NCBI GenBank assembly: GCA_022393335.1
Contig: JAJEKB010001331.1
Location: forward strand, 139,777-203,776
Origin: Macrotrachela quadricornifera
Lineage: Eukaryota; Rotifera; Eurotatoria; Philodinida; Philodinidae
Direction of reading: 5' to 3'
Length of the DNA stretch: 64,000 nucleotides
Both the position numbers and the translations under genes were made by a program. The notes beneath the pieces were generated by a model that saw only the letters and a program-made list of their open reading frames with translations, searched no databases and was not told the origin of the DNA. Shown one piece after another: positions 1 through 64,000 of the stretch; position 1 is the stretch's first letter; the number at the start of each line of letters is the position of its first letter.

Positions 1-1867
1 CATTTGGATTATCTTATATCCCAATCTCCTTGATTGCATGAAAGCTACGAAATAAACAGCCATTTTAGTGACGATCGTTTTGCAGAAATATTCCTATATA
101 GATTCATATACAAATGATAAGCAAACATCAAACTCGAGTTCTTTGTCTTCGATTAGGATTGATCATGTCTAATACAGATATCTGACCATTTTCAGTGGTT
201 TGAGACGTCATATTTTCTAATCCTGAACTCTGACTTGTTTATACAAAGAGGAGAGACAAACATTCATGTCTTTTTAAGTGCAATATTTATCGCTATACGA
301 CTGCTTTCTTAAGAAAACGGAATTAGATACGGTTCAGATGTTCCAGTTTGTTAATCAAGTTCAATAGCATGACCAGATGGTGATCACTTCAAACGACAAT
401 TCCATGAAAAAATATCTTTATTCTAAACTAGATAATTCCGGAGAGCTTCTTAAAGGTTTAGGATGACACAACTACATATCTATTTCTGCTTACGCCACAA
501 TAAGCACATAACACCATGTTAGTATTCACAATTCCTTTACTGGATATACTCTGTTATATAAAGTGTCTAATAAAGAATTTTTTTCCCTCAAGAATCGAGT
601 TATTTAACAATCTATTAAGGTACTCCAAAACTCACTTATTGCAATTATGATAAACCTTTTAAATCAATGACTAGTCGTTTCCATGTACGCTTTGTTTTTC
701 TGTCTGTCTTCTGTCACATTAGGATTCTTATGCGTACAAAAGTAGCTTACTCATAACATATCGATACACAATCGAAAACTTCCAACACTCAGATAACATT
801 ATGTAGTTTCAATCAGTTTTCAATTTCTTTTTTATTTTTACAAAATTCTATTTTGCTGTATTCGTTGTCAAACAAGATTAATTAGGTTCTTTGAAAAATC
901 CACTTAAATTACTTGAGACTTATTTCAAAACTATGCTTTGACACTAAGGAACTAAAAACGGAGAACTAGTCAAAAATTGCTACCAATAGAGTACGTTACA
1001 TTGTGGCTTAGGAAAAATCTTCACCTATTTTGAATATTATTTTAAGGTTGATGTCTGTGAAGACTCAATAACAGGACATCAAGCAGCTACTCTGTTTTTT
1101 TACATACTTCTGTATAAATCTTACTCAAAACTCTGACGTATTGTAATATATAAAGAAAAATATTTCTATTAGAATCAATAGCGAACATCGATTCACGGCC
1201 CTCGATTATTCTTAATTCAAGTTTAAAATAACGAGAAGTTCATTAAAAACGCTAAGAAATAGATCAAAAAAGCTTTTATTCACTGCAAATTCGGATTTTT
1301 TGTACTTGACAACGGTCAGTGGAATTTTATCAAAAACTATGATTTATTCATTTATCGTTAATTCATAGCTAACAATATTGAAAAACTAACCTCAGCTTGG
1401 GATTCCCCATAGCAAATTATCTTTGGCGACTTTTCACTGTAGAGAGTAGACAGTTCATATTATTTATTATTAATTATTTGGTAAAATCCATTCAGTCTTG
1501 ATTTCTCGATCTTCGGTTATCTTGAATCAAATTTTTTAAGATAAATAACAAAGCGGCCTATTAATTGTTTTATTTACTTATTATTAACCTCAAATTTGAC
1601 TCGAAATTCGAATTGTATACCTTCGACAACCCTTCGTGGAGTTTTCTTATAGAACATCGCAATTTTTAAATATTAATCTAGGCGACACCATTTTTCGATT
1701 GAGGTGAAGACACAAACATACCAACAAACTTTAGAAACAATCGTATCTGCAAAACTACAAACTTATATTATGGTATATGATCCCTGCTTGAATTCGGGAA
1801 ACAAATCGTAAATTCCTTGGAAAAAACCTTCTGCAGTCAAAAATTCCTATAAAAATTTTTAGAAAAG
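1..1867. other. No gene seen; AT-rich intergenic or intronic DNA
   Basis: No reading frame with coding character or family resemblance was found on either strand. Because the exon at 2250 starts in frame at a splice acceptor, this stretch could be the intron or 5' region of that gene. No promoter could be recognised. Confidence 0.4.
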
Positions 1868-2130
1868 CTAATGCTATCGATCGATTTCTCAATCTAGACA
1901 ATCTTTGATCAACTTTTATAAAAAGAATCATTATTTTTTTAAAAAAAAAATTTTGCAATATCATAAAAAACTAATGGTATCATTGGATTTCCCGACTCCA
2001 AAAAAATTTTTGGTCAAACTTTTTAATAAAAATCGTTTTTTTCGTAAAAAATTTTTTTGTTACAAGATCATAAAAAACTAATGGTACCAATGGATTTCTC
2101 GACCCCAAAAACCTTTGATCTATGAATTCA
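1868..2130. repeat. Tandem repeat, about 105-bp unit, roughly 2.5 copies
   Basis: The phrase CATAAAAAACTAATGGTA recurs (near 1962 and 2068). Each time it is followed by a TGGATTTC(C/T)CGAC(T/C)CC segment, a variant of TTTGGTCAAACTTTT, and a T/A-rich tract. A more diverged first unit starts near 1868. No coding potential; a short local tandem duplication upstream of the 2250 exon. Confidence 0.6.
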
Positions 2131-2249
2131 GCAAATATTAACAGTTACTGGTCTTAATAAAATCCAGGCTGTTTCCTGATTGGCTTGGACAAACAAACAA
2201 ACAAACAAACTTTAACGTTTTTTAACGAGCTTATAACCCTTTCTTTCAG

Positions 2250-3555
2250 AAAAGGGAATTAAAAATTGATGATTCAAATTCAATGATAGAAGATACACAA
2301 CGCTTATCAAAAATTGAATCTGATGTATTTAAAATTGTTGAACAAACACGAAGAAATTCTTGTATGGATCGAAAAAATTTTGATCGATATTTGACAGTTG
2401 ATGGTACAAGTACACATGAAACAAATTTTTCATCATCATCATCATTATCATCAACAGCAATTATTAAAGGTATGTCATGAAATAATGAAGAAATAATAGA
2501 GAAAAATGATTTATCAACATTTTTAGTGACTCAGTCCGAGTCGAATACTGTTTGAGGAAAGAATGATCCTAATGAGAAAAATTTTTGCTAAAAATTTCAG
2601 TCCGATACGTTATACTAGATCGAACTTTCCGCTTATTTATAGTCCATTTATGGCTTTAGGAGAAGCTTAATAACTTCATCACTAAAAGAGGTATAGAGCT
2701 TGGAGTAATTTCAAATTAAAGTTAATATCTGTGCGTAGCTCTTATTCGAATAGAATTTTGAGATTCTCTTCCATTCATTTATTTATGAACATTTTAGCAG
2801 ACATAGTATTAAAATAAGCATAAAAAAGATGATCCTACAACAATAAATTCTACTTTTTTCAGCTCAGAAATCAAATATAAAAAAATCTGATCGAACAAAA
2901 GTTTACTCTCATTTAGACCTTTAAAATAAAAAAATATTGTGGTTTTTATACCTTGAACCGAGTGGGAGTTACTTCACATGTTTTGAGAAAAAACAGTAAA
3001 TAAGTTGGCGTCTAATGACTGATATAAAAATGCTTTGTTTAATGCCAACTAAAATAGAAAAGTAAAGCCTTTCAAAAACTGAAAAACTTCAAAAAAAAAC
3101 ACGATAGTAGGTGCTCAATCTCCTCCAATCAGTTTATTAAAACCTGACCTTTTTGGAAAAGTCATATATATTCTGAAAGAGTAAACTCCGACGCATCTTT
3201 CTATGATAAAAATTCAATCTCGATCTTTTTCGAAAAAGATGAGTTTTGTAAGAAGATTCCTTAATTATAATCATTATTGCCTGTAAACTGGCTGAGACAA
3301 GAAAATTCCGACTAAGTCTTAGTCTATCTAAATTATAGATTGAATTTATATTGTATAAATTTATCTTTAGAACCTACACCACCTATTATCATCAAAATAT
3401 CCTCACCAAAATCTTCACTTCATCGATCACCATATCCAGGTATAAAAAGAAAACGTAAACAAATTCATCATCAACAAGACCATGATCAACATAAAATATT
3501 TGATGATAATTTAACTATTCGAACAATTAATTTACCTGATAATAATTCAACATTA
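2250..3555 (+). CDS. Two internal exons of an unrecognised, low-complexity protein (partial gene)
   Basis: Exon 1 is about 2250-2469, after a TTTCTTTCAG acceptor and before a GTATGT donor. Exon 2 is about 3371-3555, after TTATCTTTAG and before GTGAGG. The first exon ends in phase 1 and the second opens in the matching phase, giving a join ...SSTAIIKEPTPPIIIK.... The product is hydrophilic and probably disordered: a charged segment (KIVEQTRRNSCMDRKNFDRY), a Ser run, then a Lys/Arg- and His/Gln-rich part. No domain was recognised. The true start and downstream exons were not found. The intron after exon 2 holds a repeat element starting at 3565. The GTGAGG donor is acceptable but not optimal; if it is not used, translation would run into the repeat and stop at 3633. 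Confidence 0.5.
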
Positions 3556-3564
3556 GTGAGGGCC

Positions 3565-4833
3565 TGCAAAATTCTTACCCAGCAGAATTTAGAATTTTGT
3601 AACTTATCATTCTTTATATCAAAATTGTTCTAAGTTCTGCTAAGAGTTCTAATTTTACAGTAGAATTTTAGATAGAATTTTAAAATACAAACATAATTTT
3701 AAATAGAATTCTAAAATACAAACAGAATGTCAATTCATCATATGAACTTGAATATATCTATACATAGCCAAACGGAATAACATTCTGCTTAGAATTTAAA
3801 TTATACAGCAGAATTTTAAACAGAAGTCTAAAATATAAACAGAATTTTAATGTATCATATTTTCTTATTATAGAATGAACTTATATTAGTGCAGCTTTCC
3901 ATCATGTGTATAGTTTTATTTTAAATAATGAATAAATCGTTAATGTACACCGTTTTACACACGATTTATCCACTATTCATAATATGAATAAAATGGAAAT
4001 TGGTATCCACCTTTAAACTATAAACATACAACGACTAATAAATATTCTTTCTCATATGTTACGGAAGAACTGTATTAACGACAGTATATCATACATTTCT
4101 CGGTATCTTTTTTCTTTCTTCGTTCGCATATTTATTCGTGATATACGCACACTGACTGTTGTATATGTTAGATTGTTTTTCTTTTTACAAACGATAAGAA
4201 AATAAAGTTAAGACTGATCTTTAACATCATGCAATTTATGTTCTTCAAATTTTGTTGACTATATAAAAGTTCGAGAGGGAATTTAATATTCTATATTCAT
4301 CATATAATAGATAAATTATTTGCACAAATTTCTATTATTTTTTAAACAAAATCCTAAATAGAATTTGAAAGAAAAGAGAATTTCGCTAAAATTATGTATC
4401 ATTTATCTTGTATGTGCAATACAACCACCTCCATAAAAATATAATTTTATTTAAAATTTAAAAAAATAAAATCAGTTTTGACTGAATATGAAATACAAAT
4501 TGTTCTTTCCTCCACTACTGTTTTTAGATAGAATTTTATAGCATTCTGTTGATACTTTTAGAGTTACAAACTGAGATATAGGGTGAAAACGATTAAACGT
4601 TGTTGTATAATTTTAGCGTCGATCAGATTTAATAAATTATTGAAGAAAATTATAATTAAGCGACAGGTTTGAGTGAAATTCCAAATCATCATATACATAG
4701 AAATACATAGATATGGTTATATACATCAAAAAGGTCTGCTAAGAATTCTAATTTTCAGCAGAATTTAAAACAGCAACGATATAAGAAATAATAAGTTACA
4801 AAATTCTAAATTCTGCTGGATTAGAATTTTGCA
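3565..4833. mobile_element. Non-autonomous element with ~56-bp terminal inverted repeats (MITE-like)
   Basis: The left end (3565-3620) and the right end (4778-4833) are inverted copies of one another, beginning TGCAAAATTCT and ending in a TATATC segment. The interior is filled with variants of CAGAATTTTA/TAGAATTCTAAAATACAAA around 3640-3850 and 4735-4770. No transposase remnant was seen. A minus-strand frame near 4846-4990 just outside the right end matches nothing I know. No clear target duplication was found, so the exact ends are uncertain. Confidence 0.65.
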
Positions 4834-4845
4834 ACTGCTGGGTAC

Positions 4846-5504
4846 AAACCTTGTACCACAGTCCTGAAAGGGTTGAATATATTAAGCTCGTCCTATGTAA
4901 GACGAGCTTGGTTTTGACAAGCGGACAATTGAGATTGTGCTTCTGGTAATACTGATTTCCTCCATTGCGTATCCGTTGCTCAAGTGACATAATGTGGCTG
5001 TTTTTTTTGTCTTAAATAAATGAGTGCTCTCTCAATTTTTTGAGTAATAATATTGCCATAGAATATTTGCTTTTTTTGTTGTGACAGTGCGTGCATCTAT
5101 TTTGTTTTTGTTCTCTCATTGATATACTTGATATTATGTGGTAAGATAATGGTGTTACTTTAAAAAAAAAACGACACGTATATTTGCACTACCAAGAGCT
5201 CCTTTAGTAAAAACAAGGATGCGTTTAATCATAAACCTCCATATATAACAGCAAATTGAGGTAAAACTCTGAAACTTTTTTCAATTAGTATATTTTATCA
5301 AAAAAAAAGAATGGATTTAATTGAAATAGATCTTTATTCTAAAAGTAAATTTAAAGACAAAAACAATTGTTGATGTTCTTATTTTTCTTTTTGCCATTGA
5401 TATTGATAATAGATTGAGTGTAACAAATATTGATTATACTAAAATAAAGAAATAAATAATATTTTACTAATGAAAATTTCGATAAAAAGATTTCGTAACT
5501 CAAA
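4846..5504. other. No gene seen
   Basis: AT-rich DNA between two repeat elements. A small minus-strand open stretch at 4846-4990 has no recognisable similarity. Any last exon of the 2250 gene or the 6081 gene should lie here, but none could be supported. Confidence 0.35.
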
Positions 5505-5990
5505 ATATACAACTACTATTAGAATTTTTAAAGAAGGCGCGTGGAAGAAAATCTTGTAGCTTTAAAAGAGAAAGCGATAGAGATTTGCGGTTTTCACCAT
5601 TGAATAGAGGACAGCAGTGAACACATACCTATGCGTGAAAAATGATTTTTCAAAGTATCATAGATGATCAGTTTAAAAAAATGTTTTTTATTTTTTTTTT
5701 CCGTTATTTTATTAATTGTCACTAGTCTCTTTCAAATAGTATATAGCAGAAACCTCGAATTCTTTTACATACCATTCTGAAACAGATCCATTGGACCATA
5801 GTTACTTTTTCTATAAATTTGTTTAGTAAAACTTACTTACGAAGGTACTTTGAGAAAACATTTTTCATGCATAGATATATGCCCCCAACTGTCCTCTATT
5901 GAATGATGAAAACTGCAGATCTCTATCGCTTTGCCTTTTAAAGTTATACAATTTTCTTCTATGCACCTTCTTTAAAAATTCCCATAGTAG
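5505..5990. repeat. Foldback element A (inverted arms ~150 bp)
   Basis: The left arm (about 5505-5660) and right arm (about 5838-5990) are diverged inverted copies separated by about 180 bp. Each arm carries the shared core GCGATAGAGAT(T/C)TGC(G/A)GTTTTCA, followed by the AATAGAGGACAG segment specific to this copy. It lies only about 25 bp beyond the stop of the NHL gene. The same core occurs in the foldbacks near 10, 13, 25 and 59 kb. Confidence 0.75.
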
Positions 5991-6015
5991 ATATGAAATT
6001 ATATAAAATCATCAT

Positions 6016-7344
6016 TTAAAGATATATTCGACGTAACTTTAATAAGTAGTTTTGAAACATATACAAATTAAGGCACTTACTGCAGCTGAATTTTTGTATA
6101 CGCCAATTGTAAGTATCAGCTACATATATATTACCATATGAATCAAATCTCATTCCAAATGGATTGGCCAATTGATTGGGACGAGAACCTTGGCCATCAG
6201 TTCCTATTATTGTTATACCACTTGATGCACCAGGAGTCCATTTTTGTATACGATTATTGAAAGTTTCAAGGGTATATACATTCTTTTGTTTATCAACCAA
6301 AACTGTTCTTGGCAAGGATAGTTGAGTTGGATCACGACCATTACCAGCGGCAACTGTTACACCAGTTATAACATCTTTTGCATACATTTGCACACGATCA
6401 TTATAATAGTCTGCTATATAAATATTAGCATCCTTATCTACGTACATGCCTAGAGGAAATCTGAATTGATTTGAACCATTTCCTTCGCCATGGCCGCCAG
6501 CAACGATAATACCTTCCTTTGCACCAGGTAACCATTTCATTACACGATTATTATCTCTGTCTGCTATGTATACATTTTCATTATCATCGACATGAATACC
6601 ATAACAATTGCTCAATTGATTAAGTGCAGATCCTTTACCATTTCCTCCCGCAACAGTAGTACCTTCCGTTGCGCCCAATGTCCATTTTTGTACACGAAAA
6701 TTACCATTATCAACAATGTACAAATTATTATTACGTAGAAAAATACCAACTGGATTTTTTAATTGATTCATACCAGATCCTGAACTTCCACCCGCTACAG
6801 TTATTGAATTGTTGCTATTAACTAACCATTTTTGTACGCTATTAACATTGTCTGGCACATAAATATTACCATCATTATCAATAAATACATCTTCAGGAAG
6901 ATTAGCTCGTGCTACTTTTGTTCCAGTTATATTCCATGTGCCTGATGGACATGCTATTACATTTCTTAAACCAACTTGTACTTAAAAATAAAATAATTAT
7001 GATTATTACAAACGAATTGAATTGAATAAATTTTTCTTCGGATGATTATATTTTCTAAAACACCATATCACTCTTTAATTCATACAGAATCCTGATGAAT
7101 GTGGCGTGGACGGGTGAATTACAATATGAGTCATGGAAAACATGTTATTTAGTTCTTAGTTTGAGAGGATAGACTCTAGAATGGATTACTATCTTATCAG
7201 TTTGTGTAGCACAATTGAAACAAAATCTATATAACTAGAACTCTTCGAAAAAGTTTGTAAGTCGTAATGCAAATCAGTTAATTTAGTAGTGAATACCTTA
7301 CCTTCAATCAATGCAAGGCAGAATAATAATATGTGCTTCGTCAT
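6016..7344 (-). CDS. Secreted NHL-repeat (beta-propeller) protein
   Basis: A two-exon gene. Exon 1 (7344-7302) encodes a 14-residue hydrophobic start typical of a signal peptide (MTKHILLFCLALIE) and ends at a GTAAGG donor in phase 1. Exon 2 starts at 6980 after a TTTTAAG acceptor. It carries about six NHL-type repeats of roughly 45-50 residues, recognisable by N(I/V)YIAD..N.R(V/I)..W/K..G......(V)AGG.G.G and N(Q)L..P.G. NHL repeats form a beta-propeller used for protein or ligand binding; a secreted role is inferred. Read straight through, the frame stops at 6016, giving about 335 residues. A consensus donor GTAAGT sits at 6080 after ...IQKFSCS, so a further 3' exon is possible, but foldback A lies there and none was found. 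The N-terminus and repeats are firm; the C-terminus is not. Confidence 0.85.
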
Positions 7345-8249
7345 CCTAACGTTCGGAATTTCGCAAAAGAATGGTGATAGTGATTTTTTCTATGCCTTAA
7401 TAATAACTTCATACTTATATATGATCTTGAAAATGATACGTCAGTATGAAATGAAAGGATTAAATTTAAGACCGTTCTAAAAGCAAATGCGTATATTATA
7501 TTTCAATGCATATTTTACTCATGTGCCAAACACTTAGAAATGAAATATAGAACAAGAAGCATATTTAATACAAAAATTCTACATTAGAAAAAAGATAGTT
7601 ATTATGATGCGAAATTTATATATTATCGACAGGACTCTTAATTCTAATAGTCACTGTTAGAAAAAAAAACGTAAAACACGCTCTTCTAACATTGATATAT
7701 TCGGGCGCATGTGGCGCTTAGATAAATTAATAGGAAAGAAAAAAACAATATTTGAAGAATAGAGCATTATTTTTGCTCGCCGACACGTAAATAAATGTGG
7801 CCTACATACAGTCCTTTTGCCGTTAATAATGAATAGAAATTGATTAGTATACGATTTCGTATATGAAAATTTTTATCTTGTGTTAAGAATATTCCAGAGC
7901 CAAAGCTCGTCATTTCTATATGCGTCATCTTTTTTCGGTTTCTTCTTTGAGTCATTACACAGTATGGTTGCAAAATTCTATTTTCATTTATTCACCTTGT
8001 TGCCTTTGAAAATAAGAATTGACTATGGCGTCATATTTGAAATTACCACTTCTTAACCATCAAAACTGAGAGCTGGACAACATCCCCAAAAATCGTGAAA
8101 CTGTTCCATTTTCAGGAGAAATGCTTTACCCCGACAAAGTCAAGAAGAAATGCTTCATTAAAACAATTCCAGAAATTAATGGTATTGTCTTTCACCTAAA
8201 CAAGAATTTCAAGCAGAATACCATACCGCCTAAGAGCAGCTATAAAAAT
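7345..8249. other. No gene seen; upstream region of the NHL gene
   Basis: This should contain the promoter of the NHL gene, but no core elements could be assigned. Short open frames here lack coding character. Confidence 0.35.
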
Positions 8250-8520
8250 TCTAGTAGAACTCGAACATTCATTTCTGTCCTGACAAGCAGAAGTCTAAAA
8301 GAAATAGTTAGATATTCATCATTATACCTTTCATCCTAGGGAAAGTCTCAAGGAGAAATGGATTTTTACCAGCAGAAACGAAAACAATTTCAGTAGATCT
8401 CGAACAGCCATTTCTCCTCTCACAAGCAGAAGTCCAAAAGACATAGTGAGACATTCATCATCATACTTTTTCATCCTGAGGGACTCTCAAGCAGAAATCG
8501 ATTTTTATCAATAGAAACGA
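8250..8520. repeat. Direct tandem duplication, ~135-bp unit, two copies
   Basis: The two units share AGTAGA(A/T)CTCGAACA, CATTTCT, ACAAGCAGAAGTC(T/C)AAAAGA, ATTCATCAT, and AGAAACGAAAACAATT in the same order and spacing. They are about 85 percent alike by eye. They abut the left end of the composite element at 8523. Confidence 0.65.
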
Positions 8521-8727
8521 AAACAATTCTACTCTCTAAAAAAAATCGTGTCATACTGAACCTTTTAGGGTTCTAGAACTGGGTACCATTTTAAAATCCT
8601 TTAAAGGTTCTAGTATAAAATGGTTTTAGCTCCAATCTTTTATTTGTTCTTCTAAAAATGGTTCTAGCCTGGCAAAAAAGTGCATTCAACCCGTTTGATC
8701 TAATACTTTTAGTTAATTCTATATAGG

Positions 8728-9057
8728 CGTAAGCAGTCGACATGATACCTCCATTTGTTTTCTTTCTATTATCAGTTAATAACCCAACCGTATTCGAGCC
8801 AAATTATCACCCTCATCGCTAAAGTACTAAATCTAAAATACTCACTGTTAATGGGAATCTTATACGAAATTATTTAGTCCCCAAAGTTGTGTTTCATTGC
8901 TCTTAACGGACTGAATAATTTCGTATAAGACACTCATCAACAGCTAATATTTTAAATTTAGTAATTTAGCAATGAATGCGATAATTTGGCCCGAATACGG
9001 TTAGGTTATCAGCTGATAATAGAAAGAAAGCACATTGGGGTATCTTGTCGACTGCTC
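8728..9057. repeat. Foldback (inverted arms ~155 bp)
   Basis: The left arm from GCAGTCGACA(T/A)GATACC through TTTCTTTCTATTATCAG to CTTATACGAAATTATT is mirrored on the right around a short centre near 8890-8910. Arm identity is about 85-90 percent by eye. It lacks the core shared by foldbacks A-E. Confidence 0.75.
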
Positions 9058-9830
9058 ACACTCCATATCTAACCTATTACTTTTATACTTATACCCCTAA
9101 ATCTATCCATAATCCCTTACTTCTATACTTATCTCCCTAAATCTATCCTTAACTCCTTATTTCTACAACTATTCGCTTACTTCTATACCTATCCCCATAA
9201 ATCTATTTTTAATCACTTATTTCGAAACTTATTCCCCTAAATCTATTCTTAATCCTTTACTTCTATACTTATCTCCCTAATCTGTTCTTGAATCCTTATT
9301 TCTATATCCATTCCCTTACTTCTATGCTTATCCTTCTAAATCTATCATTAACCCCTTATTTTTATACCTATCTCCCTAAATCTATTCTTAACTTCTTATC
9401 TCCGTGCGTATTCCCTTCTATATTTGTTCCAACAAGTCTATTGTTAAACGCTTATTTCTATATTTATTTCCCTAAAACTACCCTTAACCATTTCTATACT
9501 TATTCCCCTTAATCTGTTCTTAACTCCTTATTTTTACACTTATCCTCTTACTTCTATGCTTATCCCTTTAAATCTATCCTAAGCCTCCGACTTTTATACC
9601 TATCCCCTTACCTCTATACTTATCCCCCTAAATCTGTTCTTATCTCCTCATGTCTATACATACTTCTCTCAATCTATCATTTACTCCTTATTTTTGTACT
9701 TAACCCCCTAAATCTATACTTAGCCCTTACTTCTATAAATAATCCTTAATTCTGATTTCAAAATACCATGCCTGTGCTTAAGTCCTTATTTATGTATTCA
9801 AACACTTGCTTCTGTATCTAAATTTTTATA
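9058..9830 (+). repeat. Degenerate minisatellite, CCCTTA/CTATACTTATCCCCCTAAATCTAT units
   Basis: About 770 bp of variants of CCTTATTTCTATACTTATC followed by CCCCTAAATCTATCCTTAA, with a working period near 40 bp and much internal divergence. Open frames here reflect the absence of stops in the repeat and are not genes. The unit does not match the TGTGGG-type telomere repeat reported for a bdelloid. Confidence 0.7.
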
Positions 9831-9834
9831 TTTA

Positions 9835-10355
9835 CAGGGTGGCCACAAAGTTATCATGCAGCCGTTGATTACGAATAACTTTGGATAGGAATCAGTTAAA
9901 AGTCTACACCTTTCACTATTGAAAAAAGGAGACAAAAGTGCAATAAATTATATATTACAGAATTTTTTACCAAGTTTTATGAAACTTTTTTCTATCAGGA
10001 TTCCGAATAAGTCAATGTATTGCGTGTAATCATCAAAGTGAATTTTACAAAATTCATTTAAGTTTCTGAATAAACTGTTTCCATTATTTTCTTAGTGACT
10101 AAAGCTAAAGATGCGGGCTAGGAGTAGTTTTCTTGAGCATTCATTAGTGATTCCAATGAATTTCTAAAAGTTAAATATTCACTTTGGCGATTGCACATAG
10201 TACATGGATTTTCAAGTCCCTGAATGGAAAACTTATTAGAACAGTGTGTAATATACGATTTGATAGACCTTCATCTCTTTTCAAAACTGAAAATCGCAGA
10301 TCTATATCCCGTTTCTGTCGAAAGTTATGGACACTCAAAGACGGTTCGGTAACTT
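9835..10355. repeat. Foldback element E, diverged, inserted in the minisatellite
   Basis: It opens with ACAGGGTGGCCACAAAGTTA. The left arm holds AATAACTTTGGATAGGAATC ... CTACACCTTTCACTATTGAAAA, and the right arm (about 10275-10340) holds the inverted equivalent GATATAGATCTGCGATTTTC. The minisatellite continues on both sides, so the element appears to have landed in the array. The core is recognisably that of foldbacks A-D but more decayed. Confidence 0.55.
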
Positions 10356-10850
10356 TTGGATTATCCGGTATGCTTAACTCGTTAATCCTACCCTTAATGT
10401 CTTATATCTATGCTTAAGCTTTTATGTCTATCTTTAGCAACTTAATACTATATCTAACCTCTTATCTCTATAAAAATACAAGTTTAGATATAGAAATAAA
10501 AGGTTACGAATGGTATGAAAAGATTAAGACTAAAAATAAGGGATGAAGGAGACAAATAAAGGATTATATTTAGAAACAGGTGGTTGAGAGCAGAACGACG
10601 GAACTAAGCATAGAGGTAATGGATTAAGGATGGGCTTAATTGGTTCGATATAGGAATAAGGGCTAAGCATATAAGGTTAACCCTTATTCATATATCTAAC
10701 CATTTAATTCTATGTCTGACCTTCTTATTTCTTTTGCTTACCAACTTATTCTATATTTACTCCTGTACTCCTCTCTAAACGTCTTTTATATATAATCCCT
10801 TATATCTAATATAACCCGCATTGCTATATTTGATATATTGCATCTGTCAG
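10356..10850. repeat. Minisatellite continuation with a strand-switched tract
   Basis: At 10356-10480 and 10680-10850 the array runs in the same orientation as before (CTATGCTTAACC, CCTTATTTCTATA). At about 10482-10680 it is reversed (AGGAATAAGGGCTAAGCATA, GATATAGAAATAAAAGG). This implies an internal inversion or two arrays facing each other. Confidence 0.6.
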
Positions 10851-11268
10851 TAACTCGTGATGTTTGGAACTGACATCTTATTTATATACTTAGCTTGTTT
10901 TGTTATTTATCTAATTCTTCATTTCTCTGTTAATCCTTATGTCTATATGAAATGTTATGAATCTCTATCTGTCAACAATATATTAAAGAGAGACACTGCG
11001 AATCTTTCTGTTGAGAAGTTTTGAGGGGTTTTCTTATGAAACTTATGAGATTAAGACAATTTTAGTGTGACTTCGTGCCATTGTGTCATAATCAAAATGT
11101 ATAGTAAAGCTCTCTAAGTTCTGCATACTTAGCGCAACACACAATTTGATTCGAAATTCAGTATTTGAAAAAGATAAGCATGGGTACTGAAGAAATCAGG
11201 GATCCAATAGCAAATTATATCAGATATTACGAATAAGTGAGCCAATCAAAAAGGTTCAAGTAACTTGC

Positions 11269-11620
11269 TCTAGAACCATTTTTGTGGAGGAAATTCTTCA
11301 TACGAAAAGTGTGGTGTGAGATAGAGTCATTCTAAATTTCTAGAACCATTTTTTATCTGTTAGGTTTCTTTACAAAAATAAATGGTGCGGGACAAAACTC
11401 TTTTAAATCTCTAGAACCATTTGTTTATCTGTTATGGTTCTTTAGGGAAAAAAATGGTGCGAGATAGAACTCTTTTGAATCTTTGGAACCATTTTGTACT
11501 TTTTCTGGTTTTTTACGAAAAAAATGGTACAGGATGAAACTCTTCTGAATCTCTAGAACCATATTTCATATGTTATGGATCTTAAAATTGTCTAAAACCT
11601 TTCGATAGTTTATTAATAAA
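11269..11620 (+). repeat. 71-bp tandem repeat, five units
   Basis: Units start at about 11269, 11340, 11411, 11482 and 11553. Each opens with (C/T)T(A/G)GAACCATTTT and carries TCTGTTATGGTTCTTT, AAAAATGGTGCG and GA(T/C)(A/G)(G/A)AACTCTT(T/C)T segments. They sit at the right end of the composite element; a related GGTTCTAG...AAAATGG motif occurs at its left end near 8570-8660. Confidence 0.7.
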
Positions 11621-12085
11621 TGAACGAAACCTAAAATGGTTCATAATCTTGTCCAAAACCCTTAATAGTTCTGTATGGCACGCTTTTTTTTAGAGAGTAT
11701 GACAGCTTTTGATGGAAGAGGAGTTAGCGCTCGGAGAGCGACACCTTTATTTATTTCTCTCTCTCAAGAATCGCATTGTTCTGATAGAAAACACAAGCTT
11801 ATATGTTCGTCCATTAGAGAGAAGGATGGAAAGAATAATAAAGACAGAAAAAAGATTAATGCCTATTGACAAATGAATGAATATCATGTGCATGTAACTG
11901 AGAATGTGACAAACACGTTTACGAGAAAAGAGATATGAGATAAGTGATTGACGTCAAAAGAGAAAAAAACTGCAAAAATAAAGCACGAGCGACACTCAGA
12001 TAAACCTAAATCAACAACGAGGTCTGAATAAAACGATAAGAGTAGATTAATCTTAGGCATTTCTTGAAATATTCTGCACACAATT

Positions 12086-12901
12086 ATGGGTATTTTATCT
12101 GGAAAACCATTGGAAAACTCTACTAATTTATTATCTAAAAGAGCAGAGTCATCTGTTATGTATTTTACGGATGGAATCGGAACTTCGACTAAGCAAATCA
12201 CAGATACAGTTACATATGAATCAAAAGAATGGAGACCGACTATGGTGATTGTTTCTGAAAATTTTGGTCAAAATTTCATGCGTGGCACTGTTATATCTAT
12301 TCTTAACAACCGATTCGTTCAGTTTTTGATCGGATCCATAGGATGTTATTTCGCAGTGCAGAGTTTCATTTTACTACAAACGCTTGTCGAATATACTACG
12401 CTTATGTATATGAATCGCCATACTTTATTTATATTTTTCATTACTGTAACAATTCTATTTGCCTTAGTAACCCGATCGGATCTTAATGAAAACATTATTC
12501 TCCTGCAAGTGATCATTTTTGACGTGTATTCAATTATCAAAATCCTGTACTATGCGGTATATTTTCGTGCTTTAATCTATGATTTATTACTATGGTTAAT
12601 CGTGTTTTTTATTATTCTGATTTTTAATATAAGAGATTCTCACGCCCCTCATGAAGCCAAGCTCCGATTATTTATTTTTATTTTGTGTGCTAGTGACATA
12701 TTGGCAAATATAATTATGTTAATATTTCCCTACCTTTTATCAAATTGCACAATCTGCGCGACATATATCTACAAATATTGGTTATTCGCTATAGGAATTA
12801 CGTCGGCTTTGGGTATATTACTTGCTGTGATACTGCTTTGTCGGAAACAAAAACGTGAAAGAAAGTTAATGTACACTAGTCGTGCAAAGAAGCGCTGGTA
12901 A
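12086..12901 (+). CDS. Intronless six-helix membrane protein, family not recognised
   Basis: A single open frame of 271 codons starting at ATG (context CAATTATGG). The first ~78 residues are polar; the rest contains about six hydrophobic segments (roughly residues 79-102, 110-128, 137-158, 160-180, 193-216, 224-250), and the tail is strongly basic (CRKQKRERK...RAKKRW). The topology suggests an integral membrane protein with a cytoplasmic basic C-terminus. No motif or signature that I know is present. Unlike nearly all other genes here it has no intron, and it sits between the composite repeat (ending 11703) and foldback B (starting 12929). It could be an orphan gene, a transposon passenger or a retrocopy. 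An overlapping minus-strand frame at 11884-12201 is treated as a shadow. Confidence 0.6.
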   Translation: MGILSGKPLENSTNLLSKRAESSVMYFTDGIGTSTKQITDTVTYESKEWRPTMVIVSENFGQNFMRGTVISILNNRFVQFLIGSIGCYFAVQSFILLQTLVEYTTLMYMNRHTLFIFFITVTILFALVTRSDLNENIILLQVIIFDVYSIIKILYYAVYFRALIYDLLLWLIVFFIILIFNIRDSHAPHEAKLRLFIFILCASDILANIIMLIFPYLLSNCTICATYIYKYWLFAIGITSALGILLAVILLCRKQKRERKLMYTSRAKKRW

Positions 12902-12928
12902 AGACAGTCGAAAGAAACATAAATCTAA

Positions 12929-13867
12929 CTACTACCTGTTTCAAAATAGAAGACATCTCACGGTTTTTTGAATAACTCTTGATAGGAACAAGATAGAGAC
13001 CTGCGGTTTTCACCATAAGAAACAGAAATGTTGGGGGCATCGAAACACCTAAATTTGATCCCCACCTTGCCCTCCTGCTTTGTTAGAAATGGAGATTTTT
13101 GCAAAGCTGTGCTTTTCAAATTTTCCATTACCGTTTTGATTCTTAGGATGCCAGTTGATAGCCCTACCTTTTTCCTATCGAACAAAACCAACCCGACTTT
13201 TTTCTGACTTTCCTATGAGATGCTAGACCTCATGCACTGAATGCCCTAAAATACTTGATTTTCACCTACTCAGTGCTGTTTTATCAACTTTCAGATGTCC
13301 AAATCTGCGAATTATACGTTTTCGACTATGCTGAGTATTATGGCATCATTTATACTGCTTCATCACCTCTCACCCGCATCTCACACCCATCATCGCTCAC
13401 CTAATACTCACCCGCAAGGACGCTGACTCTATGAAAAAGTACAAATGATGCCATAATACTCAGCATAGTCGAAAACGTATAATTCGCAGATTTGGACATC
13501 TGAAAGTTGATAAAACAGCACTGAGTAGGTGAAAATCAAGTATTTTAGGGCATTCAGTGCATGAGGTCTAGCATCTCATAGGAAAGTCAGAAAAAAGTCG
13601 GGTTGGTTTTATTCGATAGGAAAAAGGTAGGGCTATCAACTGGCATCCTAAGAATCAAAACGGTAATGGAAAATTTGAAAAGCACAGCTTTGCAAAAATC
13701 TCCATTTCTAACAAAGCAGGGGGGCAACGCGGGGGATCAAATTTAGGTGTTTCGATGCCCCCAACATTTCTCTTTCTAATGGTGAAAACCGCAAGTCTCT
13801 ATCTTGTTCCTATCAAGAGTTATTCAAAAAATCGTGAGGTGCCTTTGATTTTGAAACAGATAGTAGA
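12929..13867. repeat. Foldback element B, long near-identical arms
   Basis: Arms of about 425 bp (12929-13353 and 13438-13867) are nearly perfect inverted copies around an ~85-bp centre rich in CTCACCC. Arm differences are few (for example ACCTTGCCCTCC versus the mirrored CGTTGCCCCCC), which suggests recent origin or gene conversion. Each arm carries the shared core (AACAAGATAGAGACCTGCGG then TTTTCACCAT on the left). Minus-strand open frames inside are palindrome shadows. No transposase is encoded. Confidence 0.9.
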
Positions 13868-14126
13868 AGCTTCTTTATAGAAATGAAAAGCTTTTTTTGT
13901 AAAATATATTGTTCCTTTGAATAAAACAAGTATTTCAGATTTTATATTTTAATCCAACACAAATTATATTAAGAGATTTATTTTTTAAAGTCCTGAGTTT
14001 TCTATTTAAGTTTCAATTTTAAAAACATAATTCATTTTATATGATACCAAATAATAACTGGACGTAAAGATATTATTCGAAAGTTTTTTTTTGTTTGTAA
14101 ATTCTTTTATCAATTGAATATTATTA
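13868..14126. other. No feature seen
   Basis: Short AT-rich spacer between foldback B and the pogo-like element. Confidence 0.4.
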
Positions 14127-15089
14127 CAGTAAAACCTCTCTATATGGGCACCTCTATAAGAAGGGCACCTCGCTTGTGTGGGCATTCGGCGGAACGACCG
14201 ACAGATTTTTGCTGGAAGTGAGCCTCTCTAACAAGGGCACCTCCGACCTCTGAGAGTGGGCACTATTTTTTGGATCATACTGTATTATTAAACCTCTCTT
14301 GTATGGGCACATATAGTGAATATTTTAATCAGTACGCTGTTCTTTTTCTTCGCGTCGCTCTTTGTTGTTCTAAGAACAGGAGAGAGAAAAGTTAGTCTGA
14401 CATAACAAAGAAATAATTCATCTGTACATTTCTAAATTTACCGTCAGTGATAAAAAGAGTATAAATAGTCGTGTTATTTAAAATTATTCTTTAAAATTAA
14501 TGAGAGATGACATCGTGCCACTCACTACATTACGTTTGATGAGATAATCGAATTGATCAACGACTATGTCAATGGAGTTGGGCTATCATAGCGCAAATTA
14601 TGTAAGAAGCGAAAAGTACTAAAGGATGTTGTGTACAATATTCTTCAAAGAAAAGACGAATACAAACAACGGGATCAAACGCAAACTGCAAGACGAGTTG
14701 GGCACAAGACCGACGAAACTTTTCCCGTGGTTTGTGGCGCAAAGAGCGAAAAATATTCTACTCTCAGGATACTTGATTCAGAAAAAGCACTAGAAATTGT
14801 CAAAGAAATTGTACTTTCACGAGAATTTTTTCGAAAAGCTTAGTTGTAGATACGAAACTAGAACATAAACTTAGACGAAGAGACGGCATCAAATGATTAT
14901 AGTAAAATACTAGGCATAGTCGAAGGTCTAAAGGTAGTTTAGTAACATATATGTATGGGTACTCTGCGATGCAGGTTGCGGAAAACAATTGTGATTGGTA
15001 TCTGTAAAAACCTCTATAACGCGGGCACCTCCGTAAGGTGGGCGATTTGAAAAAGTCCCGTAGGTGCCCATCTAAGGGAGGTTTTACTG
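14127..15089 (+). mobile_element. Decayed pogo/Tigger-type (Tc1/mariner superfamily) DNA transposon
   Basis: The element begins CAGTAAAACCTCTCTATA and ends with the inverted ...GGAGGTTTTACTG, with TA on each side (14125-14126 and 15090-15091), as expected for Tc1/mariner insertion. Subterminal GGGCACCTC motifs repeat at both ends. Around 14530-14830 a broken plus-strand frame resembles the N-terminal DNA-binding part of pogo-like transposases: an HTH-like stretch (VVYNILQRKDEYKQ), then a CENP-B-type piece in another frame (PWFVAQRAKNILLSGYLIQ near 14725-14781), then EKALEIVKEI back in the first frame. The DDE catalytic region is absent, so it is internally deleted, frameshifted and dead. Confidence 0.8.
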
Positions 15090-15189
15090 TATATGAGATT
15101 ATTATCATATGTAAAAAAATTTAATTCTTGTTAATCAAATACAAAAAAACAGACATTTGTCTTTATTTGAATTAATATTATTAAAATAA

Positions 15190-17259
15190 TCAGAGTATTT
15201 CTGTATGAGGAAAATAGTCGTTGAGATATTTTGAAAGACGACCACCACCACTTAGATATAATGAACTCAATTTTGCACAATTGATTCGTGTTGATTCTCT
15301 TTTAAAATTGCGTGTCACTTTTTTCAATCGTCGATAATTGACATTAAGATAAACATTATTGGGTAAGCATGTTTTTGTATCAACTAGAAATTGTTCAATA
15401 TAATCATGATGAGCTTGATAAATTATAAGAGTAGTAAGATGAGGATATTTAATAATAGATAAATCTTGATTATCTTTATTTAATTTCTTATTTTGTGGTT
15501 TGTAATTACTCAACATAATTTTCTTGACAAATGGAAATGATTGTGAAATTTGAATAAAAAATTCATGTTCAAAAGGATGTTCATCAAATAATGATATTTT
15601 ACGAACATATTTAAATAATCCACCTGGAAAATTATTTGTTATACGATCATAAAATTCTAATTTATATGGATATGAATAAATATGACATTGACTAGATTTT
15701 CTTTCTTTAAAATAATCAACATAAGAAATATAATATGATTATTTTTAAAATCATTAAATGTATTTTGAATATCTTTATTTGATCGTATATTCATATTTTT
15801 ATTAAAATAAACAATTGAATGAATATTAAATGTAAATTTATTTAAAAATGGCATAAAATTGATTATATTTTCTTTCAATTCATTTCCATCAATAAATGTT
15901 TTTTTTGCAGATACAATAAGATCTAAATGAAGTTTTTCTAAATTGAACATTCGATGTAGAAGTGGTAAAACTAATTCATCATAATGCTCTATCCATGTAT
16001 AATAATTTAATGAAAAACATTTTAAATTAGGCAATTTTTTCTATAAATAATTCATAATTAAATATAAAATATTAATCAAACAAACTTACTTTATTGTCAA
16101 TTGTTGGATGTAAACGATAAAATTGCCATATTTTAACTTTCAATGTACGAAGTTGATTGAAACGTCCATCAAGAATATAAAGACAATCTTTGAAATTTGT
16201 TACAGTGATATGTAATTCTAATAGATTTGAAGAGATAAATGTTGAAGGTGAATTGTCAAATGATATTTGTTGATAATCAAATAAAGATGGATTAAAATTT
16301 AAATATTGTAAATTAGGAAATATTGTAAAGATATATGAAAGTATACATAGATTGAGTTTTGGTACAAGACCTCGTTTTTTCTTCTTTTCAGTTATATCAA
16401 TAACAAACGATATTATTTCATTTTTATTTATATTAATTAAAGATTGATCTAAATAAAAAAAACGGTACAAAATTTTAATGAAAAAAACTATTTTCGTAAA
16501 ATTTATCTGAAAACTTTTCAAAAACAATTTTCTAATGTACATAGGGACCAGAGATGTCCATCGCGGTTGAGAATCTGCCGCTGCCACACCGTGACGATAA
16601 CCAAGAAAAGCTACCGCGCCGCTGCCGCGATGATATTTTTCAAAATCTTTCGATTTTCAAGGCTGTGAATGGTTTAAACTACAGCTGCTGTCGCTAATCA
16701 ATCAGATTCGTCAAGTCTCATATATGATCTTCGTTTTTTCAAATTATTCATTTAAGATTATACTATAACTAAATCTTTAATTAATTTAAAAAATTATTTT
16801 ATAATAGTAATAAATAATATGTATTCATTGAGATGTAATTTTATAAAATATATATATTTGAAATTAATTAATAAAAGTCATACCATTAATGAAAGATCGA
16901 GCTGCTTCTATATTGGTATAAAATAAACCAAATCCATATAAATTGGGATAATTTGTAGCAAAAAGAACACGTCTCATAGATGATGATTCAAGATTAAGCC
17001 ATTTGATTTTATAATGAATCGAAGGTAAAATTTGTAAACAAAATCGATCAAGCATTAAATCAGGTAAAAGATAGTTGAAATCATCTGAGAAACGTCTCAT
17101 CAATGTTAAATGACTTGTAAATATAGAATCACATGCAATTGTATTGAATCGATGATTAACATCTATCAAAGAATCAAGTACTTCGAAATTGTATAAATTT
17201 TTAAAAATAATCAAAAAAATTTCATCAGATAAATCATTTAATTGAATTTTTACCGTCAT
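15190..17259 (-). pseudogene. Rotifer-type F-box/LRR-like protein with one frameshift
   Basis: Three exons: 17259-16884 (N-terminal F-box-like segment, LSDEIFLIIFKNL then LIDVNHRFNTIA), 16448-16090 and 16040-15190. Both introns have GT/AG ends (GTATGA/TTTAG and GTAAGT/TATAG) with matching phases. The remainder is rich in Leu/Phe-spaced segments (LPNLKCFSL, LEKLHLDLIV) like the degenerate leucine-rich repeats of this family. F-box proteins normally recruit substrates to SCF ubiquitin ligases through Skp1; that role is inferred. In exon 3 the frame shifts by one base at about 15720-15745. Upstream reading stops at 15657, while the family-like C-terminus (CHIYSYPYKLEFYDR... to the stop at 15190) continues in another frame. 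It is a young pseudogene, or a sequencing error in an otherwise intact ~528-residue gene. Intron 1 has a locally GC-rich patch (about 16545-16655) of unknown origin. Confidence 0.7.
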
Positions 17260-17982
17260 TTATTTAATTTTTTATGCCTTTTTTTAATATGAATATTTAT
17301 ATAAATATACGTGTATATTCTATTTGACCGATATCGTCAATGAAAATAATCGTCCGTTGTTTTTTTTTAGTCTAAATTGACAATAGATGTATGATTTTAT
17401 TTCACCTTTTTTTTTCTTTGGTTCAGAGTATGTACCAATGAATATTAACAAAATTTCTTTTTTTGATGATGTAATACACATAATAACATGATCAATATGT
17501 TAATCATGTTAGTTAAAATTCGTTCATTGAATATTCAAAATTATTTTTTTTATTTAAATTAAATATTGACTAAATTTACTTGAAAAGATGATATTTGACA
17601 ATTGTTTTACATTCGAATTCATTATATAAACTTTATATTTTATTTTGTTTGTCTCAGAAACAATCATTTTTTTTGATTGATAATACTCCTATCTCTCATT
17701 GTCGATCGATGATACTTATTGAATAGTTAAACTTTCTTTAGCTATTCAACTGTTCAACTATAGGCTCTGTGTGTCGCTGCTATGAGGGCAGTAGAGACCC
17801 AGCGCTGCTCCTTTATGGCATCGTCACGCAGGACCGCACCCATTGGCCTTCATGGCACCCACACGCGGGGCTGTGCCATTTGTCCTTTGCCCTTCGTGAT
17901 ACTCATGCAGACTCAACATTTGAATAATTGAAAAGTTAGATGGTGGAATAATTGAAGAAATTTCAACTATTCAGCTTTTCAA
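17260..17982. other. No gene seen; includes a locally GC-rich patch
   Basis: Promoter side of the F-box gene. The stretch at about 17760-17905 is much more GC-rich than its surroundings (GCACCCACACGCGGGGC-like) and does not look coding. TTGAATAGTTGAA-type words recur around it and again after the next element, so it may belong to a larger mobile unit. Confidence 0.35.
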
Positions 17983-18389
17983 TCTATCTATATATATAAT
18001 GTTCAGTGTGTCTGTCTGTCTGTCTGTGTCGGGTCAAATGTTAAATGTTAAGGGTTAAAGATCAAAGGTACGAAGGCTATACGGGATAGGAAGCAGAGAA
18101 TAGGGGATAGGGTATAGGAGATAGAGAATTGGGATGCAGTATAGGGCTATAGGATATAGATCTATAGAGGATACGGAGACAGGAGGTAGACGGATAAAAG
18201 TACGACTATAGAGGAAAAGGGAATATGCCTATAGGGATATGTCCATAGAAGATAGAGGTACACAGAATAGAAGGTAAGAATATAAGAATACGAAGTGTCT
18301 CATTGTCTATTATCGGGCCAAGAATAAAACACACATATGATACTTTACAGAAAAACGGGAGCCGCACAGCGTGCACAGGATCTCGCTAG
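17983..18389 (+). mobile_element. Short Helitron-like non-autonomous element
   Basis: The 5' part reads TCTATCTATATATATAATG, then GTTCAGTGTGTCTGTCTGTC, a word common just inside Helitron 5' ends. The 3' part has a short palindrome (GCACAGCGTGC) about a dozen bases before a terminal CTAG followed by T, fitting the hairpin-plus-CTRR rule. The interior is a purine-rich degenerate GGATAGGG/ATAGAG tract. There is no target duplication, as expected, and no Rep/helicase. The 5' limit is uncertain. Confidence 0.55.
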
Positions 18390-18561
18390 TTATTGAATAG
18401 TTGAAGTCAGGTTTCAAGTTTTACATATGTGCTATTTTTGAATTGAAAAGATGACGATGGCATTAATAACGTATAGGATTTTTTTCCCTATAGTCTGTTT
18501 CTTAGTTTTGAGAGAGTTTTTTTTGACATTTATAATTGTACAATGTTGATCTTATTGTTTA

Positions 18562-19300
18562 GAATTAATAGGTTCATATATATCGATAGATGAAATTCAA
18601 AAATTCTTGTTACAGCTTCCTTATTTAAAATATCTTACACTTCAAATGAATCTTACGAACGATCTTACGAATGGTCATATATGGCAAATATTAACAAACT
18701 CTTTGATCTCATTCAAATTTTTTTTGAATTCGATCTATCTCACTTTGAAGTACTTCAATCTCTTGATTCATTTCGATCGCCATTTTGGCTTGAAGAAAAA
18801 CGATGGTATATAGCATATCAAAGAGAATGTATATTTTCTGTTCCTCAAATTATGCCGATCGATAAAAAAATTCTCAGTTCATATCCTATCTATTCAACAA
18901 CTTGTGTATCTGACATCATTATAAATGCAGCGCCTACTAATCATAATCTTTACTTTGCTCACATCAAAACATTGTTTTCTTAGATGTTTAATGTCATCAA
19001 AAATTCTTAGTTCGATTATCAATCTAAATCAAGTAGAAAATTTAATTGTATGGTCATTTGATGATGTATTAAAATTTATTCCTTTGGAACGTACAGTTCC
19101 TTGTCTAAATAACTTGACAATTGCACATACTATTACAATGAAAACAATTTAAACAAATTTGTACACTTAAAATCAACATGAAGGAAATACCTGATGCCAA
19201 TATAATTAAAGAATTAGTTCATTTATGTCCATATCTCAAATGTTTAATGATATACATATCTTTTTTTCCATCAATAGAATTCATTGTTTACATTTTTCTC
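18562..19300 (+). pseudogene. Fragment of a second F-box/LRR-type gene, several frameshifts
   Basis: The reading frame hops but family-like text is continuous: LPYLKYLTLQMNLTNDL and GHIWQ (frame 1, to about 18715); LDSFRSPFWLEEKRWY (frame 3, about 18755-18980); INLNQVENLIVWSFDDVLKF (frame 1, about 19015-19110); MKEIPDANIIKELVHLCPYL (another frame, from about 19178). The first shift coincides with a T8 run near 18718. The N-terminal F-box exon is absent and an acceptor-like tract precedes 18562. It is clearly broken, and opposite in strand to the F-box gene at 15.2-17.3 kb. Confidence 0.7.
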
Positions 19301-19733
19301 CGAAAAGTGTATGTACTCCCACTAGCCCTTTAGTAGGGAAGAAATTATCGTAACGATACTATAAGTCAATCACCACTTATACCCTCAAGATAGCACTTCG
19401 AACTATAAATACATGTGATACAGCCCAGAAAGGAAAGCGAATATGGAGTACATACAGAATGAAAGAAACAACTGAATGCGTTCGTCGAAAGATGAATAGA
19501 CATGCATATATACACAAATATCATTGTTAGAGTTGCATTCTAACAAGATGTAAATTTGAAAACCAAATAAAAATTTCACTTTTCTGTGGAAATATGAATC
19601 AAGTGAAGAAAAACACTGAAAAGTTGGCAAAAATCGACATTTTTGATTCTATATTCCTTATTTTATGTTATCTCGATTTGTCTCAGTGGTGAACATGTGA
19701 TTCCATGTCTTATTCTTCAGTATATTGTCATTT
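19301..19733. other. No gene seen
   Basis: Spacer between the decayed F-box fragment and the 3' end of the next minus-strand gene. Confidence 0.35.
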
Positions 19734-21965
19734 TCAGGAGACTGTAACTATCAATGTTTGACTTGCGGCACTGCATGTATAAGCATTAATAGCACCCCAA
19801 TTTAAGTTTCCAATACATGGGCGTACAGTATAACCTGTGTTGCAATTACATATGCTGCCTGTTGCAGTTAATTCATAACCACCACCACAAGAACCAACTG
19901 CCCAAGAGTAACCATTTGATGATACTGGGCCGTATGCACTATTTGTTCGCAATGCTGCAATGATAGCAGTAACATATGTGGGAGTCGTTAGTGTTATGCC
20001 AGTAGGATTATTCGATCCACTTATTGTTATAGATGAATAGCTACCGGTTAGTTGACTAATAAACGTTGACCATGCAGTACATTGACTCGAAGGAGTAGCA
20101 CCACTGGTGAAGCTTTGAGAATAGACGATTGAGTTTGCTGAAGTAGAAAAGTAATTTATTTGTTGACTATTTAGAGAATTTTATGCTGCTCGTTCTCGTA
20201 CATGCTCTTACTCTCAATATGTACGAGTTCGATAAAGTGAACTGTTATCTACAAGTATACCTCAAAATGTCTTCAATCTGATTTCTAATAGCAAATCTTT
20301 CACGATTGTTCAGATTTTTCGATAAAATAGGAGACAAGAAAATTTAAGGTCTGTGTTGAAAATAAATAGAATATTATAACTGGACCTTTTTCTGTAGTAC
20401 ACTTAAAATCTAGGAAATATAGTTGCAGACAATAACAAAATGTTTTCATTGTGTTTCTAACGAATTTTTCTAATGGGATCTTTTAAATACCGGCTTACAA
20501 CTCACATAAAATAGTGTTGATTTTCAATACACATTCGTCGCTTTACTAGCTCAAACTTCTTTAAATTCATTTATATAGAACATTTTTCGGTCCTTGTTGT
20601 CAGCTGTTGAATCATCAGTGCTTGATGAAAGAACTGAGCTCAAATTCATACGAAAATATATATTTTTGGTCACGCTCAACACGATGGCAATATTTTTTTT
20701 TAATATTTGAGTCAATACAGTAACAGGAACCAATGGCCGTGAAACGTTAAAATTTCTTGACTTGTGTGGAAAAATTTCAAATTCGCATATAGATCAAAAC
20801 AACATGTTCATTTTTTTAAATGATATTGGAGTTCAAGACAAAGAGAATAATTCATAAACTGCTAACCATATCTTTAATATTTTCAGAATACAGAGCAGAC
20901 TTTTCAAGATCTGCAACAAAGTGTTTATACACAATTCTGCTTGTATCTTGCTATCTTATAGAACGGTTGAAAACCTATTTTCTCTACAAACATAAGTTCA
21001 TTTTGTTTAACAAAGCATGCTTCCGTATGTACACTGGATGAAGACAAGTACAAGTAAAACTAAAATGATGTAACTTTGTAGAAAAGACTTTGAGATACAA
21101 TGAAGAAGGCTTCGAATAGAAGATTCATAGATTTTTCTTGAAATTCGTGGTTATTTTTTGAAGATCTCGCTAAGAAAACATATTAGCATCTGTTTAGCAA
21201 CTCAAATTTCTATATCACGTTATATTTCCTAGATTTCTTTCCATAACGTTAAGAAATAGATCTCGATTAATAAATAGATTTCTATAAAACTCACAAGTTG
21301 TTGTTGTGGTCGTGGTTGCCGTAGTAGTTGTTGTTGATGTCGATGTCGTACTTGACGTTGTGGTGGTTGTTGTTGTCGATGTCGTAGTCGTTGCCGTAGT
21401 TGTCGTTGTAGTCGTCTTTGTTGTTGTTGTTGTCGTCGTCGTCGTCGTCGTTGTTGTTGTTGTTGAGTCTACCAGTACAGACAGATAACAGACTTAGTAC
21501 TGCTTTTCAGGTAAAAAGTCAACTAGTTGAGGTGATGTTATCTTACTTTGTGTGAGCAATATGGCCGTGATAATAGCCGCTGCGATGAGAGTGAGAACAG
21601 CAAAAATGATGAAGGCTATGTAACGTTTGCGTCCAGAACATCTATTTCTACAAAGCACTAGATTAGTAAATAAAAAAGAAGGAGAAGAAGAGACGAAATA
21701 CGATGTTGTGCTGGATGATACATCTACAAGCTGCGTTGTATCTAAACTGATCTGATGAGGCTTCGCCGGTGGCGATGGCAGTTTAAGCTTGAACGGAGCG
21801 AGTTGCTCATTAGTCATTGACTGGGAAAAATTAGTCTTTACAGGTTGATTCTATGGATGTATCATACAAATATAAGTGGACCACTAAAAGAAGAAACTGA
21901 CTTACAGCAACATAGATGGTATTTTGGCGAGGAATGAACTCAATAACTTCTCCACTTGTTGGCAT
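19734..21965 (-). CDS. Type II membrane protein with Thr-rich stalk and Cys-containing ectodomain
   Basis: Four exons: 21965-21906 (MPTSGEVIEFIPRQNTIYVA), 21820-21547, 21468-21295 and 20137-19734. All donors and acceptors are GT/AG and all phases agree, giving 303 residues. Exon 2 encodes a Pro-containing cytoplasmic segment and one helix (about residues 81-103: YIAFIIFAVLTLIAAAIITAIL) after a basic stretch. Exon 3 is almost pure Thr with a few Ser, Ala and Lys, a mucin-like stalk. Exon 4 is a ~134-residue ectodomain with Q-S-F-T-S-G-A-T-P-S-S-Q-C-T-A-W at its start and a C-terminal Cys cluster (VGSCGGGYEL, ICNCNTGYTVRPCIGN, NAYTCS). I know similar domains in rotifer surface proteins but cannot name the family. 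The last intron is ~1.16 kb; the others are 78 and 85 bp. Probably a cell-surface or shed adhesive/recognition protein (inference). Confidence 0.8.
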
Positions 21966-24341
21966 GACGATGATTAACTTGATAAATCGAAAAACCTAGC
22001 ATCCAAAATAATTGTAGTCGGATACATAATCAGTAAGAGAAAAGAATATCATTTGCCAGCTCTTGGATACGTCAACACAACATATATGTATTGGAAAATG
22101 AAGAACGTATGAAAACGCACAATAAGAAGTCTTTTTCTTTGCTCCGACTATTCTTGAATCCCGAATAGTAGGTAAAAAATACCGTGCTAAATTTCTTACA
22201 CAAACAAAAGAAGAGTGGCATTAAGGCCATTTTTCAACTCGTCATATTTTTAAGAAATGAGTATGCGGTGATAACAGGGTTGGTTCAGGCTATAAATTTA
22301 GCGTAAGCATTCGCCTTGAAATCACTTGGAGTTTTCGACTTCCTATTCTTTGAGAATTTCGATTTTTTTGAAAAATTAGTTTTTAAGAACAACTGGGAAT
22401 ATCAAGTCGACCACCCTCACCCACGAATGTCCTTATTGCAAATCAAACAAACGTAGTACTGAAGCATCAGGTAGTTTTTACCAATAGCTGTTTTTTCCAC
22501 CCCAAACCGAGTTTTTCACCCTCCTCCCTTCATAGAGCAACAATAGCGAACATAATCTTTGTCCTACATTGGAATGTTTTCCTTTCAAAAAACAAGTTTT
22601 TCCGTTATAAAAAGGAGATTCAATATATAGGGTCTTTCAGAAAGTTCTTAGCCAAAAAAAATTTGAATATTTTTACAAAATGTTAATCTAATGGGCTGCC
22701 ATTTTTCATCGCTGATAGAGTACTCATATTGAATATTCATAGAAGGAGCATTAAGAAAAACTGCTCTGAAGCATCACAAATACGTCGTAGTTACACTACT
22801 TGTCAAAAATAATTTCCCCTCGGATCTCAGATTTTACAAGTGCTGTTGCTCTGAAAACTTGACTGTATATAGATCTCGATTAGTGTAGGTCAGCAGCGAA
22901 GCTCGCGCCTCAATTCTTTTGTAGAACGTTTTTTTTCGACACGATTAAACAAAAAATCGAAAAGATCGTCAGAATGAGGAAAAAATTGACTATAAACGTT
23001 TATGTCTTGTTTTCCATGATACTTAGTGAATTTTCTAACCTTTTTTTGGCAGAACTATGGCTCCTTCCATACTAGTTATGTGCCCAAAAGATGAGGTCAA
23101 TTGCCTGAGTATTCGAGCATCTAGAACTACGGCAATATCTAGAAGTTGAGCATAGTACCATTGCTCTTTAGTATGCGATAGAAGTCTGAAAATTTTAGAG
23201 AACAGTAAGGGCCTATGGGACTACCTTCCCTGTAAGTTTGAAGTTGGTGTGTCAAACTCACACAATGAGATTTGACGATTTCTGAGCATACCTATCCTTA
23301 TAGTCAAATGCACCTAACCTCCCAATAACTCAATGAATTTTGATGAAATTTTTACCACAAATTGCCAATATACAGGGTTACGAAACGGCGTGTCCTGCAG
23401 TTCATAAGGCTTTGCTGTTCTGAAATTATGACGTCCACAATGGAAATGAACTCCATGCATCATAACTCTCTTTTAATTCAGGCTATGAAGGCGCGGATTT
23501 CGCTACTGACCTATTACTGCACTAGTCTTCCTCTTCAACTCAGACTATGCAAAGAAATAAATCGTCCATTTGTCCAGGATTCAGTATTCAATCTATTCAA
23601 TGACGACTAATGATGGCGCTAGATCTACAATTGCTGGAATATATATTACAACGAAATTTACCGGGCAATGAAATATTTGAAGTATCCGTTTCTATGTTGT
23701 TAATGGTGGACCCTTATTGTTATATTAATTGTATGCTGCAAGAATTGATAGGCTAACGTATTTTTTTGTTTGTTTTTCTTTTTCTCGTTCTCGTTCTCGC
23801 TCTCATATTGCACTAAAAGAAAACAATACAGTTTCATTATGAATGAAAATACAGAATGCATTATGAAAGTAAGTTCTCAAGAGGACGAGAGGATTCTGTT
23901 TATGTAACATAGCATCGCCGACTAAATTCATTTGCTTTATTTTCATTTGCGCACTAAAACTATTGTGTCGCACACTAGGTGAAAAAAAGCTAATGTATTG
24001 CCATTCAGAATGCTGGAGAATAGCTAAGAGCGGATGAGGAATAAATGAAATTAGATCAAAATGGGTTCGTACATTAACATGATATTATTGGTTATCCAAA
24101 TATTCATTCTAAGAAACCGAATGTTATTTGAGTATAATGGTATTTTATCAAGAAAGTGTCAGATTATGGATCTAATGTACCAAAAGATCTGACCCTAATT
24201 TTATGAGCCCAACAATCAAGAATGAACTATGGCTATTTTTTACAATTTTATTTTCTATTTTATGATACATTAATTTCTCATTCTTTATAGTTCGATGAAA
24301 CTAAGTGAGGTGTTCACAAATGTTATCTTATTTTGTAGAAT
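21966..24341. other. No gene seen
   Basis: Promoter side of the preceding gene, then 2.3 kb of AT-rich DNA without coding character. Around 22630 the word GGGTCTTTCAGAAAGTTCTTA resembles mariner-type termini, but no inverted partner was found. A 82-codon plus-strand frame at 23362-23610 has no family resemblance. Confidence 0.35.
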
Positions 24342-25180
24342 TCATCGGATAATGACAGCGATTTGAAGCACTTTCTGGAGATACAAAAAACTAGTTTTTG
24401 TCTTAAAGGTTCATGAATATCCGATGTAGATTTGCCATAAATAGAGTCATTCATTGCAGAATTTTTGTTTTATCAGAATTTATAAGAAGTTTCTTGATAT
24501 TCAAATTTTTTGAAATCAATAAATATCGAATACTGATGCGATTGGATCACATCATTACGCATAGCTAATGTTCATTTCAGAAATAAGTGGTCGCAGACAT
24601 TTACTGAATAAATTTTGATAGGAACGAGATAGAGACCTACGGTTTTCACCGTTGGAAAAAAAAAGATGGTGATGCATCGAATCCTTCATAGAAAGAGTTT
24701 TCTAACAATTTTAACCAAACGTTTCTAAAGAATTGCTTTTTTCTCTTACGTTAATAAGTGATTTTTCTATTAAAATATTACAACATCTCACATTTCGTGA
24801 TTATTTTTTTTTGGAAAAAATGAAATGGTAAACTGTTACAGCTTTTTGTTTGGAGCTTCTAGCGCACTTTTGATAATCAATAAATTAATATTGCAACCAT
24901 GAGATGCATACGGTTTTTCTTGAAGTTTTATATAATACTATTAGGATAATAGTTAGAGAATCCTTTTTATGAAGGATTCGATGTGTTTTCATCTGTTGTT
25001 TCCAACGGTGAAAATCGCAAGTCTCGATCTAGTTCCTATCAAAATTTGTTCAGTAAATGTCTGCAACGAATGACTCTATTTATGGCAAATCTACATCGGA
25101 TATTCATGAAACTTTCAGACAAAAACTAGTTTTTCGTATCTCTAAAAACTGCATCAGATAATTTCTGTTATCAGATGAAG
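24342..25180. repeat. Foldback element C
   Basis: The outer arms pair ATTCATCGGATAAT... with its mirror ending near 25180. Both contain ATACAAAAAACTAGTTTTTG-like and ATGAATATCCGATGTAGATT segments. The inner arms carry the shared core (AACGAGATAGAGACCTACGG then TTTTCACC on the left; its mirror near 25005-25045). The left arm has about 110 extra bases (about 24470-24585) between the outer and inner parts that the right arm lacks, so the element has changed since formation. The AT-rich centre contains no ORF. Confidence 0.8.
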
Positions 25181-27479
25181 TTTGCAAAGTAAAGTGACAT
25201 TTGTAAACGATGCACGAGTCCAATTCACTTTGCTGACAAGTAAATCCCTCCCACTCTCGTCCTCACCCTTACCGTTATACTCTACCCATTCTCACTCTCA
25301 AGACAGAAAAGAATTCCTATAGTTTCCAAATAAGAGAGTTCCGTGGCCAGGGCTGGAGCACGGATGAGAGTGTATCGTAAAAACAACTAGATTTAGTAGG
25401 TTACGATATGAACAAATTTTGTTAGTAAAATGTACATGTCGGCAAAGTGAACTCGTCTCTTATACATCATTATTAAAGAATAAATAATTGATACCTGCTT
25501 ATATGGTCTGTTTGAGGATGGACGATACTAAATATCTGATATGTGCTTGTCTGGTCAGTACAAATATAATTGGTAGGGTTTTAATGTTTCAACAGACATT
25601 TGTTTTTAACTCAGTTGTAGAGGATACCTAGTGGGATGATATCAACTCAATGTTTCTCATTATTTCTACTTAGTAAAATTCTGAAAATCTTGGCATATAA
25701 ATATTGAAAATTAGTAATAATTTGATATCTATCACTCCTTCTATATTTACAAATGATTGAAATAGAAAAATTATTTCTTCTAAACACATGTAATACAAAT
25801 TCAAAAGGAATAATATCACACAGATTCAATTGATATCATTTAAATATTGATTTTATTACGTGTAATCTATGTAATCGAGAAATGGGGTAAGTTTTTGTTT
25901 AAATTGATCATCATTCTTCTTTTTTTCGAACTTCTTTCTATAATAAATGAAAAAATTTCTAATTAAACAAACATTTATGATTTTCGATATTTTACTACTT
26001 ACTAATATTTGATTTAAATCTATTATTTATTGTTCAAATATTTTTGTTTGATTCTCTCTTAACAACAACGTTTGATGAAGAATTGATTGTTCAGGTTGTT
26101 CAACTTAAATATTTGTTGCCTATTAATTGTTGTTGAGAATTAATGCTGGATGACTTCTAAAAATAAAAAATAATTCATTTCATTGCAACAGATATTCAAA
26201 ACCATCCTTTACAAAGATTAACGATTAACTTACTCTCACTATTTCTATCAAAACTAATATCTCAGGTTATATTCATTCTCCAGTTTATTTTAATTATTTG
26301 TCGGTTCGTTTATTTCAAAACTAATTCGTAATCTTTCTTTATTTGTTTGTTGTACGTTATTGTAAAATGAACAAATTTTTTTTTCAGGAGATGAATATCA
26401 ATAAAACTCTTTTCCACTTGTTATTCAATACAGAAAACGAAGAATAAAATGAATAGAATTTAATTCAATTTGATAATTGAATTCGAGAAAAACTCATCTT
26501 CAGTAAATTATGTTTAAATGAGTTATTCAGCTCTGAATCTTATGTTTTGATTTATTTAATACTTAAAGAATACATTCAGGTTAAATGGAAAAGTTACAGA
26601 ACTATTTATCTTTTTTCAATAGCTTTAAGAAACAAACTTCTATGATTTCTAAAGAGTAGAGATTGGGACAGTTGTAGAAATATTTATAACTCGCTGAGAA
26701 CAAATTTTTGTAAGTGAACCATTATGCTTTGTTCTAGAGAGAAACGACAGACCTCAAGAACTTAGAAGACCTTGAGAGACTACTTTACTGGCAGCAACTT
26801 CAAATTTTCATAACACTTAGGAAAAACATCTCGGTACTTCACGAAATTTCAAAAGATTTTAGTCATATAGCTGCCAACCACTCTAATAACTTCATCAGAC
26901 TTTGTAAGATGTCAGGAGACTTCAAAGGATTTACATTCTTTATCAAATTTCAAGATCAAAGTCGTTACTGTTCCATTCTAGGATTTGTCTAGAGTACATA
27001 TGAGTGAGAATGAAAAATCGAAAAGTTTTTGAGATGTTTTATTTTATAATTCTTAAAAAAAGAATAAAAATTATTTAGTTTATTATCGCGAAGCTGATGA
27101 AAATTTTTCATAATTATAAAAAAAAATCATAATATCAGTTATGGAACAAATTGCAAATAAATCAGATTAATACAAAAGCATAACTAGGAGCGCTGGTCTA
27201 CGCTGTTTTTAATGTTTAAAAAAATGAATAAGTTTCTTCTTTTGTCAGACAAAGTTATCCATTTCTCTTAAATCGTCCGTAATATCGATGTGTATAAAGT
27301 CATATTTCTTTAGCATGCATCAATCATTTGATATACCCATAAAAATAAAAAATACTTTTCATTTGCGATGTATTATAAGATATGAGGCTCCAGAAAAAAT
27401 TGCTTTCTATTATCTCGAATGAGGCTAAATTAGTTGAAGAAATAACTTATCATAACATTCACCATATCATAGGACTACA
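25181..27479. other. No supportable gene
   Basis: AT-rich DNA. A minus-strand frame at 25647-25829 (60 codons) could be a small exon, but there is no recognisable domain and no convincing splice partner. Nothing else seen. Confidence 0.3.
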
Positions 27480-27870
27480 TCGCTTTAGCTTTGTTTTTCA
27501 TGTTGATTGACTAAAGTTTCTATGATTTCAAGATTGAAAAAAGTAGATCATATGCAAATAATTTGACTTACAATCAATATTTGTCTTATATTTTAAAATT
27601 TATAAATACATTAAGCGTATGAATACATTTTTATAATATATTTAAGCATACTGATAACATAAAGAGCAAAACAAGAACAGAGAGATAAATTTAAAACGAA
27701 GAAAGAATTATTACAATTCATAAAGATTGTAATTTTACTACCACCATTTTGAAATCATCATGTTATTTAAAAAGCCAAGTACATATAGAAACACCAAAAG
27801 CAAAAAACTTTTAAAGATTTATCATATTTTTGTGAAAAGAAAAGCATGATTTGTGAAGTTTCATACAATA
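27480..27870. repeat. Duplicated segment, copy 1 (3' flank of the FG-GAP gene)
   Basis: Shared words with 45.4-46.3 kb, in order: TTGATTGACTAAAG, TTCAAGATTGAAA, GTAGATCAT, TGCTTATAACATA, CTACTACC, TTTGAAATCAT, AGCAAAAA, TTTATCATATTTTT. Roughly 75-80 percent alike by eye. This copy has no insertion at the position where the other is interrupted. Confidence 0.65.
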
Positions 27871-27937
27871 TAGTAGTTTTGTAAATGAAAAGACAAAGTA
27901 AAAATCTTTGGTGAGCAGGTATAGTTGTGTAAAGTAA

Positions 27938-30495
27938 TCAAACTGTGCAACAGTCACATGTATTCAGTATGATGCCCAGATTTTTCAGTATATCATCAAC
28001 AATAATAAGATCCAATTTACCATCATTATTGAAATCTCCTGAAACAATTAAACTTGGCATACTAGAAGTTCCGGTTGAAAATGTAATTTGTGCTAGAAAA
28101 TTTCCATTGCCAATCCCAAGTAGTATACCGACATTGTGCGCATAGCTATTACTGACAGCAACATCTAGTTGACCATCATTATTGAAATCACCAACAACAA
28201 CTGAGCTTGGAAAACTATAACCTCCAGTTGAAAAAACCTTTTGTGCTTGGAAGGTTCCATCACCATTTCCAAGCATTATACCTATATTGTCTTTTCCAGT
28301 ATTAGCAATAGCAAGATCCAGTTGGTTGTCATTGTTAAAATCACCTACAGCGATCGATCTTGGCTTAGTATAACGTCCAGTAGAAAACGTCATTGGTATG
28401 CCTAATTCTCCATTACCATTACTGAGTAGTATATATACGTTGTAAAGGATTCCATCAGGGGCAACCAGATCTTCTTGACCGTCTTTATTAAAATCACCAC
28501 CAACAACGAACAATACATATTCACAAATGTCTATACAAGAGCTGGTTAATGCTTCCAAAGTTCCATTATTGTTGCCAAGCAATACAGTTATGCCATGAAG
28601 ACTAAGGTCGATGACAGCAAGATCTGAATAATTGTCGCCATTAAAATCACCAACGGCCATCCACGTTGGTGCACTATAATATCCACTCGAAGATGTCATT
28701 GCTGTTTCAAAAGTTTTGTTGTCATTTCCTAGCAATACACCTACATTACTAGAGTAATAATTTGCAACAGCAAGATCTGTGTGTCCATCGTTATTGAAAT
28801 CACCGACAACAACAGATACAGGACATTCACCACCAGTAGAATAAGTTATTTGTGCTTGAAAAGTTCCATTACCAATTCCAAGAAGTACACCCATATTGTT
28901 AGAATTACAGCTGACTACAGCGATATCCAGATAATCATCACCATTAAAATCACCAACAGCAATTGATGGATATTCAAAATTAGAATCAAGATCAGTAATA
29001 TGCGAAATGAATGGTTGAAATGTTAATCGGCAAGTTAATCCTAAAAAAGAAAGCGATAAGATTTTACCTTTGGCATTAAAGATAAAAATAATTAAGTAAC
29101 GATGGAAGAGTTCTATTTTTTATATATATTTTTTGTTAATCTTTTAAGAATAAGTTACACATAAAGAGAGACTAAACTGTGAGTTGAACACTCAGTCAGT
29201 TACTCAATTTCGATTCTATTCATGTTAACATATGTGACAGATGTAGTGGTAAATACTTTTTTAATATAATTAAACTCAATAAACTTTTGAAATCTCGAGT
29301 TTATAAAAGTTATTTTCATGATAAGTTCAAAATAATAGATAAACAGTGAACAAGATTTTGAGTAAAAGCTTATCTTAAAAATCTAATCTTCAAGATTGAA
29401 CATTTCTTTTTCTATATAGACAATTAATAATTCTCTTCTAAATAGATATTGATGTCAAATGGATTTCTTTCTACGTTTCTGAAAATGTTCTTAATGTGAG
29501 TTGAGTGCTTATTTTATACTCCTGTATCTCTCGAATACAATAAGATGAGAATTAACGATATTTAAACACTTTCGTCAAATCCCAAACAATTGGGCGAATT
29601 GTGACTTTTTGAATTTATTCATTCTACTAAGAAGTAGGTTTGTAAACTGTTTTTTCAAAAAATATTTCGTCTTCTTTTTTATGGAATTCTAATTAAGTGC
29701 AAGAACATTCTTAAAACAATCTTTAACAGAGTATCCAGTGGTGTGTTTATACATTTCGAATGAGGATGTAAAATTCTTAGAACTAATTTCATATAATAAA
29801 ATACTTTCATGCTAAAAATATAAATGTGTTAATTAAAATAAGAATGAGCTTGCGACAATGAAGTACAATATGCATCAATATACCTCAAGAGATTGATTAG
29901 ACTATGTATATGTTATAGACGCTAAATAGTATCATACAACTCTTGTAATCTATCTATTAGCAACACATCTTCGGTCATCGCTATACATCAACTGAAATAT
30001 ATCGATAGAGTATAGACACAAAAAACCAGTGTTTTAGTAATAATCATATTTAGCAGACCTACTATCATCAAAAGTGAAATCACTCTTATCATCGAATTCA
30101 AAACATCACAGTCACAAATTAATAGTACAGGTGGAATGTACATACCTGCTGAAGTAAAATCTGTTGTCGTTCTAATCATTGTCGTCTTTGTTGAAGGTAC
30201 TAATAGAAAAAAAAAACAAAAGTTAATGATAAGAAAATATAGCTTTCAACAATTTCAAATTGTACGAAGGAGGCAAAATCTTTTATAGAATGATGCTATC
30301 CAAAGAGAAATATTTGACGGCGAAAAACAGTAAGTGAAAAAAAAAAACTTAAAAAAAGTCATACATGTTAATGCAGCATAATTCTTTCTTTCTCGATCTA
30401 AATGAACAGATGTGACAATAATAGCTATAATCATAAGTATGAGAAGAATAACGCCAAAGACTAAGCAACGCATTAATGTGGAGAATAACTTTGTC
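27938..30495 (-). other. FG-GAP/VCBS module of the giant gene (exons 10-12)
   Basis: Exon 10 carries a membrane helix, exon 11 (54 nt) a Thr-containing linker, and exon 12 about seven 45-50-residue repeats with Ca-binding-like D.N.DG.(L/T)D motifs (e.g. GDFNNDGHTDLAVANYYSSN). It starts with LTCRLTFQPF, the usual entry to this domain in rotifer proteins, and ends with a short Cys tail (NTCDCCTV). As an independent gene it would be a type II membrane FG-GAP protein, but no separate start codon with an adequate N-terminus was found upstream of 30495. Confidence 0.8.
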
Positions 30496-33400
30496 CTAGT
30501 AAAAATAACAATATATTATGAATAAAACTTAAAGAAAAATTATATACGTAAATGTTGCAACCGTGGGTACCAATATTACATTTACTGTGATGTTGTTAAC
30601 ATTTTCAGAAGTCATTGATGTATCGAATGTCTCAATCGCATTCATTTCAATAGTAGATATATGTCCAACAATGTTTTTTCGCCTTTTACGATATTGATTG
30701 ATTTTAGCAACAAGATAAACTATCTTTGGACAAATCCACTTAAGGACAAAAGTGAGACCACCATAAAGACCAAGTAGAACAGTTATTGTGTATAAAGAGT
30801 TAAGTTGTTGAATATAAGTATATGAACAACGTACAGGTGAACATTGATAAAAGTATGCTGAAAAATTGATTGTTGTTAACCACTGTTCGATAAAAAGATT
30901 TCTTACAAGATCAATGATACTAGTATTGACTGAGAATTGACTAATGTTAGCAGAGAATGATAAAGGAATATTTGTGGTATAATTATTAGTGTTAATATTG
31001 TTTGTAAATTGTCGAATGAGATGAATACATGATGAATTATAAAAGCATTCTAGAGTCGAGAAAAGAAATGATTCAGTTGGTGTACAACCCATTTTTAAAC
31101 CATTGATTGGAATAATTTTAGAGAAATTTCTTTCCATAAACCCTGCTTGAGTTGTACAGTTTGCAGTTGATGCACATGAACATTCATCGTCATAAGTCAT
31201 TGATCTGGTCATTCCAAACGAAGTACTGCTATTATAATAAGTATAAATATACTCAAAATTTGTTCCATAGGCTGTGACGATAGCATTACCATGATTTGTA
31301 ACTCGAAGTAAAGAGAGAAGTCGTTCGAATTTTGTAAAAGCATTGAATTTACTCTGTTTGATAAGCAAATTAATCTGTGCACGAAAAGTTGTTTGTGGTA
31401 AAAGCTGCGCAGCGACAAAAAGTGAAGAAAGAAATTGACCAATAGAATTATTGACTGATTGATTCGAAAGATTACATAATCCAGAAAGCAGTTGAAGGTG
31501 AGCTGATAAGAAACGACGATAGTCTCTAACATTGTACACAGAAAGATCAAGAGTAAGACCTGCTGTGATATTTATTCGCCACTGATCTGTAACAAATGGA
31601 CTGGAACAAACCTATAATTCATCAAATGAAGTCGCATATTATAAATTTTCTCAACTTACATTGTGAAATACAGGTGTAATATTGATAAATTTATTGTATG
31701 TTGATGAAATTGATGAACAAGGACATTGAAGTGTGTCGTTATGATTAAGTAACAGATCATTGTAGAGAATCAAAGATGGTTTAATAAATGTTTTTGTTAG
31801 AGTTTGTGGCTGAATCACAGTATATAAAGCGAGAATAGCGAAACTGATGATAAGAAGAACAATGTAGAGTCGAGTGGCCCATTGACCAAGGCGTTGAGCT
31901 TTCATCCGATCCACATTACTTCCGAAAGTTCGTATTGGAAATATGTTCAGATTGAGAGGTATGGTATATAAGAGTATGATCAGATTCCGTAATGCTTGTT
32001 TGATTCGATCGAACAATTTTATATTATCTATATAGAATAAGATCAATATTTCATTTTGTCTTGATACGATATTTGTACAAGTTTGAGCCTGCTCAATTTA
32101 GAAAACAATTCATATCTAGATCTATCGCCAAGATTGGACTGCAGAACTGTGTAAGCTGTACTATGAAGTGAATTTTTTTTTACAAACTCAAAATTTGAGA
32201 ATCTCTTTCATTAGAGGCATTTATGTAATTTCAATCATAAATCATTGAAGTTATATTCATATACTATCGAATTTCCATGATATATTATGATGTACTCGAA
32301 CTTGCATCTTAGACTATTTCAATTCTTATATTCATGGGTGCATTTTGAATATACTTCATATATATGTGTGATTTCACTCTCATCTTTATTCAAGTGATGC
32401 GTTCTGTTAAATTCTAGTCTTTTCTATCCAATAGATACAATTATGAGAGCATATGTACCCAAGCACATAACAGTATTAGTTGTATTTGTATTTATGCATC
32501 TGTGTCATACTCTACATTTAAAGCTTTATTACTAATCTTCACAAAAATCCATCAAAGATAAGTACTATAAGGAATATGATAAATTCAATATAAAAGTTTC
32601 AGTTTCTAGACTTCGCTGATTGCTGATTTCGCGCATTTTTTAAAAAACCGAGTTGCTCAAAAGCTTTATAATAGCAGGAAAATATAAATATTTATACTGC
32701 ATTTCCGAACGATCAATAGATATGAAGAGAAATTGGATCTTTTTATGAGTAATATATGTCTCATCTCATGCCAGTATCTGTATACTTTACCTTCACTCTC
32801 ACCTGAATATCTGATCGGTATTAGCAATCTCAACAGTAATTATAGCTTGCTCTCTAATTATTGTCAAATCTAGTGGCGGAAGTATGATAAGATAACCGTG
32901 TATACTAATTGATATTGGTAATCATATGAACTTCAAAAATTTATTCTGGAAGAAAAGTTAAGCAATTAGAAAATATCACAACTTAGCACACACTATACAA
33001 CTGACAAGCTATGTCGGAAAAAGAAAAATATGAATAGAAGAACGTCAATCAGCATCATATAGGTACAGAATTAAACTATGTCGCAGTATGCTCATCTCTG
33101 CTAATGAGCTAACAAATAATTATCAGAAGCGATTATCTTTCGTAGTGATAGGTTCAAATACTGAGTTTAAAGTCTTAATCATTGTCATTAGAACAAATGG
33201 TCTCTGGCAACTAGCTCTTATTTTGTTTTATTATGTCAGTCACATGACAAGCAGTTTTGCTCTATCTCTAGATAGATGTTAATCATCAGTACCATGAGAC
33301 CTTCAAATGATAATTACCTCGCTTTTGTCTTCTGGTCTTCGGTGTTAAGAAGCGAAACACAATACTGACAAGTTGAGGTGTAATAAAGCGTAAGACAACA

Positions 33401-36400
33401 ACAAGACCACCAATTGTAGATAGCAGCTTTATTACTACTCCCATAAAATTGGTAGTGTGTGTTGTGAAAGAATGAGTACAATAAATTGGTGCACATGCTT
33501 TATAATAATGATTGAATGAAGATGAAGGATTCCATTGTTCGATCATCATTTCTTTAACTATAACTGAAAGTGAAGTATTTGGAGGAAAACGACTTGACTC
33601 TCGATCATAAATGAGCGGTGAAATTTGGAACCATACTGAATTTGTATCATACAGGCTGAATGAACCATTTATCAAGATATATTGAATTGATATACAAGAA
33701 TTCGAATAGTAACATTCAAGTGTCGAAAGAAGAAGTGTATCAATGGTAAAACATCCTTTAACCGTGCCAGGTATCGCATAAGGGAAAGTCACATTCGGTT
33801 TTTTGAGCGTAAGAAAAGACCATTTATCAATAGTGACCGAACTATGACAATGAGGATCAGTAGCACAAATACAATTAAAAGAGGTTGAATTTTTATTTTG
33901 TATGCCAGTCAAATTGAATTTTAACTAAAAAAGAAAAGGAAATTATATTTTTTTCAATGTATCAGGCGCAAAGAAGAAGAAATTCCGTCTTTATGGACTT
34001 CACTACTAGCACAACACATTGTTAAAGATAGTTTCATAAGACACTAGCTATTCTTTATGTAATTGACAAACTTCAAAAAATGTCATATCTCTTCTTATTT
34101 GACAGCAATCCACAACTTCAAATAGAAAGTAGACTTGTCGGAGACTTTATCGCTTCCAATTGCTTGAGAACTTTACATACACTTTATATCATCATATCAT
34201 TAGTTTTTGAAAAATATACATATCGATAAACTAAAGTAGATAGTATAAGTTAAACGTAATAAATATATTGTCGAATGAGTGATCTGAGACATTAATCATG
34301 AGTAATTTCTCTAATATTAGGCTATAGTTAAATAAAAACGCGATTTGAATATATAATACTTTTAAAGTACATAAGATACATCATAATCATCTACCGATGT
34401 GCATATTGATTAAGTGTCATAAATTTCTGATTCTATTTCAGACTAAAAGTCGACTGAACGAGACAGTTTATTAGATTGTTCGTTGTGAAAGAAAATATCA
34501 AATATGTAACTGTTCATGTAAGTTTTAGTTGTAAGATACGATCTGGCGCTAGTTTATTCTGTCTTTTTTTTTCTTTATTTCTTAACCAAAAACGCTTTTG
34601 TTAGTCCCATATCACGATATTTTATTTCTTTCGATTTTCTCCGTATTAGACTACATATGAGAAGATCAAGAATAGTGTGAGTATAAACGTCTCACTTTTA
34701 AAAACTATTTGGGTAGTTTTCCTGAAAAAATTGAGCGTCTTAGAAAGTTCTTTTAACATAAACTTAATTGCTCGAATGGTTTTCGGTTAGAAACTGATCT
34801 TCTAGAAGCTCTTCAGTAGGGATTGAAAATTCCCAAATATCTCAAAATGTTGATTGTTTTTACAGATACATAATGAAAATTAATTAAAATCGGACTAGAA
34901 TTAAGAAGGAGATATCCTTCATGATGTGCAATTTATGATAGATGAACAGCACTGTCACTATATAATAAAAAGTGGTGTTATCATAATACATTTTTTTTCA
35001 TTCTCAAACGTACATCACTTGAGTTTTGTTCTAAAAAAACTATAACGAAAAATGAGAATCCAAATAAATTTAGCTCAAATTCTAAAGAGGTGGTCATAAA
35101 ATCTAGTAAAACTCTATTTCCGAGAGTATATTTTTGCAACAGTTAGATACATAAAACTGCTTAGAGTTTCTCTAAGTAAAAAGTGCTTCAAAAGATGGCT
35201 CCGAAAGTAAATTCGTATATCTCCCTCATCTATCAAAAGTAACGAACAACTTTCTTTATTTCATATGATATGCTAACTGCTACATGCTAAACGATTTAGC
35301 CAACCACAGCCATATCAAACACCAATCGTCTAAAATAAAATTCATTTCTACATATCCAATATAAGAAACATAATTTTAACTAGAGAAAAATATAACAATG
35401 GATCTTCCGACTCAAACCAACCCAAGCTTAAACTAAACATTTCACTTCTTTATACTTTCTATGTTAAAGTGATTGTATGCTTCTATTTCTCAAAGTGTTG
35501 CTTTAAGCCTCTGTGAACTTTTTTTCATAGTGATTTTATTTTAAGATGAATTTTTTGGAACGTCCCGTACATTCGACAAGAATATTTTTTGTTTAGATTA
35601 AATTCTTACGTGAAATTGTGATTGATTGCGAAGTTCATTTGCCGTATTGCTAACGCTTACTTTTGCATTATCGAATAAAGTATAGGGTTGATCTACTTGA
35701 GCGAAAAGTTGCACTATATCGACAAGAAGACCAAAATCAATAATTAATGATTGAATAAATTGATTGTAAGTTGAATTTAATTGAGTATAAAAATCAAATT
35801 CAGTAAGAACATTGGAAGTAATCAAGGATTGTTCGGTAAACCGATTAATAGCATCAGCAATCGTTTTATTAGCCAGTTGACAAAGAGTAGATAACAGTTG
35901 AAAGTGTGCATTTCTTAAACCAGGCCAATTATAACCTAAAGCCACTTCCAATTCTGAACTCCAGACATATGTATTTAATGAAATCCAGGCTTCGCTAACA
36001 TAATCACTTGAACATACATGATGTAGAGTTGGTGATATTGACATCATGCTACCATAAGGTATCATCACATTTTGACAAGGACATTCCAATGTATCTGAAT
36101 GTAAATTTTGTAGTTGTCTGTAGTCAAATAATGATACATTTGATACAGTCATTGTAATCGTTTGAGTATTCAACGAAGTGAATAAACAGAGAATAAGAAT
36201 TAAACCTAGAACGAAATAGAAGAAGAGAAAGAAATGGTAAAATATGTATAGCGTTCCGTGTATGTCTTTCTTCAGCATCCTCAAGGAGAGATGTACTGTG
36301 CATCTTCTTGAGGTATTGTCAGCGAGAATGACATTGTTAGATATGAAAAATTTTGTTCTTATTCAAGATACGGTTAATAGATATCTATAAGATATTAACG

Positions 36401-39400
36401 AGATCCCATGCATATTGTATGGTTGTCTTTTTCTTGGACGTTTCACATCTGTGCTTTGGCTTTTACCGGATAACGATCAATCACATACTTTACATTATAT
36501 ATAGATACACCTTGTAGTTTTGCCACATTTGACCTTTGATTCTTGGCCTGTCATTATAGTACTCGGCAACAGTTTCAAAAAAATCTAAAAAGTTCCAGAG
36601 CATCCTACAAAGTTTTACTTACGATACATATGGATTCACGAAATAGTTGCGTTAGTTCTCTTTTTTTGTTTTCTATAGACAAACAGTGAGACATCCACTC
36701 GATGTAATTTCCTCTAGCAAAGCCAGATTATTTACAAAAAACAGAATGAATATCACAACAATATCCAATCTTACTTGTCACTGCAACTTAGATTGAGTTC
36801 GTACTGATCAGCAGATCATAGGTTAAATGGTAGTTTTCTTGGAACAATCCTCTCACTCTCACTCTTCGACGCAAAATTTGGAAAATCATGAATAATGATG
36901 ATGCTCTATTTCACGACTGCCTAATGAACGTTCGAATTCCTTCTTTTCTTTGAATGAAAAAACTTATATTTGGCTAATTAAATCACATCTCGGTATTATT
37001 GAAGTGGTAACTTTAAGCACACAAATTTCAGATGTAGAGAAAAATATCAGGTTCGAAAACAAAACACTGTCGTACTTCCGAGTAAAACTAAATACGTGCG
37101 TGTGATTATCCGTTGCTTTTTAACAGCATTTTCAGATCGATCATTAATTGATTTGAACATATTTAGTTGTTTTATCCATTGAAGGAATTTTCGAATATAC
37201 ATCATGAAAGGTTCTATAAATTCAAGTATTAGATACATTAAGAATAAAACTTTTTCATAATAATCAAACCATACCTCTGTAAACATTGGTATTTAATGAA
37301 CGACGTTTGAAATTCAAGAAGACTTCAACTAAGAAAACTGTGGTTATGCGTAGTATGATTATGAGACCACCATATAAACTGATTAATAAAGTGATTGTAT
37401 ATGACACATTCATATGATCTGTTTTTGTATATGTGCAGAATGCAGGAGCACATTCAGCAAAGTATTTTGAATAGTTAATCTTTGTTGACCATTGTTCAAT
37501 GAGTAAATCAGATAGACTATCCTTTAAAGATACATCTGGCCGACTTGAAGATGAAAGAGAACTAGTCCAATTCAAATGTATCTAAATGGAAAAAGTTTTA
37601 TGCAAAATATGGGACTATATAATACATACTTGATTAAGAGCTGGAAAATAATGAGGAAAGATTTGAAGACAAGAAATATTGTAAAGACAATCAAATGTAG
37701 ATGCAAGAAGAGCATCAAGAGGAGTACATCCTCCAAAGAATCCATCGACCACTGCAGAAGGATTGGGCTCAAAGTAAGGTGGATAATAGGGCCAAAATTG
37801 ACGATAAGTTATGTCTTCATAGTTTGATAATGAGTAGAAACCAGCTGGAGCTGTTGAACTTTTTAAAAAGCATGGTGAACCGCCGAAAGCAGTATCGTGA
37901 AAAGCATTTTTGTCAAAGTAATATGTACTAGCCACATATACATCATGTACGTTATATAAATACGTGAGTACAATAACTAATGCATTTGTATTGAGAGCCG
38001 AGATCAAAGAGTTTGATCGTGTTGTTATTTGTAAAAAGTTTAATGTTAAATTGACTTGAACAGATGTGCTCGTTCGAGTGATCTGAACATTTTTATCGAC
38101 ATAAGATTGAACTTCATATTCTTGAAGAAGTTGAATGGTGACGAGCTGATTATTGTGAAAATCGACTAAGGCTCGAGATACTGTTTCTTGACAAAGTGTG
38201 CAGAGAGCAGCAAGAAGCTCAAACTAAATGTAAAGATGGATAAGTCTTATGTCCTGTAAACCGCTTGAAAACCGTCACTTAATTTTAATTATTTTACTTG
38301 ATCAATTATTAATTGGAAACTAAATATCGATCGATCAAAGATTTAAAGGAAATTAGCAGTTTTAAACTGTCTATACAATATAGATTAAATCGCACAAAAT
38401 ATAATGAGTATCGTATTATTTGTGATTAACATAACAGCAGTGGACAATATGATCATTCCATGAGGGAATTGTTCTACTTTAACGAGAAATGAAAGAAAGA
38501 AAAAGCTACATGTATCGTGTTCACTTGTAATATATGCATTCTAACTTAAAGAGAAATGCTTCCTGAACAAAAAATGAAACGAAAGAGTGAAACAACTTGA
38601 CTCATTTTTCTTAAAATATGTTTGACTTCTGTTTATGAAAGGGGGAAAGAGATGAATAGATTCACCTGAAAATTTTCATATTTCTGTTGGAAACTGTTCT
38701 TAAGATGAAAGATGAAAATGATCCATGTCATTCTAAGTCTTTTCGGCTCTGGTTTGTGAAGGGAGATATCGATGAAGCATTTCTCTTTGACTTTTTGAGT
38801 TTACAATTTTGGAATATATTGTCCAGTCTTCTTTGTATCTGTTAAATGTATAATTTACTACCGACACATAAGTTTGCTAATTTAAATAAAGCCAATCAAC
38901 TCCTCAGAATCAATCCCCATAGCTTTCCATGTATCTTTATTGAGATATAAAAATATTAAAACTCCCTGACAACAATGCACTGCTATTTGTAAAAGAAAAA
39001 CTTATTATGCTTGTTTCCACGCATCACAACAGCAATGGCATAACCTTTTTATAGTTTTATCTACGTAAGCCTGCATTTAGCAGGTAGTATTGTCAAGTGA
39101 CCAAAATAAAATATAGTCTAGTAGTAATAGATTTATAGTACGTATGACAATAATTCTTCTAAATTCAACTGTCTTTTCTCAAAGATACAAAAATTTACTT
39201 CTAAAGAGCATCTTATCTAATGGTAATGAAATATATTTATTAACGAAACAAAAAGATTCACTTACTTGTGAACTAGCTGTCGTTCGAAAATCCATCACGG
39301 AAAAGGCACTTGCATTTGCCAGATAGAGTGCTTTGATCCATTCTTCATTGATGAAAACACTCGAGCATACTGGATGAAATAAGATTGAAGTAGAAACAAA

Positions 39401-41715
39401 GGTATTGTAGAGTACAGTAATATTTGTACATGGACATGAAAGTGTGTCACCATGTTCGAGATAAAGTTGATCGAAAAGAGATGGAGTAATATTTGAAATG
39501 GTGATTCTTCGAGTTTGTGGATTTATCACGGCAATAAAGAAGAGAATATAAAATATTACTAAAATCAAACAAGACAAACATAAGAAAATCATGAATATTA
39601 TCATAGAGTCTATCCTTTAGTTCATAGAACTTTTATCCTTCAAACAGTCAAGAGATGATATTGTATTACAACTATGCTGTAAGACATCTGCATTTTCAAT
39701 AATACTCTTCTCTTCTTCTAAATAATTTCGTGTGGAAATTATGAATATTCTCTTATAGCTGCCAGCTTTTTTTCAATCGTCTTCTTGCAATTGACATTTT
39801 TTCCTATCTATAGATCTCGAGATTGCAATGTAGTTGAATATGAGCATTATCTACGGTTTTCAAACATGTTTCTGTATCAAAATCTGATTATTCTTCTATC
39901 AACTAGAATCATCCGTTAGAGACAAGATCTTTTAGGTTCGTCTGAAATGTTTTCGTTTTTTTATCTGGCAGTCATCAACAACAAGACAAGATTATTTCAT
40001 TGTTATTCATTGTAAAATGATTCTTTTATATCTTCCAATGAACGTTTCTCATAGATAATTACATCAGTTTATTTGTATCACGAAACAAAAATATATTTGA
40101 AATGATAGAAATATTTACTGTAAATCTGTGTAAACCTAATATATAGAAAATAGATAACTTACCTGGAATTTATGCAATAATTTAAGAGCTTGTCTAAAAG
40201 TGGCACTATTTCTGAAATCAGATGCAGCTGAAAGATAAAAATCTGCTGAAAAATATAGGATAAATAAGCATGATTTTTGATAATAGATCGAGCTTTCCAT
40301 ACTCGTATTTGGAAGTCGGTTTATATTTCGTTTTCTCATCTCTTATAACGCTTTTCAAGTCATTTAATTGTAAAAAATTTAAAACTTCAAAACACAATCC
40401 TCATTTCAAATGACAAGGATAAATTAATTTTCGTAGCTATGTTTGAATACTTACGAATAATCATTTTCATAGTTATTTCTTAGACCTTACAGTTTCCGAT
40501 GATTCATAATGTAGATCTTTTGGTAGAGTCTACGTTCTTATAAAATGATTTCTAATCAAAATTTTATTGTTTTTATAGTGAAATTATATTATTTACAAAA
40601 GTGTTAAAAACAAAACTATAACGTGTTACGGGAAAATGACACTTCGTCTCACCTTTCTATTATGAACTCCAGCTGTAATAGTCTGTTATGATCTTCGTTG
40701 CAGCTGAACAGCGAAATATTGACTCAAGATCAAAATGAGAAAGTCTAGAAGTTTGTAATGGCAACGACAGGATAATCGTAATGAAAAGTACAAGATGTTT
40801 CGAATGAAAACAGCAGAATATTTGTAACGATTTTGAGATTTACTCATCCTTGGAATAATGTGAAATAACATACTTGTCTTACAGCCTAAGATAGTTCATT
40901 AAGAATGTCTTAATGAATATAGTCAACCAAAATTGCACTTATTTTTACCATTCTAATTCTAGTCAAAGCACAAAAAAATAAATAGTTCTTAGTCACTTTT
41001 AACTTTGCCGTTTAGTAAATATAGAGTATAATCTCATAAGGACAAGAAAGATGACGAGAACGATAATTCTGGTGATTCAACACGTGTTTATTTTTGAATT
41101 GTATTTTCCTGTTTCTGTATTCAGTTCTTGCTTTGCTTTGAATGAAACCTAGTCGTGTATATAAAAGCGAAAAGAAGTCTTGATATATATTACGACCTCC
41201 AGTCATAACATTTTAAGGACAAAAATTCATTTTCGAATATCCGGACACATGTCCGGAGTTCGGAATGCCTTGAGACGAAACGTATGTCACTCTCTGTTAC
41301 GGTAAGATTAATTGTGGTAAAAATAAAATGAAAGGTGTTCGATGCGTCTTTAATATTGCTCGTGATGAGATATTTATCTTCCGAAAATATCTATAACTCA
41401 ATTAGATTAATCATATTACGAACAAATCTAAATAATTTCACGAAGTAAGTTGAGAATATTGTTTTATTATTTAAACAATATCACTGGTAATTCATTGGTA
41501 AATGCAATGTTTTATTCTTCGAAACAAATGAATTAAATCTACTTACTAATGAGCAGAGGAACATACAATCGAGTGGCATATCTTTGATGTTGAACAACTG
41601 TTGCTGGATCTATTGGTTCATCATTCTCATCTTCATAGTCATTTTCATCAGGAATAAAAAGATTGTAATTGTGTATTTGATTATGAAACCATTGAAGTAA
41701 ATCTCTGACTTTCAT
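27938..41715 (-). CDS. Giant multi-unit membrane protein: three 'CPC' units plus C-terminal FG-GAP/VCBS repeats
   Basis: Twelve exons: 41715-41547, 39558-39266, 38223-37630, 37581-37275, 37213-37076, 36205-35610, 33924-33318, 32027-31660, 31611-30548, 30495-30365, 30199-30146, 29040-27938. Lengths sum to 5,424 nt, one frame of 1,807 residues; every junction is GT/AG with compatible phase. Three units (about residues 1-454, 455-901, 902-1378) each have a basic cytoplasmic start, a helix after (A)TR(L/T)Y..LL, an ectodomain with (D)TL.CPC, (V)CSS, a GC(T/F)...L..ST(L/F)(E/D)C.YN.SC block and (I)EQW....Y...C.P..C, then a second helix with GG(L)..(V)L(R/K). After residue ~1378 come one more helix (RCLVFGVILLILMIIAIIVT), a short Thr-containing linker and about seven repeats of VGDFN.D...DL(A/V)(V), the FG-GAP/VCBS beta-propeller pattern of integrin-like surface proteins. 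Introns of 48, 48, 52 and 61 bp join parts that could be taken for separate genes. Function unknown; a surface adhesion or recognition protein is an inference. Main alternative: two or more genes, e.g. the FG-GAP part on its own. Confidence 0.65.
30548..32027 (-). other. Unit 3 of the giant gene (exons 8-9)
   Basis: Residues about 902-1378. The helix here is uninterrupted (ATRLYIVLLIISFAILALYT). A 48-bp intron splits FHN | VCSS. Most of the ectodomain and the second helix lie on one 1,064-nt exon. If its last donor (GTATAT at 30547) were not used, translation would end at 30529 shortly after ...VATFTYIIFL. Confidence 0.65.
33318..37213 (-). other. Unit 2 of the giant gene (exons 5-7)
   Basis: Residues about 455-901. 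Its first exon is reached from unit 1 by a 61-bp intron in phase 1. The helix is again split by an intron (RTYLVLLG | SLILILCLFTSLNTQT) whose donor is a non-consensus GTACGA. The ectodomain has SDTLECPCQNV, HHVCSSDY, NCICATDPHC and KGCFTIDTLLLSTLECYYSN. Confidence 0.65.
37275..41715 (-). other. Unit 1 of the giant gene (exons 1-4)
   Basis: Residues 1 to about 454. The ATG at 41715 follows no acceptor-like tract, so it is the likely start. The acidic cytoplasmic tail (PDENDYEDENDEPID) is peculiar to this unit. The helix is split by intron 1: ATRLYVPLLI on exon 1 and IIFYILFFIAVINPQT on exon 2, aligning residue for residue with the unbroken helix of unit 3. The ectodomain lacks the CxCA..xxC motif seen in units 2 and 3. 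Confidence 0.65.
40163..40231 (-). pseudogene. Relic of a 'CPC'-unit exon inside intron 1 of the giant gene
   Basis: The 23 residues SAASDFRNSATFRQALKLLH + KFQ precede a consensus GTAAGT donor at 40162 and match the ...DFR/DYR....FQLL..LC junction region of the units. Inclusion between exons 1 and 2 would break the frame (it ends in phase 0, phase 1 is needed), so it is better read as debris of a lost fourth unit. The match is short. Confidence 0.4.
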
Positions 41716-44700
41716 TTTGAAGACGACCAAGAGGAGATGAGTTTACTTGTGTCTTCCGTATGTCCTTCAAAGACTTTTGCACCTCTTCATACAGCGAGAT
41801 AATCAACTTCTGATTTGAAAGCCAATCAATCTAATCTATTTTAAAAATTTAACTTACTTTTTGGTTGATACCAACAGATTGACGTTGAAGTCAACACAAT
41901 ATACCTTAGAAAAATGACAAAAAATTGAACAAAATAATGAAATGATGGCATTGTTATGTAGTGTCAACCTGGGTTACATTCTCTTTATCTCGCGTCTTTC
42001 CGAACTAGGAACATGAGTCCGAGCGCTTGGAAATGAATTTTTGTTCTTAAAGATGTTTGACCCGAGTTTATAAACAGTTTTGTATGGAAGAAAGTAATAG
42101 AACAGCATGAAAATCGGAATGGTCTGACTGGATTTCATTGGCATTTGCCGCTGAGAATCTCATTCCGAGTACGTTCTCTTTTTTCTGATGTCCACAGATC
42201 ATAACGGGATATTTCAACCGAAGTTCGTAATGAAAAAGTAAGACGAAAAATCACTTTCCTATCAGTCCTTGTATATAAAATTAGATTGATATTAAAATTA
42301 ATTAAATATTGATATTTGTAAGAAAAATGATTCCTCTTTTCTACTTTTCACTTTGGTAAATTCATGGCGTTTAAAACAACGGAAATATTTAATAAAGCGA
42401 TGTACGAATAATACTTGGAAAAAATGAAAATTTATTGAACATTACTTCTTGGAGCAGAATCTAGTTCAATCAGAATTTGTTTACAACAATAAACTTTGTT
42501 CAGAGGAAAAAAATGAATAACGGTTTTCTATCGTTTATATTTTTTTTATAATCATTGTCCGAAAAGAGATCAAAACTATTATTAGATATTTTAGCATGAA
42601 ACAGTCAAACATGATGAACCTAGATTAATCTTTAATAATACAAGCAGTGAAATGAATCTTACGTATATCTCAAGAACGGCAGTGAAGCTGGATGAATCTG
42701 AAGCTGTTCACAGTAAAGATTTATAAGACAGCTCCGGCAATTTTTCTTATTAGCCATTAGACTATACATTTTGATATTTATTATTTATTTCATGATCTAT
42801 GATCTAAAAAAAGCATATTTTTTTTACAATATTGATACGAATTCCTCACTGGTCAGAGATGTATGGGGAGGAAGTTTTTTCTTTTCCATGGAATTTACTC
42901 TGTAAATTTTCTCATGCCCTACCTTCTGAACTGCAGGCCATACGAAAAAAAAACTAAAAAAATGCTTGCTTTCATTTGTATCTTTCTGGTTTTTCTATTT
43001 TATCATTTTACGCATCTATGAGACGAACTTTAGAAAAAAAGACTTTTGACTGTCTCGCTCCCTAACTATTTAGCCTAGTACTTCGTCCATGTATGAAAAG
43101 CGAAGACTTGACTTGTCCTGATCTGCAGGATGAGTTTCCTATTTTCCATGCATTTCTGTCATTGATCCTTATTTCCTGATTGTGACTTCAATAATCAAAA
43201 TTTTGTATTAACTTTACTTTTTCGACTAAATGATTCACAATATGCATAGATTTGAAACGACAATAGTTCAATCATTTATTTTTATTTATTGCCACAATAG
43301 ACAACAAATAAATGCAAGTTGCCGATTGTTGTTTTTTATTAACGATAGTGGAGCGTCAAAATAAATACTCGATTGAATAAAAGTTTTCATGATATTCAAT
43401 ATGGTAATATTAATCATATGCAATGGACGACAAATCACTCGCACTACTAATGAGTCAAACTCATTCGTGCAGATTCCATATAATTATTCAAAGAATGATA
43501 GATATAAAAACCCCTATTAGACCTATCCCTTCAAAACTACAATATAAAGCATCATATAACTATTATTACTGTGAAGGAAAATCATTTTTTTTCCGATCTA
43601 CCTTCAGACTCATTTGTTTTTTTATAATCCTCTAGTCAGTTCTCTACAGTTTCAATAAGAAAACACTTCACACAATACAATAAGATGCAAATGACATATA
43701 TTGTTTAATTTTGTGTTAAAGATGTCTATCACAGTTTATGGTGATCTTTGAAGACCGACTACCACTCACTGTGATGGAAGACAGGCATGAATGTCTACTT
43801 CTATATTCTTCAACATTCTTTTCAGATTGTGATTTAAAAAACAATTATTTACTTTTAGGAATGAAACCGGATACATGCGATGAAGATTAAAATCAAAACC
43901 AAATTTTTATATAAGACTAGGATCAGTAGAAAATTTTATTCGAGATCGGGACTAAAAATAAGTGATTTTACCGAATCCCAGTCTGTAGACACAATTACAG
44001 ATGATATTTTACTTAGACGTTATAGTGATTTGATTGACGACTTCAACATATCGATACAAACATGCTACTTCATTTGGAAGTGCAAATAATTGTTATTCTA
44101 TATCTGTTAATTAAAACCAAGCCAACAAAAGAAAAGATATAATAAGAAAATATATAATTGTCGAAAAAGCATCACACCAACGATTTAAATGTACCTGCCC
44201 TATGTATCTTTGTATTCATCAAAAGGCCTGCGTCAATAGCCAAGAATTTCTCAGTCATCGTATCGACACAACTGGATACAAAAGAGAGAAATCGATATCT
44301 TAGTATCTGAATACCACAACATCGATTATTGTGATACATCGTTCACAATGTCGATTCAAAGTTTACGTCTATTACAAGGATTGAGAATTTCGTGATTACA
44401 CTTTGTCATTGAGCGTAAGAGAAGAAAACATTCAAAACAAAATAGAACATAAATATGACCTGTTTTCCTGATTTTTTTGTCATATTTCCTATTTTGATTT
44501 GATACAGGGTTGTTGACTTCGTAAGTATTTATTTATTCCTAGCATTGAGCTTTAGTGTCAGAGCCAAATACAATTTTATACGGAGAGAGAGACATTTGAA
44601 TACTTTTTAAAGCTGAAAAGCCAATACATTCTCTTCTTGTAATTAATGTAAGATCGATCTTATTTATTGCAGATACTGAATCCTCTCAAGTCATGCCTAC

Positions 44701-45399
44701 AGTCTGCCACTACAGTGAAAGTATCGTATATTTAAGGGTGACCTTTTGCTCGAATGTGATCAGAAATAATAATTATAAATCACAGATAAATAAGCAAATT
44801 TCAAAAAATAGTTTCCAGTGATTCCTCGAAATTCGTTGTTGAGGGTGAATATTGATAACGTATTTCTTTTTCTTTCACGGGATACACACTTACTTTGAAA
44901 TCAATAGAATATTGAAGAACTAATGTGTAAAGTTTTGAGCGAAAGACGATCTGTTAAAAGTTTGCTGCTGATAATTGCTTGCTATATTTCTTCATAAAAT
45001 AATTATTTTTTCTTAAATGAAAGCAATTGAAAATTTTATGAAAATACTAAACAAGGCAAACATAGGAAAAGAGAGAGAGAGAAAGAGACGGAAAAAGCTG
45101 AAATAACAGCAGAAAAGGAAAAGAGGCTTCTCACTATCGTAAGATGTATATTGCTTACACAGTGACATTCAATATCAGCTAATAGATATTACAAAGAAAT
45201 AAAGTTACATATAATGAGTGTGCATCGAAGTAAAAAGAAGAGTCTAATAGAACGTTCTGAATTGTTTTATAACTGTTTCAACAGAAAAAGTGTTAAATAT
45301 GTCAGTGTTTTATAAAAAGAAAAATTATTTGAAAGTCATTGTCTTCACGGGAGAAATAAGAATTTGAAAAGGCTAGTCAAAAAGGCAAATATCATACAA
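41716..45399. other. No supportable gene; upstream region of the giant gene
   Basis: 3.7 kb of AT-rich DNA. Plus-strand frames at 43423-43635 and 43880-44089 lack family resemblance or splice partners. The promoter of the giant gene should be in the first few hundred bases, but no element could be identified. Confidence 0.3.
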
Positions 45400-46265
45400 T
45401 TTCTTTAGTTTTATTTTGTTTTTTGATTGACTAAAGCTTCTATGGTGTATGAGTATATCGTCAAAGCTAGTGAATCTATGCTTTTGTAAATATATCTGTT
45501 CACGATGAAAAGTCTTCAGATTATTAAAAGCTTTTGAGTTCATATTTTGTCTGGTGATAGGCGACCTACATACTAGAACAAACTCCAAAGAATTTGAGTT
45601 GAGGTTGAGATTTGACCGAGATATTGCCATATTAATGAATTTTACCTATGTGAACCCAATTGTTCGATAAAATCTTATTGTCGAATTTTGGCTTGAAAAC
45701 TTTGGCCATATGAAAGTCTCTGTGAGATTAGCTTATGATATTTGATCGAAAACTTCTAGAATTTTGTGCATAAACTAATCTCATCGAGACCTTCATACGG
45801 ATATAGTTTTCAGGCCAAAATTCGACTATAAGATTTTATCGAAAAATTAGGCCTATATAGGTCAAATCTCAACCTCAGTTCGAATTCTTTGGAGTTTGTT
45901 CTAGTCTATAGATCCCTTATTCCTAGGCAAAATATAAGCTTAAAAGCTTTTAAACACTTGGGAATTTTCCCTCATCAGTCCCTGGTTTTATATTTTCTTC
46001 AAGATTGAAAGAAGTAGATCATTTGCAAATAATCATATTTTTATAAAATATTTAAAAATGCTTATAACATAGAGAACAGAATGGGAACAGAAATAAATTT
46101 AAAATGAGGTAGGAAACATTTTAAGTTACAAAGAATGTAATTTCCTACTACCGCTTTGAAATCATTATGTTAATTAGAAAAGTGAAGTGCCTGTAGAAAC
46201 ATAAAAAGCAAAAACTTTTAAGGATTTATCATATTTTTTTAAAAAGCAAAGTATGATTATGTAGG
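45400..46265. repeat. Duplicated segment, copy 2, interrupted by an insertion
   Basis: The flanks 45400-45444 and 45997-46265 together match 27480-27870 in the same orientation. The match breaks at ...CTTCTATG and resumes at TTCAAGATTG. No FG-GAP coding remnant follows, so only the flank was copied or the coding part was lost. Confidence 0.6.
45445..45996. mobile_element. Foldback element G inserted in the duplicated segment
   Basis: About 550 bp with inverted arms: CTAGAACAAACTCCAAAGAA and its mirror near 45885-45905; ATAAAATCTTAT(T/A)GTCGAATTTTGGC(T/C)TG and its mirror; AAAAGCTTTT(G/A)AG near both ends. The interior ACTTTGGCCATATGAAAGTC and TTAGCTTATG resemble the inverted repeat at 60085-60335. 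Absence of this block from the other copy of the duplicated DNA defines its borders. Confidence 0.7.
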
Positions 46266-47742
46266 ATATGTTAGTGCCCGATTCACTTCCAAGCTAATTT
46301 CAATTCAACCAATGCTAATTCCCAATAGATCTTGACGAGCTCTATCGATTGCATGGGGTTACTTTTTCTAAACGACTCTTCCTTACTACAAAAAGTAGGA
46401 TAAAAAATAAACAGATTAGGAAAAACCTGAAGGAATCTATTCGTGGCTCGATTTCAATAAAATCAAACATGACTTCAAATAGAACTTGACAATCACTGTC
46501 CATTCCATACCTTTATCCGACAATTTTTACCAAGCCATTAATTACATAAATGTTAATTAAACATTGAAGTAAATATATAATGTATGAACAACTTTAGAAA
46601 TTATAAAATTTTCTTTTTAACGGCAGCGAAACTTTCTACAAAAGTAAATTTCATATTTTCACTATGTGTCTTGTTATGAGTATGATTTTGCCGTTATTTA
46701 ATTAAACATTTTTATCTAGAGACCATCCCATGGTAACTAGCTAATTGCTCGTTTGTTGAGTGAATAAAAGTAATAGAAACAAAAAGACATATACTATCGT
46801 GTGACGCTATAGTTCATAGAAGTATTCACTAACATTTATTTTGAAATAGATTGATATATTGAGAAAAATATTAGGTGGAAGAAAAGAGTGTTTAGCCGGA
46901 AGAACGAGACATTTTAATCAGTTGATTTTGCGAATGCTAATATCACAAATAATGAGGTGCAGTACAATATATTTTGTACCATTAATTAATGCAGAGAAGT
47001 TCTCTGTCATTCTTTGTATTCAGGGACATCAATTTTAATTGCGTTATGCTACAATCGTTTGATGTGTTTCTATCAGTAATTTTACTTTGATTCTGAATAG
47101 TCTAATCTTTCTTTTATGCTACAGATCTGCTGAAATCATTTAATAGTCTTCAATAGATTTGGTACAATACTGTCATATCATGTTGCATAAACCACCATGG
47201 ATAAAACTCTACCTTAGTTTGAAGTATTAGGACCTTAAAAATGAATAAAATGGTTATTAATAAACAGAGAACATTTTCCATTGAAATCTACTAGGTACAC
47301 TACAGTATTTCATTTTTGATTAACTGTTGATTAATATCTTTCTTAAGATTTCTTGAGATAATTCCATTGATATATTTTTCAACGCTGAAAATAAATATAA
47401 ATTAAATCTCCAGTTTGAAGAATATTCACAATTGAGGTATGCATGAAAAATATTGGAACAATATGATTATTGATGTAGTAATACAATATCTTGTGTAAGT
47501 CAGGTGAAAGCTTTCAAACATTCTATATTCATTGGATAGTTCTTTTTTTTTTTGTTAATAGATATTTATTCTTTTAAATGTTTATAAGGGATAATTGAGA
47601 ATGAAACTTTAAAAAAAGAAGACGGTTGATGAACGAACAAGTAGACTTTGTCTTTTTCTGGATTTTTCAATGAACAAGAAGAAGAAGAAGAAGAAGAAAA
47701 AAAGAAAGAAGAGTAACAAATAACACTATGGAAATTTTTTGT
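46266..47742. other. No gene seen
   Basis: AT-rich intergenic DNA. A short AAGAAGAAGAAG microsatellite lies near 47680, just downstream of the PSMB3 stop. Confidence 0.4.
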
Positions 47743-48473
47743 CTAATCTTGTCGACCTTTCAATTCTCGTACAGTAACCTTGTCTTTTTCAATAACATAC
47801 ACGACAGCACCCCAACCACTAGCTGAATCACGATCAACACCATTAAGTAATGCTTGTGATGTTGCTTCAAATAATTCATCTGGATTCATATTTGGCTTAA
47901 AAAAAAGTTCACCTATAAAATAATACAAAATATAATAAAAAAATAATCAATTTCAATTTAAAACATACCAAGACCAAAAATATATTCACTAGCCGTTCCA
48001 ACAGTAGCTAGATTAACATTATCACTAATAGCTCCAATATTATCCGAATCAAAAACAAATGTTTCACCAGTTTTTGGATCAAGACCAACAACAAGTGCAA
48101 ATATAAAATACGGTCCAAATCGTCGTTCATATAATAAATTTGTTAACATATTATATAATACAATTGGTTTTAATTTTCGTTGTTCACGTAATTCATATAA
48201 ATTTGTACGAAATTTTAAACGTTCAGCTACTGTTTGTACCTTTAAAAAAGAATTATTTCAAAAAAATAATACTCAATTAAATACACTTACATCTGTTGCC
48301 AAACCACAAAATGATACAAAGCAATGATCACCATATTGAAATATTTTTGTAAAATTTGTTGCAATTGTTCGATTTTGTACACCATAACGTTTATCACATG
48401 CAATAGCTACACATTCTTTACCTTTCATTGCTAATGCAACACCACCATTGTATGACATTATATCATCACCCAT
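47743..48473 (-). CDS. PSMB3: Proteasome subunit beta type-3
   Basis: Three exons, 48473-48291, 48239-47969 and 47912-47743, separated by introns of 51 and 56 bp with GT/AG ends and matching phase; 207 residues against about 205 in vertebrates. The start [14 protein letters not shown], then CVAIACDKR(Y/F)G, FGLATD-like [35 protein letters not shown] and C-terminal [16 protein letters not shown] are diagnostic of beta-3. This is one of the non-catalytic beta subunits of the 20S core ring (no propeptide, no active Thr1), so it serves structure and assembly. Expected to be essential and constitutively expressed. The next gene upstream (ATP6V0D) is on the same strand with a 347-bp gap. Confidence 0.95.
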
Positions 48474-48820
48474 TTTTTTTTGAATTATTATTTATATATA
48501 AGATATTCTAAAAATTTTTCAATCTACAATAATGTCATATATGGATTGCGATTATATATTGATGGGAAAAATGATCAAATAAATAAAAGTATACGGAGAT
48601 AGAGACACCGAAGAAAAAAAAAAGGAAAAAAAGATTTTCTTATCCGAATGATCATACAACACAAGAAAAATAAAATAAAATGTTTACAAGACAAAGAACA
48701 ACATTGCACTGTTCACGGAAGAAAGACCATATACGCATATTTTAGAAGATTGGTATATAATTATCAATTCTAAAATAAGACAGAAATTAATATATAAAAG
48801 ATTCGATAAAATTCTTTTTT

Positions 48821-50222
48821 TTACCGTGCACGATGTTTTTGTGCAATACATTCAGCAATCCAAATAATATTTCGATTTTCTTGTTCTTTTAATTTTAAAT
48901 AAGCATAAAAAATACCAAAATGAAATTGACGAAGAAATGCATTCATATTAAGTTTAACCTAGATTCAAAACATCATTTTTTCATTTATTTTTTTAAAAAT
49001 AAAATTTTTACTTCATGTTCAAAAAATTTATCTTCAATTGTTTTATCACCAGTATTTGTTCCAGCTCCTTCAAATAATGCTTTATATTGCTAAAACAATA
49101 CACAAAATAATAAATCTATTGAAATAAAAAAAAAAGACTAATTTACAGGATAACGAGCAGCAACATCTCGTACAGCATCATAATTATCCGTACGTCGTAA
49201 TTCTTGTAAACCATCTGGATGTAAAAGACCACATGTTGGATAAAGTTTTGCTCGTTCATCTTGTGTAAGACCTGTATCAAATGAATTAATTGTAATCATA
49301 AATGCGCGACGATCAGCTTCAAACTAAATAAACAAAAAAAAAAAGAATTTTATTATTCATTTAATTAATATTTTATACATACTGCAAGAATTTCACACAT
49401 AACTTCACCTGTAACACCACCAAGTTTCTTACAAAAATTATAAAAATCTTCAAGATATGCCTTTAAAAAAATCAATTAATATTTAATTTATCATTAAAAT
49501 TCTTTTCTTTTTCTTACTTTATAAAGTGTACTACGAATAATTTCAACATTTAATTCATCAAGATCATGTTCCGAAATACAATCAATAAAATATGGTGCTA
49601 AAAAAAAAATATATTCTAAACTATTCAATTAAATATTCTATACCCAATGGTGTATCAACAAGTACAGCTGTATAAAGTTGTGCTGGTGTATCAGCAACTG
49701 TAATAGCGCCAAGTTGTTCAAAACTACCCAAAGGATGACAACGTGGTAAAAGATCACCAATTGCACGTTGATGAAGTGTACCCGTAATTAATAATATTAT
49801 ATTATCGATCATATAAGCATATCTAATAGAAAAAAAAACCTATTTATTTAATTATAAACTAATTATATTATTTACGTTATATAATCAAGGAATGTTGATA
49901 ATGGTTCATAAGATACATTACGTAAATGTTGAAATTCTTGAACAAGTTTTTCACGTAGACGATCATCAATAACATTGACAGTTAATGGACTTGCTTCATT
50001 AGCTAAAAAATTACCATAATCAGTTGATTGAAGATGAAGTCGTAAATCTAACAAAAAAAAATTATTTCCAAAATAAAATTCAAATATTAAATAATTACCT
50101 TCAAGTGTTTCGCATTGTACCAAATTATGATAATCCGATGCTTTTAAAATTCCACTTTTAAAACCACGACATAATCCTTCAGCATAACCATGATCAAGAT
50201 TAAAGAAAAGATCGTCTTTCAT
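48821..50222 (-). CDS. ATP6V0D1: V-type proton ATPase subunit d
   Basis: Eight exons: 50222-50099, 50047-49876, 49822-49644, 49597-49518, 49460-49383, 49323-49147, 49089-49012, 48958-48821. Lengths total 1,026 nt (341 residues; vertebrate d1 is about 351) and all phases match. Diagnostic text includes [86 protein letters not shown] and the C-terminus [27 protein letters not shown]. Subunit d caps the proteolipid ring of the Vo sector and couples it to the central stalk, acidifying endomembrane compartments. All seven introns are short (51-63 bp). Intron 1 is a multiple of three and free of stops. Confidence 0.95.
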
Positions 50223-50576
50223 TATTTAATATAAATTATGAGACAAAAAAAAATCTAAAAAATTCAAATATTCATCTATAAAATATACCTTCGAATAACT
50301 AAGACTATATTTCTATAAAATTTACTAGATCAAATTCAAATCTTTTGTCCTTAAAAAAGACTCACTCTTATAATACATTTTCTTTTTTTTTTAAATCAAA
50401 TAAGAGTTGATTCTTGTATTTTAGACGAAGATGATGTTTGAATATATATAATAAAATCTGTTATCTAAAAATAAATCTATCAATAATTAAAAAAAAATAT
50501 ATCACTTAAATAATTAAAAAATAGATAAATTGAAAGACTTAGCCAATGAAATAAAAAATTGTTCACATAATAATTA
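50223..50576. other. Intergenic; no feature recognised
   Basis: 354 bp of T/A-rich DNA between the oxygenase stop and the V-ATPase start. It must hold the ATP6V0D promoter and the oxygenase terminator, but no specific element is evident. Confidence 0.4.
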
Positions 50577-51536
50577 CTAATAAGTATATGTTTTATTTAA
50601 TCTCATTCTTAAATGTTCACCAGCTGTTAATATATCTTCATTATTATGATTAAGTGCATGTTTAGCATGTTCATCTTTTTCAAATTTTTTATTACGAATT
50701 ATTTCTGATGGAATTGCTGTTAATAATGTTGAATTATTTGGATGACAAAAAAATGCTATTGAAAAACGTTCATTTTCTTTTGTTGAATCAATTATTGGCA
50801 TAGTTACACGATGAACAGTACTTTTTATAAAACCTTTTGACCAATATTCAAAAACATCACCAAAATTTACAACAATCATATCATCAAATGGTTCAACAGG
50901 ATACCAAATATTTGTTGAACGATCGAGTACTTCAAGACCAGATTTATGTTCATGTTGAAAAAGAAGAGTTATTGAACCATAATCTGAATGTGCACCAGCT
51001 CGAATAGATTCATCTGATTGATTTTTTACAGAAGGATAATGAAGTAAACGTAATGTATCACCTGATTTTAATTCCCATTTATGTCTTGATGTAAAATAAT
51101 CTGAATCAATATGAAAACTTTTAGCAAGATATGTTAATAATTCCATACATAAATCATAACAATTACGATGAAATTTTTTTATAAATTCATAATTATCTAA
51201 TTGAGTAAATACAGATGGTAATTGATTAGATTCAACATATTGTCCAATATTAAATGCTTCTTTTTCATCGATTAAATTTATATTTGTACTATCAAGATTT
51301 TCTTGTCCACGTCGAACATAACCATGATTTTCTTCTGTAATTTTATATTCTTCTTTTATATTCGATGGTAAACGAAAAAATTCTTTAGCAAGTTTAAACA
51401 TGCGTTGTTGAACATCTAAAAGATTGTGATTACGAAGATAGAAAAAACCTGTTGTAGAAGCAGCATTAAATATTGAATGAATTATAATCGATTCATCTGC
51501 TTTAAGATCAATTATAGGCAATGAAGAAAATGACAT
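50577..51536 (-). CDS. 2-oxoglutarate/Fe(II)-dependent oxygenase, isopenicillin N synthase-like
   Basis: One uninterrupted frame; the start MSFSSLPIIDL at 51536 matches the family entry (short lead then (L)PIIDL), giving 319 residues. An in-frame ATG at 51632 would add 32 hydrophobic residues unlike the family. The N-terminal DIOX_N-like half (GFFYLRNHNL, F..A..FF.LP...K) is followed by the double-stranded beta-helix core: H183 and D185 in AHSDYGSITLL, distal H242 in STVHR, and R257/S259 in NERFSIAFF for 2-oxoglutarate binding. So the catalytic residues are complete. Members oxidise small molecules using Fe(II), O2 and 2-oxoglutarate; the substrate cannot be predicted. The gene has no intron while both neighbouring genes have short introns, and this family is widespread in fungi, plants and bacteria, so horizontal acquisition is possible but not shown. 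Confidence 0.88.
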   Translation of the reverse strand: MSFSSLPIIDLKADESIIIHSIFNAASTTGFFYLRNHNLLDVQQRMFKLAKEFFRLPSNIKEEYKITEENHGYVRRGQENLDSTNINLIDEKEAFNIGQYVESNQLPSVFTQLDNYEFIKKFHRNCYDLCMELLTYLAKSFHIDSDYFTSRHKWELKSGDTLRLLHYPSVKNQSDESIRAGAHSDYGSITLLFQHEHKSGLEVLDRSTNIWYPVEPFDDMIVVNFGDVFEYWSKGFIKSTVHRVTMPIIDSTKENERFSIAFFCHPNNSTLLTAIPSEIIRNKKFEKDEHAKHALNHNNEDILTAGEHLRMRLNKTYTY

Positions 51537-52449
51537 GATGGTTGTTTTGTTTTTCGGTGATGATGATAGGATAGTGAAAGATTCAAGAAATCGAAAAAAA
51601 AAATAAATCAAATAAGTAAACAAATGAATCATATCATTCGACTAACCACTGACATCTAATAAGGCCATTTAAAAAAATAATTTTGATACTTTTTTAATAT
51701 CAAAATTAATGATAATAGTTCAAATCGATAAAAATATAACACATTCATTGTAAATTATATATAAACAAGTTTTACAGATGTCACTATTAATTGGACTCAA
51801 GGTCTATTATATTGCTGTGATAAACATGTATGTTCATATAAAAAAAGTATACTTTTTGTTCTAATCAATAGAAAAGAGTTTTTTTGTCATATTATACTTT
51901 TTATTTGAACAGGAGAGAATAGAAAAGTGTCTTCGGACATGCCTAGAAGATTCTGTCAAAAATTTCTAATAAAGAGAATGAAATAGAAATCAATAAGACA
52001 CAGTAGATAGTTGACTCCAAATGAGAGGAAAGTTAATGTTGTTTTTCAAAGCTTGTAAATCTTTGGATTGCTTATAAAATAAATTTACTTTGAGTTGCAT
52101 TACATAGTCGGGCTCATATCGAACATTAATATAAATGATGATTTTGTTTTACAGATCTATTAATCTTACTACATTATGATAATTGTTTTTATACGGACGG
52201 ATATAATCATATATTTTTCCAATCAAGTCTATGATATTATGCATTTATTTTCTTCCTAGTTCATTTGTTACTAATGCATTAAAAATAAAAAAAAAGGACA
52301 AGATAAAAAATGATTAAATAAATATTAAGTAAATGTTAGTTATAGAATTCAAGTAGAAAAATTACGACAGTTAAAGTTCACGTAATATATAGCTCTGTGT
52401 CAATAAAAATAGTTTTAATGTAAGATTCTTTTTTTATTGAACAACATAT
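51537..52449. other. No gene seen
   Basis: AT-rich spacer between the oxygenase start and the stop of the tetraspanin-like gene at 52450. Confidence 0.4.
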
Positions 52450-54082
52450 TTAGTGATACGTATCGACGAATGATTCATCTCTAGGTAAAGTCGTAGCAGG
52501 TCTATTCATAGATCCTAATTGTTGTCCAAAGCTTTTTTTTCCAGGAACATTAGAGGTTGATTGACGACGTATAAGAAGAGGAATAGCTACAAGCGCCAAC
52601 ACTAACATAAAACAGTTTATTACACCAATACCCATTTCTTGCTTATTGGCTCGTCTAATCATGAATTTCAAGCATCCATCTGTATAAAAATTGTTTGCAC
52701 TGGTACAAGCTTAACAAAAGAAAGATGATGTCCATATTTCTAGATTTATAATCATATATCAATAAAAAAAACTAGTTCTTACTTGATGGTGACGGATTAT
52801 TTGAGCCATTTCTGGCCGAATTACAACAAGTTCTCGGAACAGAAACGGTGGTAGAAAATGGCACACTAATCACATTATTGTCTGTAGAACCTGTTTGTCT
52901 CTTTCGTCGAATAGCTAAGACCAAAGGACTTTGTACCAGACTAAAAGAATTTTAAGTACAATAAAATAATACAAGATTGTATATTCCATTTCAAGCATCT
53001 TATGTAATCACTCACATATAGCTACGAATTCTTCTAATTGCCCTTGATAGTCTTGATGATGGTTCTGGTGATGGTGCCGCTGTAGTATCGTCCCCCGGTG
53101 TTGGGGTTGTATCTGGAGCCGATGGTGATGGGGTTGAATCTGGTGCCGATGGTGATGGGGTTGTATCTGGTACCGATGGTGATGGAGTTGTATCTGGTGC
53201 TGATGGTGATGGGGTTGTATCTGGTGCCGATGGTGATGGAGTCGTATTTGGTGCCGATGGTGATGGGGTCGTATTTGGTGCCGACGGTGATGGGGTTGTA
53301 TCTGGTGCCGATGGTGATGGGGTCGTATTTGGTGCCGATGGTGATGGGGTCGTATCTGGTGCTGATGGAGTCGTATCTGGTGCTGATGGAGTCGTATCTG
53401 GTGTTGTGGTTGTCGGAGTCGCTGACTGATAACGGCTCCAATCAAGCCACGATGTCTCGCCACAACATGTATAATCTGTTTGTATACGATTAATTATATT
53501 TCTGGCACCTTGGTCACTTGTAAATAGACTCATCTTAGTTGAGAAGCGCCCGCTAACGTAAGTGGCTGATCTCGCATTTAAAACAAGTGCAGCAATCAAA
53601 GATCCAAGAGCAAAGGCTGCAAGTATACCACACAGAGCAGCAACAACTATGCCTGACAAACAAAGAAAATATTTAAATAGGCTTTTATGCATTGCTTTTA
53701 TTCTCAATGAAGACTACAAAATACTTTCATAGTGAATAACATCATGATTAGATCCTTTTTATTATGGATAATTTACTCAAGTAACAAGATGTATGAAAGC
53801 AATACTTATATGTCTATGCATTTTAAATATTCGTCTTTATAAAATAAACTGAAACTTACCCACAACCTTTTCTTTTGTTATTATAGAAAATAAACCAAGT
53901 CCACCAACTATCATGCCTACAAAACCGATTATAATATTAAAGGATCCTAATCCTAATTCTGGACGAAACAAATCACCATAACTGCGATTATTAGCAACAA
54001 TACCAATACCAACTCCGAAATGAATAATAGCAAATGCCGAAATAAAAGACAATACAATAATACCATAAGGAATCATTTTCAT
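52450..54082 (-). CDS. Tetraspanin-like protein 1 with a Pro/Ser/Thr repeat in the large loop
   Basis: Four exons, 54082-53860, 53652-53016, 52940-52783 and 52709-52450; phases agree, giving 425 residues. Layout: helix 1 (IIVLSFISAFAIIHFGVGIG), helix 2 (FNIIIGFVGMIVGGLGLFSI), helix 3 (VVAALCGILAAFALGSLIAA), a large extracellular loop and helix 4 (INCFMLVLALVAIPLL). The loop has the tetraspanin CCG signature (YTCCGETSWLDW), a second Cys pair (RTCCNS) and a late Cys before helix 4 (YTDGC). Between CCG and the second pair sits a run of nine PSPSAP(D/N)TT-type repeats that is not part of canonical tetraspanins. Tetraspanins organise membrane microdomains; the partner is unknown. Helix 1 departs from the canonical family, so this is a divergent, probably rotifer-specific branch. 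A paralogue lies upstream at 56.6-57.9 kb. Confidence 0.82.
53094..53405 (-). repeat. 27-bp coding minisatellite (9-residue PSPSAPDTT unit)
   Basis: About nine copies of a 27-bp unit (GGTGCCGATGGTGATGGGGT on the plus strand, then TGTATCT), differing by a few bases, plus two shortened 21-bp copies at the higher-coordinate end. It lies within exon 2 of the tetraspanin-like gene. Because the unit is a multiple of three, frames on both strands stay open; those other frames are not genes. Confidence 0.9.
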
Positions 54083-56571
54083 TTTTATATTGAAGAAAAT
54101 AATATTATTGTTTAGAAACCAAATATATGTTGCTTAATTTATTGTGTCTTCGTTCTATTTGTTTTTATTCACGTAAACACCGTATCATTATAAACTAGCA
54201 TATGGTGTTGTTATCGAAACGAAGTATAAAAAAAAAGCGTATTAAAAAGCAAGGTGTGTGAAAGGAAGCAAATCAAGCGAGAAATGACTAAATATATTAC
54301 GAAAATGAAAACAAAACATTATTCACGATTATATTTTACAGTCATAGTCACAATCATATTTTTCTTTAAAACTATGCTATTATTATTACATACATTTAAT
54401 AGAAGTAAAATGTGTTATAAGAGTAACAAGCTTATTTTATCATTATTTATTCAAATTTAATAATCTGTGTATGAAATAATTTAAAAGAAATTTGTATAAT
54501 ATTTTTAAAAAATGCATATAACTATATGAAAATATCTGAATCATTGCAAATAAACAATACAGGAAAAAGAAATCCGCTTATTCATTTACAAAAAAAAATA
54601 TAATCTATTGTGATATATAATGAATTACTCTGTAGATCATCACATCAAATAAAACGTATTCTTCACAATATCTAATAGAAAAAATAACTTATAAAATAAT
54701 TGGCATGATAGTTGTGGTATATAATACTAGACTTATCAAAATGATCGGAATCAAAAACTCTACAAAATATTGCGAGTTTCACCAAAATTACTAAGCATTT
54801 TTATAGAATGTGGTTGAATGTATGAAAATATTCTTCTCTCAAATATCCAAAAAAAAAATGATCTTTCATCTTTCTTCGTTTGCATCTGGTCCATGTTGTA
54901 ATGTAATAAATTCTCTACAAAATATTTCATTAACCTATGCTCACGAATTCAATTTTCGCGAACTATTTTTAGTGCACAAATGCACAACAATGTGTCTAAG
55001 TACACTATAGGATGACATGATATAGATATTGATAAAATCATAGCGTATTATGGTTAAAATGTAGTTCAGGTCAGGAGTATTCAAACTATTTATAATATGC
55101 GTATAAATTATTGTAGATTTTATAGAAAAGATCCAACGAAATACTTCTTCTATGTATTAGGGTGCAATACGTATAATTAATAATTAAATTATTTATAACT
55201 TATACTTATGTAACTGTATGAATTGTGACAATCGATATAACAAAATCTTGTTGATGATGACATGTTTGAAAAATAATAGTGTATTAGAAATACATATTTG
55301 ATAATAACCTACTATAATTTACACACCAGAGCAATGATTTCTTGTTGTATTTTCAATAAAAAATGATATTGGCAGAAGATTTAGATTCTCATAGTTTAAT
55401 TATGTTTGCTTTTTTCATCGTAAAATCTTATTTGAAAGAACTTTCTTCCAAATCATTCTTAAAAATTCAGTTGATATTGCTATTGATCCCTGTAATCACA
55501 GTACTTCCACTGATACTTGTAATTCTTGTTTCACTATCTGAGTCTTTAATGGCATTATTTATTATAATCACGAGCGTTATTGAAATTTTTATATTTTTTC
55601 GTATATTTGTAATTATACTAGTGCTTTTTGTTATATCGTAATTCAATCACTTGTTATTCATAACCAATGCTGTGCAAACAAAAGAAAATGTAGTAAAGAT
55701 GTCGATGATAATTAGCACAAATATCATAGTTTTTTTTTAAATTCAAGTAAAATAATAATAGCTGGATTCTTGTGTAGCTTTCTTTAATATAAAAAAAAGA
55801 GCTCATTGACTATTCCATAATCGATAAATACTGAAAACACATCAAAATTGCCTATTGTAAGCAAACAAGCATATTTCTGATTAAAAAATATTATTATTAG
55901 GAATTTCAAAGGGAACACTTTTTCATTGTGATAAAGCAATAGTCAAATCAATAAAATCTAAATATACGCTTTACTCGATAACATGATGTCGTTATTCCCA
56001 TATATAATTAATTCCCATTTTTGAAATATCAATTTCTCAACTATAATATCAAAAAAATTATTCAAAATTTATAGTATTAGTTATACAACTTTTTCTGTAA
56101 AAATAAATTTGAAAAAGAAAATATATTCAAAATTCAATTTTGTTTACATAGATTTGATTTTAGAATTAGTTTTTCTTTTGTTTTTGCTCTCATGTTCATT
56201 GTAATTAATAGATTGGATGAAACTTCTGAACGAGTTTCTTGCTTTTTGACTATTAAAAATATGTTGCTTCAATTTTAAAACATTTTCAGATGCTAAACCC
56301 TTATAGACTGGTAGAGTACATAGTAATGAATAAAAGAAAAGTTTTGCACACATATAGATAATAACTTTATACCTACAGTAAAACCTTTTATGATTAAATA
56401 TTGGTGAGATTTTATGCAATTATAGTCCTATTTTTACTATTATTTATATTAAATGAACATGTAATAAGCTGTATAAATAAAGTTTTTTTTCACTTTATTT
56501 CTGTTTGATTTAAATATGTCTAAACTAAATATAAAATAAGTATTTAAACATTTTCTTTTCATTTTGAAACT
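54083..56571. other. No supportable gene between the two tetraspanin-like genes
   Basis: 2.5 kb of AT-rich DNA. A plus-strand frame at 55363-55641 would encode 92 very hydrophobic residues and another at 54810-55010 is open, but neither has a family match, splice partner or convincing start. Confidence 0.3.
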
Positions 56572-57868
56572 CTATAGATAAGTTTTATATGTTGGACTAC
56601 TGGTATAGTAAGGATATGAATTAATATTGCCCACATAATATTGTCCGTAAGGATATTGTTCTTGTTGTTGTTGATATATTTGATTTTCTGTTTGTTGTTG
56701 ATACATTCCATTTTCCGCTTGTTGTTGATATATTTCATTTTCCGTTTGTTGTTTATTGTCTGGTTCATTCGAATTATCATCATCATCTTTAGGAAATAAA
56801 TTTAGATGTTTAGCAAAACATACAAATCCAAGAATAGCCAGACAAGTATTGATAACAACAATGCCTGCTATTTGAGCAAATGCAATACTAGCAATAGGTA
56901 CTAAACATCCACTTGTATAGAAACCAGCTCCATTATCATCTACATTAGCTTGACAATCTAAAATATGAAAAGATTAATATACTAATATATTTTCAAATTA
57001 TTAATCAAGATAACAATACATACATCCTCCAAGTGAATTGCTAATAATTGTTCCTCCAGCTCTACAGCAAGATAATGGTAAAGCAACACTATAAGTAGCA
57101 GGCAGATTATATATTGTGTTGCCTGGTGATATCGATTGTCGTTTTTGTCGAAGAACTTGAGTCAAAAAATTTGATGGTAGGGATAAATGTCGACGACGAC
57201 GTCCATTACCTAGTAAAAATAATGAAAATTTTAGACTAATATTTCCTACTTTTCTATTAATTAGGCATTCAATTGTATTGATACATATACCAGTATATTA
57301 ATCTAAAATTATGTATATATTCACCTTCTTACCTATCCCATTAGATAAACCCAATGAAATCTGTGACCAATCAAGCCATAGATTCACACCACAACATTGA
57401 TAATATTGTTGTATTTTATTAACAGTTTCTTTAGAGTCATCATCTCGAGTATACTCATACATATCATTATATATAGTATCACTTAAGTATTTAGCAGCTT
57501 GAGAACTTAGAACAAGTGCAGCAATAAGTGATGCAAATGTAATAATGCCCAAAACACAAGCAGCAACACCAATAATTGTACCTAAAATAAATTTCTTTTA
57601 TATATATGATTTTTTATATAACACAAAAAATATACTTACATAAACGGCAATTTTCTCTTAATATAGAAATAAGGGCAATTACACCAATTACAATAGCACA
57701 TAAACCAATAAAAATATTATATCCTGATAAACTCACTTGTTGTTGAAAAACATCACCATATTTACGATATCTGGCAACAATACCAATGCCAACAGCAAAA
57801 TGAATGATTCCAAGAATAATAATGAGTAATGCAAGGATAATAGCTCGTATACGTCCATTAACAGCCAT
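56572..57868 (-). CDS. Tetraspanin-like protein 2
   Basis: Four exons, 57868-57640, 57581-57333, 57209-57024 and 56957-56572, all phases consistent, 349 residues. The exon structure matches paralogue 1 (same number of exons, same two splice positions flanking helix 3), showing tandem duplication. Helix 1 ends IIHFAVGIGIVARYRKYGDVF (compare IHFGVGIGIVANNRSYGDLF in paralogue 1). The large loop has YYQCCGVNLWLDWSQ, LSCCRAGG, YCQANVDD and YTSGC; helix 4 is IAFAQIAGIVVINTCLAILG. The cytoplasmic tail is long, acidic (KDDDDNSNEPD) and Gln-rich with Tyr-containing repeats, unlike paralogue 1. The ATG at 57868 (MAVNGRIRA) was preferred because it directly precedes helix 1. Confidence 0.85.
56660..56760 (-). 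repeat. 27-bp coding repeat (9-residue QQ(T/A)EN.(I/M)YQ unit)
   Basis: Three full copies (QQTENEIYQ, QQAENGMYQ, QQTENQIYQ) and a partial one in the C-terminal tail of tetraspanin-like protein 2. Regular spacing of Tyr every nine residues. Confidence 0.8.
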
Positions 57869-58444
57869 TTGAATGAATGAAAACGATACAATTAAAGGAC
57901 AATTATTACAAAAATAGACACGTTGAATATTACCTATATGATTTACACACAGAAATATTCTATTTATATTACGAATTATTATTTTCACTCTGTTTTATAT
58001 GAAGCATAATTAAGTATTCACGGATGAATGAATAAATTAAAGAACAAATATATAAACAGCACAGGTAAAAATATCGCTGTGGGGTATTACCCATATTAAC
58101 TGTGCATATTGTAAAGAACGATCAACTAGATTTCATCTTCTACTCTATCTCATGAAAACAAATTGTACAAAGATAACTGTGAAAAACTCATTTTTCATAT
58201 TTAATATTTTGTAATCAGGAAGAGTAGAAAAATGAAATGAGATGATTTAGATGATATCATGTTAATTAAAATATATTTTTTTCGAAAATACATCAATTCT
58301 AAACATCGATCTGTATTATATAGAATAAAAAGAAATACACACTTGTTTTGAATAGGTCAATGTTAGGTTAGTTTTCATTTAGAATATTCCGAAAGATGGT
58401 CTGTGATTAACATCTAGTAATTGATTAGTTAAATGCACTTCTAT
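57869..58444. other. No gene seen; upstream region of tetraspanin-like gene 2
   Basis: The frame upstream of the chosen start stays open to 57988 but reads as non-conserved sequence. No promoter element recognised. Confidence 0.35.
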
Positions 58445-59360
58445 TACTTAGGTCATACCAAAAGTAGTGAGCCTGATACTTTATTCTCGTATAGAAGGCT
58501 TCGAGAAATTTTCTTTTTTTACCAATAGATAGAGCGTGTTTCACTCTATTTTTCTATGCTATTTGATCAATATGAAACTGTTATCATAATAATAAAATTT
58601 CGATAAGATCGGTTTCTGTCGCATATGTGCTGGTAGCATGAAACCTTGTGTGTATTTTTGGAATAACTTTTGATGGTAACAAGATAGAGAACTGCGATTT
58701 TCGCCCTTGGAAAGAGGAGATGAGGACGCATCGAACCGTATATGGTCGATTTTTCTAACATTATTTCTGACGGTTTTTTTATTCAATTTTCTAACCGTTG
58801 GAAAAACGCTTGTTTTATGCAAAAAAGAAAAAGCAAAAAATTTGATAGAATATCCTAGTAGAGGTTCGTCTAAAATAGGTATTAACTTTAAATAATTAAA
58901 TTTAAAGAGCTGAGTCTTTCGCAGTTTGTAGATCTTCGATTAACGGTTTGAATGTGAACACGATTATTGAAAATTTACTGTAAACAACTCATGGAATAGA
59001 TTTGCTCTTTAAAAAGTAAGCTAAAACCTTACAAAAAGCAGGTTAGAAAAATCAGTAATACACAGCTTGATGCGTCTTCATCTTCTCTTTCCAACGGCGA
59101 AAACCGCATTTCTCTATCTTGTTACCATCAAAAGTTATTCCAAAAATATTCACAAGCATTTATATTCATGCTACCAGCGTATATGCGACAAAAACAGATT
59201 TTATCGAAGTTTTATTATTATGATAACAGTTTAATAGTGATCAAATAGCATAGAACAATAGAGTGAAACACGCTCTATCTATTAGTAAAAAAAAATTTCT
59301 CGAAGCCTTCTATACGAGAATAAAGTATCAGGCTCATTACTTTTTGGTATGACCTAAGTA
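58445..59360. repeat. Foldback element D
   Basis: The ends TACTTAGGTCATACCAAAAG and the mirrored CTTTTTGGTATGACCTAAGTA bound inverted arms of about 300 bp that are roughly 90 percent alike by eye, around a centre at about 58750-59080. Each arm carries the shared core (GGTAACAAGATAGAGAACTG then CGATTTTCGCC on the left; mirrored near 59092-59135). Open frames inside are palindrome artefacts. Confidence 0.85.
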
Positions 59361-60084
59361 TCACGCCCGAAATACATAAAGATTATTTGTCTCTTGAATG
59401 AGATACCAACAGAGTCCTATTAGGTAAATATACACTGAGACAATGATCGTATTGGTATGAATCTACCATAACAGTTATTAAATAACAATTATTTCAATGA
59501 TTTAAGATGATACATATTAGTCTCTAGTTAGTAATGAAAAGTTGAAATAGGAGTTTCATACAAAATAGTTTAATTAAGCACATTTCGTACGCTTTTCTGT
59601 CTATTCGAAAATATTTTTCAAAGTTTTTGTGGTTTAATCATTAATAAAGTTTTACGACACTAAGTATGCAGATAATAGAAAGGAAATAGTTCTGTATAGT
59701 TTAATAAAAGAATAGAGTATTTCATTCGAATATTCACAATTATTCATGTTTTTATTATTGTGCAATTATATTTCAACTATCCTTAGGTACTCACTATGCA
59801 ATATAAACAATATTAATTGAAAATTTTATAGAATATTGGAGATTATATTTTTCTACAATTATAATGTAATATTGTATATTTATTCATTGTAATTGAATGT
59901 ATGTCGAAAACGAATCATTTCTTAAGTTGTAAGATAGATTTTCAATCATTTGTCTTCAAATTGATTCACTAAAACTGAGTTTTTGATAGTCAATTCAACG
60001 TCTAGCAGAACAGTTTTACTAACGTGAAATATCGAATTTTTACTAAATTTTCTCTGCAAGGTCTTACTTTTCTAACAAAACCAG
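59361..60084. other. No feature seen
   Basis: AT-rich DNA without coding character. Confidence 0.35.
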
Positions 60085-60335
60085 ACCTTCAAATTTCGAT
60101 CTGAAACTTTGCCCAAATAAAGACCTCGATTAAAATAGCTTGTGGGAACAAATTTCAGAATTTTTCAAGGTATCGAAGCTTTTTCAAAGATATTTTTAAA
60201 AGTATAGTCATTTTGCAAATTTTATATTGCTAGGGTACAACATTGAAAATTCTAAAATGTTCTCCTCAAGTTAATCTGACCGAGATCTTTATTTGGGCAA
60301 AGCTTCAGATCGAAAATCGATATCTTAGTCAAACA
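60085..60335. repeat. Short inverted repeat F
   Basis: TTCGATCTGAAACTTTGCCC at about 60096 is mirrored by GGGCAAAGCTTCAGATCGAA near 60295. The adjoining AAATAAAGACCTCGATTAAA and AGCTTGTGGGAACA have counterparts in both arms. Related in sequence to foldback G at 45.4-46.0 kb. Confidence 0.6.
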
Positions 60336-61028
60336 TCAATAAGAGCATGTATCATTTGTGGGATAATTCTAATGTGGTGACCTTCCACACATTAGCATAT
60401 AAATAAGCTGAAACACTTTTTATTACTTGGTGATCTTCCTTCGTTAGCTCAGTTTTTTATTATTTACTCGCGGGTCATGTGCAAAGCAATACAGCTTTAT
60501 CTTTAAGCATTTCAAGGTTTTAAGTAATACATTTTATTGCCCATTTTGAAGTGCGAAATACCAAAGTAGTCTCGGTTAAGTAGTGAATAATACGATAAGA
60601 ATGTATAACGATTTTCTGAGAATGATAAAATAAACATCTGCAATGTCTAATAATGGCGATTAGACATGCAAAGAGCCGGTTCAAATTCAGCTTTAGTGAG
60701 GTATAAGCAAGACCAAACTCGAGTTCAAACATTTCCGAATCTAGCTGCATTCAGGTTCGTAAACTGGCGAACCGGCTCGTCAAAAAAATTTTGTACACAT
60801 CAATTGTGATAAGTAGCAAAATCAGTCTTCTGACTTTGCTGAGTCAGTAGTCTTGAAATATTCACAAAAATCTAAATTGACTCTGTTGCTATCTAGTATA
60901 AAAGCATGAGGAACTGACAAACACAAAGCATTAGTATAATGACAGCCATAAGTACTTATTAAAAATGATAAAAGCAAACCAATAACAATATTTCAAAATG
61001 ATAATGCAAATTAAGTTATATTAGTTCA
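60336..61028. other. No gene seen
   Basis: Spacer before the WAP gene; open frames here are short and unlike known proteins. Confidence 0.35.
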
Positions 61029-61365
61029 CTATTTTTGTGCTTCAGCACATCTTATGCTGCAGGAGCATGGTATATGACAACATTTCTCATTTTCTTTGCA
61101 TCCACCATCATTTGAACAAGTTCTTTCTATCATTTGAGGCATACAGACTATACGACGACACATTAAGCCAAATGGTGGTCGAGGACAGGTACCTATAGTA
61201 ATAAAATTTCACACATAATTAAATTTTGATTCAATATATGATGTTAAATAGAATCGATTTACCTTCATGCATAATTAAACCTCTACTAACCAATTGTGTC
61301 GATTGTACAACAATAAATAAAAGACAACCGATCAATAATAAGATTGAAAGCTTCATGGATTTCAT
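61029..61365 (-). CDS. Small secreted WAP (four-disulfide core) domain protein
   Basis: Two exons, 61365-61263 and 61192-61029, with a 70-bp intron (GTAAAT/CTATAG) and matching phase 1; 88 residues. Exon 1 encodes a signal peptide (MKLSILLLIGCLLFIVVQS, cleavage probably after QS). Exon 2 has the WAP cysteine pattern: G.CP....G..C...C, then C..D.GC....KCC..PC.C...C. WAP domains are often protease inhibitors or antimicrobial; the exact activity is not predictable. The inhibitory-loop region (RPPFGLMCRRIVCMPQ) is Arg/Met-rich. An alternative start nine bases downstream at 61356 is also in frame. Confidence 0.85.
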
Positions 61366-62645
61366 TTCAAAACGTTCTTAAACCTTCTTCTTTAGTAATA
61401 AATATTTTTATATCTCAGGTAATGTTTAAAGATTATCTAACTATCCTTCTTTTTATACTATTTTTTATCTTGAAAAGAAAAAATAACAGATGGTTTGTTT
61501 CTGATAAATATTTACTTTGTATTAGAATACTGAGGTGTGTCAAAATTCTGAAATTCTAATTCAAAATTCTGAATTATTCGTTTATTAAACATAAATTTTA
61601 GCTCCATTGATATCACCTTGACCATGATATCAGAATAATTTGAATTTTAGTATTATCAGAATTAGCAGAATAATAACGCGAATGATGGATAATCAGGATA
61701 GCATCGAAGCCAATGTAATAGTAGAAAAAAAATTTATAAACTAATGAAAAATGACAACATTGTTTTGTAATAATACATTGCATAGCGGTAGCTTCAAATA
61801 GAATATAATTTACTTCCGTCAAACGCATGAAAATATTGGGCATTAAAAAAGCCTCAGTATATACATTTTGCATTGGTCATTTTCACTAATAATCTTGACA
61901 GAAGAGATTACGATATGGAGGGATTTGTTGTAGCATTTTATTGATGATCGGGTTCTGATTTATAATCTTTCTATATTACTTCACAGTGCAATGAAACACA
62001 TACAACCTCTTGGTTGCTATGTCATTTATTATCAAAGTCAACTATTTCCTTATTCTGTTTGTTTCTGATCGGTTGAATCGAAAGCGTTTCATTGATATCA
62101 TTCATTTTGGTAGCACTATTATGGAACGAGATATTTTCATTAGATCTCTCTTTAATTTTGGAACATGTGAACATCTCCATGAGGTGAAACAATCATTATA
62201 GATTTTCCAAATAAAGTAAGCTTTCTATTAGTCTAGAGTTTAATAAACAAATTCCACTCTAACATCTCAAGACTTACATTTTATCAATCTATTCTTGGAT
62301 ATGAACACGAAATAAAGCGATATCGTATATTAATCATTAAAACTAATCACGATATATATATCTATACTTTTTGTGTTACATGCAACTGATCGAGGATGTA
62401 AATTAAACTTTTTTTAATGAATAATTAAAACAAAGACATTACATGAATTCTCTATATACTTTTATTAAAAATCATTTTTTCATAAAAAAAACAACTTTTC
62501 GAAGGAGAATAACCATTTAATGTTTAAATTAGAAGAACGTATTTCTTATTTGAATTCTTTATAAATAATAAATATACTAAGATATTTATTTCATCAAATA
62601 TTCAAACTAACATTAAACAAAAAAGAAAAAAAATAATCTACTGTA
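61366..62645. other. No supportable gene
   Basis: AT-rich DNA between the WAP gene promoter and the cadherin-like 3' end. Frames at 61344-61559 (plus), 61613-61873 (minus) and 62010-62201 (plus) have no family resemblance. Confidence 0.35.
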
Positions 62646-64000
62646 TTAAACAACATATTCATGATTTGATATAAAACTATTTTTCTTTAATTTTTCTTCA
62701 GATAATTGATTAATATTTGATTGTTTTAATTTAATTGATGAACAAGTTGTTGATGATAATGAAGCATTTGAACTACCAAAACCATAATCAATACTTGATG
62801 ATTTAAATGAATCAGTATTTAAATAAACACATGATGAATTTTGATTATTACGCATTAATTCAGCTAATTTAAGATCATAAAAATAAGTTGCTGCTTGATA
62901 ATTTTCAACATTTGATGATTCAGATTGACTATGATATCGTGTGTTTATTTCTATGGGTGTTATACCAGATGATAATGATAACGAATTTGTATTTATAATA
63001 CAAGCTGAATCTCCTTAAATAACAAAAATAGATCAATACGATAAATAAAAAAAAAGATTATTTAAACATACGATCATCTTCTCGAATTATTGAATTTTTA
63101 AAATTCTAAAAAAATAATATAAAAAAAAATGTTAGTACAATTTCGAACAAGATTCAAATGTAAAACATGACAGTGCTGCTAACACTGGAAATTTATCAGT
63201 ATATATCTCTATCAGAATTTCTATCTACCATCAATTCAGAATATTGCTAAAGTGTCTATGAGTGAAGAAGATGGATCCAAATTTTTCTATTACCTTTTCT
63301 ATTTGAAAATCATTATTACATTTTTGATTTGTTGATAATGAATTTTTCTCATTATAATATTTTCGATAATATATTATTATAGATATCGATATACATATTA
63401 TTATAAAACTAAAAGAAATTATCCAATAAATAAATATTTGATTTTCTTTTCTATAATTATTATATAATATTAAATGTTTACAAGAATTTTTTATTGAACT
63501 ATTACATAAATTAATATTAAATTTAATATAATAATTTTCTTCAATATATTCATCAATAATATTTAATAATAATATATAAGATAATTTATCCGGTTTATCT
63601 ATAAGACGAACTTCACCTATTGAACTTATATTAAAATAATCTGTATTATTTAAATAAATTTTTGGTTGAATTGAATAATTATTTGTTATATCAAAAATAA
63701 ATAATATATTATTTATAAAATTAATATCAATATATATTTCTTGAATTGATGATAATGGTATAAGTTGTGGTAATGAATTCGTTTCAATTGAATTTAAATT
63801 AATATTAATTATTAATAATTGTTTTGTTGAACGAGAATATGGTATACCATAATCATTTGCTGTTATTTCAAATGTATAAAATAAAATTGAACATGAATAT
63901 ATTGATTGAATATAAATATAACCATATAATGTTATATTTAATATTAAACATGGATTAAATGATTTAATTGAATAATATATAATACCATTTAAACTTGAAT
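62646..64000 (-). CDS. 3' end of a cadherin-like transmembrane gene (runs off the right edge)
   Basis: Three visible exons: beyond 64000 to 63294, a 34-nt microexon 63105-63072, and 63013-62646; phases agree. The long exon encodes extracellular sequence with cadherin-like words (SSLNGIIYYSIKSF, then FEITANDYGIPYSRSTKQLL, which corresponds to the usual A.D.G.P..S), a further degenerate repeat, two Cys before the membrane (LCNSSIKNSC) and a helix (IFIYWIISFSFIIICISISI), followed by a Ser/Asn-rich cytoplasmic tail ending at 62646. Classical catenin-binding motifs are not evident, so it is more like a protocadherin or Fat-type member. The N-terminal majority is outside the window. Cadherins mediate Ca-dependent adhesion. 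The AT content of this gene is extreme and the repeats are diverged, so the assignment is probable rather than certain. Confidence 0.7.

Follow-up and report, generated by a model that had tools for sequence, protein, structure and literature searches.

A bdelloid rotifer gene predicted to join three two-helix membrane units to a C-terminal FG-GAP propeller

The window, the whole 64,000-nucleotide stretch of Macrotrachela quadricornifera DNA analysed here, encodes a predicted protein in which three homologous two-helix units are followed by one further helix, the seventh, and by an FG-GAP domain of seven repeats. Taken as a whole, this protein may best be explained as a single-chain pseudo-trimer that would act at the surface, either as a receptor or as a receptor-channel, and whose propeller head would be exchangeable; we assign this reading a probability of roughly 0.5.

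Gene model and unit junctions

The spliced frame runs over 12 exons of the minus strand and comprises 5,424 nt, encoding 1,807 amino acids plus a stop. The model was built from genomic sequence; it exactly reproduces the single-stop frame of the initial annotation, and all 11 introns are GT-AG. Unit 1 opens with exon 1 (41547..41715; all coordinates on the minus strand), which carries the start codon, an N-terminus with an NYNLF motif and the first part of TM1. The remainder of TM1, a CPC motif and the first part of ectodomain 1 lie in exon 2 (39266..39558), and ectodomain 1 continues through exon 3 (37630..38223) and ends, together with TM2, in exon 4 (37275..37581). Exon 5 (37076..37213) encodes a predicted cytosolic linker with an LNMF motif and the first part of TM3, exon 6 (35610..36205) TM3, the CPC motif and ectodomain 2, and exon 7 (33318..33924) the end of ectodomain 2 and TM4. 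Unit 3 consists of exon 8 (31660..32027), with a predicted cytosolic linker that has no Met before its LNIF motif, the whole of TM5 and the CPC motif, and exon 9 (30548..31611), with ectodomain 3, TM6 and a predicted cytosolic tail. TM7 (exon 10, 30365..30495) and a short Thr-rich stalk (exon 11, 30146..30199) lead to the seven FG-GAP repeats of the predicted beta-propeller and the stop codon (exon 12, 27938..29040).

The three introns proposed to join the units retain their lengths, phases and frame on re-examination: 61 bp in phase 1 between units 1 and 2 (37214..37274; 46-65 bp in other loci), 1,290 bp in phase 1 between units 2 and 3 (32028..33317; 507-681 bp in 11 other loci and 1,156 bp in the paralogue C4376), and 52 bp in phase 2 before TM7 (30496..30547; in 28 of 30 loci, counting the window and its second copy, this intron measures 51-54 bp). 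Behind exon 5, the donor at 37075 and the acceptor at 36206 make the total length divisible by three and bring the first helix of unit 2 into line with those of units 1 and 3, as had been claimed for this split helix; an alternative donor at 37095 with the acceptor one base later was rejected, its total not being a multiple of three.

All 12 exons are preserved in a second, allele-like copy within the same assembly, which differs from the window by 210 substitutions but no gaps over the 5,424 coding nucleotides, whereas its introns differ from those of the window by 32 gaps, a contrast that makes the 12-exon model more than a product of chance. Because this copy is open over all 5,424 nt and dN/dS between the two is 0.45 overall (0.36-0.45 per unit), a pseudogene or an assembly artefact was discarded as an explanation. 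The ratios of 2.1 for the tail plus TM7 (13 and 2 changes) and 1.5 for the linker between units 2 and 3 (8 and 2 changes) come from too few changes to be read. The paralogue C4376, with exon identities of 52-71%, shares the first nine junctions, in a comparison that imposed the phases of the window and in which the resolved junctions exclude junction 10. On C4351, the 9.5 kb examined yielded neither unit 1 nor the first half of unit 2.

The same donor, acceptor and phase recur at each unit junction among other loci of the family. The junction of units 1 and 2 was recovered in 26 of 30 loci including the window and its second copy (24 of 28 without both), and that of unit 3 and TM7 in 28 of 30 (26 of 28); in these sets the window is represented by L009 and L045 and the second copy by L010 and L046. 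Near-copies reduce both the 30 exon-9 loci and the 30 exon-4 loci to 22 groups at 95% identity, and the exon-9 loci to 14 groups at 90%. The misses have individual features: L019 is masked and L033 yields no join, its AG apparently lost, at the TM7 junction; at the junction of units 1 and 2, L056, L065 and L071 have GT and AG at the usual places with an apparently broken exon 5 behind them, and L074 has an early stop. The junction between units 2 and 3 was seen in 11 of 30 loci, the other 19 giving nothing because exon 7 either fell beyond the 1.5-kb flank or did not satisfy the motif rule. Since the scripts take the best-scoring GT-AG pair within bounded intron lengths (40-89 bp before TM7, 40-109 bp between units 1 and 2), they are biased toward finding a join; phase was left free in all three scans. 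A looser scan before TM7 (introns up to 259 bp, minus-strand loci unturned) gave 14 joins, all in phase 2, three of them at 178-180 bp.

These data bear directly on whether the exons instead belong to four genes, one each for units 1, 2 and 3 and one for TM7-FG-GAP, which might form an operon resolved through spliced-leader trans-splicing, a process known in rotifers. Only short gaps separate unit 1 from unit 2 and precede TM7, as such an arrangement would have it, a Met lies just past the acceptor of the unit 1-2 junction, and reading on beyond exon 9 leads to a stop within 5 to 25 codons. However, that stop falls at varying places, the N-terminal segment of unit 3 has no Met in the loci read, and the recurrent junctions, C4376 among them, are not what independent genes would predict. 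Moreover, of the 32 best exon-9 places, 30 are preceded within 25 kb by a unit-1 exon on the same strand, and none has one on the opposite strand, in a scan that took in 70 of 118 exon-9 places and 56 of 150 exon-4 places. The second copy, the paralogue and the recurring junctions thus rule out the four-gene or operon reading, to which we give next to no credence, and argue for a single gene. We regard this as virtually certain from the sequences compared, and the proposal that the exons of four apparent genes belong together, supported also by predicted proteins of other bdelloids, holds.

The unit family and its C-terminal heads

Each of the three units of about 430 amino acids carries a CPC-type motif and a second-helix GGL-xxxL-R/K motif, and the units are 27-32% identical pairwise (BLASTP E 3e-41 to 1e-60). 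True relatives, P0001 included, are found among the predicted proteins of Adineta and Rotaria, the best being 55% identical over residues 1-1420. Unnamed members among them share the unit order and FG-GAP end of the window protein, whereas others differ in having NHL repeats or no head. The rotifer proteome search suggested by the initial annotation found the same order, in predicted proteins of Adineta, bearing out the proposed architecture of three helix-ectodomain-helix units, a further helix and FG-GAP; the architecture is thus already present in public databases, as unnamed Adineta predicted proteins. The accompanying claim that it had not been described also stands within our searches: the units of the window have no Pfam match of weight (E up to 10, with filters that drop most matches above ~0.1), no PDB sequence matches the family units with weight, and our literature search found no paper describing three such units with FG-GAP. 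The units thus appear to form an undescribed large family, confined to bdelloids among the sequences searched, with more than 100 places in one assembly when allelic copies are counted apart.

Unit number is nearly constant in full-length sequences. Among the 114 sequences of at least 1,200 residues, 111 have three units, three have two and none has four. In all 306 family sequences, with split matches joined, 157 show three units, 53 two, 96 one and none four or more; before joining, the matches in 36 of the 306 were split into 4 to 6 pieces, and among the 157 three-unit sequences 8 are shorter than 1,000 residues. Several of 14 aligned relatives are gapped at the linker between units 1 and 2, and four of the 14 (P0005, P0006, P0010 and P0013) align without a propeller part. 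In the subfamily of the window, units 1, 2 and 3 form separate groups, each pairing the window with P0001 and P0010 with P0015, which implies that the units travelled together; across the whole family they are not single groups (9 label changes, the minimum possible being 2).

The last exon matches PF13517 (E 4e-58, 194.2 bits against a cut-off of 26.9) and PF01839 (126.6 bits against 22.1), and Pfam reveals no other known domain in the window protein. Its seven DFNxD loops, at residues 1471, 1521, 1572, 1623, 1674, 1725 and 1776, are spaced by 50-51 residues, and this count, at the roughly seven repeats of a closed propeller, suggests closure. FG-GAP beta-propeller modules also occur in integrin alpha heads, which likewise have seven repeats with DxNxD-type loops and, as predicted here, an extracellular position. 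Integrin alpha chains, however, begin with the propeller, after which come the thigh and calf domains and a single C-terminal helix, whereas the propeller of the window protein is C-terminal, behind the membrane units and TM7, and attached to three two-helix units. The head is not a fixed feature: in 114 three-unit proteins with near-complete units there are 36 with FG-GAP, 3 with NHL, 1 with both and 5 with other heads, the remaining 69 having tails shorter than 150 amino acids. Comparison of these predicted sequences thus shows full-length members to combine three units with a variable C-terminal head. A hydrophobic helix lies near the tail start in 34 of the 36 FG-GAP tails, and the 69 members without a propeller indicate that it is dispensable for the core.

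Topology and arrangement of the core

The three ectodomains hold 30 sequons and 35 Cys, and the two inner linkers, with net charges of +9 and +11, have none of either. We infer a cytosolic position for the N-terminus and linkers and an extracellular one for the propeller and the three Cys-rich ectodomains; the N-terminal segment, with a net charge of -7, runs contrary to the positive-inside rule. Conserved Cys columns number 10 in unit 1, 12 in unit 2, and 12 plus one within the second helix in unit 3. The second helix of each unit bears the motif S/G-xx-GGL-xxxL-R/K-xxxP and has a polar face carrying Arg/Lys, with a moment that 0.9% of shuffles reach when all units are taken together (1.1-2.8% for individual units), compared with 48% for the first helix. 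These residues may alternatively only face lipid head groups or pack on another helix.

The structure models considered are those of two relatives of the window protein, P0260, which shares 25-29% identity with relatives that bear FG-GAP, such as P0001, and P0156, which is 54% identical to unit 3 of the window. The AlphaFold2 model of P0260, a three-unit protein of 1,194 residues, has a pLDDT of 87.9 and a pTM of 0.79, scores that we judge hard to reach if the relative placement of the units were unknown. In the proposed arrangement, the three units would pack together into a naturally occurring pseudo-trimer within one chain, the second helices pointing their polar, Arg/Lys-bearing faces inward; a pseudo-trimeric core of this kind is somewhat probable. 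Voltage-gated Na and Ca channels, natural four-in-one single-chain concatemers, similarly fuse diverged membrane units in fixed copy number in one polypeptide; the window protein differs in its three two-helix units and large ectodomains and shows no sequence match.

DEG/ENaC channels (ASIC) and P2X receptors are trimers of two-helix subunits with a Cys-rich ectodomain, and the units could be far-diverged subunits of this kind, three fused in a row. Each unit has the two helices and large Cys-rich ectodomain of a DEG/ENaC subunit, and the topology, a similar unit size, the Gly-rich second helix and the stoichiometry of three (for the window protein, a predicted assembly) all fit. The window protein differs in placing three units in one chain and an Arg/Lys in the middle of the second helix. 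Neither DEG/ENaC (PF00858) nor P2X (PF00864) is among the listed Pfam matches of the three units, under the filters given above, and the PDB sequence search recovered no such chain with weight. Foldseek with the two models gave no convincing PDB fold, and its 12 and 6 matches contain no ASIC, ENaC or P2X chain, which is not proof of absence. Two long ectodomain helices precede most strands, unlike the ASIC thumb. We therefore consider such kinship improbable.

If the core is a new fold, it could be a concatenated three-in-one channel in which the second helices line a central pore, a ring of three Arg/Lys suggests anion passage, and the exchangeable propeller or the ectodomains control gating, a large bdelloid receptor repertoire being built from it. 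This is a speculative and rather unlikely scheme, and the putative pore itself is equally doubtful. A more substantial possibility, though still short of even odds, is a pore-less receptor for adhesion or recognition, modular in build, in which binding falls to the propeller and the units serve only as a stiff anchor and stalk, or else as three binding domains. A constant core with varying heads would suit it, as would the FG-GAP exon being the most divergent between the two copies (dN 0.056 versus 0.020-0.027 in the units), and Adineta vaga has expanded families of both FG-GAP and NHL proteins (PMC3846280). Yet three copies, six helices and a second-helix Arg/Lys conserved in every unit are more than a plain anchor calls for, and most members lack the propeller. 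In the pseudo-trimer that we favour, the work would be done by the conserved three-unit core, with the propeller as a binding head that can be exchanged, the protein acting as a surface receptor, perhaps a receptor-channel; that it is a recognition or sensing receptor of some kind is predicted at about even odds.

Implications for the bdelloid family

Our results define a large membrane-protein family of three-in-one design, found only in bdelloids in our searches and with no described relative, by sequence or by fold, in the libraries searched. Fused repeats can arise when a symmetric oligomer becomes a single chain, which makes the family a testable case of a trimer turned concatemer, its positions free to diverge. 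With more than 100 places and differing propeller heads, it is also a candidate repertoire for self/non-self discrimination or chemosensation in an animal group that has long been asexual.

A single gene for three CPC units and a variable head

Rebuilt from the window sequence on the minus strand (27938–41715), the gene comprises 12 exons giving 5,424 nt and 1,807 residues with a single stop and GT-AG ends at each of the 11 introns, the splice inside the first helix of unit 2 being placed at donor 37075 and acceptor 36206. The rebuild thus recovers the unbroken 12-exon frame of the initial annotation, together with the intron lengths and phases it had proposed at all three unit junctions. The three homologous CPC units (u1–u3, each helix-ectodomain-helix, the helices being TM1 and TM2) share 27–32% pairwise identity. 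The FG-GAP module predicted for the end of the frame is confirmed by profile matches to its repeats in the last exon and by seven Ca-type loops there, spaced at 50–51 residues; calcium binding is a property of this loop type.

Within the same assembly (450 Mb, 5,695 contigs), contig C3507 carries a second copy that looks allelic (loci L039 and L040) and aligns along the entire gene. Its coding sequence differs by 210 substitutions and 0 gaps over 5,424 bases (dN/dS 0.45 overall), its start and stop are as in the window, and GT-AG is present at the ends of 11/11 introns; the intron alignments contain 32 gaps, and a single intron has 885 gapped positions. The FG-GAP exon (27938–29040) is the most divergent between the two copies (93.1% identity vs 95.7–99.3% in the other exons; dN 0.056), a pattern that might resemble a changing, putatively binding head. 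A paralogue on contig C4376 (L041 and L042) carries pieces of the three units, TM7 (the seventh helix, between unit 3 and the FG-GAP exon) and FG-GAP, in order and at 52–71% identity. Its first nine junctions, but not junction 10, could be rebuilt with the window's phases imposed by script, giving exons of 169, 293, 594, 307, 138, 593, 604, 368 and 1,043 nt, against 169, 293, 594, 307, 138, 596, 607, 368 and 1,064 nt in the window.

We then surveyed the junctions of other loci with phase left free. The unit 3–TM7 junction recurs in phase 2 with a 51–54 bp intron in 28/30 loci, and the unit 1–unit 2 junction in phase 1 with a 46–65 bp intron in 26/30; with the window and its second copy removed from both sets, the counts are 26/28 and 24/28, and near-copies persist in each (22 groups at 95% identity). 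On read-through of the unit 3–TM7 intron, stops fall at differing places among loci. For unit 2–unit 3, a phase 1 junction with a 507–681 bp intron was found in 11/30 loci, the window and its copy not among them, and the remaining loci yielded none. Pairing of the ends of unit 3 and unit 1, for which 70 of 118 exon-9 places and 56 of 150 exon-4 places served as input, found a same-strand unit-1 exon no more than 25 kb upstream of 30 of the best 32 exon-9 places (greatest distance 22.7 kb, at one place) and an opposite-strand one at none; the two places lacking one lie on C1579 and C4351. No methionine occurs in the N-terminal segment of unit 3 in the loci read. Predicted proteins of Adineta have a like unit order and align across the unit junctions (14 relatives compared, some gapped at the u1–u2 linker and four without the propeller part). 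Taken together, the second copy, the C4376 paralogue, the recurring junctions and the Adineta alignments make four independent genes very unlikely, and these genomic comparisons show the three units and their variable head to be encoded, as predicted, by one gene.

Unit anatomy, topology and predicted structure

Across 203 units, conserved Cys columns number 10 in u1, 12 in u2, and 12 in u3 plus one inside its TM2 helix. In the window protein, 30 sequons and 35 Cys fall in the ectodomains; neither occurs in the two inner linkers, which have net charges of +9 and +11, and the N-terminal segment (net charge −7) opposes the linkers' pattern. The sequons and Cys of the ectodomains, and the positive linkers free of both, fit a topology in which the linkers would be cytosolic and the propeller outside after TM7. 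TM2 carries the motif S/G-xx-GGL-xxxL-R/K-xxxP, whose basic position is R in 94% of aligned u1, R/K in 92% of u2 and K/R in 83% of u3. Its polar-face moment is equalled by 0.9% of shuffles; by the same test TM1 shows no polar face (48% of shuffles reach its moment).

Structures were predicted for two database relatives of the window's protein, the three-unit P0260 (1,194 residues; pLDDT 87.9, pTM 0.79, from 67 sequences) and the single unit-3 protein P0156 (pLDDT 87.6, pTM 0.71, from 69 sequences). A unit runs from a long TM1 helix through a strand, the CPC region and two long ectodomain helices to strands, short helices and a strand continuing into TM2. From pTM alone we infer how the units may pack. 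No PDB chain matched either model at E ≤ 0.001, and no viral model matched the single-unit one.

Among 114 three-unit proteins with near-complete units, the C-terminal end is FG-GAP in 36, NHL in 3, both in 1, other in 5 and a tail of <150 residues in 69. P0118 of Adineta vaga joins three units to alpha-galactosidase (Melibiase) domains, either a true fusion or a gene-model join.

Family size, unit number and neighbouring frames

Searches matched 124 proteins with query residues 1–1420, 192 with the length-limited unit profile (the best 120 listed in each case) and 73 with a distant-relative query; the named organisms among the matches listed are Adineta or Rotaria only, the rest being environmental records. 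Because the search requires shared 5-residue words, remote relatives elsewhere may escape it. The window's own genome has at least 118 matches to the unit-3 exon, a lower bound since scoring covered the best candidates only, with allelic copies counted separately and a few matches being halves of one place. With split matches joined, the unit HMM detected three units in 157 of 306 sequences and never four or more; 53 sequences had two units and 96 a single one. Many of the short sequences came from the length-limited search or were flagged partial; of the sequences with ≥1,200 residues (n=114), 111 have three units and 3 have two. A tree built on the 84 units of 28 proteins splits the window's subfamily into separate u1, u2 and u3 clusters whose sister pairs match, which argues that the triplication predates this subfamily and that its units were inherited together; deeper in the family, these labels no longer form single groups. 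Several paralogues look broken (L033, L056, L065, L071 and L074, with an apparently lost acceptor, exon 5 stops or an insertion, or an early stop), so the family seems to shed copies too.

Elsewhere in the window, a separate minus-strand frame at 6016–6981 encodes NHL repeats (PF01436, E 2e-24) with no CPC unit scored nearby, and another propeller gene thus seems present ~21 kb downstream. The 354-residue minus-strand frame at 50577–51641 matches the two halves of a 2OG-Fe(II) oxygenase (PF14226, PF03171), a type of enzyme frequent among plants and fungi, and is a possible foreign gene candidate. A tetraspanin-like match at 53015–53713 (−) falls slightly below the cut-off (30.3 vs 32.1 bits) and adjoins a tract of Pro/Ser/Thr repeats with more than two frames open.

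Known context and proposed function

Expansions of FG-GAP and NHL in Adineta vaga have been published (PMC3846280). The open-licence literature yielded no description of the CPC unit or of the three-in-one architecture, in keeping with the initial annotation, which knew of no such architecture, and the relatives stand in databases as unnamed predicted proteins. With caution, and with fold comparison spanning PDB chains and viral models, the unit family and its architecture appear to lie outside known kinds.

In the likeliest mechanism, the three units would pack within one chain into a pseudo-trimer whose second helices turn their conserved faces inward. A partner outside the cell would be bound by the ectodomains and by the propeller in proteins that have one. 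Our leading reading, at a probability of about one half, is a receptor of some kind. A pore is possible but less probable; if it did exist, the three Arg/Lys at one level would, speculatively, favour anions.
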